From Sediminivirga luteola (GTDB taxonomy: Bacteria; Actinomycetota; Actinomycetes; Actinomycetales; Brevibacteriaceae), in contig NZ_BMFY01000018.1 of assembly GCF_014639315.1 (NCBI RefSeq), positions 1-64,000 on the forward strand: a DNA stretch of 64,000 nucleotides. Direction: 5' to 3'. The position numbers were made by a program, and so were the translations under genes. The notes beneath the pieces were generated by a model. The model was not told where the DNA came from and ran no database searches. It saw nothing but the letters and a program-made list of their open reading frames with translations. Position 1 is the stretch's first letter; each line of letters starts with the position of its first letter. Of this stretch, positions 1 to 64,000 are shown in pieces.

Positions 1-86
1 TGATGGAGCTCCATGATCCGCGCGGAGATATGCGGCTCCAGCGCCGCGTAATCATAGGGAAGATCGGGAAGCGTGTACTCGGACAT
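1..86 (-). CDS. sodA: Superoxide dismutase (Fe/Mn family), N-terminal fragment
   Basis: The gene runs off the left edge of the window; only about 28 codons are present. The reverse strand from the ATG at 86 reads [20 protein letters not shown] and continues to ELHH. This is the conserved N-terminus of Fe/Mn superoxide dismutases, and the last His is one of the metal-ligand region residues of the family. A purine-rich ribosome binding site (GAAAGGA) lies just upstream of the ATG. The family converts superoxide to peroxide in the cytoplasm. The metal (Mn or Fe) cannot be told from this fragment, so the symbol is tentative. Confidence 0.88.
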
Positions 87-234
87 GCGCGATCCTTTCG
101 CAACTAGGGAGATACTCCACTCGCTATGACGCCGGACGGCCGGGCCGCCGCCGTGGTCCCGCATTCAACGGCACCCGGCGAGTTGACGACGTGGCCGACG
201 GCATCACGTGACTCGACTATATCGGGCACGCATC

Positions 235-313
235 CTTACGTCGCCACCCCGCCCTCCCGTCGTCACTCCCCAGGCCTGGAGAGTGACGATCCACGGCGCG
301 ACGACGACATAAG
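235..313. repeat. Palindromic intergenic repeat, family A copy 1
   Basis: This lies in the 356-bp gene-free stretch 87-442 between sodA and pnp. The ends are imperfect inverted copies (CTTACGTCG at the left, CGACGACATAAG at the right), and the middle holds CCCAGGCCTGGAGAG followed by TGACGATC. The same core and right end recur at 16325-16385. The rest of the stretch holds the pnp terminator at 361-390 and no gene that I can support. Confidence 0.6.
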
Positions 314-360
314 AACCCTGCGGCGATGGTCTCGTACATGCGCATACCCGCCAACGACAC

Positions 361-390
361 AGGCCCGGCACCCATGGGGGTACCGGGCCT
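361..390 (-). terminator. Hairpin downstream of pnp
   Basis: The arms AGGCCCGG (361-368) and CCGGGCCT (383-390) pair perfectly, with further ACCC/GGGT pairing inside. It lies about 50 nt after the pnp stop on the minus strand. There is no clear T-run, as is common in high-GC actinobacteria. Confidence 0.6.
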
Positions 391-442
391 GCCGGTCATG
401 GACGCGCCGGTGGCGCGATCCGGTGCCGGAGGATCACGCAGG

Positions 443-2650
443 TCACTCGGCCGCGGCGGACTCCTCCACGACGGGCGAGAGCGACAGCTTGCCGCGATCG
501 TCCACCTTGGTGATCTCCACCTGGATCTTCTGTCCCACGCCGACGACGTCCTCGACGTCCTCCACGCGCTTGCCGTCGTTGAGCTTGCGCAGCTCGGTGA
601 TGTGCAGCAGGCCGTCCTTGCCCGGGGTGAGCGAGACGAAGGCGCCGAAGGACATCAGCTTCACGATGGTGCCCAGGTAGCGCTCCCCGACCTCGGGGAC
701 CTGCGGGTTGGCGATCGCGTTGATCGCGCTGCGCGCGGCCTCGGCGGCCTCCCCGTTCGTGGCGCCGATGAGGACGGTGCCGTCGTCCTCGATGGCGATC
801 TCGGCTCCGGTGTCGTCCTGGATCTGGTTGATCATCTTGCCCTTGGGGCCGATGACCTCACCGATCTTGTCGACCGGGATCTGGACCGAGAGGATGCGCG
901 GCGCGGTCGGCGCCATCTCGGCAGGCTCCGGGATGGCATCGGCGATCACGTCGAGGATCCGGAGGCGAGCCTCACGGGCCTGCTTCAGTGCCGCTGCCAG
1001 CACGGAGGCCGGGATGCCGTCGAGCTTCGTGTCGAGCTGGATGGCGGTGACGAACTCGCTCGTGCCCGCGACCTTGAAGTCCATGTCGCCGAACGCGTCC
1101 TCAGCGCCCAGGATGTCCGTGAGGGCGGCGTAGGCGGTCTGCGGGCCGTTCTCGGTCTCGATGACATCGGAGACCAGGCCCATCGCGATACCGGCCACGG
1201 GCGCCTTGAGCGGCACGCCCGCGTGCAGCAGGCTCAGGGTGGAGGCGCAGACCGAGCCCATCGAGGTGGAGCCGTTCGAGCTCAGCGCCTCCGAGACCTG
1301 CCGGATCGCGTACGGGAACTCGTCGCGGGCCGGCAGCACCGGCACGAGCGCGCGCTCGGCCAGGGCGCCGTGTCCGATTTCCCGGCGCTTGGGGCTGCCC
1401 ACCCGGCCGGTCTCACCGGTGGAGTAAGGCGGGAAGTTGTAGTGGTGCAGGTACCGCTTGCTGGTCTCCGGGGAGAGCGAGTCGATCTGCTGCTCCATCT
1501 TGAGCATGTTCAGGGTGGTCACGCCCAGGATCTGCGTCTCACCGCGCTCGAAGATCGCCGAGCCGTGCACCCGCGGGAGCACGCCGACCTCAGCGGTGAG
1601 CGGGCGGATGTCCGCCAGCCCGCGGCCGTCGATGCGCACCTGCTCGGTGAGGATCCGCTGCCGGACGATCTTCTTCGTCAGCGCGTCCAGCGCCGCCGGG
1701 ATCTCCTTCTCACGGCCTTCGAACTTCGGGCCGAGCTCCGCGAGGGTCTCGTCCAGCAGCGCGACGCCGGCGGTCTCCCGCTCCTGCTTGTCCGCGATCT
1801 GGAAGTTCTTCTTCTGCCGCTCGCCGGCGAAGGCCTCCACGGCCTCGAAGACATCGTCCTCGTAAGCCTTGAAGATCTGGAACTCGCGGGTCGGCTTGGC
1901 GGCGCGGTCTGCCAGTTCCTGCTGGGCGCGGCACAGCTCGCGGATGAAGGGCTTGGACGCCTCCAGGCCGGCGGCGACGACTTCCTCCGTGGGCTTGGTG
2001 CCGCCCTGCTCGTTGATGAGCTTCCAGGAGTCGTCGGTGGCCTCGGCTTCCACCATCATGATGGCGACGTCATCGCCCACGACGCGGCCGGCGACGACCA
2101 TGTCGAAGACGGCCCGCTCCAGCTGCGAGTGGTTGGGGAAGGCGACCCACTGGCCGTCGATGAGCGCCACGCGCACGCCGCCGATGGGCCCGGAGAAGGG
2201 CAGGCCGGCCAGCTGGGTGGACATCGAGGCGGCGTTGATGGCCACCACGTCGTACAGGTGGTCGGGGTTGACCGAGAGGACCGTCACGACGACCTGGATC
2301 TCATTGCGCAGGCCCTTGACGAAGGACGGGCGCAGCGGCCGGTCGATCAGCCGGCAGGTGAGGATCGCGTCGGTGCTCGGCCGTCCCTCGCGGCGGAAGA
2401 AGGAGCCCGGGATGCGGCCGGCGGCATACATCCGCTCCTCCACGTCCACCGTGAGGGGGAAGAAGTCGAAGTGCTCCTTGGGGTGCTTGCTGGCCGAGGT
2501 GGCGGACAGCAGCATGGTGTCGTCGTCCAGGTAGGCGACGGCGCTGCCGGCGGCCTGCTGAGCCAGCCGGCCGGTCTCGAATCGGATGGTGTGCTTGCCG
2601 AACGTGCCGTTGTCGATGACGGCGGTTGCGGATTCGGGGTTGAGTCCCAC
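443..2650 (-). CDS. pnp: Polyribonucleotide nucleotidyltransferase (PNPase)
   Basis: PNPase is a phosphorolytic 3'-to-5' exoribonuclease, acting as a trimer in RNA decay. The 735-residue length is normal for actinobacteria. Two RNase PH-like halves are visible; the second carries the active-site segment [14 protein letters not shown] domain ([12 protein letters not shown]) and an S1 domain ([15 protein letters not shown]) follow at the C-terminus. The start is GTG at 2650, preceded by GGAG at good spacing. It lies downstream of rpsO in the order conserved across bacteria; a strong rpsO terminator between them suggests partly separate transcription. The protein ends in an acidic, Ala/Glu-rich tail. 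Confidence 0.97.
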
Positions 2651-2796
2651 GTATTCTCCGTTTCACTCATGTCCCGCTGCTCGCGGGACCTTCGCGCAGA
2701 CGACGCCGGCATGCGCCTGGCTGCTACGGCTCCGAAAGCCGTGCACGGCGCAGACCGGGACGACGCTGCGTGGGGGTGTCATGTGCCGGAAGAGAA

Positions 2797-2821
2797 CGGC
2801 TTCGCGTAAGCGCGCAAGCCG
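2797..2821 (-). other. Hairpin in the rpsO-pnp spacer (pnp leader)
   Basis: CGGCTTCGCG and CGCGCAAGCCG form a stem with one bulged base and a TAAG loop. It lies in the 417-bp stretch 2651-3067 between rpsO and pnp, about 150 nt upstream of the pnp start. In enterobacteria the pnp leader has a hairpin cut by RNase III for autocontrol. Whether this one plays such a role is inference. Apart from this hairpin and the rpsO terminator I see nothing in the stretch. Confidence 0.3.
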
Positions 2822-2980
2822 GCTGGATGGCTCCGGTCTTCGATCGAAGCCCACGCAACCGGGCGATCTCCATGGATCGCCGGCGACTGCGTAAGCCACT
2901 ACCGAGGACCGGTGAGTATCCGCGACGACGTACGCGTCGACGATGAAGCCGGTCCCCCTCCGTCATTCAGTGTAGCGCAC

Positions 2981-3021
2981 AAGGAAAAGGACCCCGTCTG
3001 CGCGACGGGGTCCTTTTCCTT
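2981..3021 (-). terminator. Strong terminator of rpsO
   Basis: A perfect 18-bp stem (left arm AAGGAAAAGGACCCCGTC at 2981-2998) closes on a 5-nt loop TGCGC and its exact complement at 3004-3021. It starts about 47 nt after the rpsO stop. The outer part of the stem supplies A/T-rich runs on both strands. Confidence 0.9.
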
Positions 3022-3067
3022 GGCTACGTGTCCCGGCCCGTGGAGACGGCGCCGGTCCGCTGTCGTA

Positions 3068-3337
3068 TCAGCGGCGGATGCCCAGGCGGGAGATCAGCGA
3101 ACGGTACCGCTCGATGTCGACCTTCTGCAGGTAGCCGAGCAGGCGCTTGCGCTGACCGACCAGGAGCAGCAGGCCACGGCGGGAGTGGTGGTCGTGCTTG
3201 TGCTCCTTGAAGTGCTCGGTGAGCTCCTTGATGCGGTGCGAGAGCAGCGCCACCTGGACCTCCGGGGAGCCGGTGTCGCCTTCGTGGGTCGCGTACTCAT
3301 CGATGATCTTCTTCTTGACTGCGGGGTCAAGGGCCAT
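3068..3337 (-). CDS. rpsO: 30S ribosomal protein S15
   Basis: This 89-residue protein matches the usual S15 length and sequence, including the [14 protein letters not shown] segment and the [18 protein letters not shown] segment that binds the 16S rRNA three-way junction. The ATG at 3337 begins [16 protein letters not shown] perfect terminator follows, and pnp is next downstream, as in most bacteria. In E. coli S15 represses its own translation; no matching leader structure was identified here. Confidence 0.98.
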
Positions 3338-3460
3338 ATCGTGTCGCTCCTTCGGGGTCGTTGCGCGGCGCGAGAGTCAGGTTTCTCAAGCACTGTGGAA
3401 CCGCGGCCGGCGTGAAAACGGCATTATCCAGCTTAACCCGGAGCCGCGTCATGGCGCCAA

Positions 3461-4423
3461 TCAGGGTGCCGGGCTCTGGGCGGCGAGGATCTCCCGGACC
3501 CGGTCAACGTCCTCATTCATCTGAGCGATGAGCGCGTCCAGTCCGCTGAAGGCGATCTGACCGCGCAGCCGTTCCACGAACTCCACCGAGGCGGTCCGGC
3601 CGTAGACGTCGAAGTCCATGACGTCATCATCGCGGCGGTCGATCACATGGGATTCCACACGCCGGGAGACTCCCTCGAAGGTGGGATTGGTGCCCACCGA
3701 GATCGCCGAGGGGTGCCGCCGGGAGTCGCCGCCGAACATCGTCCAGCCGGCGTAGACGCCGTCGGCCGGCACCAGGCCGCGCACCTGACCGCCCAGGTTG
3801 GCCGTCGGGAAGCCGAGATCGCGTCCTCGCCTGTCACCCGGCACGACAGTGCCGGTGACGGCATGCGCCCGGCCGAGCAGACGCCCGGCCGCCGCCACAT
3901 CGCCCTCCGCCAGCAGGGCGCGGATCCCGGTCGAGGAGAACCGGGCGCCATCGCCGACGTCGTCGATCACGACCACCTCGAAACCGTGTTTCTCCCCCAG
4001 CGCGCGCAGCGTCGCCAGATCGCCGCTGTTCTGCCAGCCGAACTGAACGTCCCGGCCGACCGCGACGAGCCCCGCCCGCAGCCCCTCCACCAGAACGCCC
4101 GTGACGAACTGCTCCGGGCTCTGCCGGGCGAAAGCGAGATCATAATGCTGCACCAGCACGCCGTCGATGCCGGTGAGCGCCATCTGGGCGAGCTTCTCCT
4201 CAGTCCCGGAAATGAGCTCGAAAGGCTGGTCGGGGGCGTGCACCAGGCGCGGATGCGGATCGAAGGTGACCGCGAGGGAACGCATGCCCCGGGACCGGCC
4301 GGCTTCGGCCAGGCGGGCGAGCACCGCCTGATGCCCCTGATGCATTCCGTCGAAGTTGCCGATGGTGACGGCGCTGGTACCGAAATCGTCGGGTACCTGC
4401 GCCAGGTCCCAGAAAACCTCCAC
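3461..4423 (-). CDS. ribF: Bifunctional riboflavin kinase / FAD synthetase
   Basis: RibF makes FMN from riboflavin and then FAD. The N-terminal nucleotidyltransferase motif TIGNFDGMHQGHQ is close to the start, and the C-terminal riboflavin kinase domain carries GFPTANL. I place the start at GTG 4423 (VEVFWDLAQVPDDFG), with GAGGAG just upstream. The open frame reaches 4495, but the extra 24 residues do not look like the family. The product is about 320 residues, normal for RibF. It lies between truB and rpsO, the usual actinobacterial order. Confidence 0.96.
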   Translation of the reverse strand: MEVFWDLAQVPDDFGTSAVTIGNFDGMHQGHQAVLARLAEAGRSRGMRSLAVTFDPHPRLVHAPDQPFELISGTEEKLAQMALTGIDGVLVQHYDLAFARQSPEQFVTGVLVEGLRAGLVAVGRDVQFGWQNSGDLATLRALGEKHGFEVVVIDDVGDGARFSSTGIRALLAEGDVAAAGRLLGRAHAVTGTVVPGDRRGRDLGFPTANLGGQVRGLVPADGVYAGWTMFGGDSRRHPSAISVGTNPTFEGVSRRVESHVIDRRDDDVMDFDVYGRTASVEFVERLRGQIAFSGLDALIAQMNEDVDRVREILAAQSPAP

Positions 4424-4579
4424 TGCGGCAGCTCCTCGTCGTCCTCGGTGTCCCTGGGCGTCGCCGGGCGCGCGAGTCACGCGGACGCACAGCAAACGCG
4501 CTCCACATTATCGCAGGCAGCCGGCGCATCGCGGCACGCCGCATCGGACGAGCCCGCCCGCCACGCCGGGCGAACGCGC

Positions 4580-5503
4580 TCAGGAGGCCGGAGCGAAGAC
4601 CACCGCCGGTTTCGCTTTGCCGGCCTGGTCCTCCAGGACGGCGACGAGTTCCCGCCCGCCCTGGCACGGTAGCACCGCCGCGACGGGGCCGGGGACGCCG
4701 GAGGCCGTGACCCGCTGGCCGTAACCGAGCGCGCGGGCCTCATCCGCGGTGAGCTCCCGGACCGGCATCGTCGCGGCCGCAGCCTCCGCCAGGGGAATGA
4801 GAGCCGGGGGCGAGGGCTCCTCGTCCCGGCCGGGGACAGCCAGCGCCTGCTCGACGCGGAACCCGCCGATGCGGCCCCTTCGGAGCCGGCGCAGGTGGCC
4901 GTGCACGCCCAGTACCGCGCCGAGGTCGCGCGCGATCGCCCGGATGTATGTGCCGGAGGAGCAGTCCACCTGCAGTACGAAATCGATCTGGCCGTCGGCG
5001 GCACGCCGCAGCGGCCCGCGTTCCAGCCGGGAGACGGTGACGCGGCGAGCCGGGATGTCGACGGCCTCGCCGGCGCGGGCGCGCGCATAGGCGCGCACTC
5101 CGTCGATCTTGATGGCACTCACGGTGCTGGGCACCTGCTCGATGTCTCCGCGCAGGGCCTCCAGCGCCGCGTCGACGCGCTGCTCGTCCACTGCCTGGAG
5201 CTCCGCGGCATCGGCGAAGCGATCCGGTTCGGAATCCGCGTCATCGCTGGGTGTACCGGAACCCAGGCGCACCGTGGCCGAATAACCCTTGTCCGCGGCC
5301 GTCAGCCAGGTCAGCAGGCGCGTCCCCTTGCCGATCCCCAGGATGAGCAGACCGGTGGCCATGGGGTCCAGCGTGCCGGCGTGCCCGATCTTCCGGGTGC
5401 CGCACCAGCGGCGCGCGCGGGCGACGACGTCGTGGGAGGTCCATCCGGCGGGCTTGTCCAGGAGCAGGACGCCATCGGGCCCTGCCGGTCGTTGCGGCGC
5501 CAC
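4580..5503 (-). CDS. truB: tRNA pseudouridine(55) synthase
   Basis: TruB makes pseudouridine 55 in the T-loop of tRNAs. The signature LLLDKPAGWTSHDVV is near the N-terminus, followed by GHAGTLDPMATGLL with the catalytic Asp. The frame is open to 5584, but homologues begin about ten residues before the DKPAGWTSH motif. I therefore choose GTG 5503, which lies 4 nt after the stop of the upstream exported protein gene, implying translational coupling; its own ribosome binding site is weak. The predicted length is 307 residues. Confidence 0.95.
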   Translation of the reverse strand: MAPQRPAGPDGVLLLDKPAGWTSHDVVARARRWCGTRKIGHAGTLDPMATGLLILGIGKGTRLLTWLTAADKGYSATVRLGSGTPSDDADSEPDRFADAAELQAVDEQRVDAALEALRGDIEQVPSTVSAIKIDGVRAYARARAGEAVDIPARRVTVSRLERGPLRRAADGQIDFVLQVDCSSGTYIRAIARDLGAVLGVHGHLRRLRRGRIGGFRVEQALAVPGRDEEPSPPALIPLAEAAAATMPVRELTADEARALGYGQRVTASGVPGPVAAVLPCQGGRELVAVLEDQAGKAKPAVVFAPAS

Positions 5504-5507
5504 CCGC

Positions 5508-6395
5508 TCAGTTGACCGAGATGTGGACGTGATCGAAGTGGTTGGCCGTGACGCTGCCCCGGTCCTCCATGCCGCTCCAGCCACGGCCGGGCATCCAGAT
5601 CCGCTGCTTCCAGATGATGTACTTGATGTTCAGCTCGGAGGCGTTCTGGATCAGGAACTCGGAGATCCGGTCGCCCGTGGCGCCGGTGATCATCACGTCG
5701 ACCGCGTTGCCGGAGTTGTGGTCCGAGCCGGGATCGTTGCGGCGCCCGCCGTAGCTGGTGACCTCGGGGAACTCGGCGCACACAGCGCGGTAGGCGGAGA
5801 TGGCGTTGGGGGTCAGCCCGGACTCGATCTCGCTGCTGACGCCGCAGGGCTCACCGCTCACGTCGCCGGAGCCGGTGCCGCCGGAGAACGCCTGTCCCCC
5901 GCCGGCGGCCGGCACTTTCTGGGTGGCCTCGATCTGCGGGGCCGCCTCGGCCTGGGACCGGGCGCGCTCCTCGGCCTCGGTGCCCTCGCCCTCGGGCTCG
6001 GAGTTCTCGGTCTCCTCCCCCGCGGCGCCGGACTCATCCTGAAGCGGGGCGCGCTCGCTGCTACGGCTGCCCTGGTCGCGGTCCCGCTCGTCCACGGATG
6101 CCGCGGAGACCACCGTCGGCGTGCGGTCCAGCTGAGGCAGCACGGCCAGGCCGCCGCCTGCCAGCAGGACCGAAGCGGCAGCAGGCACCGTGATGGCGGT
6201 CAGGACGGGCCGCTGTTTGAGTGCGGTCAGCAGCTGCTTGGCACGGGGCTCGTCGGTCTTGAGCCGGACGGCGGGCTCGGCGGCGTGGGCACCGCGCCTG
6301 GGTTCCTTTGCCCGGCTCTCACGGAGAGTACGGATCGCCTCTGCGGCGGCCCTGACGTTCTGCGTGAAGGTGGGGCGATCGGCGTGCTTACCCAA
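5508..6395 (-). CDS. Membrane-anchored protein with ARB_07466-like C-terminal domain
   Basis: This 295-residue protein has a basic cytoplasmic N-terminus, one membrane segment (about residues 63-85, PVLTAITVPAAASVLLAGG), a long acidic, low-complexity stretch and a C-terminal domain (about 175-295). That domain contains DHNSGNAVDVMI and NHFDHVHISVN, with the spaced His and Asp residues of M15-like peptidase folds; it is the ARB_07466-like domain common in actinobacterial wall proteins. A role in peptidoglycan processing is inference. It ends 4 nt before truB, an unusual partner that may only reflect position. Confidence 0.75.
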   Translation of the reverse strand: MGKHADRPTFTQNVRAAAEAIRTLRESRAKEPRRGAHAAEPAVRLKTDEPRAKQLLTALKQRPVLTAITVPAAASVLLAGGGLAVLPQLDRTPTVVSAASVDERDRDQGSRSSERAPLQDESGAAGEETENSEPEGEGTEAEERARSQAEAAPQIEATQKVPAAGGGQAFSGGTGSGDVSGEPCGVSSEIESGLTPNAISAYRAVCAEFPEVTSYGGRRNDPGSDHNSGNAVDVMITGATGDRISEFLIQNASELNIKYIIWKQRIWMPGRGWSGMEDRGSVTANHFDHVHISVN

Positions 6396-6611
6396 TGAGG
6401 TGATTCCTTAACAGTCTTGTGACACTTTCGTGATCTTGATCGAGTGTAGGCCATCGGGACAGTCATGCCAACCGCGATTCTCACGGTTCTCATCTTCCCT
6501 GGCCACGCCGCACGCGCACCCGACCGCGCCCCACCCGGCGGCGCGCCGCGATCACAGAAACGCTGGCGTCGCGGGGCCGAAGGGCCGGAACCGCGCGACG
6601 CCGCCGCTGCC

Positions 6612-7094
6612 TCAGCGCGGCTCGGCCTCCGGCTCGCCCTCGCCCTCGTCCTCGCCCTCGTCCTCGCCCTCGTCCTCGCCTGGGCGCCGGTACGGGTCCT
6701 GATCACCCGCCGGCTGCGCGCCTTCGGCGGCGGCACGGACCTGCGCGTCCCTGGCGGCGGCTTCCTTCAGCAACGCCTCGATCTCAGCCGCGGCCGCCGG
6801 AACCGAGTCCGCGATGAACTCCAGCGTCGGCGTCAGACGGATGTTCAGGGCCTTGCCGACCTCGCGGCGCAGCACGCCCTTCGCCGAATCCAGAGCCACC
6901 TGGGTCTCGGACAGGTCCGCGTCCTCCCCCAGCACCGTGTAGAACACCGAGGCATGCTGCAGATCACCGGTGACGCGCACCTCGGTGACGGTGACGAAGC
7001 CCAGCCGGGGATCCTTGATCCTGCGGTCCAGGGTCTCGGCGACGACGACCTTGATACGGTCGGCGATCTTCCGCGCCCGGGTGGTGTCTGCCAT
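6612..7094 (-). CDS. rbfA: 30S ribosome-binding factor RbfA
   Basis: RbfA helps mature the 16S rRNA 5' end and the 30S subunit. The protein begins MADTTRARKIADRIKVVVAE at ATG 7094; the frame continues upstream to 7229 but the extra sequence is not family-like. The KH-like body covers about residues 1-120, including DPRLGFVTVTEVRVT. An acidic tail follows, made of repeated GEDE units from a short CTCGCC/CTCGTC-type tandem repeat near 6635-6680. It lies downstream of infB as usual. Confidence 0.95.
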   Translation of the reverse strand: MADTTRARKIADRIKVVVAETLDRRIKDPRLGFVTVTEVRVTGDLQHASVFYTVLGEDADLSETQVALDSAKGVLRREVGKALNIRLTPTLEFIADSVPAAAAEIEALLKEAAARDAQVRAAAEGAQPAGDQDPYRRPGEDEGEDEGEDEGEGEPEAEPR

Positions 7095-7160
7095 GGGACT
7101 CACGCTCGCTTTCTTCTTCCCTGCCGCGGGCGGAACCCGTCGGCGCTCTATGCGGCCGAA

Positions 7161-7198
7161 GGGCCGGTCCCCTCCCAGCGCGGGGAGGAAACCGGCCC
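7161..7198 (-). terminator. Hairpin between infB and rbfA
   Basis: GGGCCGGT (7161-7168) pairs with ACCGGCCC (7191-7198), and CCTCCC pairs with GGGAGG inside, separated by a 2x2 internal loop. It starts about 40 nt after the infB stop and may lower readthrough into rbfA. No T-run follows. Confidence 0.5.
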
Positions 7199-7238
7199 GA
7201 GGGCACGCCGCCGATTCACTCAGCGGCACCCTGGCGGA

Positions 7239-10067
7239 TCAGACGCGCGGCTTCTCGCGCATCTCGAAGGTCTCGATCATGTCACCGACCTTGATGTCGT
7301 TGAACGAGCCCAGGCCGATACCGCACTCGTAGCCCTCGCGGACCTCGGTGGCATCGTCCTTGAACCGCCGCAGCGATTCGATGGCGAGCTTCTCGCCGAC
7401 GACCGTGCCGTCCCGCAGCAGGCGGGCCTTGGCATTGCGCACGATGACGCCGCTGCGCACGATGGAGCCGGCGATGTTGCCGAACTTGGAGGAACGGAAC
7501 ACCTCGCGCACCTCGGCCGAACCGACGTGCACCTCCTCGTACTCGGGCTTGAGCATGCCCTTGAGCGCGTTCTCGACATCCTCGATCGCGTCGTAGATGA
7601 CCGAGTAGTAGCGGACGTCCACGCCCTCACGCTCGGCGTAGTCCTCCACGCGCTCGGCGTAGCGGACGTTGAAGCCGATGATGATGGCGTTGTCCACAGT
7701 GGCGAGGTTGACGTCGTTCTGCGTGATCGCGCCGACGCCGCGGTGGATGACGCGCAGCGCCACCTCGTCGCCCACATCGATCTTGAGCAGCGCGTCCTCC
7801 AGCGCCTCGACCGCACCGGACACGTCGCCCTTGAGGATGAGGTTGAGCGTGTCGACCTTACCCTCTTCGAGCGCCTGGGTGAAGTCTTCCAGGCTGATCC
7901 GCTTGCGGCGCTTGGCCAGCTGCGCATTGCGCTCAGCGGCCTCGCGCTTCTCCGCGATCTGCCGGGCGGTGCGGTCGTCCGAGGTGACCAGGAAGCCGTC
8001 GCCGGCCCGGGGCACGCTGGACAGGCCGAGTACCTGCACAGGAGTGGCCGGCAGAGCTTCCTCCACCGCATTGCCCGCATCGTCGAACATGGCGCGCACG
8101 CGGCCGTAGGCCGTGCCCGCGACGATCGCGTCGCCCTGGCGCAGCGTTCCCGACTCCACCAGCACGGTCGCGACCGCACCGCGGCCCTTATCCAGGTTCG
8201 CCTCGATCGCGATGCCACGGGCATCCTTGTCGGGGTTCGCCCGCAGGTCCAGCGCCGCGTCCGTCGTGAGCAGCACGGCCGAGAGCAGATCGTCGATGCC
8301 CTCGCGCTTGAGCGCGGAGATCTGGACGAACATGGTCTCGCCGCCGTACTCCTCCGCGATCAGGTTGTACTCGGTCAGCTGCTGCATCACCTTCGACGGG
8401 TTGGCGCCGTCCTTATCGATCTTGTTCACCGCGACCACGATCGGCACGCCGGCGGCCTGGGCGTGGTTGATCGCCTCGACCGTCTGCGGCATCACGCCGT
8501 CATCGGCGGCCACCACGAGGATGGCCACGTCGGTGACCTTGGCGCCACGGGCACGCATGGCGGTGAACGCCTCGTGACCCGGGGTGTCCAGGAAGGTGAT
8601 CTTGCGCTCGCTGCCGTCGTGCTCGACGCCCACCTGGTAGGCACCGATGTGCTGGGTGATGCCGCCGGCCTCGCCGGAGACGACATTGGCCGAGCGGATC
8701 GCGTCGAGCAGCTTGGTCTTGCCGTGGTCGACGTGACCCATGACCGTGACGACCGGCGGACGGGGCAGGCGATCCTCGTCGGCTTCCTCGGCCCGCTCCT
8801 CCTCCAGGTTGATGTCGAAGGTCTCCAGCAGCTCGCGGTCCTCGTCCTCCGGGGAGACGATCTGCACCTTGTAGCCGAGCTCCTCGCCCAGCAGCATGAA
8901 GGTGTCCTCGTCCAGGGACTGGTTGACCGTGGCCATCTCACCGAGGTGGAACAGCACGGTGACCAGCGAGGTCGGCTCGCAGTTGATCTTCTCGGCGAAG
9001 TCGGCGAGCGAGGCGCCGCGGCGCAGCTTCAGCGGCGTGTTGCCGTCCCCGCGGGGAACCTGCACACCGCCGATGCTCGGTGCCTTCATCTCCTCGAGCT
9101 CTTGGCGCTTGGCGCGCTTGGACTTCCGCCCGCGGACCGGACGCCCGCCACCGCGACCGAATGCGCCCTGCGTGCCTCCGCGGCCGCGGCCGCCCTTGCC
9201 GAAGCCGCCGCCGGGACGGCCACCGCCACCGGGGCCGCCGGGACCGCCGCCGCCTGGACGGCCGCCTGCACCGGGGCGTGCGCCCGCGCCGCCGGGGCCG
9301 GGACGGCCCACAGCGGACTTGTTCACCAGGCCCGGGTTGGGCCGGGGGGCTCCCGGACGGGGCGCCCCGGGACGCGGTGCGCCCGGACGCGGGCCGCCGG
9401 GACGGCCGCTGTCCTGTCCCTGGCGCGGCGGAGCCGGGCGCGGGCCGCCGGGGCGAGGACCGGCCGGCGCCTCGCCGCCCCGGCCACCGGGACGCGGCGC
9501 CTGCGGGCGCGGCATGCCCTGCGAGGGCGCGAAGGGATTGTTACCCGGGCGCGCGCCCCGGCCACCGGGCTTGGGCCCCTGGGGCCGGGGCATGCCCTGG
9601 GAGGGCGCGAAGGGGTTGTTACCCGGGCGCGCGCTGCGGGCGCCGGGCTTGGGCGCCGGCTTCGGCGCCTCAGGCTTGGACGCCTTGGGAGCGGGCTTTG
9701 GTGCCGCCGGACGGGGCGCGGGGGTCTCCGCCGCGGGAGCGGCCGGGGCAGCCGGCGGCTCGGCGGTTTCGGGGGCCGGAGCACTCGCGGCGGGCTTCAC
9801 CTCGGGTTGCTCGGCTGCCGCAGGCTTAGGGGCGGTCTGCTGCTTGGGCGCAGCGGGCTTGCGCGGCGCCGGCTTGGCACCACCGGATTTGCCGCCCTTG
9901 GCCGCATCCGTCTGCGGGAACTCCTCCTTCAGCCGGCGTACGACCGGCGGCTCTAGCGTGGAGGAGGCGGAGCGAACGAATTCGCCCATGTCCTGGAGTT
10001 TCTCCAGGAGGGTCTTGCTGGTTGTCCCGAGCTCCTTGGCGAGCTCATGAACACGGGGCTTTGCCAC
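7239..10067 (-). CDS. infB: Translation initiation factor IF-2
   Basis: IF-2 is the GTPase that brings initiator tRNA to the 30S subunit. The start is GTG 10067 ([14 protein letters not shown]), with AGGAG six bases upstream; the frame is open to 10088. The order of parts is an N-terminal IF2_N helix domain, a long Pro/Ala/Gly/Arg-rich linker (about residues 60-330), and then the G domain with [20 protein letters not shown] and NKID. Domains II to IV complete the C-terminus. The linker contains two nearly identical [14 protein letters not shown] repeats, a known actinobacterial feature. The length is 942 residues. Confidence 0.97.
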
Positions 10068-10199
10068 TGTTCTCCTGTCCGGGTCCATTCCCGGGCAGGA
10101 ACGGACCGCTTAGTACGTATCGACAGCGTTCATCGGGACGTCACGCTGCCCATGGTGTCGGGGCTCATTTCTGAGCACTCACTTGGTGTCCATCGATTT

Positions 10200-10463
10200 C
10201 TAACCCGCTTCCATCAATGCGCGGAACGATTCCGCGAAGTCCTCGCCGACAACCAGATCGGGACGTCTCAGAGCCCGCTGGAGGCTCCTGCGCGAGACAG
10301 CCTTGGCCACGCACTCCTCATCGGGGTGGAGCCAGGCGCCGCGACCCGGGGCAGCCTTCCGGAGGTCGATTTCCGGTGCAGGCGGCTCACCAGTCGCGAC
10401 GACCCTGATCAGGGTGTCCCGTTCATGGCGTTGCCGGCAGCCGACGCACGTTCGGATGACCAT
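10200..10463 (-). CDS. ylxR: YlxR family RNA-binding protein
   Basis: The protein begins MVIRTCVGCRQRHERDTLIR, the signature of the YlxR family, a small protein regularly encoded between nusA and infB. The length is about 87 residues. The ATG at 10463 has no obvious ribosome binding site. A GTG at 10478 (adding VPEPR) is an alternative. The frame remains open into nusA, but that part is a shadow. The family binds RNA and has been linked to RNase P; its role here is not shown by the sequence. Confidence 0.88.
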   Translation of the reverse strand: MVIRTCVGCRQRHERDTLIRVVATGEPPAPEIDLRKAAPGRGAWLHPDEECVAKAVSRRSLQRALRRPDLVVGEDFAESFRALMEAG

Positions 10464-10549
10464 GCGTGGTTCTGGCACGCCTACCAGTCTACATGACGCC
10501 GGCTGCCGGTACCGGCGGGCGGCATCGTCATTGCGTCGCCGCTGGCCCG

Positions 10550-11512
10550 CTACTGGGCGGAGTGGATGTCGATGCGCCAGCCGGTCAGCTTCGCCGCCAG
10601 GCGGGCGTTCTGCCCTTCCTTGCCGATCGCCAGGGAGAGCTGGTCGGCGGGCACGCGCGCCCGGGCCATCTTCTCCTTCGGATCCAGGATCTCCACGCCC
10701 AGCGCTTTGGCCGGGGAGAGCGCGTTGGCGATGAACACGGCCGGGTCCTCGGAGTGATCGACGATGTCGATCTTCTCCGCGCCCAGCTCTGACATCACCG
10801 CGCGCACGCGGGAGCCCAGCTCGCCGATGCACGCGCCCTTGGCGTTGATGCCCGGCCGGGTGGCGCGCACCGCCATCTTCGTGCGATGTCCGGCTTCCCG
10901 TGCCAGCGCCACGATCTCGACCGTGCCGTCGGCGATCTCCGGGGCCTCGTGCGCGAACAGTTCGCGGACCAGACCCGGATGAGTCCGTGAGATCGTCACC
11001 GAGGGGCCCTTGGGGCCGCGGTGCACATCCACCACGAGCGCCCGGATCCGGTCGCCGTGCTGATACGTCTCGCCGGGCACCTGCTCGTGCGGTGGCAGCA
11101 CCGCCTCCAGCTCACCCACGTCGACCTGCACCATCTCCGGGTCACGGCCCTGCTGGATGGTGCCGGCGATGAGCTTGCCGACACGGTTCTTGAACCCGCC
11201 GAGCACCGAGTCGTCGGCGATGTCCCGCAGTTTCTGATGGATCACGTTCCGGGCGGTCTGCGCGGCGATCCGGCCGAAGCCGCTGGGGGTGTCGTCGAAC
11301 TCCCCGACTGGGTTGTCGTCATTGTCGAACTCGATCGCCCAGATGGTCACCTTGCCGGTCTTGCGGTCGAGCTCGGCGCGGGCGTCCGGGTAGGAGCCCT
11401 CGGTGCGCTGATAGGCGTGCAGCAGAGCCAGTTCGATGAGCTCGACGAGGACATCGAAGGGAACGTCCTTCTCCCGTTCGATCATCCGCAATGCGCTGAG
11501 GTCGATGTCCAT
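10550..11512 (-). CDS. nusA: Transcription termination/antitermination protein NusA
   Basis: NusA binds RNA polymerase and modulates pausing and termination. The 320-residue protein begins [20 protein letters not shown]. The N-terminal polymerase-binding domain is followed by an S1 domain (around residues 130-195) and two KH domains, including [19 protein letters not shown] and [18 protein letters not shown]. It lacks the C-terminal acidic repeats of E. coli NusA, as usual in actinobacteria. The start has GGAGCG upstream. It lies between rimP and ylxR in the conserved order. Confidence 0.97.
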
Positions 11513-11555
11513 CTACGTCGCTCCTGTTCCCGTACTGCACCGTGCCGGCGTCACC

Positions 11556-11577
11556 GGCCGCCGGCGCCCCGGCGGCC
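11556..11577 (-). other. Hairpin in the rimP-nusA spacer
   Basis: GGCCGCCGG (11556-11564) and CCGGCGGCC (11569-11577) form a perfect 9-bp stem with a CGCC loop between the rimP stop and the nusA start. It could act as a partial terminator or leader structure for nusA; no T-run is present. Confidence 0.4.
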
Positions 11578-11634
11578 ACCGGAGACTGCGCCGCACCGCG
11601 CCGCGTCGCACCGGGCCGCGCTGACCATACAACT

Positions 11635-12108
11635 CTACTTGAACTCCAGATCCACCCGGGCTGACTCGATCTCCTCGAAGCGGAGCCGGTGAAGCTCGTC
11701 GGCCTTCTCGTCGTGCAGGTCCACCCCCTCGTCGTCCACGCCCCGCAGCCGCGCCACGAGAGCCTCCCCCTGCACCGTGCGCAGCGCCAGCCTGCGGCCG
11801 GCCGAGCGGCGGTAGTGCCGCGGCTCGGACAGCTCTCGCACCGCGCCCGGTGAGGTGATCTCCAGGGTGTAGGGCTTCCCGGCGAAGATCTCATCGGGGT
11901 CCAGCGCCGCCTCGACGGCGGAGGTGGCGCGGGAGATGTCGTCCAGGGACACCGGCGCCGTGCTGCTCTCGTCGGCGATGTCCACCACCACAGTGAGCTT
12001 GCGCCGTGAACCGGCGACGTTGATCTTGATCTCCTCGATCAGCAGTCCGACCTCCGACAGGGGCTCGCGCAGCTGCGCGGCCAGCTCATCTTCCCGGGGT
12101 TGGGGCAC
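11635..12108 (-). CDS. rimP: Ribosome maturation factor RimP
   Basis: RimP supports 30S subunit assembly. The 157-residue form starting at GTG 12108 (VPQPREDELAAQLREPLSE) is preceded by AAGGAGG, the best ribosome binding site nearby; the frame is open to 12177. The N-terminal domain includes KLTVVVDI and the usual DISRATSAVEAALD segment; the C-terminal SH3-like domain ends ARVDLEFK. It is the first gene of the nusA-ylxR-infB block and lies divergent to the ferritin-like lipoprotein gene. Confidence 0.93.
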   Translation of the reverse strand: MPQPREDELAAQLREPLSEVGLLIEEIKINVAGSRRKLTVVVDIADESSTAPVSLDDISRATSAVEAALDPDEIFAGKPYTLEITSPGAVRELSEPRHYRRSAGRRLALRTVQGEALVARLRGVDDEGVDLHDEKADELHRLRFEEIESARVDLEFK

Positions 12109-12223
12109 TTTTCCTCCTTGCGGGACTGTTGACCGCTCCATCGGCTCGGCGGAGGGGCCCGGCGGTGCCGAGTCCACCGCCGGCAGCGCCGGCGCGGGCC
12201 CCTCATGGCATGATCAATATACG

Positions 12224-13321
12224 ATGAGCTGCCCTCCGCCGTCCCCTGCCGCGCCGCCTCCCGGGGGCTCCTCCCGCTTGGCGCTCCGCTCGGCGTGGCC
12301 TGGCGGCGCACCGGGCCGCAGGAGCGTGCTGGGCCTGCTCGCGGCGGCGGCCCCTGGACTGCTGGCCGCCGGGTGCGGAGTGCGGCTGGAGGATTTCGGT
12401 CCCGAACCGGTGCCGCGGCCTGACGCCTCGGAGCGCGCCAGGGACTCCATCGCCGTCGTACTGGACCGGTGGCGCGGCGTCGCGGCGGCCCTCGCGGTGC
12501 AGGACGGTCCCGAGCGCGATGCGGCCGCGGCGCTGGCCGAGGCCGCGGCGCTGCTGCTCCGCTCCCTCGGCGGGGTGTACGCGAACACCTCCAGCACCGT
12601 CACGCCCACGCCTACCCCCTACCAACCGGCCGAGACCGCGCGCGAACCGCTCCTGAGCGCCTTGGAGGACACCTTCGGAGAGGCCGGCACGGTGATCTCC
12701 GACGAGCTGGCGGAACTGGACGCGGGACTGCGACCGCTCGCCGCGCAGGCCGCCTGCGGGCTGGGCGTGGCAGCACGCTGGTGGGCCGAGGCCACCGGCC
12801 GGGATCGCCGCGATCAGTCCGTCCTGGACGCTTTCGCCGCCGCCGCGCAGGAGGAGACCGCCCGGCAGGAGACCGCGACGCCGCCTCCGTCCACGGCGCC
12901 GGTACCCTCCGCGGCACCGGCGGGGCTCACCGCGGAGCTGCTGCAGCAGTGCTACGCGGCGGACTATCTGGTGGAACTGGCCGCGGCGCGCGGCAGCGAC
13001 GAGGAGCAGGAGACGGCGCGCCGGCTGCTGAGCGATCTGAGTGCCTGGAAGGAGACCCTGCGCGGCAGGCTGCGGGCCGAGGGTCTGGAGGTGCCGCAGC
13101 CGGCAGCCGCCTATCAGCCGCCGGAGGGCGCCGGTGACGACACCGCGGCCTGGCTGCAGGAGGTCATCGGCGTGCTGGCCGCCCGCATCGCCGCGGTCTT
13201 GCAGTCCGGCCCCGGGCTGCTGCACGCACCGGCCGTCTGGCTGCAGGCGCTGGGACAGCGCCGCTTCGAACTCGACGGTGAGCTCGATGTGACGATCCTT
13301 CAGGGAGAGGAGACCGGATGA
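12224..13321 (+). CDS. Ferritin-like (DUF4439-type) lipoprotein
   Basis: This 365-residue protein has an N-terminal export signal with twin Arg (GRRSVLGLLAAAAPGLLAAGC) ending in a lipobox, so it is probably a lipoprotein, perhaps Tat-exported. The body is all-helical and Ala/Glu-rich, with two helical halves separated by a Pro/Thr-rich linker, as in the DUF4439 ferritin-like family that usually sits beside rimP in actinobacteria. Metal binding is not evident by eye. I start at ATG 12224; the longer open frame upstream overlaps rimP. The stop overlaps the next start by ATGA. Confidence 0.75.
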   Translation: MSCPPPSPAAPPPGGSSRLALRSAWPGGAPGRRSVLGLLAAAAPGLLAAGCGVRLEDFGPEPVPRPDASERARDSIAVVLDRWRGVAAALAVQDGPERDAAAALAEAAALLLRSLGGVYANTSSTVTPTPTPYQPAETAREPLLSALEDTFGEAGTVISDELAELDAGLRPLAAQAACGLGVAARWWAEATGRDRRDQSVLDAFAAAAQEETARQETATPPPSTAPVPSAAPAGLTAELLQQCYAADYLVELAAARGSDEEQETARRLLSDLSAWKETLRGRLRAEGLEVPQPAAAYQPPEGAGDDTAAWLQEVIGVLAARIAAVLQSGPGLLHAPAVWLQALGQRRFELDGELDVTILQGEETG

Positions 13322-14346
13322 GCCGCATCCAGGTGCCGGAGGTGCTCCGGGCCGCCACCCGGGCCGCGATCGGGCCCGAGCGGACCGACGCGTGGATCCA
13401 GGCGGTGCCGTTCATCTTCAACGAGCTCTTCGACCGCTGGACGCTGCGCTACGATCCCGTCCCCGGGGCGCCCTGGGCCGGCTGCGAATCGCTCGTGGTG
13501 CCGGTGCTCACGGCGGACTCCACCCCCGCCGTGGTGCGCGTCGCGGCCCCCAGCACAAGCCCCTCGCAGTCGCATGAGCAGATCCTGGAGGCCCTGCGCA
13601 TCTGGGATGGGCACGGCGCGGTCCGCGTGTACCGGGAGGACACGTCTTTCCGCGCCACGCTGCAGGAACGGCTGATCACCGCCACCAACCTGGGCACGCT
13701 GCCGCTGGAACAGGTGCCCGCCGTCTGGGGCGCCCTGCTGCGGGCGCTCACCGTCCCGGCAGCCAACGGGTTCCTCCGGGTGCAGGACATCGCCGCCGGA
13801 TGGCTCGCGCAGGGGCCTGCGGGACCTGCCGCGCTGGGGCCGGCGGTGCCGCTGGCCCCGTCAGACCGGTACGTGTTCGAGAACGCCAAGCACTGGGCCC
13901 GCGTCGCGGCCACATCGGCGGAGAACTGGCTGATCCACGCCGATCTGCACTACTACAACATCCTCGCCGGCAACCCCGATGCGCACGGCGTGGCCACCTG
14001 GAAGGCGATCGATCCGCAACCGCTGGCAGGACCGACCGCTTATGCGGTGGCGCCCCTGTTGTGGAACCGGCTGTACGACCTGCCCGCCGCAGCGCCGGAA
14101 GACCAGGCGGCGTGGCTGCGCGCCTTCGCCCAGCAGGTCTGCCAGGAGGCCGGCGTCGACCCCGCGTTCGGCCTGGGGCTCTCGGTGGCGCGCGAGGTGC
14201 AGAACCTGCGCTGGTACGCCCGAGCGGCAGCCGACGGCGATGCCAGAGCAGCCGGCGACGCCGCCCGTTCGCTGTGGGTCGCGCGAGCGCTGAGCGGGGT
14301 GTCCGTCCAGGGCGCCGACGCTCACCGGCTCAAGCGCATCGGCTGA
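13318..14346 (+). CDS. Aminoglycoside/hydroxyurea phosphotransferase-type kinase
   Basis: This 342-residue protein has the fold of streptomycin 6-kinase-type phosphotransferases. The catalytic loop is WLIHADLHYYNIL (His-x-Asp with the later Asn) and the metal-binding segment is AIDPQPL. Related genes sit next to the DUF4439 lipoprotein and proS in many actinobacteria, which suggests a housekeeping substrate rather than drug resistance. The substrate is unknown. The ATG overlaps the upstream stop (ATGA), so the two are probably translated together. Confidence 0.8.
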   Translation: MSRIQVPEVLRAATRAAIGPERTDAWIQAVPFIFNELFDRWTLRYDPVPGAPWAGCESLVVPVLTADSTPAVVRVAAPSTSPSQSHEQILEALRIWDGHGAVRVYREDTSFRATLQERLITATNLGTLPLEQVPAVWGALLRALTVPAANGFLRVQDIAAGWLAQGPAGPAALGPAVPLAPSDRYVFENAKHWARVAATSAENWLIHADLHYYNILAGNPDAHGVATWKAIDPQPLAGPTAYAVAPLLWNRLYDLPAAAPEDQAAWLRAFAQQVCQEAGVDPAFGLGLSVAREVQNLRWYARAAADGDARAAGDAARSLWVARALSGVSVQGADAHRLKRIG

Positions 14347-14388
14347 CCGGCCGCAGCGACTGGCAGGAGAGCCCGCCGGTCCCGCTGC

Positions 14389-16191
14389 TCAGCCAGCGAG
14401 CTTGGCGGCGACCGCCTCGGCGATCCTCGCGGCGGCCTCGTCCACCGGGACCTCTTCGCTCGCGCCGGTGGTGCGGTCGCGCAGCTCGATCCGGCCTTCG
14501 GCCAGTCCCCGCCCGATCACCGCGATGGTGGGGACGCCCAGCAGTTCGGCGTCCCCGAACTTCACGCCCGGGGACACCTTGGGGCGGTCGTCCACCAGCA
14601 CGCTCAGGCCCCGCTCCTCCAGGGCCGCGGTCAGCGACTCGGCCGCCTGGAAGGCCTCATCACCCTTACCGGTCGCGACGATGTGGACATCGGCGGGCGC
14701 GAGCGCCTGCGGCCAGATCAGGCCCTTGTCGTCGTGGAAACGCTCGGCGATCGCGGCCATGATGCGGGTGACGCCGATGCCGTAGGAGCCCATCGTGACG
14801 ACCTGCGATTTGCCGTTCTGGTCCAGGACGGTCAGCCCGAGCGCCTCCGCGTAGCGACGGCCCAGCTGGAAGACGTGGCCCAGCTCGATGCCGCGGGCCA
14901 GTTCCAGCGGCCCGGAGCCGTCGGGGGCCGGGTCGCCGGCGCGGACCTCTGCCGCCTCGATGTAGCCGTCCGCGGTGAAATCGCGGCCGGCGACCAGATC
15001 GAAGACGTGGCGGCCGGGCTCATTGGCGCCGGTGATCCAGCGGGTCCCCGGGACCACGCGCGGGTCCAGGAAGTACCGCAGGCCGGTGCTGCCGTCCTTG
15101 CCGAGGACGGGCGCGTCCAGGCTCAGGCCGGGCCCGATGTAGCCGCGCACCAGACCCGGGTGCTTCGCCAGGTCCTCCTCCGTCGCGGCGACGAGGTCGT
15201 GCTCGCCGGCGCTGAGCACGCCGGTGCCCGCGGCGCGGTCCAGGTCCACCTCACGGTCCCCGGGCAGGCCGATGACGACGACCTCGCGCTCGCCATCGGC
15301 GTGGACGACCGTGCACACGACGTTCTTCAGCGTGTCCGCGGCGGTCCACTGCCGGTCCTCGCGCGGGTGCTTCTCGTTCGCGGCCGCCACGAGCGTCTCG
15401 ATGGTGGGGGTGTCCGGGGTGTCCTCGACGTGCGCGGCGGGCTGCCCGTCGAACGGGATCGGCTCGGGCGCCACCGTGGTGACCGCCTCGACGTTCGCGG
15501 CGTAGCCGCCGGCGGAGCGGACGAAGGTGTCCTCGCCGACCTCGGTGGGGTGCAGGAACTCCTCGCTCTTTGACCCGCCCATCGCGCCCGAGGTCGCCTG
15601 CACGATCACGTATTCCAGGCCGAGCCGCTCGAAGATGCGGATATAGGCGGCGCGCTGCTTCTCGTAGGACGCCGCCAGGCCGGCATCGTCGATGTCGAAG
15701 CTGTAGGCGTCCTTCATGATGAACTCGCGTCCGCGCAGCAGACCCGCCCGGGGGCGCGCCTCGTCCCGGTACTTGGTCTGGATCTGGTAGATGGACAGCG
15801 GTAGGTCCTTGTAGGAGCTGTAGAGATCCTTGACCAGGAGGGTGAACACCTCCTCGTGCGTGGGTGCCAGCAGGTAATCCGCGCCCTTGCGGTCCTGAAG
15901 GCGGAAGATGTTGTCGCCGTAGTCCTCCCAGCGGTTCGATGCCTGGTAGGGCTCGGCGGGCAGCAGCGCCGGGAAGTGCACCTCCTGCGCGCCGGCCGCG
16001 GCCATCTCCTCACGGACGATGGCCTCGATCTTGCGCAGCACGATCAGACCCAGCGGCAGCCAGGCATAGATGCCCGGCGCCTGGCGGCGGATGTACCCGC
16101 CGCGGTGCAGCAGTTTGTGACTGGCCACCTCCGCGCCGACCGGGTCCTCTTTCAGCGTGCGCAGGAACAGGGTGGACAGGCGCAGGGGCAT
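14389..16191 (-). CDS. proS: Prolyl-tRNA synthetase
   Basis: ProS charges tRNA-Pro. The 600-residue protein is the bacterial type with an editing insertion between class II motifs 2 and 3. It begins [20 protein letters not shown], and motif 2 lies in the [19 protein letters not shown] segment. Motif 3 occurs around [13 protein letters not shown], followed by the anticodon-binding domain. GGAGTCCTCC lies just before the ATG. It is convergent with the phosphotransferase gene. Confidence 0.97.
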
Positions 16192-16324
16192 GGAGGACTC
16201 CTCGTGGCAGGCGGGGAACGTGTCTGTTGCACCGCCGGATGCCGACGGGCTGGCTCACAGTGTATCGCGCGCCCCGGCCGCTCAGGCTTACGTCGTCGCC
16301 GCGCTGCTATGTCGCCGCTGCGCT

Positions 16325-16385
16325 CTTACGTCGTCGCAGCCCAGGCCGGGAGAGCGACGATCTACAGGCGCAGCGACGACATAAG
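16325..16385. repeat. Palindromic intergenic repeat, family A copy 2
   Basis: CTTACGTCGTCGC (16325-16337) and GCGACGACATAAG (16373-16385) are inverted copies with one mismatch. The middle contains CCCAGGCCGGGAGAGCGACG, almost the same as in the copy at 235-313. A further CTTACGTCGTCGC lies at 16287-16299, so the left arm is duplicated. It lies between proS and the S4-domain gene. Confidence 0.7.
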
Positions 16386-16479
16386 GGACGAATCCGGTGC
16401 GCAGTGCGGTCGATGCGGGACAGATCGCTACGCTGGGAGGAATCGGTGGCAGCGGCGTCGCGCAGAGAGGACCACGGTG

Positions 16480-16866
16480 ATGGCGGCAGGGGCACCCGGC
16501 GGGCAGAAGGCACGTGTCGACGCGTGGCTCTGGGCGGTGCGCCTGTACAAGACCCGTTCGGCGGCGACGGCGGCGTGCCGGGCGGGGCATGTCCAGGTGG
16601 GCGGCGAACGGGTGAAGGCCGCCGCCACCGTCGTGCCCGGCGACCGGGTGCGGGTGCGGAAGAACGGACGCGAGTTCGTCTACGAGGTGCGCCGGACCAT
16701 CGTCAAGCGCGTCAGCGCGGCCGCTGCGGCCGAATGCTATGTGGACCACAGCCCTCCGCCTCCCCCGCGCGGCGTGTTCTCCGGTGTTCCCCAGCGCGAG
16801 CGCGGAGCCGGCCGTCCTACCAAGAAGGATCGCCGTCAGCTGGACCGCCTGCGCGGACGGGGATGA
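16480..16866 (+). CDS. S4-domain RNA-binding protein (Hsp15-like)
   Basis: This 128-residue protein starts MAAGAPGGQKARVDAWLWAV and carries an S4 domain over about residues 10-75 (RVDAWLWAVRLYKTRSAATA, then GHVQVGG and PGDRVRV). The basic C-terminus GRPTKKDRRQLDRLRG is typical of Hsp15/HslR relatives, which bind stalled 50S subunits carrying peptidyl-tRNA. GTG 16477 directly before the ATG is an equally good start, with AGAGAGGA upstream. A terminator follows at once. Confidence 0.88.
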   Translation: MAAGAPGGQKARVDAWLWAVRLYKTRSAATAACRAGHVQVGGERVKAAATVVPGDRVRVRKNGREFVYEVRRTIVKRVSAAAAAECYVDHSPPPPPRGVFSGVPQRERGAGRPTKKDRRQLDRLRGRG

Positions 16867-16870
16867 ACGC

Positions 16871-16902
16871 GCGTCGGGTGCCTCTTCCCCGCCACCCGAC
16901 GC
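16871..16902 (+). terminator. Terminator of the S4-domain gene
   Basis: GCGTCGGGTG (16871-16880) and CACCCGACGC (16893-16902) form a perfect 10-bp stem with a 12-nt pyrimidine-rich loop, 5 nt after the stop codon. Confidence 0.75.
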
Positions 16903-17154
16903 ATGGTCACCTGTGCAAGCGCGCCTGAGGCGCGAGGGCATCCTCCCGCCAATGCCTAGGGGCAAAGTCTGCACGCAGCATCCCGCTTCCTTCTGGACGT
17001 GGGGGCGGGCCGGCACGCCCGCACGCACGTGCGGTCACCGGCCCCGGAACCTGCGGAGGCCGCCGTGGCACCTGGACGGCCGTCGCCGCGCCGCACACGG
17101 GGCTGGGAAAGTCCGGCGTGCCGGTTCGCCGGGGCCTTCAGTACATCGGCACCT

Positions 17155-18060
17155 TCAGTACATGACGGTGGCGAAGGTGTCGATCTGCTCGAATCCGACC
17201 CGCTCGTAGGTGCGCCGCGCACGGGTGTTGTAGTCATTGACGTACAGACTGACGATAGGCGCGAAACGACGGCGCGTCTGGAGGACCACCTGGGCCATCG
17301 CCGGTGCCGCCAGGTGCTCTCCGCGCCGGTGCGGGTGCACCCAGACGCCCTGGATCTGCGCCACCGTGCGGCTGCGGGCGCCGATGTCCGCCTTGAAGAG
17401 CACTTGACGCAGGCTCCCGGGACGCGGCCAGCCGCCGAGATCATCGGTGAACCGGGCGAAGGTCTCCCCCCGTCCGATCAACTGCCCGACGCGCGCCCGG
17501 TAACCTTCCTCGCCCTGCGCGATCGGCGAGATCCCCACTTCCTCGCAGAACATCTCCACCGAGGCGCGGAACACCGTCTCGAAGTCCGCCGGCTGCACGA
17601 CCCCGACCTCCGGGTCCGGCTCGATGAGCGGCGGCCCGCCCAGTTGCAGGAGCGGCTGATCGGCACGGATCCACCGAGGCCGGCCCCAGGCGCTCAGCCG
17701 TTCGGCGAGATCGAGGACCGGGCCGCTCAGCCCGATGATGCTGGTCGAGCGACGCGGCCGGGCGTTCAGCGCGGGTGCCACCGCGGCGTTGGTCTCCGGC
17801 GTGGCCTGCACCGGGATGATGTTGGTGCCGATCCAGTAGGCGGCGCACAGTTCGCGGCCGGAGAAGCAGCCGAGCACCGTACCGCCGAGGTCCGACGGAT
17901 CGGCGCTGCGCGCGGCTTCAAGGCGGCCGCTGAGAAAGACATTGGCCACCGGATGCCGCTCGCACAGCAGGCGCAGGGCGACCGTGTCCGCGGTACCGAG
18001 CGGACGCACCATCGGCGTCTCCTGACCGGCGTGAACGCCGGTCCCCCCGAGCGTGGTCAT
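17155..18060 (-). CDS. GNAT-family N-acetyltransferase with DUF4081-like N-terminal domain
   Basis: This 301-residue protein has an N-terminal DUF4081-type region (MVRPLGTADTVALRLLCERH onward) and a C-terminal GNAT fold from about residue 150. The acetyl-CoA loop is IQGVWVHPHRRGEHLAAPAM, and YERVGFEQIDTFATVMY ends the protein. Its family is normally encoded next to ispG and proS in actinobacteria. Here proS is near, but ispG is not found on the other side. The substrate is unknown. Confidence 0.88.
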   Translation of the reverse strand: MTTLGGTGVHAGQETPMVRPLGTADTVALRLLCERHPVANVFLSGRLEAARSADPSDLGGTVLGCFSGRELCAAYWIGTNIIPVQATPETNAAVAPALNARPRRSTSIIGLSGPVLDLAERLSAWGRPRWIRADQPLLQLGGPPLIEPDPEVGVVQPADFETVFRASVEMFCEEVGISPIAQGEEGYRARVGQLIGRGETFARFTDDLGGWPRPGSLRQVLFKADIGARSRTVAQIQGVWVHPHRRGEHLAAPAMAQVVLQTRRRFAPIVSLYVNDYNTRARRTYERVGFEQIDTFATVMY

Positions 18061-18210
18061 GCTTCACCCGCCTTCCATGAGGCCTGCCTGATGACCATTG
18101 TCCCTCATCCGGGACCGGGCACGGGGATGTAACTGGCCTCAGCCTCAGCAGCCACCGTCGTCCGCCACGCCCCTGGAACGGCAACGGATGTGAGAGACCC
18201 TGTCTTCATT

Positions 18211-18238
18211 ACCAACACTTATTGCGTTAAGTGTTGGT
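18211..18238 (+). promoter_or_regulatory. Perfect palindromic operator upstream of fic
   Basis: ACCAACACTTA (18211-18221) and TAAGTGTTGGT (18228-18238) are exact inverted copies around TTGCGT. The palindrome ends 11 nt before the GTG start of the Fic gene, so a protein bound there would block transcription or initiation. The Fic protein itself carries a C-terminal winged-helix-like region and is a candidate ligand; this is inference. Confidence 0.7.
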
Positions 18239-18249
18239 AAGATGCGGAT

Positions 18250-19488
18250 GTGCGGACATCTGCCAAGAAGCCACGCCTCCCAGTCGAGGCGATCACATAC
18301 GAGACCTACGACTGGAAACCGCGCGCGCCCGAAATGCACTCACGTGCGGAAGTGGCACGTCAGACCGGCTCTTATGCCTCGGCGGTTACTCCGCGTATCG
18401 CGTTCTGGACACCTGCCATGAGTGCAGATCTGTCCGCCGACACCGAAGACGCGACTCGTCGGCTTGTCGAATTCGATGCTCACGCGCAACGGACATTCAA
18501 CACTGACGACCCGGCGCTTGGCCCTATGAGCGCGATTCTTCTCCGCACGGAGTCTGCCTCGAGTTCACAGATCGAGCAGCTGACCACCTCGGCCCAGCAG
18601 CTCGCACTCGCAGAGATCGGCGAGAGTCACAAAGCCAATGCGCTCACCGTCGTGGGCAATGTCCGAGCCATGGAGGCTGCGATCCGGCTGGCGCGGGACA
18701 TCAGCGAGGCTTCCATCCTCGCCATGCACGAGGCGCTGCTGCGCCGTCAGCGCGGTTTCGAGAACGAAGCAGGCCGTTACCGCACAGAACCCGTCTGGAT
18801 CGGCCCCGGTGAGGCCGGTCCGCGCCTGGCCGACTTCGTCGCGCCACATCACAGCCGCATTCGTGGCGCAATCGATGATCTCATCACGTTCATCCTGCGT
18901 CAGGACATTCCCGTCCTGGTCCAGGTCGCAGTGGCACATGCACAGTTCGAGACTATTCACCCCTTCACCGACGGCAACGGCCGTACCGGGCGGGCTCTCG
19001 CCCAGTCGATCATGCGCAACAAAGGGCTCGTGGGATCCACCGCTGTGCCGATCTCAGCCGGCCTGCTCATCGACACCGATCGCTACTTCGCGGCACTGAC
19101 CGCGTACCGCGCCGGCGATGCCGAACCGATCGTCCGCGAGTTCGCATCGGCAAGCCGGATTGCGGCGGCCACTGGAACCGCGCTCGTCAATGAACTCTCT
19201 CAGCAGCTCGACCAGTCACGCGCCAAGATGAAGGGGCTGCGCTCGGATGCGGCGGCGTGGCGGCTCCTCCCCGCACTGGTGGGCCAGCCCGCAGTGAACA
19301 CGAAATACGTGATGGATGTACTCGGGCTCGGCGAGATGGCCGCGCTGCGCGCGCTCAAGAGCCTCACCGAGCGGGGCGTACTGACTGAGACGACCGGGCG
19401 CAGCCGCAACCGCGTCTGGCAGCATCGCGGCATCTTCGCCGTACTCGATGCCTATGCCGAGCGTATCCGGCGGATGTCAGCTCACTGA
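18250..19488 (+). CDS. Fic-family protein with winged-helix C-terminus
   Basis: Fic proteins mostly transfer AMP to target hydroxyls. The 412-residue protein has the full active-site motif HPFTDGNGRTGR with its catalytic His at residue 237. An N-terminal inhibitory-type helix is present at residues 104-109 (SSSQIE); the usual Gly or Asn after the Glu is Gln here. The C-terminus (about 330-400) looks like a winged helix (VLGLGEMAALRALKSLTERG). The start is GTG 18250, the first after an in-frame stop. It stands alone between the acetyltransferase and Rip, where ispG is common. A counted line (18481-18540) has 36 of 60 G+C, lower than nearby genes. Confidence 0.93.
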   Translation: MRTSAKKPRLPVEAITYETYDWKPRAPEMHSRAEVARQTGSYASAVTPRIAFWTPAMSADLSADTEDATRRLVEFDAHAQRTFNTDDPALGPMSAILLRTESASSSQIEQLTTSAQQLALAEIGESHKANALTVVGNVRAMEAAIRLARDISEASILAMHEALLRRQRGFENEAGRYRTEPVWIGPGEAGPRLADFVAPHHSRIRGAIDDLITFILRQDIPVLVQVAVAHAQFETIHPFTDGNGRTGRALAQSIMRNKGLVGSTAVPISAGLLIDTDRYFAALTAYRAGDAEPIVREFASASRIAAATGTALVNELSQQLDQSRAKMKGLRSDAAAWRLLPALVGQPAVNTKYVMDVLGLGEMAALRALKSLTERGVLTETTGRSRNRVWQHRGIFAVLDAYAERIRRMSAH

Positions 19489-19500
19489 CGAGAGCACACC

Positions 19501-19528
19501 GCCCCGCGGCGTCCGGGCCCGGCGGGGC
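19501..19528. terminator. GC-rich hairpin between fic and rip
   Basis: GCCCCGC (19501-19507) pairs with GCGGGGC (19522-19528), with extra GC pairing inside. It lies in the 57-nt space between two convergent genes and may stop transcription from both sides. Confidence 0.45.
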
Positions 19529-19545
19529 ACACGCGTCGGCGCGGC

Positions 19546-20904
19546 TTACTCCGGGAACAGCCTGATCGGTTCGACGATGTCCACGTAGGCCAGCAGCAGC
19601 GTCATGCCGAGCATGAGCGCCACCACGCCGTAGGTCAGCGGGAGCAGCTTGGCCGTGTCGAACGGCCCGGTGGGGCCGCGCCCGCGCCGGTGGTTGATCC
19701 GGCGGCGTATCCCCTCGTACAGCGCCACTGCGATGTGACCGCCGTCGAGCGGCAGCAGCGGCACCATGTTGAAGGCGAACAGGAAGAGATTGAGCACGCC
19801 CAGCAGCTCCAGGCCGATCTGCGCTTTCTCCACCACGTCGAAAGCGTCGTGGGCGGCGAGTTCGCCGGCGATGCGGCCCACGCCGACCAGCCCCATCGGG
19901 CCCTCCGGATCCCGCTCGCGATCGGTCAGGGCCACCTGGCCGATCTCCACCAGCCGCTGGGGCAGGAAGACGATGGCGTGGCCGATCCTGCCCATCGTCT
20001 CGGCCACCGTGCCGGGGAACTGCGTGACCGGCATGGGCTGGCGCTCCATCGCCGGGGAGATGCCCAGGAACCCGACGGTCTCGGTCACGTACTCGCCGTC
20101 AGGCCCCTCCACCAGAGCGCCGTCCTCGTCGGTGACGTACCGCTCGTTCTCGATGATGGTGACCTGCGCCTGCGCCGCCTGGCCGCCGCGCAGGTAATCG
20201 ATCGTGACCCGCTCGCCCGCGTGCTCGCGGATGGCCGCGCTGACCGCCTCCCAGTCCGCCGTCTGCTGACCCGCCACCGCGGTGATGGTGTCGCCGGGCT
20301 GCAGCCCGGAATCCCAGGCGGGGGCGATCTGGTCACCGGGCTGGCAGTCGTTCAGCTCCTCCTGGCTGCGTTCCGCGGCGACCGGGGCCGGGACGGCGCA
20401 CTCGTGGATCGTCTGCACCGCGGTCGTCGCGGCCGGGAACCCGATGCCCAGATAGGAGATCGCCAGGATGAGCACGCCCAGGACCAGGTTCGTCAGCGGC
20501 CCCCCGGTCATCACCACGAGGCGCTTGGGAACGCTCAGCCGGTAGAACGCCCGGTGTTCCTCCCCCGGTTCCAGCTCGGAGTTGGAGAAATCCCGGGCCT
20601 CCTGCATGGAGCGCTCGAAGAGCCTGGCGCGACGGGGCCGGCCGGCCCGCGTGGTCTCCTGCCGCGGCGGGTACATACCCGGCATGGTGACGAAGCCGCC
20701 CAGTGGAAGGAGCTTGACGCCGTACTCGGTCTCGCCGCGCCTGCGGGAGAAAAGCGTCGGGCCGAAGCCGATCATGTACCGGGTGACCTTCACCCCGAAC
20801 CTCTTCGCCGGGACCATGTGCCCGAGTTCGTGCAGGGCGATGGACACGCCGATGCCCACCAGCATCAGCAGTACGCCCAGGGTGTACAGCAGCACCACGG
20901 TCAC
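19546..20904 (-). CDS. rip: Site-2 intramembrane metalloprotease (M50, Rip/RseP type)
   Basis: This 452-residue membrane protease has the zinc motif ALHELGHM in the first membrane segment (about residues 20-30), a PDZ domain near 190-270 and the second catalytic segment MVPLLPLDGGH near 375. Relatives cut anti-sigma factors and other membrane proteins. The start is GTG 20904, which overlaps the stop of the upstream gene (GTGA). Homologues usually lie between dxr and ispG; neither is seen here. A roughly 65-residue loop containing PPRQETTRAGRPRRARLFER follows the first membrane part. Confidence 0.93.
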   Translation of the reverse strand: MTVVLLYTLGVLLMLVGIGVSIALHELGHMVPAKRFGVKVTRYMIGFGPTLFSRRRGETEYGVKLLPLGGFVTMPGMYPPRQETTRAGRPRRARLFERSMQEARDFSNSELEPGEEHRAFYRLSVPKRLVVMTGGPLTNLVLGVLILAISYLGIGFPAATTAVQTIHECAVPAPVAAERSQEELNDCQPGDQIAPAWDSGLQPGDTITAVAGQQTADWEAVSAAIREHAGERVTIDYLRGGQAAQAQVTIIENERYVTDEDGALVEGPDGEYVTETVGFLGISPAMERQPMPVTQFPGTVAETMGRIGHAIVFLPQRLVEIGQVALTDRERDPEGPMGLVGVGRIAGELAAHDAFDVVEKAQIGLELLGVLNLFLFAFNMVPLLPLDGGHIAVALYEGIRRRINHRRGRGPTGPFDTAKLLPLTYGVVALMLGMTLLLAYVDIVEPIRLFPE

Positions 20905-21611
20905 AGCCCGGCTCCTTCGCGGTGTACCAGTCGCAGCAATGCCGGCAGCCAGGCCGGCTCGGGCGGGAGGGCGGCCAGGTCCTGCAGCCGCAGGAGTTCG
21001 TGCAGGGTGAAGGCGTGAAGCGGATGCCCGGCCACGGCCACCGGGCGATCCGCCGGGGCGCCGATGGCGGCGGCCGGCTCCAGTCGCGCGTCCCGGGCCA
21101 GCGCCCCGAGCGGCAGCGTCTCCTCCGCCGTCCTGAGTTCCAGTCCGTCCAGAGGCGAGGCGAGGTGACGGACAGTACTCCTGGCGCCTGGCATCCGCGC
21201 GACGGGAACGGACTGCTCGGCAGCCGGGTGCACGACAGCATCGGCGGCCTCGGCATCAGCCGCGTCGCCGGCAGCGGCAAGGGGGGCAACGCCGGGGTCC
21301 GGGGCGGCCAGCACGCCGCCGATGCGCAACGCCGCCAGATCGATCAGGGCAGCCACGGCGGGGCGCAGATCCGCATGCCCGATGACGCTGCCGGGGCCCA
21401 GTCCCGCCAGGCGCAGCACGCCCGCGGCGCGAGCCGACCGGTCGAGCACCTCCGACAGGCTGAGTGCCTCGTCGCCGATCGTCAGCAGGTCGTCGGCACG
21501 CCCGAGCGCGACCGGGTAGTCCAGGAGCTGGTATGGAAGGTTGAGCGTCCCACTCACCCCGGCGTCCGGCGCCGGGCCGCCGTCGGGGCGGGTGAACCAG
21601 TGCAAGCGCAT
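20901..21611 (-). CDS. AMP-binding-enzyme N-terminal-like protein, probably non-catalytic
   Basis: This 236-residue protein resembles the first part of acyl-CoA synthetase (AMP-binding) enzymes: LPYQLLDYPVALGRADDLLT, then LSLSEVLDRSARAAGVLRLA and GPGSVIGHADLRPAVAALI. The adenylate-forming P-loop (a Ser/Thr/Gly-rich motif) and the whole C-terminal domain are missing, so catalysis is unlikely. The second half is Ala-rich and not recognisable. It is coupled to rip by a GTGA overlap and follows the DivIVA-like gene. Its place is that of dxr in many relatives. It could be a decayed enzyme or a lineage-specific protein; I am unsure. Confidence 0.55.
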   Translation of the reverse strand: MRLHWFTRPDGGPAPDAGVSGTLNLPYQLLDYPVALGRADDLLTIGDEALSLSEVLDRSARAAGVLRLAGLGPGSVIGHADLRPAVAALIDLAALRIGGVLAAPDPGVAPLAAAGDAADAEAADAVVHPAAEQSVPVARMPGARSTVRHLASPLDGLELRTAEETLPLGALARDARLEPAAAIGAPADRPVAVAGHPLHAFTLHELLRLQDLAALPPEPAWLPALLRLVHREGAGL

Positions 21612-21621
21612 GGCAGGTCCC

Positions 21622-22218
21622 TCAGTCGACCGAGGACATCACGTCCACGACCCGGTCCAGAAAGGCGTCGACCTGGTCTTCGTCGTAACCACGGCGACCG
21701 CGGCGGGACTTGAAGATGACCCTGCGCACCTCGTCGACGCTCATCGCCTCCCCGGCGGTGAAGTAGCGGTTGATGCGGTTGCACAGTTCATCCACCTGGA
21801 CGATGTCGTAGCCGTACTCGCGGCGGCCCGCGCGTTTGAACCGCTCTCCCTCCGGCCGGGTCAGCCGGCCGCGCAGGGAGGCGGCGGCCCGGGAGAGCTC
21901 CTGCATCCAGGCGTCCTTGCCGACCCGCGAGATCATGCGATCACGGGCCTTCTTGGCGAAGGTGTCCTCCAGCCGGTCCAGGGCGGCATCGACGACCGCG
22001 ACGTGGTAGCCGCCGCGCACCAGGTCGAAGCCCACCGTGCGCACGGCACGGGCGTCCAGGTCCCCGGGCTGTGGCTGGTCCCGGTCGAAGGACTCCTTGG
22101 CGCGCTTGAAGAAGCTGTCCACCTGCTCCGGGTCGTAGCCCGTCCGCAATCCGGTCATCCTGGGGAACGTCCGCCCCGACTCCGTTGCCACTGCTGCGTT
22201 CACCTCCTGCTCGCTCAC
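21622..22218 (-). CDS. DivIVA-domain protein with repeated DivI1A motifs
   Basis: This roughly 198-residue protein contains several copies of the short DivI1A motif. These are [20 protein letters not shown], a middle copy [20 protein letters not shown], and two more ending [14 protein letters not shown] and [18 protein letters not shown]. Such motifs are found in DivIVA-like proteins that bind curved membrane or the polar growth apparatus; whether this one localises to the poles is not shown. GTG 22218 overlaps the rlmN stop (GTGA), so I prefer it to the upstream start at 22242. Confidence 0.85.
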
Positions 22219-23570
22219 TCCGCCGCCGCCAGCTGGCCGCACGCCCCGTCGATCTCCTGACCCCGGGTGTCCCGGAGGGTCGTGGGGATCCCGGCGGCGC
22301 GCAGCCGGCGGATGAACTCAGCCTCCACCTCCGGCTCCGAGCAGGTCCAGATGGACCCGGGAGTCGGATTGAGCGGGATCGGGTTGACGTGCACCCATCC
22401 GCGGCCACGCTTGTTGAGCTTCTTCGCCAGCAGATCGGCGCGCCAGGCGTGATCGTTCATGTCCTTGATGAGAGCGTACTCGATGCTCACTCGCCGGCCC
22501 GTGGTCTGGAAGTACTCATAGGCTGCATCGATGGCCTCGTCGGCTTTCCAGCGGGTATTGACCGGGATCAGCTCGTCACGCAGTTCGTCGTCCGGGGCGT
22601 GCAGGGACAGCGCGAAGGTCACCGGGATCTCCTCCTGCGCCAGCTTGCGGATGGCCGGGACGAGACCGACGGTGGAGACGGTGATGTTGCGGGCCGACAT
22701 GCCCAGGCCCTCCGGAGCCGGAGCGGTGAAGCGGCGCACGGCGGCCATCACGCGCTTGTAATTGGCCAGGGGCTCGCCCATGCCCATGAAGACGATGTTG
22801 GTGACCCGTTCCCGGCCGGTACGCTCCCCGGCCCCGCGCGCCGGGGCGGGACCATCGTCCGCCTGCTCGGCCTCGGCGCCCACCCCGGCGAGGGTCTCGT
22901 CCTGCGCGGCGGGGGCGTCCAGTTCGCCGGCGGCGATCACCTGATTAGCGCGGACCACCTGCTCGACGATCTCCGCGGTGGACATGTTGCGAGTCAGGCC
23001 GGCCTGCCCCGTGGCGCAGAACGGGCAGTTCATCCCGCATCCGCACTGCGAGGAGATGCACAGCGTGATCCGGCCGGGGTAGCGCATCAGCACCGATTCC
23101 ACGAGCGCCCCGTCGAACAGCCGCCACAGGAACTTGATGGTGTCGCCGTTGCCGGTGGTCAAGCGTTTGACCTCGGTGAGCAGCGGCGGGAAGAAGGCCG
23201 CGGCGATGTCATCGCGGTTCGCCTTGGGCAGATCCGTCATGCGGGCCGGATCGGTGGTCCCGTGCGCGAAGTAATGCGTGGACAGCTGGGTCGCGCGGAA
23301 CGGCGGCAGTCCCAGCTCGGCGGCCTTGGCGCGGCGCTCTTCCATGGTCATGTCCGCCAGATGCGCCGGCGGCTGCGTCACCCGCGGGGAGCGGAAGTTC
23401 AGCAGCGGGCGCCCGTCCCGGCTGGGCGTCGCTTTCAGGGTGCCGTCCTCGGCCTCGACGGCGGGCCGCACCTGGCGGGTGCCCGCGGGTACGCCGGAGG
23501 GACGGCGGGCCTCGCCTGGCCGGCCGCCGCGGGGGCTGTCTGGGGTGTGCTGCTGGGGTGTCATCGTCAT
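22215..23570 (-). CDS. rlmN: 23S rRNA (adenine2503-C2)-methyltransferase
   Basis: RlmN is a radical-SAM enzyme that methylates C2 of A2503 in 23S rRNA and A37 in tRNAs. The cluster motif [13 protein letters not shown] is intact, and the second catalytic Cys lies near the C-terminus at residue 444 ([10 protein letters not shown]). At 451 residues it is longer than usual. The excess is a roughly 45-residue Pro/Arg-rich N-terminus and an acidic insertion of about 40 residues ([20 protein letters not shown] onward) between the cluster and the [10 protein letters not shown] motif. Confidence 0.95.
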
Positions 23571-23591
23571 CTATTGTCGCTCATCGGGAGG

Positions 23592-25289
23592 TCATGGTGC
23601 GCCGATGAGACCTGGAAGCACGCTGAACAGTGCCAGCGCGACCGGTGCGGTAGGCAGGATCGAGTCGAGGCGGTCCATGATGCCGCCGTGCCCCGGCAGC
23701 AGGGTGCCCATGTCCTTGAGCCCCAGATCGCGTTTGATCATGGACTCGGAGAAGTCCCCGAGGGTGGCGAAGGCGGGGATGACGACGCCCAGCACGACGC
23801 CGTACCACCACGGCGCCTGCAGCATCAGCACGCAAAGCAGCACCGCCACGCCGGATCCCACCAGCGCGGAACCGGCGAAGCCCTCCCAGGACTTCTTCGG
23901 GGAGATCCGCGGTGCGATGGGATGCTTGCCGAACAGCACCCCGAAGGCGTAGCCGCCGACGTCCGAGGACACCACGGCGGCCAGGAAGAGGATCACCAGG
24001 AGGTTCCCGCGCTCCAGCGTGAGGATGTACACGACGAAGCTGGCCATGAGGCCCACGTAGGTGAGGGCGAACAGTCCCAGGGAGACGTCTTTCACCGCGT
24101 GCGGCCGGCGTTCGAAGAGCGTCCAGAGCAAGATGGCGCCGGCGCCGATGGCGAACGCCACCCACAGCGCCTCCCGGCCTGCCAGCGCGGTCGCCACGAC
24201 CATGCAGGCGCCGGCGGTCATGGTGGGGATGCGGGCGACCCGTGCGCCGGAGCGGCTGAGCGCCGTGGAGAGCTCCCACAGCGCGCCGATGACGCCCAGC
24301 AGGGCGATCACGTAGAACGCCTCGGGGAGGAAGACGAGAACGGCCAGGATGCTCAGGCCGATGCCCAGCCCGACGCCGATGGCCGCCGGCAGGTTGCGCC
24401 CGGCCCGGCCGTAGTCCTTCGCGGCGTCTTTGGCGTCCTCGGGGGCGTCCTCGGTGGTCTTCGTGGCATCAGGGGCGCCGTTCGCGTCACCAGCGTCAGC
24501 GGCGGTCGCGACCTCGCCCAGGCTCCCGGCAGCCGCTGGCTCCGGCACCCTGTCCGCACCGGCATCGTCAACGCCGGCTTCCGCAGCGGCCCCTGACGTC
24601 CGGGGCTCGTGTTCCGCGGGCACGTCCGTGGTCCCGGCGTCACGCTCGACCGACACTGCGTCCGGAACCCCGGCGGGTGCGGCAGGAGCATCGGGAGCAC
24701 GGGGCGGCTCAGCTGCGAGCGCGGGTGCGGGTGCGGCAGGAGCCTCAGGAGAAGGAACCTCGCGATTATTCCCCTCGCCACGCTGTTTGCCGACTCCATC
24801 CGTCTGACCCGGCCGACCGGCGCGACGGCGCATCCGCCCGCGCCAGCCCGAGCGCTTCTTCTCCTGGGCGCGGAGGTCGCGCCGACGGGGCGGCGGGTCG
24901 CTCTGGATGTCCGAGGCTGTCGCACCGGGGGGTTCCGGTGCGCCAGGCGCCTCCGATGCGTCCGGAGTCTCAGGTGCACCCGGCGTCTCCGATGCGTCCG
25001 ATGCATCGTGGACCTCAGGTGCGCCCTGCGTCTCCAGTGCGCCCTGTGTCTCCAGTGCGCCCAGCGTCTCCTGTGCGTCCGGTGCGTCACGGACCTCCGG
25101 CGGGTCCGGTGTCCCCGGTGCGCCAGGTTCCTTCGATGCATCCGCTGCTGCCGGCGCATCGCGGACATCCGGCGCCTGCGCGGGCCGCGGCGGCACGGCC
25201 GGCATCGGGGGCAGTCCCCCGCTCTGCGGCTCGTCCGTCGCCGCAGGCCCCGGAGGGCGCTGCGGTGCCGGGCTCGGTTCGGTGGTCAA
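23592..25289 (-). CDS. cdsA: Phosphatidate cytidylyltransferase with long disordered N-terminus
   Basis: CdsA makes CDP-diacylglycerol, the precursor of phospholipids. The catalytic membrane domain covers only about residues 285-565, with several membrane segments and the signature SPKKSWEGFAGSALVGSG. The first 280 residues are Pro/Ala/Asp/Glu-rich low complexity with six-residue repeats (ETQGAL-type) and a basic patch near 140-160. The start is TTG 25289, two bases after the frr stop, with GAGG upstream. A later start inside the low-complexity region cannot be excluded. It is in the usual order after frr. Confidence 0.92.
   Translation of the reverse strand: MTTEPSPAPQRPPGPAATDEPQSGGLPPMPAVPPRPAQAPDVRDAPAAADASKEPGAPGTPDPPEVRDAPDAQETLGALETQGALETQGAPEVHDASDASETPGAPETPDASEAPGAPEPPGATASDIQSDPPPRRRDLRAQEKKRSGWRGRMRRRAGRPGQTDGVGKQRGEGNNREVPSPEAPAAPAPALAAEPPRAPDAPAAPAGVPDAVSVERDAGTTDVPAEHEPRTSGAAAEAGVDDAGADRVPEPAAAGSLGEVATAADAGDANGAPDATKTTEDAPEDAKDAAKDYGRAGRNLPAAIGVGLGIGLSILAVLVFLPEAFYVIALLGVIGALWELSTALSRSGARVARIPTMTAGACMVVATALAGREALWVAFAIGAGAILLWTLFERRPHAVKDVSLGLFALTYVGLMASFVVYILTLERGNLLVILFLAAVVSSDVGGYAFGVLFGKHPIAPRISPKKSWEGFAGSALVGSGVAVLLCVLMLQAPWWYGVVLGVVIPAFATLGDFSESMIKRDLGLKDMGTLLPGHGGIMDRLDSILPTAPVALALFSVLPGLIGAP
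25021..25092 (-). repeat. 18-bp tandem repeat in the cdsA N-terminal region
   Basis: Four units of 18 bp start at 25021, 25039, 25057 and 25075. The first two differ at one base (GCGCCCTGCGTCTCCAGT type), the third at a few and the fourth more. Looser copies extend left to about 24940. Each unit encodes six residues, so changes in copy number would keep the frame. Confidence 0.8.
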
Positions 25290-25291
25290 GC

Positions 25292-25849
25292 TCAGACCTC
25301 GAGCAGTTCCGCTTCCTTGGCGGCGAGCAGGCGGTCGACCTCCTCGACGTGCTTCTTCGTCACGCCTTCCAGCTCCTGCACCGCCCGGCTGACCTCATCC
25401 TCGCCGGCCTCGCCGTCCTTCTGGATCTTCTCCAGGGTCTCCTTGGCCTTGCGGCGGATGCTGCGGATAGAGACTTTCGCGTCCTCCGCCTTGCCCTTGA
25501 CGATCTTGACGTACTCCTTGCGGCGCTCCTCGGTGAGCTCGGGCAGGACCACGCGGATCACATTGCCGTCGTTGGACGGGTTCGCCCCGACATCGGACTT
25601 GCGCAGCGTGTCCTCGATGTCGCTCAGGGACGAGCGGTCGTACGGGGTGATGAGGATGGTCCGTGCCTCCGGGGTCTGGAAGGAGGCCAGCTGCTGCAAC
25701 GGCGTGGGCGTGCCGTAGTAGTCCACGGTCAGGCGGGAGAACAGGGCAGGATTGGCCCGGCCGGTGCGCACCGAGGCGAACTCTTCCTTGGCCACCTCGA
25801 TGGCCTTGTCCATCTTGACGCCCGCGTCCTTCAGTGTCTCGCTGATCAC
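25292..25849 (-). CDS. frr: Ribosome recycling factor
   Basis: Frr splits post-termination ribosomes together with EF-G. Starting at GTG 25849 the protein begins VISETLKDAGVKMDKAIEVA and is 185 residues, the usual length. AGAGG lies upstream at good spacing. The open frame extends to 25933, but the extra residues do not fit the family. The segment RTGRANPALFSRLTVDYYGTP is typical. It lies between pyrH and cdsA, as in most bacteria. Confidence 0.97.
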   Translation of the reverse strand: MISETLKDAGVKMDKAIEVAKEEFASVRTGRANPALFSRLTVDYYGTPTPLQQLASFQTPEARTILITPYDRSSLSDIEDTLRKSDVGANPSNDGNVIRVVLPELTEERRKEYVKIVKGKAEDAKVSIRSIRRKAKETLEKIQKDGEAGEDEVSRAVQELEGVTKKHVEEVDRLLAAKEAELLEV

Positions 25850-25929
25850 ATCTGCCTCTTTTCCGTGTGGTGTTTGCCGTGGCGGAGTCCGTGAACGGTG
25901 GCCGCCGGTGAAGGTGGTGACGCCGCGCT

Positions 25930-26661
25930 TCAACCGGTGACGCGGGTGCCGATCCGCTCCCCGCGAATGGCCTTCCCCAGATTACCTTCGCCCTCCATGC
26001 CGAAGACCACCATGGGGAGCTTGTTGTCCATGCACAGCGAGAAGGCCGTGGCATCCACGACCTTCAGGCCGCGGCGCAGCGCCTCGTCGTAGGTGATGTC
26101 GTCGATCTTCTCCGCGTCGGGGTTGGTGCGCGGATCCGAGCTGTACACGCCGTCGACGCCGTTCTTGGCCATGAGGACCTCGTCGGCGTGGATCTCCAGT
26201 GCCCGCTGCGCGGCGACCGTGTCGGTGGAGAAGAAGGGCAGGCCGGCGCCGGCGCCGAAGATCACGATGCGTCCCTTCTCCATGTGCCTGATAGCGCGGC
26301 GGGGGATATAGCCCTCGGCGACCTGCGGCATCGGGATGGCGGCCTGCACGCGGGTCTCGATGCCCGACTGCTCCAGAAAGTCCTGCAGCGCCAGGCAGTT
26401 CATGACGGTGCCGAGCATGCCCATGTAATCCGCGCGGGTGCGCTCCATGCCGCGCTGGGACAGCTCAGCTCCGCGGAAGAAGTTGCCGCCGCCGACGACG
26501 ATGGCGATCTCCGCCTCGTCGGCGACCTCGCGGATCTGCCGGGCGACATCGGCGACCACATCCGGGTTGACGCCGATGGCGCCGCCACCGAACACCTCGC
26601 CGGAGAGCTTGAGCAGCACGCGCCGCTTCTCGCTGCGCAATCCACGGTTGTCCGGTGTCAT
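25930..26661 (-). CDS. pyrH: UMP kinase
   Basis: PyrH phosphorylates UMP to UDP, using the amino-acid kinase fold. The signatures [24 protein letters not shown] and [12 protein letters not shown] are present. I start at ATG 26661 ([14 protein letters not shown]); an upstream GTG/ATG at 26682 would add seven residues. The product is about 243 residues. A terminator separates it from tsf upstream, so it probably has its own promoter in the 26683-26760 region, but I did not identify one. Confidence 0.96.
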
Positions 26662-26763
26662 GGCTCTCTTCCCGCGGCGCACCTGCGTGCTCGCTCCTGC
26701 TCGCTCGGCTCGGTGCGGCCGCTTCTCATCGGGGTCTGGTGTGATTCTACTGGTGACGCGCGC

Positions 26764-26798
26764 GAAGGGCGGCTCCCGGTGCGCGGGAGCCGCCCTTC
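26764..26798 (-). terminator. Terminator of tsf
   Basis: GAAGGGCGGCTCCCG (26764-26778) and its exact complement (26784-26798) form a 15-bp stem with loop GTGCG, beginning about 15 nt after the tsf stop. Confidence 0.8.
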
Positions 26799-26813
26799 GA
26801 GGCGTTGACGCGG

Positions 26814-27641
26814 TCAGTTGCCGACGCGGAACCGGACGAAGCCGGTGGCGGTGACGCCGGCCTCGCTCAGCACGGTGCCGACGGACTTCTTGTTGTCCTT
26901 GGCGAACGCCTGGTCCAGCAGGGTGTTCTCCTTGAAGAAACCGTTCACCCGGCCCTCCACGATCTTCGGCAGCGCCTGCTCGGGCTTGCCCTCGTTGCGG
27001 GCGGTGTCCTCGGCGATACGGCGCTCGTTGGCGACCAGATCGGCGGGGACCTCGTCCCGGTTCAGGTACTTCGGGGCCAGGGCGGCGATGTGCACGGCCA
27101 CGTCGTGCGCGGTCGTGCTGTCCTCGCCGCTGTAGGCCAGGAGCACGCCGACCTGCGGGGGCAGGTCCTTGTTGGTCCGGTGCAGGTAGGCCTCGACCTT
27201 GTCGCCGGTGACCCGGCCGACGCGGCGCAGGGCCACCTTCTCACCCAGGGCGGCGCCGCCCTCGTCGATGTGCTGCTGCACGGTCTTGCCGTCGATCTCC
27301 GTCTCCAGCAGCTGCTCGGCGGACTCGGCGCCGGAGCGCACGGCGTAGCCGAGGACGACGTCGGCGAGCTCGATGAACTTATCGGACTTGGCGACGAAGT
27401 CGGTCTCCGAGTTGAACTCGATGAGCACGCCGGTGCCGCCGTCCACGTGGGCTGCCACGAGGCCGTCGCTGGTGGCGCGGCCTTCGCGCTTGGTGACACC
27501 CTTGAGGCCCTTCACGCGAAGGATCTCGGTGGCCTTGGCCTGGTCGCCGCCGGCCTCCTCCAGCGCCTTCTTGACGTCGAGCATGCCGGCACCGGTCTTT
27601 TCACGCAGCGCCTTGATATCGGCCGCGGTGAAGTTAGCCAT
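26814..27641 (-). CDS. tsf: Elongation factor Ts
   Basis: EF-Ts is the nucleotide-exchange factor of EF-Tu. The 275-residue protein begins [20 protein letters not shown], with the conserved family opening followed by [10 protein letters not shown]. The core contains [28 protein letters not shown] lies before the ATG. It follows rpsB by 45 nt in the standard rpsB-tsf operon and has a good terminator after it. Confidence 0.98.
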
Positions 27642-27686
27642 TCTCTCTCCTTGTGGGGATAACGACGGTCGTCTCGTGGTAGGGCT

Positions 27687-28604
27687 TCAGGAGTCCTGGC
27701 CGGCCTCGGCGGGAGCCTCTGCAGCGGCTTCGGCGGGCGCCTCAGCAGCAGCCTCAGCGTTCTCGGCCGGGGCCTCAGCGGCGGCTTCGGCATTCTCGGC
27801 CGGGGCGTCGGCGGCGGCTTCGGTCTTGCCTTCGAGGAGCTCGCGCTCCCACTCGGGCATGGGCTCGACGTCGACTGCGGAGACGTTCTTCTCGCCCTGC
27901 TGCTCGCCCTGGCCGTGGCGGACCATGAGACCCTCGGCGACGGCGTCGGCGATCACGCGGGTGAGCAGGGAGACGGAGCGGATGGCGTCGTCGTTGCCCG
28001 GGATCGGGTAGGTGACCTCGTCCGGGTCGCAGTTGGTGTCGAGCACGGCGATGACCGGGATGCCCAGCTTGCGCGCCTCGTCGACGGCGAGGTGCTCCTT
28101 CTTGGTGTCGACGATCCACACGGCGGACGGGGTCCGCTGCATGTCGCGGATACCGCCGAGGGTCTTCTCCAGCTTCTCCTTCTCACGGCTCAGTAGCAGC
28201 AGCTCCTTCTTGGTGTGGCCGGAGCCGGCGACATCGTCGAAGTCGATCTCCTCGAGCTCCTTGAGCCGGCGGAGACGACCGCTGATGGTCTGGAAGTTGG
28301 TGAGCATACCGCCCAGCCAGCGCTGGTTGACGTAGGGCTGGCCCACGCGCTTGGCCTGCTCGGCGATGGCCTCCTGGGCCTGCTTCTTGGTGCCGACGAA
28401 GAGGATGCTGCCGCCGTGGGCGACGGTTTCCTTGACGAACTCGTAGGCGCGGTCGATGTAGCCCAGCGACTTCTGCAGGTCGATGATGTAGATGCCGTTG
28501 CGCTCGGTGAAGATGTAGCGCTTCATCTTCGGGTTCCAGCGGCGGGTCTGGTGCCCGAAGTGGACGCCGCTGTCGAGCAGCTGGCGGATAGTGACGACGG
28601 CCAT
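27687..28604 (-). CDS. rpsB: 30S ribosomal protein S2
   Basis: The protein starts [20 protein letters not shown] and has the conserved S2 core, including [11 protein letters not shown] and [12 protein letters not shown]. At 305 residues it is longer than the E. coli protein. The extra length is a C-terminal Ala/Glu/Pro tail with repeated [11 protein letters not shown] units (27690-27815 on the DNA). Such tails are common in actinobacterial S2. A GAAGGAG site precedes the ATG. It is the first gene of the rpsB-tsf operon. Confidence 0.98.
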
Positions 28605-29018
28605 GCCGACGCTCCTTCCGCGCGCAGGGCCTCGTTCCGAGGTGTTCCGGCGCGCAATCGGGCAGGCGGCACAGTCGGTGCGCCTGCGTTCTTACGGTTA
28701 GGGTCCTGGCATTCCAGCCGCGTGACCCGACGCCGTGCTCATGGTGAGCCCGGCGCACCGGTGGGGCGCGGCGGTGGTGTCAGCCCACGGCCTGCTCCCG
28801 CGAGGTCGCGTACCGTGAGGTGACGAGGAATGCGCGTAGTCGGAGCGGGTGCTCGCGCACACGTCCGCTGGGCATATCGTAGTCTGCCGCGCCAGGCCAG
28901 CGCAAAAGCCGGGAGCCGGCCAGGGCGATGCCATGTCGATCCCCGTGCAACCCGCCGGCGCGGCGGACCGGGATCCCTCGGCGGGTCAGCGGCCCGGCCG
29001 GCGTCCGGCTCCGGGGAC
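28605..29018. other. Gene-free stretch upstream of rpsB
   Basis: These 414 bp separate rpsB from the lipoprotein gene. No coding frame is convincing on either strand. The rpsB promoter and leader should lie here, but I could not pick out clear -35/-10 elements or an RNA structure. Confidence 0.5.
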
Positions 29019-29696
29019 TCAGCCGGGCGTCAGGTCCGTGGAGAACTCCCAGCCCTGACTGGAGAAGGCCAGGGTCTCACCGCCAACAGCGCAGGTCACC
29101 CCGGTCTCCTCGACCCCGCAGGCGACGCCGGCGGCCTCCAGCACTTCACCGTAGGGCAGCACGGGGATCTCATAGCCCAGATCGCGGAAGCCGGTGCTCA
29201 CGAGCCCGCCGATCGAAATCACCTGCCCGCCATCACGGGTGAGGACGAGGACGAAGGCGGCATGGTCGCTCTCGGCAAGCACAGGCGGCAGCTCGACGTG
29301 ATCATCGATGCCGGGATAGCAGACGACGCCGGGGCCTTCCAGCTCCTCCGCGCTCATGGGAGCCGCCTCGCTGAGATGGCACCAGTGCCGGCCGGAGGGG
29401 GTTTCGAACTCCCAGGCCGGGCCGAGGAGGTCCGCGTGCGCAGACTCGTGAAACGGGACGGCGAACTCGTCGGCGTTCGCGCGCGGCCCGTCCAGGGGTC
29501 CCTCCCGCGCATCCAAAGGCCCTGACACCGCACCCGGCGTCTCCGGCGGTCCTGCAAGCTCCGGGGCAACCGAACCGGCGACCGCCTCGGCCTCACTCCC
29601 CGCCGCGCCTTGCTCCGGCGCATCCCGCCACCCGCAGGCGGACAGGACAAGCATCCCGGCTGCCACCAGCGCCGTCAGACGAGACGTCCTCATCAT
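29019..29696 (-). CDS. Lipoprotein of unknown function
   Basis: The N-terminus MMRTSRLTALVAAGMLVLSA followed by CG is a clear lipoprotein signal with the lipidated Cys at about residue 20. A low-complexity Pro/Glu/Ala stretch follows (about 25-75). The C-terminal part (about 85-225) contains segments such as TPSGRHWCHLS, GVVCYPGID and VACGVEETGVTCAVG, suggesting disulfide pairs. I do not recognise the family. ATG 29696 has GGAGG at six-base spacing. It lies between the divergent peptidase gene and rpsB. Confidence 0.75.
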   Translation of the reverse strand: MMRTSRLTALVAAGMLVLSACGWRDAPEQGAAGSEAEAVAGSVAPELAGPPETPGAVSGPLDAREGPLDGPRANADEFAVPFHESAHADLLGPAWEFETPSGRHWCHLSEAAPMSAEELEGPGVVCYPGIDDHVELPPVLAESDHAAFVLVLTRDGGQVISIGGLVSTGFRDLGYEIPVLPYGEVLEAAGVACGVEETGVTCAVGGETLAFSSQGWEFSTDLTPG

Positions 29697-29999
29697 GTCC
29701 ACCCTCCGTTTCGGCGTCATCGCGCCGGACCTGCAGGCCCTGCGCCCGGCCGGCGCCAGGACCGGTCACGCGGCGCTCCACTCGTCCACGCCAGCCTAGA
29801 GGCGGACGCGTCGCGCATGACTATCCATGACTATCCCACGCGTAAACGGCCAGTGAACACCCACCACGTGCAGTCCCGAGGGCACAGGACCGCTGTCCCG
29901 ATGCCACGCCGCGTCACAGCGAGCCGCGGCCGGCCAGGCGGATCCACAGGACGAGACTCCCGCCTTCCGCGCCGGGCCGCGGGTTGCTGAGCTGAGCGC

Positions 30000-31268
30000 A
30001 TGACCGTTCTGCCCTTCCATTCGAGATCGTCTCTTTCCCTCCGTTCGAGATCGTCCTGCTCGCACCTGCGGATACATAGCGCCGGCCGTTCCGCGGCGCG
30101 TGCCCGGGAGCCGGCGTCCGGCGCCGTCCCGGTCGCGCCAGGGCGCCACAGCAGTGGCAGACGTGCGCGGCTGCTGGGGTCGCTGCGCCTCCTGCTGTTG
30201 AGCCTCACCGCTCCCGTCTGGCTCGGGTGCCCGGCAGCAGCGGCGCCCGTGGGCGCGCCCGTTCACGAGCACGCCCGCGGCCATCACTCCGCAGCCGGCG
30301 GGGATCACCGCGTCGGCGGCGGTGAGGAGGCTTCCGTCGCCATGACCAGCTGGGCGGCGCTGCCGGCTGTGAACGCCGCGCCCGGCACGGTTCCCGGAAC
30401 GGACGCCGATGCAGGCTGGCGGCATCCGCTCCCGGGGTCCGCCGTGATCCGCGGATTCGAACCGCCACCGGAAGAGTGGTTAGCGGGGCATCGGGGCGTC
30501 GATCTGGAAGCGCGTCCCGGGACGGAGGTCTTTGCTCCCGCGGCCGGGACGGTTCATTTCTCCGGGATGGTCGCCGGCCGGCCGGTGCTCACGTTGCGGG
30601 TCGGCTCGCGTCTGTCTTCTTTCGAGCCGCTGGAATCACCGCTCCGCGCTGGGGAGCACGTCGAAGCGAGCACGGTACTGGGCACTCTCGCGGCAGAGCC
30701 CCGGCACTGCCCGGACACCTCGTGCGTGCACTGGGGTGTGCGGGAGAACGGCACCTACGTCGACCCGATGGGTCTGCTGGCCGTATCCCGCTCTCCCATC
30801 CTGCTTCCGCAAGCCGAGCGTCCTGAGCCGCTGCCGGAGCGCCCCTCCGGCAGCGGCGCGGGCCCCTGGGGAGGCCATGAGAACGGGCGCATTCCGGCGG
30901 TCGCCCTGTGCCCCATCGGCCACGCGCCCCACCACCTGCTGCGCTGTGACGCCGCGCGCGGGTTCGAGGCGCTCAACCGGAGTTTCCAGGCCGCCTTCGG
31001 CCAGCCGATCGCGGTGACCGACGCCTACCGCGACTACGCGTCCCAGGTGCGGCTGAAAAGGGAGAAGGGCCGGATGGCGGCGACTCCGGGCACCTCGAAT
31101 CACGGCTGGGGCCTGGCGGTGGATCTGGGCGGCGGCATCAACCGCTTCGGCACCCGCGAACACGAATGGATGCGCACCCATGCTCCGGCGCATGGCTGGA
31201 TTCATCCGCCGTGGGCTCAGGCCGGCGGCTCGCTGCCCGAGCCGTGGCATTGGGAATGGGCGGGCTGA
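30000..31268 (+). CDS. Exported bifunctional peptidase: M23 plus M15B (VanY-like) domains
   Basis: The 422-residue protein has a long basic N-terminus, a hydrophobic export segment near residues 58-80, and two peptidoglycan-hydrolase-type domains. The M23 domain (about 140-265) has GHRGVDL with His164 and Asp168, and VHWGVR with His244. The M15B domain (about 300-422) has SNHGWGLAVDLG with His368 and Asp375, and PWHWEW with His417. The zinc ligands of both appear intact. M23 enzymes cut cross-bridges and M15B enzymes trim D-Ala from stems, so one protein could do both. Relatives upstream of rpsB usually have only M23. The start is uncertain because no ATG follows until residue 115. Confidence 0.85.
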   Translation: MTVLPFHSRSSLSLRSRSSCSHLRIHSAGRSAARAREPASGAVPVAPGRHSSGRRARLLGSLRLLLLSLTAPVWLGCPAAAAPVGAPVHEHARGHHSAAGGDHRVGGGEEASVAMTSWAALPAVNAAPGTVPGTDADAGWRHPLPGSAVIRGFEPPPEEWLAGHRGVDLEARPGTEVFAPAAGTVHFSGMVAGRPVLTLRVGSRLSSFEPLESPLRAGEHVEASTVLGTLAAEPRHCPDTSCVHWGVRENGTYVDPMGLLAVSRSPILLPQAERPEPLPERPSGSGAGPWGGHENGRIPAVALCPIGHAPHHLLRCDAARGFEALNRSFQAAFGQPIAVTDAYRDYASQVRLKREKGRMAATPGTSNHGWGLAVDLGGGINRFGTREHEWMRTHAPAHGWIHPPWAQAGGSLPEPWHWEWAG

Positions 31269-31334
31269 ATGCCGTGTTGCCCGGAGGAGAGGACAAGACC
31301 GTCATACGGCGGCGCACTCGACACAAGGAGAGTC

Positions 31335-32009
31335 ATGAGCACCATCGCCATCATCGGCGCCCACGGGAACATCGCCCGCCAGCTGACCCGCCGGCTCAGC
31401 GAGGCCGGCGACCGGGTACTGGGAGTCATCCGGGATCCCGGGCACTCCGACGACATCCGCTCGGACGGCGGTACCCCGGTGCTGCACGACCTGGAGGCGG
31501 AGGATTCCGAGGCACTGGCCGCGAAGATCGGTGACGCCGACGCGCTGGTCTTTGCTGCCGGCGCCGGCCCCGGATCGGGTGTGGCCCGGAAGCAGACAGT
31601 GGATCTGGGCGGCTCCCTGCAGAGCATCGACGCGGCCAAGCGTGCCGGAATCACCCGGTTCGTGCAGATCTCCTTCATCGGCGCTCAGGATCCGGTGCCA
31701 CAGGGCACCGACGAGGTCTTCGCGGCCTACTGGGAGGCCAAGCGCGCCGCCGACGAGGCGCTGCGCGACTCGGGCCTGGACTGGACCATCGTCAAACCCG
31801 GCGGGCTCACAGACGATCCGGGTACCTCGCGTGGGACCGTCGCGCTCTCCGGCACGGACCTGAACCGGGGAGTGAAGACGCGTCGCGCCGATGTGGCCGA
31901 GTTCATCCAGGTCGTGCTGACCGAGGACGCCAGTATCGGTAAGGACCTCGATCTCGCCGAGGGCGACCGTCCACTCGCTGAGGCGCTGTCCGTGGCACTG
32001 CGCGGCTAA
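31335..32009 (+). CDS. NAD(P)-binding SDR-type (atypical) reductase
   Basis: This 224-residue protein has an N-terminal Rossmann motif AIIGAHGNIARQLTRRL and resembles NAD(P)H-binding atypical short-chain proteins of the YwnB/NmrA-like group. YWEAKRAADEALRDSGLDWT and IVKPGGLTDDPG are typical of that group. Catalytic Tyr-Lys spacing is present as YWEAK. AAGGAG precedes ATG 31335. The substrate is not known. It stands alone after the peptidase gene, 66 nt downstream. Confidence 0.85.
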   Translation: MSTIAIIGAHGNIARQLTRRLSEAGDRVLGVIRDPGHSDDIRSDGGTPVLHDLEAEDSEALAAKIGDADALVFAAGAGPGSGVARKQTVDLGGSLQSIDAAKRAGITRFVQISFIGAQDPVPQGTDEVFAAYWEAKRAADEALRDSGLDWTIVKPGGLTDDPGTSRGTVALSGTDLNRGVKTRRADVAEFIQVVLTEDASIGKDLDLAEGDRPLAEALSVALRG

Positions 32010-32183
32010 CCAGCCGGATCTACTCGAGGAGTCCGGTGGATCCGGTCCGCCCGAGCCTCGCGCCGGACGGCGCACACCCGTCCGCGCCCTCGATCCCTGG
32101 GAGCTGTGACGACGTCACACTCACCAGGCCTCCAGTGAGAAGCCACCGCCCGCCTGCACTCCCCGGACCGGCGCGGTGAGATC

Positions 32184-33191
32184 TCAGTCGGCCAGTTCGT
32201 CGAGCGCCGGGACGATGGAGTCCTTCAGCCACTCCAGTGCTGCGGGAGCCGGCGAGTTGATCGCGGTGGCGAAGGCGAGGTCCGCGTAGTAGACGGTGCC
32301 GTTGCGGACCGCGGGCAAGTCCTGGAACAGCGGGTCCTGATCGATGCGCTCGCGAAGTTCCGGCGTCGGTGCCCACACCGCCAGGAAGTCCGCGTCCAGT
32401 TCCCCGATCCGCTCGAATGAGAGCGGATCGGTGTTCATCGTATTGTCCTGGTTGCCGGCGGGGCGCATGCCGAACAGATCGAACACGGAAGCATTGCCGA
32501 AGGCGAACGCGTCCGGGTCCACGCGGATCCACTGGTAGGTCTTGCCGCCGATGCCCGGGATCTGTTCGCCCGCGGCAGCGAACTGCTCCTCGATGTCCGC
32601 GATGATGCGCTCGGCCTCTTCGGCCTGGTCGACCGCCTCGGCCACAGCCCGCAGCCGCACGTCCCAGTCCACATTGCCGTCCTGCGAATCCGGCGTCACG
32701 GTGGGCGCGATGGCGCTCAGCTGCTGGTACACGGCATCGTCCGCAACCTGGTAGGTCTGCGCGACGATCAGATCCGGCTCAACCGCCGCGATGGCTTCGA
32801 CGTTCAGGTCACCTCCGGCAGTATGGAAATCGTCGTGCGCGATGTCCTCGATCTCATCCGCGATCCACGGTGCCTCTTCACTCAAGGTGGCCGGATCCGC
32901 CGCCACTGCCACCGGTTCCATGCCGAGGGCGAGCAGCTCGTCGGCGTTCGTCGGACTCAGCGCCACGACCCGGTCCGGGGCTTCCTCAATCGTCACCGGC
33001 CCCTTGCCGGTCTGAACCGTCCTGGGAAACGCGCCGTCCGCCCCGTCGCCGGACCGCTCACCCGAAGATTCGGAACCGGAGGCCCCGCCACCGGGGGCAC
33101 AGGCGCTCAGCATCACAGCGACGACGGCGGCAGAAGCCAGCACGCCGGCGAGTCTGGACGTCCGGGGCGTACGGGATGGCAGCAAGGTCAC
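32184..33191 (-). CDS. Iron-siderophore ABC transporter substrate-binding lipoprotein
   Basis: The N-terminus has a signal segment and a lipobox (VMLSACAPGG). The mature part has the two-lobed FecB/FepB-type fold: RVVALSPTNADELLALGMEP begins the first lobe and WIRVDPDAFAFGNASVF lies in the second. It should bind a ferric siderophore at the outer face of the membrane. No permease or ATPase genes lie beside it. I use GTG 33191 because AAGGAG sits six bases upstream; the frame is open to 33206. A DtxR-type iron box lies 46 nt upstream. Confidence 0.9.
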   Translation of the reverse strand: MTLLPSRTPRTSRLAGVLASAAVVAVMLSACAPGGGASGSESSGERSGDGADGAFPRTVQTGKGPVTIEEAPDRVVALSPTNADELLALGMEPVAVAADPATLSEEAPWIADEIEDIAHDDFHTAGGDLNVEAIAAVEPDLIVAQTYQVADDAVYQQLSAIAPTVTPDSQDGNVDWDVRLRAVAEAVDQAEEAERIIADIEEQFAAAGEQIPGIGGKTYQWIRVDPDAFAFGNASVFDLFGMRPAGNQDNTMNTDPLSFERIGELDADFLAVWAPTPELRERIDQDPLFQDLPAVRNGTVYYADLAFATAINSPAPAALEWLKDSIVPALDELAD

Positions 33192-33236
33192 AGAGGGCTC
33201 CTTCACGGCAGCTCAGCAATGAGCTCGACTCATCAG

Positions 33237-33255
33237 TGAGGTTAGCCTAGCCCAC
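33237..33255 (-). promoter_or_regulatory. Iron box (DtxR/IdeR-type operator)
   Basis: TGAGGTTAGCCTAGCCCAC matches 15 of 19 positions of the DtxR/IdeR consensus TTAGGTTAGCCTAACCTAA, with the whole core GGTTAGCCTA intact. Its position just upstream of the siderophore-binding lipoprotein gene predicts repression when iron is plentiful. Confidence 0.8.
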
Positions 33256-33327
33256 TTTCGTTGGACCGCCGCGCTCAGAGCCGCCCGGCCCCCAGGCATC
33301 GCCACTTTCCGGTCTCCCCAGGCCCCA

Positions 33328-33984
33328 TCAGGGCGTGGCCGCGCGTCCACTCGAGCGGAGCCCGGCCACGCGGCGCACCGCATCTCCGGCGAGATCCCGG
33401 ATGCCCGTCCAGTCCCCGGCGGAGATCGCTGCGGCCGGGACCATCCACGACCCACCCACGGCGCGCACCGAGTCCAGCCCAAGGTAGTCCGCCAGATTGC
33501 CCGGCCCCACGCCCCCGGTGGGCACGAACGACACCCCGGGGAACGGAGCTGAGAGCGCTTTGATCGCCGCCACTCCCCCGGAGGCCTCGGCGGGGAAGAA
33601 CTTGACCGTGTCCAGACCGAGCTCCAGGGCGGCCTGGATCTCCGTGGCCGTGACGGCACCCGGCAGTACCGGGAGGCCATGCTCCCGGCACCGTTCGACG
33701 ACGGCGCGGGAGGTACCCGGGGAAACGACGAAGCGCGCACCCGCCGCCGCAGCCGCGTCCACCTGGGCGGGGGTTACGACGGTGCCCGCGCCCACCAGGA
33801 CATCACCGCGCCCCGCGACAGCGGCGATGGCCGCCTCGGCCGCCGGAGTGCGGAAGGTGATCTCCGCGACCGGAAGACCACCCTCAGCCAGCGCCCCGGC
33901 CAGGGCGGCGGCCTGCGCGGCCGAATCGACGGCGACGACCGGGACGACGCCGTGCGCGGCGAGGGAATCGAGAACCTCAGACAT
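33328..33984 (-). CDS. eda: KDPG / 4-hydroxy-2-oxoglutarate aldolase
   Basis: This is a class I aldolase of the Entner-Doudoroff pathway, splitting 2-keto-3-deoxy-6-phosphogluconate to pyruvate and glyceraldehyde 3-phosphate. The signatures AEITFRTPAAEAAI, VGAGTVVTP and DTVKFFPAEASGG (Lys forming the Schiff base) and the phosphate-binding FVPTGGVG are all present. The product is about 218 residues. Two adjacent ATGs exist (33987 and 33984); the second has better spacing to GAAAGG. It is divergent to the sugar kinase gene and belongs to the same sugar-acid locus. Confidence 0.94.
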   Translation of the reverse strand: MSEVLDSLAAHGVVPVVAVDSAAQAAALAGALAEGGLPVAEITFRTPAAEAAIAAVAGRGDVLVGAGTVVTPAQVDAAAAAGARFVVSPGTSRAVVERCREHGLPVLPGAVTATEIQAALELGLDTVKFFPAEASGGVAAIKALSAPFPGVSFVPTGGVGPGNLADYLGLDSVRAVGGSWMVPAAAISAGDWTGIRDLAGDAVRRVAGLRSSGRAATP

Positions 33985-34019
33985 CATCGGCCTTTCGGTG
34001 GAGTTCCATTCCGGGCGGA

Positions 34020-34034
34020 AATGATCATATCATT
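34020..34034. promoter_or_regulatory. Palindromic operator between eda and the sugar kinase gene
   Basis: AATGAT-CAT-ATCATT is a perfect 6-3-6 palindrome in the divergent spacer, about 35 nt from eda and 66 nt from the kinase start. A regulator bound here could control both. The FadR-type regulator of this locus is the obvious candidate, by inference. Confidence 0.55.
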
Positions 34035-34100
34035 GCGGCAGGCGGTGCTGCCGTGGGCGGCCTCGCCACCCGAGCACCGACCCCAAGGAAGCGACGGCCG

Positions 34101-35540
34101 ATGATCATCCTCGCGCTCGAAGCGAGCACCACGTCAGCGAAGACGATGCTCTTCGACACGGACAGCCAGGAAACGCAGGTGCGTACCCGGCGGTTCGAGA
34201 TCGCGAGCGCAGACCCCGCGGTCCGGGACGGGGACAGCCTGTTCACCCAGCTCATGGCGCTTGGTCGCGAGGCCGCCGCCGGGCGCGCGGTCGACCTCAT
34301 CGCGCTCTCCGGCACCTATCACGGCCTCACGCTGCGCCGGCCCGACCTCTCCGCGCTGACGCCGGTGCAGGAGTGGCCCCACACGGGGGCGCAGGATCTC
34401 TGTGCCCGGCTCCGCGAGGACGAGGCCTTCACCGCCTGGTTCTATAAGCGCACCGGGTGCATGGTCAACGCCATCTACCCGGCGTTCAAGCTGATGCTGC
34501 TCAAAGAACAGGGCGTCCCGCTGGAGGGAGCACTCGTCCTGGACCAGAACAGCCTGAACTTCGCCCGGATGACTGGGCGGACCTGGACCAGCCCCGCCCA
34601 GGCTTCCGGAACCGGCCTGCTGAGCACCAGCTCCGGCGACTGGGACGCGGAGATCGTCGAGCGACTGGGGCTCCAGGGGGTCGTGCTGCCGGAGCTCCAT
34701 GCCAGCACCGACACCGCACCGCTCACTGCCGAGGCCGCCACCCTGCTGGGCCTTCGCCCCGGAACACCGGTCCTCCTGCCCGGGCCCGATGGCGGCTTGA
34801 GCCAGGTCGGCGACGGCGCGAGCCAGCCCGGGGACATGACGTTCTCGATGGGCACCTCCGGGGCGCTGCGGTTCGCCGCCTCCGCGCCGGTCCTCTCCCC
34901 CAGGCTGAGCACCTGGGCGTACCGCTCTCCCGTCGGATGGCTCTCGGGTGCGGCCACATCGGGATGCACCAACTGCGTCGACTGGGCCAAGGACCGGCTG
35001 TTCGGCGCCGCCACGAGCTTCGAGGAGATCGAACCGCTGCTGAGCACCGCGAAGCGGGACCTGCCGCTGTTCATGCCGTTCCTCTTCGGCGAGCGGTGCC
35101 CCGGCTGGCAGGATCAGCGCCGCGGCGGCTTCCTGGAGCTCCAGCCGCGCCATTCCCGCGCCGATATGTACCAGGCGGTGCTGCACGGGGTGGTGTTCGG
35201 CCTGTACCACTGCTACCGCGAGCTGATCGCGGTGGGCGGCACGCCCCGGCGCATCCTGCTCTCCGGCGGCGTGCTCTCATCCCCCTTCTGGACGCAGCTG
35301 ACCGCCGATGTCTTCGGCACGGAGATGGAGATCTCCTCCCTGCAGCACAGCTCTCTCGTGGGCGCCGTGCGGATGGCGCTGCTTTCTGCCGGACTCGATG
35401 ACGACCAGCCGGCCTTCCGCGAAGCCGGGGGGCGCCGGCGGGTGATCCCGGACATGGAACGGCACGCCTACTACGAGGGCGAGTTCCGCCGATACCTGGA
35501 CGGCTACGCGCGCACCAACCCCAAGGAGCTCCCGGCGTGA
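34101..35540 (+). CDS. FGGY-family carbohydrate kinase (gluconokinase-like)
   Basis: This 479-residue protein starts MIILALEASTTSAKTMLFDT, with the first phosphate-binding motif of the FGGY/actin-like fold. The second phosphate motif is MTFSMGTSGALR and the adenosine motif is RRILLSGGVLSSPFWTQL. The neighbours suggest gluconate or a keto-gluconate as substrate, giving 6-phosphogluconate or a keto derivative; the sequence alone does not decide. ATG 34101 has AAGGAAG upstream at wide spacing. Its stop overlaps the next start (GTGA). Confidence 0.88.
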   Translation: MIILALEASTTSAKTMLFDTDSQETQVRTRRFEIASADPAVRDGDSLFTQLMALGREAAAGRAVDLIALSGTYHGLTLRRPDLSALTPVQEWPHTGAQDLCARLREDEAFTAWFYKRTGCMVNAIYPAFKLMLLKEQGVPLEGALVLDQNSLNFARMTGRTWTSPAQASGTGLLSTSSGDWDAEIVERLGLQGVVLPELHASTDTAPLTAEAATLLGLRPGTPVLLPGPDGGLSQVGDGASQPGDMTFSMGTSGALRFAASAPVLSPRLSTWAYRSPVGWLSGAATSGCTNCVDWAKDRLFGAATSFEEIEPLLSTAKRDLPLFMPFLFGERCPGWQDQRRGGFLELQPRHSRADMYQAVLHGVVFGLYHCYRELIAVGGTPRRILLSGGVLSSPFWTQLTADVFGTEMEISSLQHSSLVGAVRMALLSAGLDDDQPAFREAGGRRRVIPDMERHAYYEGEFRRYLDGYARTNPKELPA

Positions 35541-36493
35541 GAATCCTCGTCACCTCCACATCCCTGTGCCGCACGCCAGAGGCCCCGGCCCTCCAGCGAC
35601 TCCGCGCGGCCGGGCACGAGGTCGTGCTGAGCACTGCCGGCCGCCCGCTCGACGGCGAGGAGCTGATCCGGGCCCTGCGGGACGTCGACGGCGTCATCGC
35701 GGGAGTCGACTCCTACACCAGGGAGGTCATCGAGGCCTCCGGTTCCCTGCGGGTCATCTCCCGCTACGGCGTGGGCACCGACAAGATCGACCTGGCGGCC
35801 GCCCGCGAGCGCCAGGTGGCCGTCACCGTGACGCCGGGAGCCAACGCCACCGCCGTCGCGGAACTGGCGATCGGCCTCGCCTTCGCCGTCGCCCGCGGTA
35901 TCCCGCAACTGGACGCCCAGGTGCGCGCCGGGGGCTGGCCGCGCGGGCAGGGCGTGGAGCTGTCCGGGCGCCGGCTGGGCGTGATCGGCCTGGGCGCCAT
36001 CGGCAGGAAGGTGGCGGCGATGGGCGCCGGGCTGGGCATGACCGTGCACGGCAGCGACCCGAACGTGCCGCAGCAGACGCTGCGGGCGGCCGGCATCGTC
36101 CCCGGGGACCTGGACGAGGTGGTCGCGGCCGCCGATGTGCTGAGCCTGCACATCCCGCTCACCCCGCAGACCCGGCACCTCATCGGCGCCGGAAGAATCA
36201 AGGCGATGCCCGCCGGCGCGATCATCGTCAACACTGCCCGCGGCGGCCTCATCGACGAGGACGCCGCACTCGCGGCACTCGACTCGGGTCGGCTGCACGG
36301 GATCGGGCTGGACGCCTACGAAGTCGAGCCGCCGGTGGATTCCCCGCTCGTCGGGCACCCGCGCGTGGTGTCCACGCCGCACAGCGGCGCGCACACCGCC
36401 GAGGCGGTGGAACGGATGGCCGAGGGCGCCGTGACGAATCTGCTGCAGGTGCTCGCCGGCGAGGACTGCCCGAACCTGGTCACGGGCGGCTGA
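35537..36493 (+). CDS. D-isomer-specific 2-hydroxyacid dehydrogenase
   Basis: This 318-residue protein has the NAD-binding motif GLGAIGRKVAAMGAG and the catalytic Arg, Glu and His of the family (ISRYGVGTDKID; the DAYEVEPP segment; TPHSGAHT). In this locus it may reduce 2-ketogluconate, or it may be a phosphoglycerate dehydrogenase paralogue; the neighbours favour the first. Start GTG 35537 overlaps the kinase stop, so the two are probably made together. A strong hairpin covers its stop codon. Confidence 0.9.
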   Translation: MRILVTSTSLCRTPEAPALQRLRAAGHEVVLSTAGRPLDGEELIRALRDVDGVIAGVDSYTREVIEASGSLRVISRYGVGTDKIDLAAARERQVAVTVTPGANATAVAELAIGLAFAVARGIPQLDAQVRAGGWPRGQGVELSGRRLGVIGLGAIGRKVAAMGAGLGMTVHGSDPNVPQQTLRAAGIVPGDLDEVVAAADVLSLHIPLTPQTRHLIGAGRIKAMPAGAIIVNTARGGLIDEDAALAALDSGRLHGIGLDAYEVEPPVDSPLVGHPRVVSTPHSGAHTAEAVERMAEGAVTNLLQVLAGEDCPNLVTGG

Positions 36494-36517
36494 GGCGCGC
36501 CGCGCCTCAGCCGCCCG
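36483..36517. terminator. Bidirectional terminator between convergent genes
   Basis: The 17-bp arms 36483-36499 and 36501-36517 are exact inverted copies (core GGCGGCTGAGGCGCG); in RNA the loop would open to a few bases. It includes the stop codon of the dehydrogenase gene and faces the 3' end of the GntR-type regulator gene. Confidence 0.8.
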
Positions 36518-36565
36518 GACGTCCGCCCCCGTCAGGCAGGAGCCGAGCGCCTCTGCCGCCGGCGT

Positions 36566-37288
36566 CTACTGTTCCGCCCGGACCTCCGCGAGGATCGTCT
36601 CGACGTAGCCGCGGACGTGCCGTTCGGCGCCGTCCGCGTCGCCGCGCACGATCGCGGTCGCCGCCTCGACGTGGTTGTGTAGCGCGCCATGCAGGGGGTG
36701 CGCCGGGGTGAGACCGGCGTTGTGACGTCCGGTGATGACCTCGGCGATGGGCTGCTTGATCGCGGTCAGCATCAGGTTGCCGCCAGCTTCCAGGATGCGG
36801 TCATGGAAGGCGATGTCAGCGCTGAGATATTCCTCGCTGTCGCCTTTGCCCGCATCGCCGAGCTGCTTGAGCAGCCCCGCCAGCCGGCCGATCTCCGCAC
36901 GTTCCAGCTCCGAGGCGCGCTGCGCCGCCAGCCGGGCGGCGACCGGTTCGATGGCCAGCCGCAGCTCGGTCAAGGCGACGATCTGCTGCGGGCGGGTGCT
37001 CCCGCTCAGCCGCCAGCGGATCAGGACGGGATCGAGCACGCTCCAGCGGCTCATCGGCGTGATCGTGACGCCGATGCGGCGGCGGGACTCGATCATCCCC
37101 TTGGCTTCGAGCACCCTCACGGCCTCGCGGATGACGGTACGGGAGACGCCGTACTCCTCCTCCAGACCGGCCAGGGTGAGCACCGTGCCCGGCGCCAGTA
37201 CGCCGTCGGCGATCCGCAAACCCAGATCGTCCAGCACCGAGCCGTGGGAGGCGCGAGTGGGGGCGCTGCTGCGGGATGCGTGCGGCAC
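36566..37288 (-). CDS. FadR-subfamily GntR transcriptional regulator
   Basis: This roughly 240-residue protein has an N-terminal winged helix (LAGLEEEYGVSRTVIREAVR, then VLEAKGMIESRRRIG) and a C-terminal FCD ligand domain with metal-type His residues (DIAFHDRILEAGGN and the HPLHGALHNH region). It probably senses a sugar acid and represses the divergent permease operon. I start at GTG 37288 (VPHASRSSAPTR); the frame is open to 37408. Palindromes at 37398-37413 and 34020-34034 are candidate sites. Confidence 0.9.
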   Translation of the reverse strand: MPHASRSSAPTRASHGSVLDDLGLRIADGVLAPGTVLTLAGLEEEYGVSRTVIREAVRVLEAKGMIESRRRIGVTITPMSRWSVLDPVLIRWRLSGSTRPQQIVALTELRLAIEPVAARLAAQRASELERAEIGRLAGLLKQLGDAGKGDSEEYLSADIAFHDRILEAGGNLMLTAIKQPIAEVITGRHNAGLTPAHPLHGALHNHVEAATAIVRGDADGAERHVRGYVETILAEVRAEQ

Positions 37289-37397
37289 TGGACCTGCTTT
37301 CCTTGGTCGGAGGGACACCCGCGGGCACTGCGCGGGCGCGGCGTCTTCACCACAGCGTAGGGCATGGGCACACCGGCCTCCCTCCACAGATGTGACT

Positions 37398-37413
37398 ACT
37401 TCTTGCAATAAGT
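37398..37413. promoter_or_regulatory. Palindromic operator between the GntR-type regulator and gntP
   Basis: ACTTCTTGCAATAAGT is a 16-bp palindrome with one mismatched pair, centred on TTGCAA. It lies in the 246-nt divergent spacer. It may be a binding site of the adjacent regulator. Confidence 0.55.
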
Positions 37414-37534
37414 ACGATCATTGTGGCAAGCTCCAGCGGTAAGGCCGCACGGCCGGGCACACGCACGATCCCGCAGGGGCACGCGCATGCACGGCGGAGC
37501 GGCCGCGCGACCCATACGATCAATGGAGATTTCA

Positions 37535-38923
37535 ATGGAAGACTGGACCCAGACCCTGGGTGCCGGGCCGCTGCTCGCGATCGCCGCGGGCGCCATCGCC
37601 CTCATCCTCATCCTCATCATCCGCTTCAAGGTCCACGCGTTCATCACGCTCATCGTGGTCTCGGCGCTGACGGCCATCGCCGCGGGCATTCCGATGTCAG
37701 CGCTTTCGGACACCCTCACCGGCGGCTTCGGTTCCACGCTGGGGACCGTGGCCCTGCTGGTGGCTCTCGGCGCGATGCTCGGCCGCCTGATCGAGCACTC
37801 CGGCGGCGCCCGGGTCCTGGCCGAGAAGCTCGTGAGCACCTTCGGGGAGAAACGCGCGCCGTTCGCGCTGGGCATCGCCTCGCTCATCCTGGGCTTCCCG
37901 ATGTTCTTCGACGCCGGCCTGGTCATGATGCTGCCGATCGTCTTCGCCGTCGCCCGCCGGGTCTCCGGCAAGAGCGTCGTGCTGTTCGGCATCCCGACCG
38001 CGGCGGCGTTCTCCGTCATGCACGTCTTCCTGCCGCCGCACCCCGGTCCGGTGTCCGCCTCGGAGTTCTACGAGGCCAGCATCGGCCTGGTGCTGCTGGT
38101 GGGCCTGCTGATCGCGTTCCCGCTCTGGTACACGGCCGGCTACCTGTGGGGCAAGTTCGTCGGCGAGCGGACCATGATCCCGGTCCCCAGCCTCTTCGGC
38201 GACCGCGACGACGACCAGCCGTCCAACCCGCCGGGTGTGGGGACGGTCATCGCGCTGCTGCTGACGCCGATGTTCCTCATCCTGCTCAACACCGGCCTCG
38301 ACACCCTGCGTGCCGCCGGCGTGGTCAGCGAGGACACCGTCTGGTTCCAGACGCTCTCCTTCCTGGGGACCTCGGCGATCGCGCTGCTCATCACGGTCAT
38401 CGTCGCCACCTTCGTGCTGGGCTACCGCCGCGGAGAGAACGGCACCGCGCTGGAGAAGATCCTCGACTCGGCGCTCGGCCCGATCTGCTCGGTCATCCTC
38501 ATCACCGGCGCCGGCGGCATGTTCGGCGGGGTGCTGCGCGCCTCCGGCATCGGCGATGCGCTGGCCGACTCGCTCGGAGCGCTGGGCCTGCCGGTCATCA
38601 TCGTCGCCTACCTGATCGCCGTCGTCATCCGCCTGGCGCAGGGCTCGGCGACGGTCGCCCTCGTGACCGCTGCCGGCCTGGCCTCTCCCGCTGTGATCGC
38701 GGGGGATTTCAACGCTGTGCAGGTCGCCTGCATCACCCTGGCCACCGCCGCCGGCTCGGTGTTCGCCGGGCATGTGAACGACTCCGGCTTCTGGCTGGTG
38801 GGCCGGCTGATGGGCATGGACGTGAAGACGACCCTGAAGACGTGGACGGTGCAGCAGGCCCTGCAGTCGATCATCGGCTTCGTCCTGGTGGGCGTCGTCT
38901 ACCTCATCGCCTCCGCCTTCTGA
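37535..38923 (+). CDS. gntP: Gluconate:H+ symporter family (GntP) permease
   Basis: This 462-residue, highly hydrophobic protein has about 12 membrane segments and family motifs such as LILGFPMFFDAGLVMMLPI, AFSVMHVFLPPHPGPV and AGHVNDSGFWLVGRLMG. GntP/IdnT proteins import gluconate, idonate or similar acids. I use ATG 37535 (MEDWTQTLGAGPLL), with GGAGA upstream; an ATG at 37523 is possible. The genes for the next steps follow directly. Confidence 0.94.
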   Translation: MEDWTQTLGAGPLLAIAAGAIALILILIIRFKVHAFITLIVVSALTAIAAGIPMSALSDTLTGGFGSTLGTVALLVALGAMLGRLIEHSGGARVLAEKLVSTFGEKRAPFALGIASLILGFPMFFDAGLVMMLPIVFAVARRVSGKSVVLFGIPTAAAFSVMHVFLPPHPGPVSASEFYEASIGLVLLVGLLIAFPLWYTAGYLWGKFVGERTMIPVPSLFGDRDDDQPSNPPGVGTVIALLLTPMFLILLNTGLDTLRAAGVVSEDTVWFQTLSFLGTSAIALLITVIVATFVLGYRRGENGTALEKILDSALGPICSVILITGAGGMFGGVLRASGIGDALADSLGALGLPVIIVAYLIAVVIRLAQGSATVALVTAAGLASPAVIAGDFNAVQVACITLATAAGSVFAGHVNDSGFWLVGRLMGMDVKTTLKTWTVQQALQSIIGFVLVGVVYLIASAF

Positions 38924-38991
38924 AGCCTCGCATCACGGTGCTGAAGCCCGCTGAGCCGGAACATCCGATCGTACTCACGCCTAAGGAAGTC

Positions 38992-39759
38992 ATGTCTGCA
39001 CTGTTCGATGTCCGCGGCCGCCTGGCACTCGTGACCGGTTCCTCCCGGGGCCTGGGCAGGGCGCTCGCGATCGCCCTCGCCGATGCGGGCGCACGCGTGA
39101 TCGTCCACGGCAGGGACGCCGATGCCATCGCCCGGACCGCGGAGGAAACGGCGTCGCGGTCCGGCCAGGAACCAGCCAGCATCGGCTTCGACGTCACCGA
39201 TGCCGGTGCGGTCGAGGCCGCCGTCGCGCGGATCCTGCGGGAATACGGCACCCCGGACATCCTGGTGAACAACGCCGGACTGCAACGGCGCGCACCGTTC
39301 GCCGAGTACCCGGTGGAGCACTGGGACGCGCTCGTCGCCTCCAATCTGAGCAGCGTCTTCTACGTCTCGCGGTTCCTGGTCCCGGCGATGATCGAGCGTG
39401 GCTCGGGAAAGATCGTCAACATCGGCTCGGTGCAGTCCCTGCTGGCGCGGCAGACCATCGCGGCGTACTCGGCCACCAAGGGCGGCGTCGCGCAGCTGAC
39501 GAAGGGCATGGCGGCGGACCTGGCGGGGCACAACATCCAGGTGAACGCCATCTCACCCGGGTACTTCGCCACGGAGATGAACCGTGCCCTGGTGGAGGAC
39601 GAACAGTTCAACTCGTGGCTGGTGAACCGCACCCCGGCCGGTCGCTGGGGTTCCTTCGAGGAGCTGGCCGGGGCGCTGCTGTTCTTCAGCTCGGACGCCT
39701 CCAGCTTCGTCTCCGGGCAGAACCTGTTCGTCGACGGCGGCATGACCGCGGTGGTCTGA
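38992..39759 (+). CDS. SDR oxidoreductase, gluconate 5-dehydrogenase type
   Basis: This 255-residue classical short-chain dehydrogenase has GSSRGLGRALA (cofactor), NNAG, and YSATKGG (catalytic Tyr and Lys). SISPGYF-type sequence is present as NAISPGYFATEMN. It resembles IdnO/gluconate 5-dehydrogenase, which reduces 5-ketogluconate to gluconate. AAGGAAG precedes ATG 38992. It lies between the permease gene and the broken L-idonate dehydrogenase gene, the expected partners. Confidence 0.9.
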   Translation: MSALFDVRGRLALVTGSSRGLGRALAIALADAGARVIVHGRDADAIARTAEETASRSGQEPASIGFDVTDAGAVEAAVARILREYGTPDILVNNAGLQRRAPFAEYPVEHWDALVASNLSSVFYVSRFLVPAMIERGSGKIVNIGSVQSLLARQTIAAYSATKGGVAQLTKGMAADLAGHNIQVNAISPGYFATEMNRALVEDEQFNSWLVNRTPAGRWGSFEELAGALLFFSSDASSFVSGQNLFVDGGMTAVV

Positions 39760-39841
39760 ACCGGAACAGACCGGGCTGCCGACCACGGCGGCGGCAGTAC
39801 GTCAGTCTCATCAGCGACACGATATGAGAGCGAGGAAAGGA

Positions 39842-40845
39842 ATGCGCGCCGTTTACATCGAGGCGAAGGAGCGCACGGTCGTCCGCCGGGCCGAGGTTCC
39901 CGTACCGGGGCCGGGCGAGGTGCGGCTGCGGGTGGAGTACGTGGGCATCTGCGGTTCAGATCTGCACTACTACTTCGAGGGCGCCAATGGCGAGTTCGTC
40001 GTGCGCGAGCCCCTCATCCCCGGTCATGAGCTCTCCGGGCGGGTGGATCTGGACCCGGGGGACTTCTGGCGCAGGGCACTGCGGTGACGGTGCATCCGGC
40101 TCGGTTCGGTACGCCGGTGGAGGCATACGCCGATGAGCCCCATCTCTGGGCGGGCGGCTCCTACCTGGGCAGCGCTTCGACCTGGCCGCACACTCAGGGC
40201 AGCATGGCTGAGTACCTGGTGGTGGAGCGGGAGATGGTGCGCGTGCTGCCGGAGGGGCTGCCCGTACGTCGCGCGGTGCTGGCTGAGCCGCTTGCGGTGG
40301 CATTGCACGGGGTCTCCAAGGCCGGCGACCTGGCAGGGGCCCGCGTGCTGGTGACCGGCTCGGGGCCCATCGGGCTGCTGAGCGTCGCCGCGGCGCGTGC
40401 CGCCGGGGCCGCTGAGATCGCCTCGACGGATGTCCTTCCGGGGCCGCTGGAGCGCGCGGCGGCGCAGGGCGCGGACCGCACCGTCGACGTCTCGCGGGAG
40501 CCGGTGCCGGAGAACGCCTTCGATGTGGTGCTGGAGTGTTCCGGGGTGCCGGCGTCCATCTCGGCGGCGCTGACGGCGGCCCGGCCGGCCGGTACGGTCG
40601 TGCAGGTGGGAATGGTCCCCAATGAGACACGACCGGTGAACCTGGCGCCGTTCATCGCGAAGGAACTGCGGTTCTTTGGCACATTCCGGTTCAAGGACGA
40701 GATCGGGGCGGCGGTCCAGCTGCTGGCCGAGCGGCCGGAGATCGAACAGGTCATCACCCACGAGTTCACCGTGGACGACCCGGCTGCGGCGTTCGCGGCG
40801 GCGCGGGACTCGCAGGCTTCGGGCAAGGTCATCGTCGCCCTGTGA
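39842..40845 (+). pseudogene. idnD: L-idonate 5-dehydrogenase-like gene, broken by a one-base frameshift
   Basis: Two adjacent frames together make one zinc-dependent dehydrogenase. The first (ATG 39842, GAGGAAAGGA upstream) has GICGSDLHYYFEGANGEF and GHELSGRV with zinc ligands, then ends at 40087 after an unrelated tail. The second frame continues with GGLLAQGTAVTVHPARFG, HTQGSMAEYLVV and VTGSGPIGLLS to the stop at 40845. One extra G in the run of five at 40057-40061 would restore a single protein of about 335 residues. The enzyme would make 5-ketogluconate from L-idonate. A sequencing error, a true mutation or coupled translation from GTG 40084 are the alternatives. Confidence 0.85.
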
Positions 40846-40924
40846 CGACCGCTCCTCGTTTCAGCGCGGGAAGCTTCTCCGTGCCACGAACCGCGACGGC
40901 TGTCAGAGCCTTACGGTGAGGTAG

Positions 40925-40964
40925 GTCTGTTCCTCCGCGGCCCCGTCTGTTCCTCCGCGGCCCC
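40925..40964. repeat. Perfect 20-bp tandem duplication
   Basis: GTCTGTTCCTCCGCGGCCCC occurs twice head to tail in the spacer between the idonate dehydrogenase gene and xerC. Confidence 0.85.
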
Positions 40965-41043
40965 GGTACCGATCGCCGTGGCGCGGGGGATCACCACCGT
41001 TCAGCGGAGCAAGGCCGTTGCAGCCGCGTGTCTCAGGCGCCGT

Positions 41044-42051
41044 TCAGGCGCGGGGGTGGGCCTGGCGGTAGCTCTCCTGCAGGCGGCGGGTGGACACGTG
41101 GGTGTAGATCTGGGTGCTGGAGAGCGAGGCGTGGCCGAGGAGCTCCTGGACGGTGCGCAGGTCAGCGCCGCCTTCGAGCAGGTGCGTGGCGGCGCTGTGC
41201 CGCAGCGCGTGCGGGGCGATGTCCGGGGCACCGGGCACGGCCGCCGCGAGGCGGTGCACCACCTCGCGGATGGCGCGCGGGCCCATCCTGCCGCCGCGGA
41301 TCCCGATGAAAAGCGCATCGGCGTCCTGCGGGGGGCGGGTCTTACGTCCTGCGAGCTGCTCCCTCGGTCCGTCGATCCAGCGGGTGAGCGCCTGAGCGGC
41401 CGGTGCGCCGAGCGGCACGCGCCGTTCCTTGTCGCCCTTACCCAGGACGGTGAGCATACGGCGGGAGAAGTCGACATCGGCGCAGTCGAGCCCGGCGAGT
41501 TCGGAGACACGCACGCCGGTGGCGTAGAGCAGTTCGGCCACGGCGGCGTCCCGGATCAGCTCGGGCTCGGCATCCGGGGCGGCCGCGGCCTCGTGCGCCA
41601 GTCTGAGCAGTTCCGCCGCCTGCTCCGCTTTCAGCGCGGTGGGCAGCCGGCCCCGGTGGCGGGGTGCCTGCAGTCGCCGGGAGGGGTCCGTCTCGATCCG
41701 TCCGCTGCGGCGCGCCCAGTCGAAGAAGGTCCGTGCCGCCGCGATCTTCCGGGCCAGTGTTGCCGGGGCCAGCGCTGCGACCTCGGGCCGCATCAGCCAG
41801 GCGCGCAGCTGCGGCAGGCCGATGGCGGCCAGCGTCCGGGTTCCGTCCTGGGCCAGTGCCGCGAGCATGGTTTCCAGGTCCGTGCGGTAAGCACGTACGG
41901 TGTGCTCGGACCGGTTGCGCTCGGCGGCGAGATGCTCGGCGAAGGCCTCGCAGGTCTCGGCGAACTCGCCGGGCAGAGCATGCTGCCCGGTGCGGGCGGA
42001 AGAGTCCTGCTCGGCGGCCATGGTCTTCATGCTACGCGCCGTGCCGTGCAT
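41044..42051 (-). CDS. xerC: Tyrosine recombinase XerC
   Basis: XerC acts with XerD at dif to resolve chromosome dimers. The catalytic residues are visible: Arg in TGVRVSELAGLDC, the HALRHSAATHLL box, and LGHASLSSTQIYTHV with the nucleophilic Tyr. The N-terminal SAM-like domain is complete. The family fits better than a phage integrase because of the dprA-xerC neighbourhood, which is usual in actinobacteria. ATG 42051 overlaps the dprA stop (TGATG); ATGs at 42030 and 42021 are alternatives. Confidence 0.93.
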   Translation of the reverse strand: MHGTARSMKTMAAEQDSSARTGQHALPGEFAETCEAFAEHLAAERNRSEHTVRAYRTDLETMLAALAQDGTRTLAAIGLPQLRAWLMRPEVAALAPATLARKIAAARTFFDWARRSGRIETDPSRRLQAPRHRGRLPTALKAEQAAELLRLAHEAAAAPDAEPELIRDAAVAELLYATGVRVSELAGLDCADVDFSRRMLTVLGKGDKERRVPLGAPAAQALTRWIDGPREQLAGRKTRPPQDADALFIGIRGGRMGPRAIREVVHRLAAAVPGAPDIAPHALRHSAATHLLEGGADLRTVQELLGHASLSSTQIYTHVSTRRLQESYRQAHPRA

Positions 42052-43316
42052 CAGGAGGGGTTCTTGCGCCAGCCGCGTGCCGCCTGCACCGTCAGGCCCC
42101 GCAGTTCGAGCGCGGCCAGCGCGGACATCACCTCCGGCACCGGCAGTCCGGCGCGATTGGACAGGGTGGAGATATCGGATCCGCCTCTGACCGGCAGCGC
42201 GTCGAAGAGGCGTTTCTCCAGATCGCTCAGGTCATCGCCGGCGCCAGCGGCGAGGGTGTCCTGGTGGCCTGGATCCGCGTCGAGGCCCGTACCCGGCAGC
42301 AGCTGAAGGACATCGTCCGGGGAGGTGACAAGCTCGGCCGCGCCTTCCCGGATCAGCCGGTGGCAGCCGGCCGAACCGGCCGCGTGCACGGAGCCCGGCA
42401 GGGCGCCCACCGGGCGGGCGAGCTCAGCCGCACGGCGCGCGGTGTTCAGCGCCCCGGACCGCCAGCCTGCCTCCACCACGACGGTCGCCTGCGAAGCAGC
42501 GGCGATGAGCCGGTTGCGCTGCAGGAAACGCTGCCGCATAGGGCTCATCCCCGGCGCGGTCTCGGAGACGACCAGCCCGCGCCGGGCTATCTCCTCCAGG
42601 ACATCTGCGTTGCCGCGCGGATAGAGGCGATCCACTCCCCCGGCCATGAACGCCACGGTGCCGGGGTGGCCTCGTTCGTGACGAGCGGCGCTGAGCGCAT
42701 GCCGGTGGGCGGCGATGTCGATGCCGTACGCGCCCCCGGAGACGACCGTGACGCCGTGGCCGCACAGTTCATAGGCCAGCACCCCGGCGTTGTGCGCACC
42801 GTAGCCGCTGGCGGCCCGGGCGCCGACGAGCGCGACGGAGGGCTCGAGCGCCCGATCCAGCCGGTGCTCGCCGCGCACCCACAGGCCCAGCGGCTGCTCC
42901 AGACCCAGATCGGCCAGGCCGGGAGGCCATTCCGGATCCGAGGGGACGACGAGGCGCGCTCCGAGCCGGGCCATACCACGCAGGTCGCGGACGCCATCGG
43001 CGTCTTCCAGCCGCACCTTCCAGCGGTCCAGCGCGGCACCGAACATTCCTGGCCGCACGCTCAGGCCGCGTTCCCGGATCGTGGCGTCGAGTTGTTCCGC
43101 TTCCGGCCGGGTCCAGCGGCCCCGCTGCGCGGCACGCAGGAGGCCGGCGGCGCCGAACACTTCCACGGCGAGGAACAGCAGTCCGTCTCCGGGCTCGCTC
43201 AGCCGCAGGATCGCGGCGCGGGCCTGCCGGTCTTCCTCGTCAGCGGCGCACTGGCGCGCTCCGAGCTGGTGCACTCCGGTGCCGCCGGTGTGCGCCACCG
43301 GGTTCGTCGCGCTCAT
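42051..43316 (-). CDS. dprA: DNA-processing protein DprA
   Basis: DprA protects incoming single strands and loads RecA during uptake. The Rossmann-like core carries SVALVGARAASGYG, VTVVSGGAYGIDIAAHR and VVVEAGWRSGALNTARRA. The C-terminal winged helix (about 360-415) completes the 421 residues. ATG 43316 overlaps the comM stop by ATGA. The yraN-comM-dprA-xerC order is common in actinobacteria, many of which are not known to be competent. Confidence 0.95.
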   Translation of the reverse strand: MSATNPVAHTGGTGVHQLGARQCAADEEDRQARAAILRLSEPGDGLLFLAVEVFGAAGLLRAAQRGRWTRPEAEQLDATIRERGLSVRPGMFGAALDRWKVRLEDADGVRDLRGMARLGARLVVPSDPEWPPGLADLGLEQPLGLWVRGEHRLDRALEPSVALVGARAASGYGAHNAGVLAYELCGHGVTVVSGGAYGIDIAAHRHALSAARHERGHPGTVAFMAGGVDRLYPRGNADVLEEIARRGLVVSETAPGMSPMRQRFLQRNRLIAAASQATVVVEAGWRSGALNTARRAAELARPVGALPGSVHAAGSAGCHRLIREGAAELVTSPDDVLQLLPGTGLDADPGHQDTLAAGAGDDLSDLEKRLFDALPVRGGSDISTLSNRAGLPVPEVMSALAALELRGLTVQAARGWRKNPS

Positions 43317-44932
43317 GGAGTCGCCTCCGGGTGCCGCAGAGTGAGGGCGGCCAGGAGATCCTCGCGGGTGGGACGCTCTCTGCCGGCGACGTCGGCGATG
43401 CTGGCGGCCACGCGGACGACACGGTCATAGCCCCGCATGCTCAGCAGGCCGCGCCGCAGGGCCTCGTCGATCTCGCGTATCTCGGCGGGACTGAAGGCGT
43501 ACCGTTCCCGCAACCAGCTGGCGTCGGCCTGCGCGTTGAGCCGCCAGGGCAGGCCCTGGTAACGCCGGCGCTGCGCCTCGCGTGCGCGCCGCACCCGGGC
43601 CGCGACGTCAGCGGAGGCTTCCTGGGGTCGGGTGTCCTGCAGGTCTTTGAGCGCCACCGGGTGCAGTTCCAGATGAACGTCCATCCGGTCACGGACCGGA
43701 CCGGAGAGCCGGGCGGCGTAACGGCGCCGCGCCATCGGCGGGCATTCACAGCCGATGCCGGTGCCCACCGCTTTCCCGCAGGGGCAGGGATTGGCGGCCA
43801 TCACCAGCTGGAAGGAGGCGGGGAAGGTGGCCGACTCCGCCGCCCGGTCGACGCTGTAACGCGCCGATTCCAGTGGTTGCCGCAGCAGTTCCAGGGCGTC
43901 TCTGCGGAACTCCGGCGCCTCGTCCATGAACAGGACGCCGTGATGTGCTTGCGCCATCAGCCCTGCCCGGCGCGGGCTTCCCGTCATGGCGGCCGGTGAG
44001 GTGCGATGGTGCGGCGCCACGAACGGCGGCGTGCGATCCAGCCCGGTCTCGGGGTCGAAGACCCCGGCGAGCGAGCGGACGGCGGCGACTTCGACGGCTT
44101 CTTCCTCGCTCAGCGGCGGCAGTATCCCCGGCAAGGCGCTCGCCAGGAGGGTCTTCCCGGCGCCGGGCGTGCCGATCATGAGCATGTGGTGACCACCGGC
44201 CGCGGCGACCTCCAGCGCCCAGCGCGCCTGCACCTGTCCTCTGACCGCCGCCAGATCCGCCGGAGCGGGACCGCCGGGGGCGCGCTCCGGGACTCGCGCG
44301 CTCACCATCGGCTGCTGCGGTGCCGGCAGGTTCGCGCCGTGGATGTTCGCCGCCTCGGCCAGGCTGGTCGCGGTCCGGATGCGCATGCCCTGCACGAGGG
44401 CGGCCTCGGCGGCGTTGCCGGCGGGGACGACTGCGCGGTCGATTCCGGCCTCGCGTGCGGCCAGCAGGGCCGCGATGACCCCGCGGACCGGATGCAGCCT
44501 GCCGTCCAGGCCCAGCTCCCCCAGGTGCACGGTGGCCTCGGCTGCACCGGCATGCAGGTGGCCGGCCGCGGCCATCACCGCCACCGCGATGGCCAGGTCG
44601 AAGACGGTGCCCACCTTGCGCAGTTCGCCGGGCGAGAGGTTGACCGTGATCCGGGTGGCCGGCATCGCGCAGCCGCTGTTGCTCAGCGCCGTGCGGATCC
44701 GCTGGCGCGCCTCGTTGACCGAGGCGTCAGGGAGCCCGACGACGGTCATCGCCGGCAGCCCGTCGTTCAGTGACGCCTCGACCGTGACGAGATGACCCCG
44801 TAGCCCTTCGAGCCCGATGGCGCGTGCCCGGCCCAGCCGCAATCGTCGCTCGCCACCTCCGACGGGGGCTGCAGCGCGAGCCGGCCCCGGGCTCTCGGCA
44901 CGCAGCTCGCCGGCCTCCGGCGCGGCACTCAT
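43313..44932 (-). CDS. comM: YifB/ComM-family Mg-chelatase-like AAA ATPase
   Basis: This 539-residue protein has an N-terminal Lon-like domain (GLEGLRGHLVTVEASLNDGL), the Walker A motif MLMIGTPGAGKTLLA and Walker B-type GVLFMDEAPEF, and a C-terminal Mg-chelatase-like part. In Vibrio and Haemophilus ComM is a helicase that extends heteroduplex during transformation. Here it is coupled to yraN upstream and dprA downstream by ATGA overlaps. Confidence 0.95.
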   Translation of the reverse strand: MSAAPEAGELRAESPGPARAAAPVGGGERRLRLGRARAIGLEGLRGHLVTVEASLNDGLPAMTVVGLPDASVNEARQRIRTALSNSGCAMPATRITVNLSPGELRKVGTVFDLAIAVAVMAAAGHLHAGAAEATVHLGELGLDGRLHPVRGVIAALLAAREAGIDRAVVPAGNAAEAALVQGMRIRTATSLAEAANIHGANLPAPQQPMVSARVPERAPGGPAPADLAAVRGQVQARWALEVAAAGGHHMLMIGTPGAGKTLLASALPGILPPLSEEEAVEVAAVRSLAGVFDPETGLDRTPPFVAPHHRTSPAAMTGSPRRAGLMAQAHHGVLFMDEAPEFRRDALELLRQPLESARYSVDRAAESATFPASFQLVMAANPCPCGKAVGTGIGCECPPMARRRYAARLSGPVRDRMDVHLELHPVALKDLQDTRPQEASADVAARVRRAREAQRRRYQGLPWRLNAQADASWLRERYAFSPAEIREIDEALRRGLLSMRGYDRVVRVAASIADVAGRERPTREDLLAALTLRHPEATP

Positions 44933-45294
44933 GCCGCTTCCCCGACGTCGCTCACATGCGACAGCTGCGGGCGGCCCCGCCTGGGCACCGCGATGCCGAT
45001 GACATCGAGCCGCACGGACGGGTAATGCTGTTCCTGCTCGGCGAGCCAGGCGCCGGCCAGCCGCCGCAGGGCACGCAGCTTCTGCGGTGTGACCGCTTCC
45101 AGCGGGTCCCCGGCGGCGCTGCCCCGCCTGGTCTTCACTTCCACGAAGACGAGGGTCGGGCCGTCCATCGCGATGATGTCCAGCTCGCCGTCGCGCAATC
45201 GCCAGTTGCTGGTGAGGATCTGCCAGCCGAGTCCCCGCAGATAGCGTCTGGCGCGGTCCTCACCCCAGGCGCCCAGTGCGTCCTTGGCGCGCAT
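44929..45294 (-). CDS. YraN-family (UPF0102) nuclease-like protein
   Basis: This 121-residue protein begins MRAKDALGAWGEDRARRYLR and has the endonuclease-like core RDGELDIIAMDGPTLVFVEV followed by KTR, matching the D-x-n-E-x-K pattern of restriction-endonuclease-like folds. ATG 45294 fits the family; the frame is open to 45483, but that extension lies outside the conserved part. It ends in an ATGA overlap with comM. It is the last core gene before the AT-richer island. Confidence 0.92.
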   Translation of the reverse strand: MRAKDALGAWGEDRARRYLRGLGWQILTSNWRLRDGELDIIAMDGPTLVFVEVKTRRGSAAGDPLEAVTPQKLRALRRLAGAWLAEQEQHYPSVRLDVIGIAVPRRGRPQLSHVSDVGEAA

Positions 45295-45488
45295 CCCGCC
45301 ACCGCCCTTCCCCTCGCATCGCTCGGCTGTCGTCCATAGCGACGATGCTGCAGGGCGGAGCCGGCCGGAACCACCGGACCGGCCACGGCTGTGGACGACC
45401 AGGCGGACTAGCAGAGACATGTGACGTGCCGGCCAACCCGGCTGTGACTTTCGGCCGGGATAACGCCGTGAGCCTGCACACACTGCAC

Positions 45489-45545
45489 CACCCGGCGCAG
45501 GTCTTTGCTACCGCTTCCTGAGACATCACACCCGGCGCAGGTCTT
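45489..45545. repeat. Direct repeats at the left edge of the island
   Basis: CACCCGGCGCAGGTCTT occurs at 45489-45505 and again at 45529-45545; a shorter piece (TGCAGGTCTT) follows at once. The repeats lie between yraN and the first island gene. Confidence 0.75.
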
Positions 45546-45569
45546 GGTGCAGGTCTTGGCCCGTCTCCC

Positions 45570-46145
45570 TCACTCTGGCGGTGAATAGTGCAAGGCACCA
45601 TCGGTTTCACCGATCCAGGAGAACCGGCGTTTAATGGCATCCCGGGCGTTGCCAGTTACGTTCCCGCTTTCCGGTGCGGCTGAGGGCCAAAGGTCAAATA
45701 TCCAGCGGTCCGGGCCGGCCTGTCGATCGCCCCGCTGCGCGAAATCCTCAATCCATGCGCCGTCCCACGAGACGCCGGGCCAGGCCGTCACTCGTAACCC
45801 GTACCAGCCTTCTGGCGCCGGTGTGAACGGCCAGGTATCGGGGGCGACCAGAACGTAGAATTTACCTCCGTCCGGGAACCGCAAGGTCGTCTCCGCCCAG
45901 AACGACGGTGGGTTGTCCGGGTCTGGGGGCTGCGGCCTATCTTCATGAAGCGAAACCGTGACGAGCATGACCTGTTTGATAATCGGGGGCTCGATCAGTA
46001 TGAACTCTTCGTCCAGATACAGCGGCAACGCTCTCGAAATCACCGAGGGAATGCGCAGCCCATGATCCAGGGAGGCCACGCTCGTTCCGGCTTGGAGCCA
46101 TCCAAAGTCATTATGAAAATACTGACTTTCCGTATAGAGCGTCAC
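45570..46145 (-). CDS. Hypothetical cytoplasmic protein coupled to the NucA/NucB-type gene
   Basis: This 191-residue protein has no signal peptide and no membrane segment. It is rich in Trp, Pro and acidic residues, with segments such as LPLYLDEEFILIEPPIIKQV and APEGWYGLRVTAWPGVSWDG. I do not recognise a family. GTG 46145 overlaps the stop of the nuclease gene (GTGA), so the two should be translated together. A cytoplasmic protein tied to a secreted nuclease suggests an immunity or chaperone role, but that is inference only. Confidence 0.7.
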   Translation of the reverse strand: MTLYTESQYFHNDFGWLQAGTSVASLDHGLRIPSVISRALPLYLDEEFILIEPPIIKQVMLVTVSLHEDRPQPPDPDNPPSFWAETTLRFPDGGKFYVLVAPDTWPFTPAPEGWYGLRVTAWPGVSWDGAWIEDFAQRGDRQAGPDRWIFDLWPSAAPESGNVTGNARDAIKRRFSWIGETDGALHYSPPE

Positions 46146-46927
46146 TGCACCCCCACCCTGAACTCGTTCCATCGCTGGTACATGATATCGTCCACAAACT
46201 CATCCGACCAAGGAGCACTGTTCGGAATTATTCTGGATTTACGATAGAAAACGGCCAGGTCAGCTCCGGCAGTTCGATTATCCGAACTAGGCACGTAACG
46301 CACCGAGTAAGCAAGATCATCATATTCCCAATATTCCCTGTTTTCCCTACTGTACTCGGGACTTTGCCATGTGCTCGCGTAAGGGTACTCATCGCAATCG
46401 TACCCGTCCGGGCGTATCCCGAGTTGGCTCGAGCACGTAGCAGCAGACTCGTTTCTCGGATGTGGCCCTGGATAATTGCGTGTCAACACGTCAAACACCC
46501 ATGCACCTGCTGCAGCCCGGGAATTTCTATCGTAGAAAAGGTCACCGGTTCCACCGAGTGCGTCGGCGACAAAGGCCCTGTGCATAGGACTTCTTTCGAT
46601 GGAAGGCCTGAAAGTCAGCAGACTTCGGTTCAAAAGGGTGTGATCGTCATCATCGATCTCATACTGATCCCACGCACTTAATACCATTCCTCGGCCAGCA
46701 GTGAACACAGGGTGCCCATCGCCACGTATCCCGATACTCGTAGGGGAGCTTAAAGAGGCGTACCGACCCAAAGGGTCCGAGAGGGTAAAGCGAATCCAAC
46801 GCCCGTGTATGATCGCCCGAACGTCATCACCCACCTCATCATAAAATTCCATCATGTACTGGTATGTTTCGTTGTTTGGCTCATCGAATGTTAGCAGTCG
46901 CGGAACTTCGAGCTCAAAAAACGCCAT
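46142..46927 (-). CDS. NucA/NucB-type deoxyribonuclease domain (C-terminal half of a split gene)
   Basis: The frame contains DGYDCDEYPYASTWQSPEYS and then NRTAGADLAVFYRKSRI. The CDEYP-AST pattern is the hallmark of the NucA/NucB DNase family, and the Asp and Glu are its catalytic region. The nearest ATG is 46927, but the family is secreted and this half has no signal. Read with the upstream half through a +1 shift at the T-run near 46920, it gives one exported protein of 505 residues. It is in the AT-richer island and is followed by a coupled small gene. Confidence 0.72.
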   Translation of the reverse strand: MAFFELEVPRLLTFDEPNNETYQYMMEFYDEVGDDVRAIIHGRWIRFTLSDPLGRYASLSSPTSIGIRGDGHPVFTAGRGMVLSAWDQYEIDDDDHTLLNRSLLTFRPSIERSPMHRAFVADALGGTGDLFYDRNSRAAAGAWVFDVLTRNYPGPHPRNESAATCSSQLGIRPDGYDCDEYPYASTWQSPEYSRENREYWEYDDLAYSVRYVPSSDNRTAGADLAVFYRKSRIIPNSAPWSDEFVDDIMYQRWNEFRVGVQ

Positions 46928-47660
46928 ACTCGACATACTCGCCACGCAACGCAGAGTCATCAGCGGTCTCCGGAAGGCCAATTGTGAGAGTTGCCAGCAG
47001 GGGATTATCGTACGTAACGTTCGCGATCGAAAAATGCACATCAGCGCGAGGGGCAGCGTTATCGGTATACACGGTAGTTACCGCATCGAAAGTCATAGAC
47101 CCAGCAGGCACGCCATCAAGTTCGAATCGAACTAAATACGAATCGGCGACACACCCCGCTCTTGCATGAGGCATATATACCCACCGCTCACCCGTTTCCG
47201 GATCCCGAACAAAGTCCGGATCACCCTTCGTTGCCAGGCAATCGTCTTTCGAAATTCGTGGATACTCAGGGTCTTCCGCTACCCGATACTGAACATCACC
47301 CTGCAGTTCCCGTGTTCTATAACTTTTCTGATAGAGAGCCTCGGTGTGATTTCGGTAAATCCGTTCAGCGATTTCAGTGGACTTCTCACCACCATGTGTG
47401 ACGCCTGCTTCCCAACTATGCTCGAGGAGACGAGTTGCGGCTTCGATTTCCTCGCGCGAGTCGCGCTCTGGGTGCGGAATCTCAGCTCCATCCTCATAGG
47501 CGACGCGCGGAATTCCGCCCGTCACAACCACGATCTTCACATCGTCAGCGGAATCCCATTGCGCCCACGCTGGCGACGACGACCAAGTGGTCAATAATGG
47601 GGCAGCGACAGTCAAAGCAACGGCAAGACTGAGGATTCGGACATAGTGACGTTTGGGCAT
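46914..47660 (-). CDS. Signal-bearing N-terminal half of the split NucA/NucB-type protein
   Basis: The protein begins MPKRHYVRILSLAVALTVAA, with a signal peptide likely cut after AWA. The rest (about residues 33-248) includes SKDDCLATKGDPDFVRDPET and RVAYEDGAEIPHPERDSREE; I do not recognise a domain. The frame ends GEYVEYGVF then stop, and the downstream frame picks up FELEVPRLLTFDEPNNETY at the same T-run. A long N-terminal region before a NucA/NucB domain is common in actinobacterial members, by my recollection of the family. Codon and base use is AT-rich compared with both sides. Confidence 0.7.
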   Translation of the reverse strand: MPKRHYVRILSLAVALTVAAPLLTTWSSSPAWAQWDSADDVKIVVVTGGIPRVAYEDGAEIPHPERDSREEIEAATRLLEHSWEAGVTHGGEKSTEIAERIYRNHTEALYQKSYRTRELQGDVQYRVAEDPEYPRISKDDCLATKGDPDFVRDPETGERWVYMPHARAGCVADSYLVRFELDGVPAGSMTFDAVTTVYTDNAAPRADVHFSIANVTYDNPLLATLTIGLPETADDSALRGEYVEYGVF

Positions 47661-48674
47661 GACATCCTGCCTCTTCGTCGAGGGCTCGGGGACCCTTTTA
47701 TGCTAGAGTCTCCTTTCTCTCCGCCGCTAGATGCAGCATCAAATCGCCTTACCGTGTTAACGCACTGTTCACGGAAGCGCAGCGATACACGTCATCCGAC
47801 GCCATCGCCCATCGACCTGGTCAGCCCACTGGAACCAGCGCGTAGACCATCCAGCCCCGCCCAAACTACCGGTCACCTGATAGGTTCACGCTATACTTGC
47901 TGCAGCCCCGGATGCTGCCCAGAAGTTCGGCAGGCCCCGGCACTATGACGGCGCCGGTACACCGCCACCGGACGTCAGCGCAGTCCTCCGCCGTTTACAT
48001 GGGAGGCACAGCAGCACCAGCTGCCGTACAGGAAACGAGTATCCTCGCGCTCCCCGGGGGGATCGCTGCAGACCCTACAGTCAGAACGCGTTAGATCCGC
48101 TGCCATGGGGTAAAGAGTCGTCGCGGTTCACGATGAGTTGCCGCGTTGATGTCACTGCTGGCGTGAAGCATACGTTCGGCCCGGCCCCCTGACCGTGGCA
48201 CGCCGGTACCCGAGTTCATACCATCACGGATGTTCTGGTAGAGCCCGTTCCGATGAGCCTCATGCCGTTCCTCATTTTCTCTAACTTTCTCAGCCGGGAA
48301 TTCACCTGCGAAGAGTCCGCATAGTCACCGCGGGAAACACTCCGCTCGATGCACCCCTTGAGCTCATACGGACCGGAAAAGCTCACGGTTGCCTTGGCCT
48401 CAGTCTATGGCTCTGCCCTCAGGTTCTCACCGGACCGACGAGACCACCGATCACGCTCGCGCGTTGAGTCCAGTCCGATTGCCTGCTAGCTACGGGATTG
48501 TGCACTATCTCCCGGTAAGTCATTGACGAAAGAGTTACGTCCGGGCCGGTGCACTAATTCCAAGCGGTGAGCTCACGCGGAAATAGTGCACCACCCCGAA
48601 AGTAAGGGGCCGGCAGTAGGTGGCCGGCAATGCTGGACAGCAAGAGGGGCCGGTGCCCCTGCGGGACCGGTGCC
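47661..48674. other. About 1 kb without a recognisable gene, right part of the island
   Basis: No frame here has convincing coding character. The base composition is lower in G+C than the flanks. The only structures I see are the TGCACTA inverted repeat at 48548-48592 and a further TGCACTAT copy near 48500. It may hold decayed genes or the promoter of the nuclease gene near 47661-47760. Confidence 0.5.
48548..48592. repeat. Inverted repeat near the right edge of the island
   Basis: GGTGCACTAATTCC (48548-48561) and GGAAATAGTGCACC (48579-48592) are inverted copies with one mismatch. Related pieces, TGCACTAT near 48500 and AATAGTGCA near 45586 at the other edge, may mark an old insertion boundary. 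Confidence 0.65.
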
Positions 48675-49618
48675 TCAGCGGCGGCGGGCCACCTCGTAGA
48701 GGGCGACGCCCGCGGCGACGCCGGCGTTGAGGGACTCCGTGGACGCTGCCATGGGGATGGAGACGATCTGATCGCAGGTCTCGGCGACCAGACGGCTGAG
48801 TCCCTTGCCCTCCGAGCCGATCACCAGGCACACCGGCTCGGGGCCGAAGTCCTGCTCCGGCAGCTGGACGTCCCCGTCCATATCAAGTCCGAGGACGAAC
48901 ACGCCCTGTGACTTCAGCTCTTCCAGTGCCCGGGTGAGATTGACCACGCGTGCCACGGGGATGCGCGAGGCCGCCCCGGCGGAGGTCTTCCAGGCCGCCG
49001 CGGTCATCGCGGCGGCACGGCGCTCGGGGATGATCGCCCCATGCCCGCCGAACGCCGCCACCGAGCGCAGGATCGCGCCCAGATTGCGCGGATCGGTGAT
49101 TCCGTCGAGCGCCACCAGCAGCGGCGTCTCGAACCGTTCGGCCGCCAGGGCGAGCAGATCGTCCGGGTGCGCGTACTCGTACGGCGGCAGCTTCAGCGCG
49201 AGGCCCTGGTGGATCGCGCCATCGGTCAGCCGGTCCAGTTCCTGACGGCTGGCCTCCAGCAGCGGGACGCCGCGCTCGGCGGCCAGCGCGATGGACTCCC
49301 GTACCCGGTCATCTGCGTCGATGCGGTGCGCCACGTAGAGGGTCGCGGCGGGCACGCCCTCACGCAGCGCCTCGACGACGGAGTTGCGCCCGGCGACGTA
49401 CTCGTCGGACTTCTCCTTCTTCTTCCTGCGGGCCTGCGTCTCCGCCTTGGCCCGTTTCTGCTGCGCCCGCTTGTGGGCGACGTGGTAGACCCTGTCCTCG
49501 GCCTTGGGCGTCGGTCCCTTGCCCTTGAGCGACCGGCGGCCCTGACCGCCGGACCCCTTGGTGGCGCCCTTCTTGCTGCTGCTCTTGCGAACGGCACCGG
49601 CGCGCGGCTTGGCTGACA

Positions 49619-49619
<1 letters not shown>
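48675..49619 (-). CDS. rlmB: 23S rRNA (guanosine2251-2'-O)-methyltransferase (SpoU/TrmH family)
   Basis: This 314-residue protein has a very basic N-terminus (about 80 residues, Lys/Arg-rich), then [20 protein letters not shown] of the RlmB substrate domain. The SpoU motifs follow: [33 protein letters not shown], and [20 protein letters not shown]. The ATG at 49619 overlaps the cysS stop (TGATG); a TTG one codon earlier is possible. The cysS-rlmB order is usual. Confidence 0.93.
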
Positions 49620-51085
<1,466 letters not shown>

Positions 51086-51389
51086 GGTGTGCAGTCTACT
51101 GGGCGCGTCCAATGCACACCCGTGCCAGCGAAACGCACCCGGGACCGGCACCCTGTGCTCTGGCGTCTCCGTGGCGCACAGCAGCGTACCGGCCCGGTCC
51201 GGCCGCAACACCGCGCCTCCCTCCCGGCAGCAGGCACGGCGCAGCGGCATACCCGGCCCTCGGATGCAATCTTGAAAATATAGGCATGGGCTGATTGATT
51301 GGAGTCACCGGCGACCGGGCGCAGTCCGTGCCCATCCGGCCAGCGCATCCGTCGCCGACCAGCCGATCCGCCGTTTCAAAGGAGCCACC
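51086..51389. other. Divergent spacer cysS / formaldehyde dehydrogenase
   Basis: These 304 bp hold the start regions of two divergent genes. A short AT-rich patch near 51268-51300 (TTGAAAATATAGG) could be part of the promoter of the right-hand gene. No further gene or structure was recognised. Confidence 0.35.
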
Positions 51390-52481
51390 ATGCCGCACAC
51401 AGTCCGCGGAGTCATCGCCCGGGCCAAGGGCCAGCCCACCGAGGTGGTGAACATCGTCGTCCCGGACCCCGGTCCCGGTGAGGTGATCGTCGATGTCGCC
51501 TCCTGCGGGATCTGTCACACCGATTTCCACTATCGCGAGGGCGGCATCAGCGACGACTTCCCGTTCCTGCTGGGCCATGAGTCCGCCGGTTATGTCTCGG
51601 CGGTCGGAGCAGGCGTCAGCAATGTGAAGGAGGGCGACTTCGTCATCCTCAACTGGCGCGCCATCTGCGGGGACTGCCGGGCGTGCAAGCGCGGCGAGCC
51701 GTGGTACTGCTTCGCCACCCACAACGCCGCGCAGAAGATGACCCTCGAAGACGGCACGGAGCTTTCGGCCGCGCTGGGCATCGGCTCCCTGGCGGAGAAG
51801 ACGCTGGTTCACTCGGGCCAGTGCACCAAGGTCGATGAGGCCGATCCGGCGGTCGTGGGCCTGCTGGGCTGCGGCGTGATGGCGGGCATCGGCGCAGCCA
51901 TCAACACCGGCGGCGTCACCCGTGGGAAGTCCGTCGCGGTGATCGGCTGCGGCGGCGTGGGCACGGCGTCCGTCGCCGGCTCGCGGCTGGCCGGCGCCTC
52001 GCCCATCATCGCGATCGACCGCGACCCGCGGAAGCTGGAGACCGCCAAGGAGCTCGGTGCCACGCACACGATCGATTCCTCCGGCCTGGACGAGGACGGC
52101 GTCGTCAAGGCGGTGCAGGACCTCACCGGCGGCTTCGGCGCCGATGTCGTGATCGACGCCGTGGGCCGGCCCGAGACGTGGCGGCAGGCGTTCTACGCCC
52201 GCGACCTGGCCGGTACCGTGGTGCTCGTGGGGGTACCCACCCCGGAGATGGAGCTGAGCGTGCCGCTGCTGGACGTGTTCGGTCGCGGGGGCGCGCTGAA
52301 GTCCTCCTGGTACGGCGACTGCCTGCCGGACCGGGACTTCCCCATGTTGACGGATCTGTATGCCCAGGGCCGCCTGCCGCTGGAGAAGTTCGTCTCCGAG
52401 CGGATCGGCCTGGATGATGTGGAAGAGGCCTTCGACAAGATGGGCCGCGGCGAGGTACTGCGTTCGGTGGTGGTGTTCTGA
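51390..52481 (+). CDS. S-(hydroxymethyl)mycothiol dehydrogenase (formaldehyde detoxification)
   Basis: This 363-residue zinc alcohol dehydrogenase has [20 protein letters not shown], the catalytic-zinc GHESAG, and the four-Cys structural zinc loop ([15 protein letters not shown]). [14 protein letters not shown] is the NAD-binding motif. The sequence matches the mycothiol-dependent formaldehyde dehydrogenases of actinobacteria (AdhE2/MscR type). It oxidises the formaldehyde-mycothiol adduct. The stop overlaps the next start (TGATG), where a metallo-hydrolase completes the pair. Confidence 0.95.
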
Positions 52482-53134
52482 TGACGGCTCGGATCGAGAA
52501 CCTGGTGACATCGGGGACGTTCTCCCTGGACGGGGGCACCTGGGAGGTGGACAACAACGTCTGGATCGTCGGGGACGACGCCGAGGTGATCGTGATCGAC
52601 CCGGCCCACGACCCGGACGCGATCGCCGAGGCGGTGGGCGAGCGGGCGGTCAAGGCCATCCTGCTCACCCACGGGCACGACGACCACATCCGCTACGCCC
52701 GTCAGTTCCAAGAACGGACGGAGGCGCCGCTGCACCTGAATCCGGAGGACCGGGTGCTGTGGGACCAGGTGTTCCCGGGCGTGGAGCCGGATGCGGCCAT
52801 CGCCGACGGCGACCGTTTCGAGGTGGCCGGCGTGACGCTCACGGCCATCCACACCCCGGGCCACTCCCCCGGCTCGACGTGCTTCTACGTCGCCGAAGGG
52901 CTCACCGGCGGCATCGCCGAGGCGCCCGTGCTGTTCTCCGGTGACACGCTGTTCAACGGCGGGCCCGGGGCGACGGGACGGTCGTACAGTTCGTTCGAGA
53001 CGATCATCGATTCCATCCGTACCCGGCTGCTCACCTTGCCGCCGGAGACGACCGTGCTCACCGGGCACGGGGACGCCACCAGCATCGGCGACGAGGCCGG
53101 CGACGTCGAGGAGTGGATCGCCCGCGGCCACTGA
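52481..53134 (+). CDS. MBL-fold metallo-hydrolase, partner of mycothiol dehydrogenase
   Basis: This 217-residue protein has the metal motif LTHGHDDHIRYA, then HTPGHSPGSTC, FSGDTLFNGG and the last His in VLTGHGD, as in hydroxyacylglutathione hydrolase-type proteins. It is co-translated with the mycothiol dehydrogenase gene and regularly accompanies it in actinobacteria. It probably hydrolyses S-formylmycothiol to formate; that activity is inferred from context. Confidence 0.9.
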   Translation: MTARIENLVTSGTFSLDGGTWEVDNNVWIVGDDAEVIVIDPAHDPDAIAEAVGERAVKAILLTHGHDDHIRYARQFQERTEAPLHLNPEDRVLWDQVFPGVEPDAAIADGDRFEVAGVTLTAIHTPGHSPGSTCFYVAEGLTGGIAEAPVLFSGDTLFNGGPGATGRSYSSFETIIDSIRTRLLTLPPETTVLTGHGDATSIGDEAGDVEEWIARGH

Positions 53135-53274
53135 GTGAGCTAAGAGGTTCCGCGGATAGGGCATACGGGCCCGGCCGGGGCTGTCACCAATGCCGTCAAA
53201 CGACTATACGGCCCGCCCGAGACCGGGGCCCGCGCCGCGCCGCAACGGCTGTGCACACTTAAGGAGCACGAACG

Positions 53275-53332
53275 ACCCCAGTTGTCGCTCGCGGCCCCGG
53301 TTGCGACTGGGGTCACGAACGACAACTGGGGT
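53275..53332. repeat. Palindromic repeat, family B copy 1; possible bidirectional terminator
   Basis: ACCCCAGTTGTCG (53275-53287) and its exact complement CGACAACTGGGGT (53320-53332) flank an inner segment GGCCCCGGTTGCGACTGG. The inner segment matches, with two differences in 18, one arm of the hairpin at 59725-59782. CACGAACGAC also occurs twice. It lies between two convergent genes. Confidence 0.75.
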
Positions 53333-53339
53333 TGTGTGC

Positions 53340-54446
53340 TTACTCCGTCAGCGGCGCCAGGTTCGGATCGTCCGCGTAGACCTCGGCGGCGTTCTCCTGG
53401 GTCACGATGACCGGTTCGAGCAGCACGGAGGGGATCTCCGCGGCGCCGTTGTCCATGGGCTCGGCGTCCGCTGGTTCCTCACCGGCTTGTAGCGTCTGCA
53501 GCAGCTCGACGGTCTGCGCCACCAGCAGGCGGGTGTCCTTGCTGATGGTGGAGTACTGCTCGCCTGCCATGATGGAGCGCACCGACTCCACCTCGGAGTC
53601 CTGACCCGTCACCACGGGCGTCTCCAGTCCGGCATCGCTGGCCGAGGCGAGGATCGCCCGGGCCAGGGTGTCGTTCGGGGAGAGCACGCCGTGCAGTTCC
53701 GTACCGTCGGAGTAATTGCCCTGGATCAGGTTGTCCATCCGCTCCTGGGCGTTCTCCGCCAGCCAGTCCTGCGTGGCGGTGGCCGAGAGCTCCGTCTGAC
53801 CCGAGACGACGTTGAGGGTACCGTCATCGATCTTCTCCTGCAGCACGCTCATGGCGCCCTCGAAGAACACCGGGGCGTTCGAGTCATCCGGAGAACCGGA
53901 GAACAGCTCGATGTTGTAACTGTCCTGCTCACCGAATCGTTCGGCCATGCCGTCCAGCAGCGCCTGGCCCTGCAGCTCACCCACCTGGTAGTTGTCGAAG
54001 GCGATGTAGTAGTCGATGTTCTCGGTGTCTTGGATCAGCCGGTCATAGGCGATGACCTGGATGCCGGCGTCTTTGGCGGCCTGCACCTGCGAGGCGAGCT
54101 GGCCGGTGTCGGCGGCGCCGATGACGATGGCCTGCGCGCCGTTGGAGATCATCGCCTCGATCTGCGCCTGCTGGTCCTGCACCGGGGTCTGGCCGCCGGC
54201 GTACTGGACGTCCGGGGTGAAGCCGGCTTCTTCCAGGTCGTCGACGAACAGGTCACCGGCCAGCACCCAGTTCTCGCTGGTCTTGTCCGGCAACGCGACG
54301 CCGATCCTGGCGTCCGCGTCGAAGCCGCCTTCGGCCCCGCCGGCGGCTTCGTCCCCGGCGGCACCTTCGCGGCCGGTTCCGCAGCCGGCGAGCACGACGC
54401 CGGCGACGGTCGCCAGGGCGATGGCCCTGAACAGTGGTGTCTTCAT
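53340..54446 (-). CDS. Monosaccharide ABC transporter substrate-binding lipoprotein
   Basis: This 368-residue protein has a lipobox (VVLAGCGTG) and the two-lobed fold of ChvE/XylF-type sugar-binding proteins. IGVALPDKTSENWVLAGDLF starts lobe one, and VIAYDRLIQDTENIDYYIAF is characteristic of the multiple-sugar binding group. It is the last gene of the transporter operon, unlike the usual first place. Glucose, xylose or galactose are likely ligands; the sequence does not decide. Confidence 0.92.
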   Translation of the reverse strand: MKTPLFRAIALATVAGVVLAGCGTGREGAAGDEAAGGAEGGFDADARIGVALPDKTSENWVLAGDLFVDDLEEAGFTPDVQYAGGQTPVQDQQAQIEAMISNGAQAIVIGAADTGQLASQVQAAKDAGIQVIAYDRLIQDTENIDYYIAFDNYQVGELQGQALLDGMAERFGEQDSYNIELFSGSPDDSNAPVFFEGAMSVLQEKIDDGTLNVVSGQTELSATATQDWLAENAQERMDNLIQGNYSDGTELHGVLSPNDTLARAILASASDAGLETPVVTGQDSEVESVRSIMAGEQYSTISKDTRLLVAQTVELLQTLQAGEEPADAEPMDNGAAEIPSVLLEPVIVTQENAAEVYADDPNLAPLTE

Positions 54447-54526
54447 AGTGTTTTCCTTATCTCTCGAAAGGTGTGCGTGAGAGTCCGGTCAGCGCTGGCC
54501 GGGCTCGTGGACGTCTGCTCGTGCGA

Positions 54527-55864
54527 TCAGCCCGGCCCGGATTTGCCGGGCGGATCGGGGCGCTGCGAGCCCGGCGATATCTCCTCGACCTCCTGCTGTG
54601 CCCGCGTCGCCCGCAGTCTGCCGAGCATGATGCCGATGAACGAGAAGCGGCCCTGCTGCTTGTTCAGCACGTCGATGCCGACCGCGACCAGGAGGACGAG
54701 GCCCTTGATGATCTGCATCCGGTCGGTGGTGATGCCGACCAGCTGCAGGCCATTGTTGAGCACGGCCATGACGAGACCACCGATGACCGAGCCGAAGACG
54801 GTGCCGATGCCACCGGCCACCGCCGCGCCGCCGATGAAGACGCCGGCGATCGCGTCGAGCTCCCAGCCGGTGCCGTCGCCGGGGCCTGCGGCGCCGGCTC
54901 GCGCGGCCCACAGCATCCCGGCGACGCCGGCGAGGGTCGACATGTTCATCATCACGAAGAAGTCGGTGCGACGGGCGTGGACGCCGGAGAGTTCTGCGGC
55001 GCGGCGGTTGCCGCCGACGGCGTAGATGTGCCGGCCCAGGGTGGTGCGGCTGGTGAGGAAGGCGTAGAAGATGATCAGCACCGCCAGGATGATGCCGGAG
55101 ATGGGGAAGCTGGTCCCGACCCGGCCGCTGCCGAACAGCAGGGTCGCGTAGATCACGACCGCGCACAGGATGCCGGTGCGGGTCAGGGTGACCCAGAGCG
55201 GCTCGAGGATCGCGTTCAGCTTCTTGCGCTTGGCGCGGCTGCGCCACTGGAAGAAGACGATCGCCGCGACCACGAGAGCGCCCAGCAGCAGCGTGAGGTT
55301 GTTGTAGGGCGTCGGCGGGCCGACCTCCGGCATGAATCCGTAGAGCGCCTGGCGGAACTCCGCCGGTACCGCGACGGTCTGCGCCTGCCCGACGTACTGC
55401 TGCGCGCCGCGCCAGATGAGCATGCCCGCCAGCGTCACGATGAACGCCGGCACGCCGATGTAGGCGACCCAGAACCCCTGGAAGGCGCCGATGGCGGCCC
55501 CGAGAGCGATGCCCAGCAGCACGCCACCCCACCAGGGCAGCTCCCAATCCCGCATCGCGGTGGCCACCACGATGGCCACGAAGGCGGCCACCGAGCCGAC
55601 GGAAAGGTCGATGTGGCCGGCGATGATGACCATCACCATGCCGACCGAGAGCAGCAGGATGAACGAGTACGCCTGGACGATGTTGATGACGTTGCCGGGC
55701 GCCAGCGTGGTCCCGCCGGTCCAGATCTGGAAGATCGCGATGATGACGACGAGAGCGCCGAGGATGCCGAGCTGCTTCAGCGAGCCGCGGCGGCCGAAGA
55801 TCAGCCAGACGTCGCTGAGCGCGAAGCCGCGCTTCTGGGGCCGTGCCGCCGTGTCCCCCGTCAT
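54527..55864 (-). CDS. Monosaccharide ABC transporter permease
   Basis: This 445-residue membrane protein has about 10 to 12 hydrophobic segments and the family segment VIIAGHIDLSVGSVAAFVAI. GVPAFIVTLAGMLIWRGAQQ and GGIGTVFGSVIGGLVMAVL also fit the MmsB/GguB/XylH group. It is longer than simple permeases because of a middle cytoplasmic loop (RSRAKRKKLNAILEP). ATG 55864 overlaps the ATPase stop (ATGA). The open frame upstream to 56140 is a shadow. Confidence 0.93.
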   Translation of the reverse strand: MTGDTAARPQKRGFALSDVWLIFGRRGSLKQLGILGALVVIIAIFQIWTGGTTLAPGNVINIVQAYSFILLLSVGMVMVIIAGHIDLSVGSVAAFVAIVVATAMRDWELPWWGGVLLGIALGAAIGAFQGFWVAYIGVPAFIVTLAGMLIWRGAQQYVGQAQTVAVPAEFRQALYGFMPEVGPPTPYNNLTLLLGALVVAAIVFFQWRSRAKRKKLNAILEPLWVTLTRTGILCAVVIYATLLFGSGRVGTSFPISGIILAVLIIFYAFLTSRTTLGRHIYAVGGNRRAAELSGVHARRTDFFVMMNMSTLAGVAGMLWAARAGAAGPGDGTGWELDAIAGVFIGGAAVAGGIGTVFGSVIGGLVMAVLNNGLQLVGITTDRMQIIKGLVLLVAVGIDVLNKQQGRFSFIGIMLGRLRATRAQQEVEEISPGSQRPDPPGKSGPG

Positions 55865-57408
55865 GCGGCGGATCCCTTCTTCGTCGGTGCCATATGGCGC
55901 ATGAGTGTCTCCTGGTCCACGTCCGCGGCGTCGAGTTCCGCGGTGATCTCGCCTTCGAAGATCGTGTAGATGCGATCGGCCATGCCGATCAGCTCGGGCA
56001 GTTCGGATGAGATGAGCACGATGCCTTTGCCGCTCTCGGCGAGGCGGCGCATGATCTGGTAGATCTCGGCCTTGGCGCCGACGTCGATGCCGCGGGTCGG
56101 CTCGTCCAGGATGAGCAGCTCCGGCTCGGAGAACATCCACTTGGCGAGCACGACCTTCTGCTGGTTGCCGCCGGAGAGCGTATCGACCCCGACCTCGACG
56201 TCGGCGGCCTTGATCCGCAGGTCCCGCCGGTACTCCTCGGCGTGGCGGGTCTCCTGGAGTTCGTCGATCACCCCGCCGGTGGAGATGCGGGAGAGCTTCG
56301 CCGAGACGATGGCGCGTTTGATCGGGTCGAGCAGGTTCAGGCCCAGGGATTTGCGGTCCTCGCTCACATAGGCCAGGCCCGCGGAGATCGCCTGCTTGAC
56401 GTTGCGCAGCTTCACGGGACGGCCGTCGATGAACGCCTCACCGCTCATCCGGGTGCCGTACTGATTGCCGAAGACGCTCATCGCCAGCTCGGTGCGGCCG
56501 GCGCCCATCAGGCCGGCGAACCCGACGATCTCACCGCGGCGGACCGTGAACGCGGCGTTCTTGGCGACCAGCCGGCTGGGGTCGAGGGGGTGCTGGACGG
56601 TCCAGTCGCGCACCTCGAAGAACACCTCGCCGACCCGGCTGGAGCGGTCCGGGAAGCGGTTGCCGAGGGTGCGCCCGACCATGCCGCGGATGATCCGGTC
56701 CTCGTCGATGGTGCCGTCGACGGCGAGCGTCTCGATGGTCTTGCCGTCGCGGATGATCGTGATGGTGTCGGCGATCTGCTCAATCTCGCCGAGCTTGTGG
56801 GAGATCATGATCGAGGTGACGCCCCGGTCTCGCAGTCCCGTGATGAGACGCAGCAGGTGCTGGGAGTCGCGCTCGTTGAGGGCGGCGGTGGGCTCGTCGA
56901 GGATGAGCAGCTGGACGTCCTTCTCCAGGGCCTTGGCGATCTCGACCAGCTGCTGCTTTCCGACGCCGAGGTATTTCACCGGGGTGTCGGGATCCTCGTT
57001 CAGATCGACCTGCTGCAGCAGCTCGGCGGTCCGGCGGCGTGCCTCGTCCCAGTCGATGACGCCCAGCCGGTTCAACTCGTGGCCCAGGAAGATGTTCTCC
57101 GTGATGGACAGCTCGGGCACGAGCGCGAGTTCCTGGTGGATGATCACGATGCCCGCGTTCTCGCTGGCGGCGATGTTGCCGAACCGCTGCACCTCGCCGC
57201 GGTACACGATCTCACCCTCGTAGCTGCCGGCGGGGTAGACGCCGGAGAGCACCTTCATCAGCGTGGACTTCCCCGCGCCGTTCTCACCGCAGATGGCGTG
57301 GATCTCGCCTTCGCGTACGGCGAGGTTCACGGAGTCGAGCGCTGTCACGCCCGGGAACCGCTTCGTGATGTTCACCATCTGGAGCAGATGGTTCACGTCC
57401 TCTGCCAT
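55861..57408 (-). CDS. Monosaccharide ABC transporter ATP-binding protein (double ATPase)
   Basis: This 515-residue protein has two fused nucleotide-binding domains, as in the MmsA/GguA/XylG group. The first has GENGAGKSTLMKVLSG and LLILDEPTAALNERDS. The second has a degenerate Walker A (GLMGAGRTELAMSVFG) and the signature LSGGNQQKVVLAKWMFSEPE. I use ATG 57408 (MAEDVNHLLQMV) because AAGGAGG lies just before it. It is downstream of the ROK regulator by 39 nt. A TTGACA element in the end of that gene could provide a separate promoter. Confidence 0.94.
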   Translation of the reverse strand: MAEDVNHLLQMVNITKRFPGVTALDSVNLAVREGEIHAICGENGAGKSTLMKVLSGVYPAGSYEGEIVYRGEVQRFGNIAASENAGIVIIHQELALVPELSITENIFLGHELNRLGVIDWDEARRRTAELLQQVDLNEDPDTPVKYLGVGKQQLVEIAKALEKDVQLLILDEPTAALNERDSQHLLRLITGLRDRGVTSIMISHKLGEIEQIADTITIIRDGKTIETLAVDGTIDEDRIIRGMVGRTLGNRFPDRSSRVGEVFFEVRDWTVQHPLDPSRLVAKNAAFTVRRGEIVGFAGLMGAGRTELAMSVFGNQYGTRMSGEAFIDGRPVKLRNVKQAISAGLAYVSEDRKSLGLNLLDPIKRAIVSAKLSRISTGGVIDELQETRHAEEYRRDLRIKAADVEVGVDTLSGGNQQKVVLAKWMFSEPELLILDEPTRGIDVGAKAEIYQIMRRLAESGKGIVLISSELPELIGMADRIYTIFEGEITAELDAADVDQETLMRHMAPTKKGSAA

Positions 57409-57447
57409 AGCCACCTCCTTGTGGGCCAATGGGTACGAACCTAACGA

Positions 57448-58674
57448 CTACCTGTTTTTGATGTCAACACCTGAAAGCAATCCGCCCTCATCGGCACCGG
57501 CCATATAGGCGAGCGCATCGCCGTGCTCGAACGCCATCGTCGCCGCCCCGCGGGCGCTCGCCCCCTCCCCCAGGGTGGAGAGCTCGACCCTCGTGGCCTC
57601 CACGACGGGGGCGATGGCGAACCGGGAGAAGCCGCCCCGGACGGCTTCCAGCAGCACGTCCCCGGTCTCGCTGAGCGGGCCGCCGAGCACGACCAGCCGC
57701 GGCCCCAGGGTGTTGGCCGCCATCGCGATCGACTGTCCCAGCGCCAGGCCGGCCGCCTGGATCACCCGGACGGTGGCGCGGTGCTCCGAGGCCGCCAGTT
57801 CATTCAGCTCCTCCCGGGTGACGTCGCGGCCGAGCGCGTCGCTGAGGTGCTGCAGCACGACGGGCACGGAGGCCACCGTCTCCAGGCAGCCGCGGTTGCC
57901 GCAGCGGCAGTGCCCGCCGCCGGGATCGACGGTGGAGTGACCGATCTCCCCGGCGATGCCGAAGGCGCCGGTGTAGTTGGCGCCGGCCAGGAAGACCCCG
58001 ACGCCGATGCCGGTGCCGATCTTCACGTACAGGAAATCGTCGACGCCCGAGGCCGCTCCCCATCCCCGTTCGGCGATGGCGCCGGCATCGGCGTCGTTGC
58101 AGATCTCGGCGTCGAGGCCGAGCGCCTCCGAGACGTCCTCGGCGGAGCGGCCCACCCATTCGGGCAGGATGGTGCCGTCGACGACGCGGCCGGTGGTCCG
58201 GTCGATGGGACCCGGCACGGAGACGACGACGGCGACGATGTCCTCGTCGCCGCGGTCGATCTGCCGCAGTTCCTCCGTCAGCAGGGCGCGCACCTGGCCG
58301 AGCGCTTCCTCGGCGAGGGTGCCGTGCGGGATGCGCACGCGGCGCTCGGCGAGGAGCTCGCGGCCCGGCTTGGCGATGACGAGGCCGATGTGGCTGCGGC
58401 CCAGGTCGATCCCGACGGCGACGCGCCTGGTCGCCACGCGAGGGGTCACGAGGGTGGCGCGGCGACCGGAGGACACCGTGTCACTGGTCTCCAGGACACC
58501 GCGGCCGCGCAGCGAGCGGACGATGGAGGAGACGCTGCCGTTGGAGAGCCTGGTGCGGCGGGCCAGCTCGGACTGCGTCGAGGGGCCGTGGGTGAGCAGA
58601 TCCTGCAGGATCGCGCGTTCGTTGCTCAGGCGCAGCGCTGCCGTGGATCCCGGTCTGCGATGGCCCCGTTGCAT
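57448..58674 (-). CDS. ROK-family transcriptional regulator (XylR/NagC-like)
   Basis: This roughly 408-residue protein has an N-terminal winged helix (LTHGPSTQSELARRTRLSNG, then VSSIVRSLRGRG) and a ROK sugar-binding domain with VAVGIDLGRSHIGLVIAKPG. The zinc motif CRCGNRGCLE is intact. It probably represses the transporter operon and the divergent kinase gene until sugar is present. I use ATG 58674 (MQRGHRRPGSTAAL); no ribosome binding site is seen, so a leaderless mRNA is possible. The frame is open to 58722. Confidence 0.92.
   Translation of the reverse strand: MQRGHRRPGSTAALRLSNERAILQDLLTHGPSTQSELARRTRLSNGSVSSIVRSLRGRGVLETSDTVSSGRRATLVTPRVATRRVAVGIDLGRSHIGLVIAKPGRELLAERRVRIPHGTLAEEALGQVRALLTEELRQIDRGDEDIVAVVVSVPGPIDRTTGRVVDGTILPEWVGRSAEDVSEALGLDAEICNDADAGAIAERGWGAASGVDDFLYVKIGTGIGVGVFLAGANYTGAFGIAGEIGHSTVDPGGGHCRCGNRGCLETVASVPVVLQHLSDALGRDVTREELNELAASEHRATVRVIQAAGLALGQSIAMAANTLGPRLVVLGGPLSETGDVLLEAVRGGFSRFAIAPVVEATRVELSTLGEGASARGAATMAFEHGDALAYMAGADEGGLLSGVDIKNR
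57455..57468 (-). promoter_or_regulatory. TTGACA-containing motif before the ABC ATPase gene
   Basis: On the minus strand GTTGACATCAAAAA overlaps the last codons of the ROK regulator gene, about 47 nt before the ATPase start. It matches 12 of 14 bases of a site upstream of the ROK gene (58697-58710). TTGACA could be a -35 element, and the shared sequence a regulator site. Confidence 0.45.
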
Positions 58675-58696
58675 AGGGCTATAGTTGTGCCTCACA

Positions 58697-58710
58697 TCTT
58701 TGTTGTCAAC
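58697..58710 (-). promoter_or_regulatory. TTGACA-containing motif and operator in the ROK regulator/kinase spacer
   Basis: On the minus strand GTTGACAACAAAGA contains TTGACA (58704-58709) at a distance that would start a leaderless mRNA near the ATG at 58674. GTTGTCAAC (58702-58710) is palindromic, and ATAGTTG (58681-58687) and CAACTAT (58707-58713) are inverted copies. Confidence 0.5.
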
Positions 58711-58754
58711 TATTGAACGCAATTTCGCCCTCGCGTCTTCGAAGAGGAAGTCCG

Positions 58755-59717
58755 ATGACCGCTCGCCCTGCGCCTGCCGACCCCGCGCACCACGATGCGC
58801 CCGTGCTCGCCGTCGATGTGGGCGGGACGAAGGTCGAGGCCGCGCTCGTCGACGCCGCAGGCCAGGTGCTCCCCGGTACTCGCGTGCGGGTGCCGACCGG
58901 GCCCGCGTCCGCCGCCTCCGCGAACGCGTTCAGCCAGGCGCTGGCCGAGGCCGTCGCGGCGGTGCGCGGGCACGCGCTCGCCGCGGGAGTCCGGCAGATC
59001 GGCGTCGGTGCGGCCGGGCCGGTCGACCTGATGGCCGGTACGATCAGCCCCCTCAACCTGCCCGCGGTGCGCGAGTTCGACATCGTGGGCGCGCTCCGCG
59101 GCATGAGCGGACTGGAGGACGTCCGCCTGCGGCTGGACGGGACCTGCATCGCACTGGCGGAACTCTGGAAGGGCGCGGCGCAGGGGGTGAGCAATGCGAT
59201 CGTCTTCGTCGTCTCCACCGGCATCGGCGGCGGCGTCGTGGCCGACGGCCGGGTCGTCACCGGCGCGTCGGGCAATGCGGGACACCTCGGGCAGCTGATC
59301 GTCGACCGGGTGAGCGGAGACGATGTGGCGGCCGCGACGGCCGAAGGCCAGGCCTCGGGGAGGAACGCCGTCGAATGGGCTAGGCGGCAGGGCTGGCCGG
59401 GCACCTCGGGTGAAGAACTGGCCCGCGACTACGCGCGCGGCAAGACCCTCGCGGTGCGCGCCGTCGAACGTTCGGCCTCCGCGCTGGGCCGTGGCCTGGC
59501 CAACGTCGCCGTACTGCTCGACACGGAGCTGGCCATCATGGGCGGCGGATTCTCGTTCGTGACGGAGGACTATCCCGCGATGGTGGAGCGGGCCGCCCAC
59601 GCCCACAGCGTCAACGCCTATGCCCGGAAGCTGCGCGTCACCCGCGCCGCACTGGGCGGCGACGCGCCCCTCGTCGGCGCGGCGGCCCAGGTGCTGCGGG
59701 AGGATCTGCTCGGGTGA
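58755..59717 (+). CDS. ROK-family sugar kinase lacking the usual zinc motif
   Basis: This 320-residue protein has the ATP motif PVLAVDVGGTKVEAALVDAA and the second phosphate motif VFVVSTGIGGGVVADGRVV. GNAGHLGQLIVDRVSG stands where ROK kinases normally have GH followed by a CxCGxxGCxE zinc site; no Cys cluster follows here. ATG 58755 has GAAGAGGAAG upstream. It is divergent to the ROK regulator gene and should phosphorylate the imported sugar (glucose or similar). Activity cannot be judged by eye. Confidence 0.88.
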   Translation: MTARPAPADPAHHDAPVLAVDVGGTKVEAALVDAAGQVLPGTRVRVPTGPASAASANAFSQALAEAVAAVRGHALAAGVRQIGVGAAGPVDLMAGTISPLNLPAVREFDIVGALRGMSGLEDVRLRLDGTCIALAELWKGAAQGVSNAIVFVVSTGIGGGVVADGRVVTGASGNAGHLGQLIVDRVSGDDVAAATAEGQASGRNAVEWARRQGWPGTSGEELARDYARGKTLAVRAVERSASALGRGLANVAVLLDTELAIMGGGFSFVTEDYPAMVERAAHAHSVNAYARKLRVTRAALGGDAPLVGAAAQVLREDLLG

Positions 59718-59724
59718 GCAACGT

Positions 59725-59782
59725 GGCCCGGTTGTAGCTGGCGACCCAATCGCTATCGGCGCCACCAGCCGCAACCCGGGCC
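59725..59782. repeat. Palindromic repeat, family B copy 2; possible terminator
   Basis: The left arm GGCCCGGTTGTAGCTGG (59725-59741) pairs with CCAGCCGCAACCCGGGCC (59765-59782), with a bulge and a mismatch. The arm resembles the inner segment of the repeat at 53275-53332. It fills the space between the convergent kinase and small exported protein genes. Confidence 0.65.
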
Positions 59783-60223
59783 TCAACGCCGGCGGGCCGC
59801 CAACCAGGCGCCCGCGGCGAGCAGCAGGCCAGCGCCCGGCACGAGTTCATGGTCGGCGGCCAGCAGCCGGGGACCGGCGGGGCAGCCCTGGTCCAGGGGC
59901 ACAGTGGCTGCCGGGCCATCCCGCCACGGCTCGGGGCAGCTGTGCGCCGTCACCTGCAGGGGCAGCTCTCCGTGCGCTTCCACCGAGGCCGATGCCGTCC
60001 CCGGTTCATCCTCGGGCGGGTGCACCTGAATGCCGATGTCCCAGCGCGCCGAGGCCCCCGGCGCCAGGCCGGTCATGGTCTCCGGGAGGTAGAGGGAGGT
60101 GAGCGTCAGATGGTTCCCGGCGACGCGCTCGGTCCGGACTTCGCCTGCAGGACTGCCGTGGGCCGGGGAGTCCGCGGATGGGCCTGCCGTCAGCGCCGCT
60201 GCCAGCACGCACGCCGGGGGCAC
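59783..60223 (-). CDS. Small exported or membrane-anchored hypothetical protein
   Basis: This 146-residue protein starts at GTG 60223 with a short hydrophobic stretch (VPPACVLAAALTAG) and ends with a membrane segment and positive tail (GAGLLLAAGAWLAARRR). The middle has a beta-rich look (TERVAGNHLTLTSLYLPETM, then SARWDIGIQVHP). I do not recognise a family. The frame is open upstream without a usable start codon, so the signal peptide is uncertain. It is 129 nt downstream of the antiporter gene start side and may form its own unit. Confidence 0.5.
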   Translation of the reverse strand: MPPACVLAAALTAGPSADSPAHGSPAGEVRTERVAGNHLTLTSLYLPETMTGLAPGASARWDIGIQVHPPEDEPGTASASVEAHGELPLQVTAHSCPEPWRDGPAATVPLDQGCPAGPRLLAADHELVPGAGLLLAAGAWLAARRR

Positions 60224-60352
60224 GACGGGGAGGATCGCCGGGAACCGGTCACGCCGCCGATGCAGCTGGCCCGCCTCCCGCGGTCCCGGAAGCGCGGTAC
60301 CGCGCTGTCCGTGTCCGTGCTGTCCGTGCCCGGCTCGCTGCCACGCGGCGGA

Positions 60353-62044
60353 CTAGAACCGGGAGCCGCGCTCGTCCAGGAAGTGCTGCACGCGCTCGAG
60401 CGTCTTGGAGCTGTAGGTTCCCTCGGCGCGGGCGTCCAGGAGCACGTCCTGTTCGACCTCGAGTAGTTGCCGGTTCAGTTCCCTGCGCTGGTGGAACGCA
60501 GTTTCCCGGTCAGTCTGGTCCAGCAGCATCGCGACCGCGTCGCCCATGGCGGCGGCACGGGACCGGGCCTCCTGGAGCACTTCCTCGTCAAAAGGCTTGC
60601 CGTCCTCACGGCGCAGCGACGGGCCCGCCAGGAACTCCTGGGTGGCGGTGCTCATCTCCTGCATCAGACGCGAGAGCTCCTGCCGCTCGTGGGCCTCATC
60701 GCTGCCGCGGATGCCGAGCCGGCGGATCAGCCAGGGCAGGGTGCCGCCGTGCAGCAGGAGGGTCGTCACGGCCACGGTGAACGCGATGAACACCAGTTCC
60801 GCCCGGTGCGGCACGTCATGCGGCAGGGATTGGGCGGCGGCCAGGGTGACGACGCCGCGCATGCCCGACCAGGCCAGCACCGCGCCGCCGCGCCAGCCAA
60901 GCCCTTCCCGGGCGAGGGCCTCCGCATCGGCCCGGCGACGCCGCACCACGCGTTCCACCCGCGCGAACCGGCCCTCTCCCCCGCCCTTGGCGGCCACGGC
61001 ATCGCTGAACTCGTCCAGGAAGGCCAGCTGCCCGACGGCTCGCCTCCGGGCGGAACGCAGCCACAGCACCAGTCCGGCCGAGAACAGGGCGCGCACCACG
61101 ATCAGCACCCCGGTCGTGGCCAGGGCGATGCCCACCGCGGCGGCGATGTCCCGGTCCTCGGCGCGCAGATCGCCGACCACCGCGGTGATCTCGTAGCCCA
61201 TCAGCAGGAACACGCCGTTCTCCAGCAGCGTCTGGATGGTACGCCAGTTGGTCCGCTCCGCGATCCGGTCGTGGGCGCTGAACCGGCGGGCGCTTTGATG
61301 CCCGGTGATGAGCCCGGCGGTGACGACGGCGATGACCCCCGAGGCGCCCAGATGCTCGGCGGGGATGAACGCCAGGAACGGCACGACGAAGGAGATCGCG
61401 GTGGTCAGCACGGGCTCCTGCCGGATGGCGGAGCGCACCCGGACCGAGACCAGTCCGACCAGGGCGCCCACGGCGATGCCGACCGCGAGCGCATAACCGA
61501 AATCGCCGAGGGCGTCCCAGAACGAGAACGACCCCGCGATCGCCGCGACCGCGGTGCGCAGCAGCACGAGGGCGGTGGCGTCGTTGACGAGCCCCTCCCC
61601 TTCGAGTGCCGTGATCAGCCGAGGCGGCAGGCCCAGGCGCTTGCCGATGGAGATCGCCGCGACCGCATCGGGCGGGCTGACCACGGCGCCCAGGGCGATG
61701 GCCGCGGGCAGCCCGAGGCCGGGAATCAGCCACCAGATGAGCGTCCCGGCCGCGAGCGCGGAGACCACCACCAGGACGACCGAGAGCGCGGTGATGGTGC
61801 CGATGCTGCGGCGGAAGTCGGTGACCGGCACGTTCACGGCCGCGGCGTAGAGAATGGGCGGCAGCACGATGGCCAGGATCCACTCCGGTTCCACCAGGAT
61901 CTCGGGGGTCCCCGGGATGAAGCTGCAGCCGATGCCCACGAGCACCAGGAGCACCGGCGCGGCGACGCCGTGCTTCTGCGCGAACAGCGAGGTCGCGACG
62001 ATGATCAGGACCGCCACGACCGCCAGCAGGGCGTACTCCTCCAT
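60353..62044 (-). CDS. Na+/H+ antiporter of the CPA1 (NhaP) family
   Basis: This 563-residue protein has about 12 membrane segments in the first 400 residues and a cytoplasmic C-terminus rich in charged helices. The ion-binding segment includes [20 protein letters not shown], the ND motif typical of CPA1 exchangers, and [20 protein letters not shown]. It exports Na+ or similar ions in exchange for protons. ATG 62044 begins [20 protein letters not shown]. It stands alone between the small exported gene and the regulator. Confidence 0.92.
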
Positions 62045-62309
62045 ACCGGTACTCCTCTTCGGCCTGGACGAAACAGGGGAAACGAGGTCGCCGGGATCAG
62101 CCGCTGGGCCGGCCGTCGAAGGCGATGGTCACGGGGGTCACCAGGCCGTCCTCGATCATCGGCGCCGACGATTGATGTCATGGTACGCCCGCCCGGAGGC
62201 GGCTGCGCGGAATCGGCACCCAGACCAGCCGGTGACGCAGGCCGCGGGCGCCTGGACGCCGATGCCGCAGCGGGCACCGCGGGCACATAGCGGCGCCGGA
62301 ACGCAGCGG

Positions 62310-63146
62310 TCATCCCCGCAGCAGGCGTTCGAGCTCGCTGAGCGTGCCGGTGCCGGCCTGAGGCAAGTACACGACGATGTGCAGCTCCGGGGCATCGGAG
62401 GGGATCAGCCGGTGATGCTCGAAGACCAGCTCCCCCGCGTCCGGATGCAGGAACGTCCGTTCGCGAGAGGCGAAGCGTCCCACTTCATGCTGGTCCCAGG
62501 CCTCGGCGAACTCGGCGCTGAGCCGCCGCAGCCGGGTGATGAGCGCGGTGTGCGCCGGGTGCCCCAGCAGACCTCCGGCCTCGGCACGGTACTCCGCGAG
62601 GAACCGCCGGCTGGTCATCTCCCAGTCCGGCAGCATCCGGCGGACGTCAGGGTCCGTGAAGATCAATGCCAGGAGATTGCGCTCCGGCGGCGCGATCCGC
62701 CCGATCCCCGGGTAGAGCAGCTCATAGGCGCGGTTCCAGCCGCCGATGCTCCAGCCGGGTGTGACGGCGAAGGCCGGAGCCGGGAGCTGGGCGTCGACGA
62801 GCCGTTGCAGATGTGCGGGCATCCGGGCCGGCAGCGGGGCGTCCTCACGCGGAAGGGGCACGAATCCGGCCAGCGAGAGCACGTAGTCGTGTTCGGGCGC
62901 GCTGAGGCGAAGCGTGAGGGCGACCGCGTCGAGCACCTGCCGCGAGGGGTTGATCTCCCGCCCCTGCTCGAGCCAGGTGTACCAGGTGACGCTGACGCCG
63001 GCCAGATATGCGATCTCCTCGCGGCGGAGACCCGTCGTCCGGCTGCGGCCCACGGGCGGGAGATCGTAATCGGCGCGGAGGGCGCGTTCCCGCCGCTTCC
63101 GCAAGAACGCGCCGAGTTCTTTCCGCCGGTCCTCAGTGCTCGCCAT
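62310..63146 (-). CDS. Helix-turn-helix regulator of the MmyB type
   Basis: This 278-residue protein has an N-terminal XRE-type helix-turn-helix ([20 protein letters not shown], then [20 protein letters not shown]) and a C-terminal PAS-like domain of the MmyB group ([20 protein letters not shown]). Such regulators are often next to a dehydrogenase gene they control; none is seen here, and ilvD begins divergent. The ligand is not known. The 265-bp stretch between it and the antiporter gene has no gene of its own. Confidence 0.9.
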
Positions 63147-63224
63147 CGGCAGATCCTATCAGTGCCACTACTAGTATCAGCGCCGTCTTCATCCCGGCTG
63201 CGGCGGCGTGCGGCAATGGATGGC

Positions 63225-64000
63225 ATGCCTGTTCTTCGCTCACGCACCGTCACCCACGGCCGCAATATGGCCGGAGCCCGCGCCCTGCTGCGTGCTGCGG
63301 GCGTCGCCGGATCGGACCTGGGAAAGCCCATCGTGGCCGTCGCCAACAGCTTCACCGAGTTCGTGCCCGGGCACACCCATCTGCAGCCGGTGGGGAGAGT
63401 GGTCAGCGAGGCCATCGCCGAGGCCGGCGCCGTGCCGCGCGAGTTCAATACCATCGCCGTCGACGACGGGATCGCCATGGGCCACCACGGGATGCTGTAC
63501 TCGCTTCCCTCCCGCGATCTGATCGCTGACTCGATCGAGTACATGGTGAACGCGCACTGCGCCGATGCCCTCGTGTGCATCTCCAACTGCGACAAGATCA
63601 CCCCGGGCATGCTGATGGCGGCGCTGCGGCTGAACATCCCCACCGTGTTCGTCTCCGGGGGCCCGATGGAAGGCGGGCGGGCGACCCTGGTGGACGGCAC
63701 CGTCCGCACCGGGCTCACCCTGGTGTCCGCCATCGCCGACTCCGCCTCCGGTTCCGTCTCCGACGAGGATCTGAAGCGGATCGAGGAGCAGGCCTGTCCC
63801 ACCTGCGGCTCCTGCGCCGGCATGTTCACGGCCAACTCGATGAACTGCCTGCTGGAGGCGCTGGGCCTGGCGCTGCCCGGCAACGGCACGACGCTGGCCA
63901 CGCACACCGCCCGCAAAGAGCTGTACCAGCAGGCCGGCCGCGTGATCGTGGAGCTGACCCGCAGATACTACGAGGATGAGGACGAGACCGTGCTGCCGCG
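63225..64000 (+). CDS. ilvD: Dihydroxy-acid dehydratase, N-terminal part
   Basis: IlvD makes the 2-keto acids of valine and isoleucine synthesis. The gene runs off the right edge after about 258 codons. From ATG 63225 it reads [20 protein letters not shown], with [30 protein letters not shown] and [20 protein letters not shown]. The Fe-S Cys motif [20 protein letters not shown] is present. ATG 63216 would add three residues. The closest relative family member, 6-phosphogluconate dehydratase (Edd), is less likely given the [20 protein letters not shown] segment. Confidence 0.95.

Follow-up and report, generated by a model that had tools for sequence, protein, structure and literature searches.

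The minus strand of the 64,000-nucleotide stretch of Sediminivirga luteola DNA analysed here (the window) carries, in succession, an open reading frame that starts with a signal peptide-like sequence, a second frame that ends in a nuclease domain of the NucA/NucB type, and a gene for a 191-residue protein, here called the partner (Table 1). All three lie in a stretch that is poorer in G+C than its surroundings. This AT-richer island had been proposed in a first-pass annotation of the sequence from two hand counts, 27 G+C in positions 46861–46920 and 42 in a line of comM (43801–43860), and both counts proved exact. When G+C was computed for 2091-base segments at steps of 50, the mean was 69.6% (sd 3.2%), the six lowest values started at 45701–45951, and the island was the lowest-G+C stretch of its size within the window. 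Its low G+C points to an origin from elsewhere.

The flanking genes are of familiar kinds. On the 3′ side of the island, on the same strand, Pfam matched UPF0102, Mg_chelatase/ChlI and DNA_processg_A, and we read these genes as yraN, comM and dprA. About 1 kb upstream of the island lie a SpoU methylase and then cysS (Pfam matches, the gene names being our reading of them). Upstream of the nuclease is a stretch of about 870 nt with 59.8% G+C and without a convincing gene (47661–48534), and next to it a palindrome of about 70 nt (48535–48605; GGTGCACTAATTCC ... GTGAGCTCAC ... GGAAATAGTGCACC). The palindrome is a REP-like element; its core has one copy in the window, and it is dispersed in the genome, with 36 further matches, many of which are both strands of one place. 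Just downstream of the partner gene (45494–45560), GGCGCAGGTCTT is present in three near-identical copies, at spacings of 40 and 12 nt.

Table 1. Features of the locus, with positions in the window.
Feature	Position	Strand	Remarks
Signal-bearing ORF, most likely the 5′ part of a secreted nuclease gene	46917–47660, stop 46916–46914	−	248 codons; predicted Sec-type signal peptide MPKRHYVRILSLAVALTVAAPLLTTWSSSPAWA and N-terminal region
Frame break	46914–46922	−	Six-T run, then GA; GTT TTT TGA in the first frame; read from the sequence
Most likely the 3′ part of the nuclease gene, NucA/NucB DNase domain at its end	46145–46915, stop 46144–46142	−	PF14040, 30.1 bits; relatives' nuclease profile, 62.6 bits
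NucA/NucB DNase domain core	46226–46435	−	Contains CDEYP, with the DE pair, and a DN further on
GTGA overlap of nuclease stop and partner start	46142–46145	−	Sequence
Partner gene, candidate ComJ/Nin-fold nuclease inhibitor (immunity)	45570–46145	−	191 aa; relatives' profile and fold match to ComJ (4MQD)
AT-richer island	45570–47660		54.9% G+C (whole window, 69.6%); yraN-comM-dprA follow directly downstream, the island and these genes all lying on the minus strand

The nuclease assignment made in the first pass, a CDEYP-type NucA/NucB domain, was confirmed. PF14040 matched the nuclease frame with E 7.3e-7 and a score above its curated cut-off (30.1 against 23.8 bits), and no other match to the family turned up in the genome (3.86 Mb) at E ≤ 0.001. 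In B. licheniformis NucB the active site is formed by D93, E94 and N117 (PMC5758888, excerpts). The CDEYP and SSDNRTAG motifs of the window protein align with the consensus of its relatives, so that D, E and N active-site residues are present; they were placed by motif from the NucB residues, without aligning NucB itself. The PF14040 match begins at profile position 36, and no aligned counterpart of the NucB structural histidine H53 was established in the window protein. The signal-bearing ORF (46914–47660 with its stop, minus strand) was likewise where it had been annotated, its signal peptide being judged by eye and with a simple, crude script.

The signal ORF overlaps the nuclease frame, and it ends in GTT TTT TGA where the nuclease frame runs through in another frame; the place of the frame change is a six-T run near 46915. 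A profile built from the nucleases of 64 relatives hit both window frames in order. The signal ORF corresponded to profile positions 83–244 (13.2 bits, E 0.0015) and ranked second among the window ORFs, the third having E 0.027, while the nuclease frame corresponded to positions 383–461 (62.6 bits, E 1.6e-18). A single-sequence phmmer search of the signal ORF against the same 64 nucleases gave no match under default settings and a best E of 0.099 with filters off, and the reading of the two frames as one gene is thus supported by the relatives' profile and not by the single-sequence search. Two relatives from the same order (L006 and L007) each have one open frame with a signal-like start, which, together with the ordered profile matches, argues that the window holds one broken nuclease gene. 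In a third (L005, from genome G024 of the window genome's own family) an in-frame stop divides the signal ORF from the nuclease ORF. That divided gene spans 1474–2736 on the minus strand of its locus, and downstream of it is an ORF that resembles, by eye, a transposase fragment (491–808).

The first-pass annotation had described the signal region, nuclease and partner as following each other. This order holds, but the first two are most likely not separate genes: we read them as one gene with a frame break that the annotation had missed, caused by mutation or by assembly error. The intact open frame that a working secreted enzyme would need is not present in the assembly, where the break falls between the signal ORF and the domain. 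The nuclease gene is therefore probably broken in the window genome, in which the partner frame is intact.

The partner gene starts with a GTG codon at 46145, which overlaps the nuclease stop (46144–46142) in the GTGA noted in the first pass; it has 191 codons, and no signal peptide was seen by eye. It had been annotated as belonging to no recognised family, and this description stands: no Pfam or NCBIfam family fitted among the 30 members of its family that we scanned. PF11033, the Pfam family for ComJ, matched none of these 30 even at E values as high as 10, and it was likewise absent from the genome of the window and from all 394 genomes of the class. Searches of Pfam, NCBIfam and PDB sequences with the partner family gave scattered weak matches to unrelated proteins, and 4MQD was absent from them. 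As a direct query against the genome_contigs collection, the window partner retrieved no relatives. Its weak match in one genome (G058) was discarded as chance, since it lay within a greA-like region, in a frame other than that of the ORF there.

Relatives of the partner were reached through the nuclease alone. The nuclease was found in four genomes out of 396 in the order, counting that of the window, and in all three of the others a protein of similar size lies 3′ of it on the same strand. In the class, PF14040 gave 59 matches in 36 of the 394 genomes. From three seeds among the neighbours of these nucleases a partner profile was grown stepwise (E < 1e-3, window excluded). With 19 rows, none of them from the window, this profile found the window partner at E 1.2e-4, and with 83 non-window rows at E 1.5e-4, in each case as the sole match among the window ORFs; the profiles of 3, 11 and 17 rows did not match it.

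The first-pass annotation had suggested looking for the gene pair elsewhere; other genomes do contain it, and it can be recovered from either side. Beginning with 61 non-window nucleases, a partner-family gene is next on the same strand in 25, is convergent on the 3′ side in five and is in neither place in 31, many of the genes in this count being also rows of the partner profile. Absence of the partner beside related nucleases, named in the first pass as evidence against the pairing, was thus seen in 31 of the 61, whereas the family lies 3′ of the other 30; together with the inhibitor-like fold described below, this means that the conditions set there for refutation were mostly not borne out. 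Beginning with the partner, a five-row subfamily alignment was run against genome_contigs, and the best 80 of 166 relatives were taken; their genera include Streptomyces, Actinomadura, Micromonospora, Amycolatopsis, Nonomuraea, Actinoplanes and Kineosporia. Four more relatives, all that were found, came from viral_contigs. In 43 of these 84 partner loci, two of which (L145 and L148) are query genes met again, a nuclease ORF ends no more than 400 nt upstream on the same strand. The remaining 41 have no nuclease just upstream: 13 carry the domain in frames of 585–773 aa (L110, L124, L151 and ten further loci), and 28 have neither. In the three long frames that were scanned (3/3), the ComJ-fold domain stands before a DUF6461 domain. 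Another arrangement is seen in L047 (1825–3108), where two tandem ComJ-like copies share one frame directly after the nuclease.

Linked partners adjoin nucleases with open frames of 265 to 1425 aa, so that, as in polymorphic toxin-immunity systems, varied N-terminal delivery regions precede the same toxin domain and immunity family. The window partner, directly beside a NucA/NucB nuclease and overlapping it by GTGA, is one case of this recurrent pairing. In the class as a whole, matches to the partner profile occur in at least 98 of 394 genomes, a count for which the window row was within the profile and nine candidates per genome were scored among those listed, so that it may be too low. Nuclease genomes that had given no profile row carry the partner domain more often than nuclease-free genomes (10 of 14 against 66 of 358; Fisher P 4e-5, tallied by hand from lists, with kinship and genome size uncorrected). 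A broader tally, in which the partner domain occurred in 31 of 35 nuclease genomes, was rejected as circular because 21 of these genomes had themselves given profile rows.

Structure prediction gave the family a fold. The AlphaFold2 model of a canonical member (L115) had a pLDDT of 90.7, and its best match was ComJ of B. subtilis (4mqd; Z 12.0, rmsd 3.2, 122 of 133 residues; Foldseek E 9.3e-6), which the PDB title of 4MQD describes as an inhibitor of the DNA-degrading activity of NucA. The second match was a crocagin biosynthesis protein (6i86, Z 10.3), and the remaining rows scored 2.3 or below. On this confident model, the partner family is predicted to have the ComJ/Nin fold. The model of the window partner itself was weak (pLDDT 62, with residues 1–44 below 50). 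The first pass had recommended predicting its structure, and the outcome was the fold of a known inhibitor rather than an unrelated one: 4mqd_A ranked first of 998 chains aligned, at a Z of 7.6 (rmsd 4.3, 107 residues) that falls in the range called common by the structure-comparison tool, from a model that family sequences in the alignment may have pulled toward the family fold. Again 6i86 came second (Z 6.1), followed by a third row at 3.8 and others no higher. At the level of sequence, a 30-row partner profile (A2) matched the ComJ sequence in hhalign (E 1.5e-5, probability 80%), and a second, less diverse profile (A5) gave no match (probability 1.5%). A search of the plasmid collection with the ComJ sequence gave no match.

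Taken with the frames, the nuclease domain and the recurrent gene pair, this fold match leads us to propose that the locus probably encodes a secreted NucA/NucB-type DNase with a translationally coupled, cytoplasmic inhibitor of the ComJ fold; the pair is best read as a divergent branch of the ComI/ComJ kind. The nuclease would be exported, now or formerly, by way of its Sec signal peptide, and would cut DNA with its DE...N metal site. The β-rich partner would remain inside the cell, bind the nuclease domain and hold the nuclease inactive, and the producer would thereby be shielded from the DNase before export, or from DNase arriving from neighbours, much as in B. subtilis NucA-Nin (ComI-ComJ) and in Tox-ComI/Imm-ComJ toxin-immunity pairs. 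The place of its gene, its predicted fold and its recurrent pairing make it most likely that the partner is an inhibitor, one that shields the producer against the DNase it secretes. As the domain is also found away from nucleases, the fold by itself is no proof of DNase inhibition. Three points chiefly limit this reading: the window protein itself gave a weak model, its nuclease frame is broken, and many proteins with the partner domain are encoded away from any nuclease. Of the options offered in the first pass, that of a toxin/immunity pair is well supported by the recurrent gene pair and the predicted ComJ/Nin fold, inhibition being the predicted activity.

How far is the nuclease itself still in use? 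Besides the breaks in the window and in L005, fewer than 100 open residues precede the domain match in 11 of 73 linked nucleases (window excluded; some genes are counted twice across two samples, for example L053 = L148 and L007 = L145), and partner genes are present beside them. These short frames are the only part of the signal analysis used as evidence; by the crude signal script, 24 of 74 linked nucleases are without a signal or broken, and six run into an edge. The nuclease could accordingly be a true pseudogene, with the partner alone under selection as immunity to the DNases of neighbours. We put this at somewhat below an even chance. Errors in draft assemblies would give the same picture, and the partner-led sample is biased to intact partners, broken ones falling outside the count. 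Such a remnant is compatible with the secreted DNase and inhibitor proposed above; the two readings differ as to what has become of the nuclease. The DNase might serve competition, the use of DNA as food or the turnover of biofilms. The varied lengths of the paired nucleases, and those interrupted beside a partner, lead us to favour a role in conflict over one in housekeeping.

A wider and more tentative idea, which we hold to be rather unlikely as a whole, is that the large ComJ-fold family of this actinobacterial class forms a standing immunity repertoire against NucA/NucB DNases secreted by neighbours. Nucleases would come, go and break, and immunity copies, both linked and orphan and including those fused to DUF6461, would be kept; the window would then show a broken nuclease beside a kept inhibitor.

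The partner might instead be a ComJ-fold protein with some other job, for example a helper in folding or export. The many nuclease-free contexts of the domain, DUF6461 fusions among them, would suit such a role, as would the second fold match to a crocagin biosynthesis protein. However, partners linked on the same strand occupy the position of an immunity gene, and the best structural match is to an inhibitor of the same nuclease family, and we consider a role of this kind improbable.

Similarly doubtful, in our judgement, is a function in competence, another option raised in the first pass, in which the nuclease would cut DNA arriving at the cell surface so that it can be taken up, as proposed for NucA-Nin, the partner would regulate it, and the placement by yraN-comM-dprA would be functional. 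These three genes do follow the pair directly on its strand, a comEC homologue is present in the genome (PF03772, E 6.7e-40), and NucA-Nin of B. subtilis is itself a competence pair (PMC3482391 and PMC5758888, excerpts). Yet the context is not shared elsewhere: tblastn found dprA, comM, yraN, rlmB and cysS at none of 152 other loci (those fetched up to L155, mostly of 3–10 kb, some overlapping and one a chance hit), and as a positive control the same search detected both comM and yraN in loci L161–L170, which had been fetched for yraN. In six of nine relatives an RNase HII-like ORF, identified by eye, stands upstream of yraN instead, which places the island at a break in gene order. This break, the low G+C that suggests arrival from outside, and the rarity of the nuclease in the order all argue against a functional placement.

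Lastly, production of a full-length nuclease by a programmed +1 frameshift at TTT TGA is very improbable: the two frames do align in order with the nuclease of the relatives, and TTT followed by a TGA stop resembles known +1 sites, that of prfB for example, but the sequence immediately before it shows no Shine-Dalgarno-like stimulator, the order relatives have a single open frame (L006, L007) or an in-frame stop with no change of frame (L005), and the break sits in a homopolymer run, a common place for errors and mutations.

The data above bring a Pfam-nameless actinobacterial family, present in about a quarter or more of the class genomes by the count given, a predicted fold and a testable function. 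Nuclease and inhibitor pairs of the ComI/ComJ type are already known, and it is the present family, which Pfam ComJ does not recognise in the class, that had gone without a Pfam name. By titles and the starts of abstracts, we found no treatment of a ComJ-fold inhibitor family in actinobacteria in the open-access library searched. In the excerpts of PMC3482391, ComI toxins are reported in actinobacteria, ComJ is described as immunity to ComI toxins, and the table for Imm-ComJ lists proteobacteria, bacteroidetes, cyanobacteria, firmicutes and viridiplantae, actinobacteria being absent from it. The family would fill this gap and extend the pair to a phylum outside that list. According to the excerpts of PMC5758888, Nin inhibits both NucA and NucB, and the mechanism was described as unresolved in 2017; a wide variety of pairs whose nuclease is intact can now be used to examine inhibition of the Nin type.

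Compared with known systems, the window locus is closest to NucA-Nin (ComI-ComJ) of B. subtilis, in which the Nin gene adjoins nucA (PMC5758888, excerpts). Both have a nuclease of the NucA/NucB family and an adjacent gene for an inhibitor, in the window a candidate one, and the predicted fold of the window partner resembles that of ComJ (4MQD). In contrast to NucA-Nin, the window partner is beyond the reach of PF11033 and is longer (191 against 132 residues), and the window nuclease has a long extra N-terminal region, an AT-rich setting and a broken frame. The enzyme is of the same secreted family as NucB of B. licheniformis and B. subtilis (5OMT), with which it shares the DE and N residues of the active site. 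In its architecture, the locus is also like the polymorphic Tox-ComI/Imm-ComJ systems outlined in PMC3482391, where the nuclease forms the C-terminus of longer secreted proteins and the immunity gene lies next to it.
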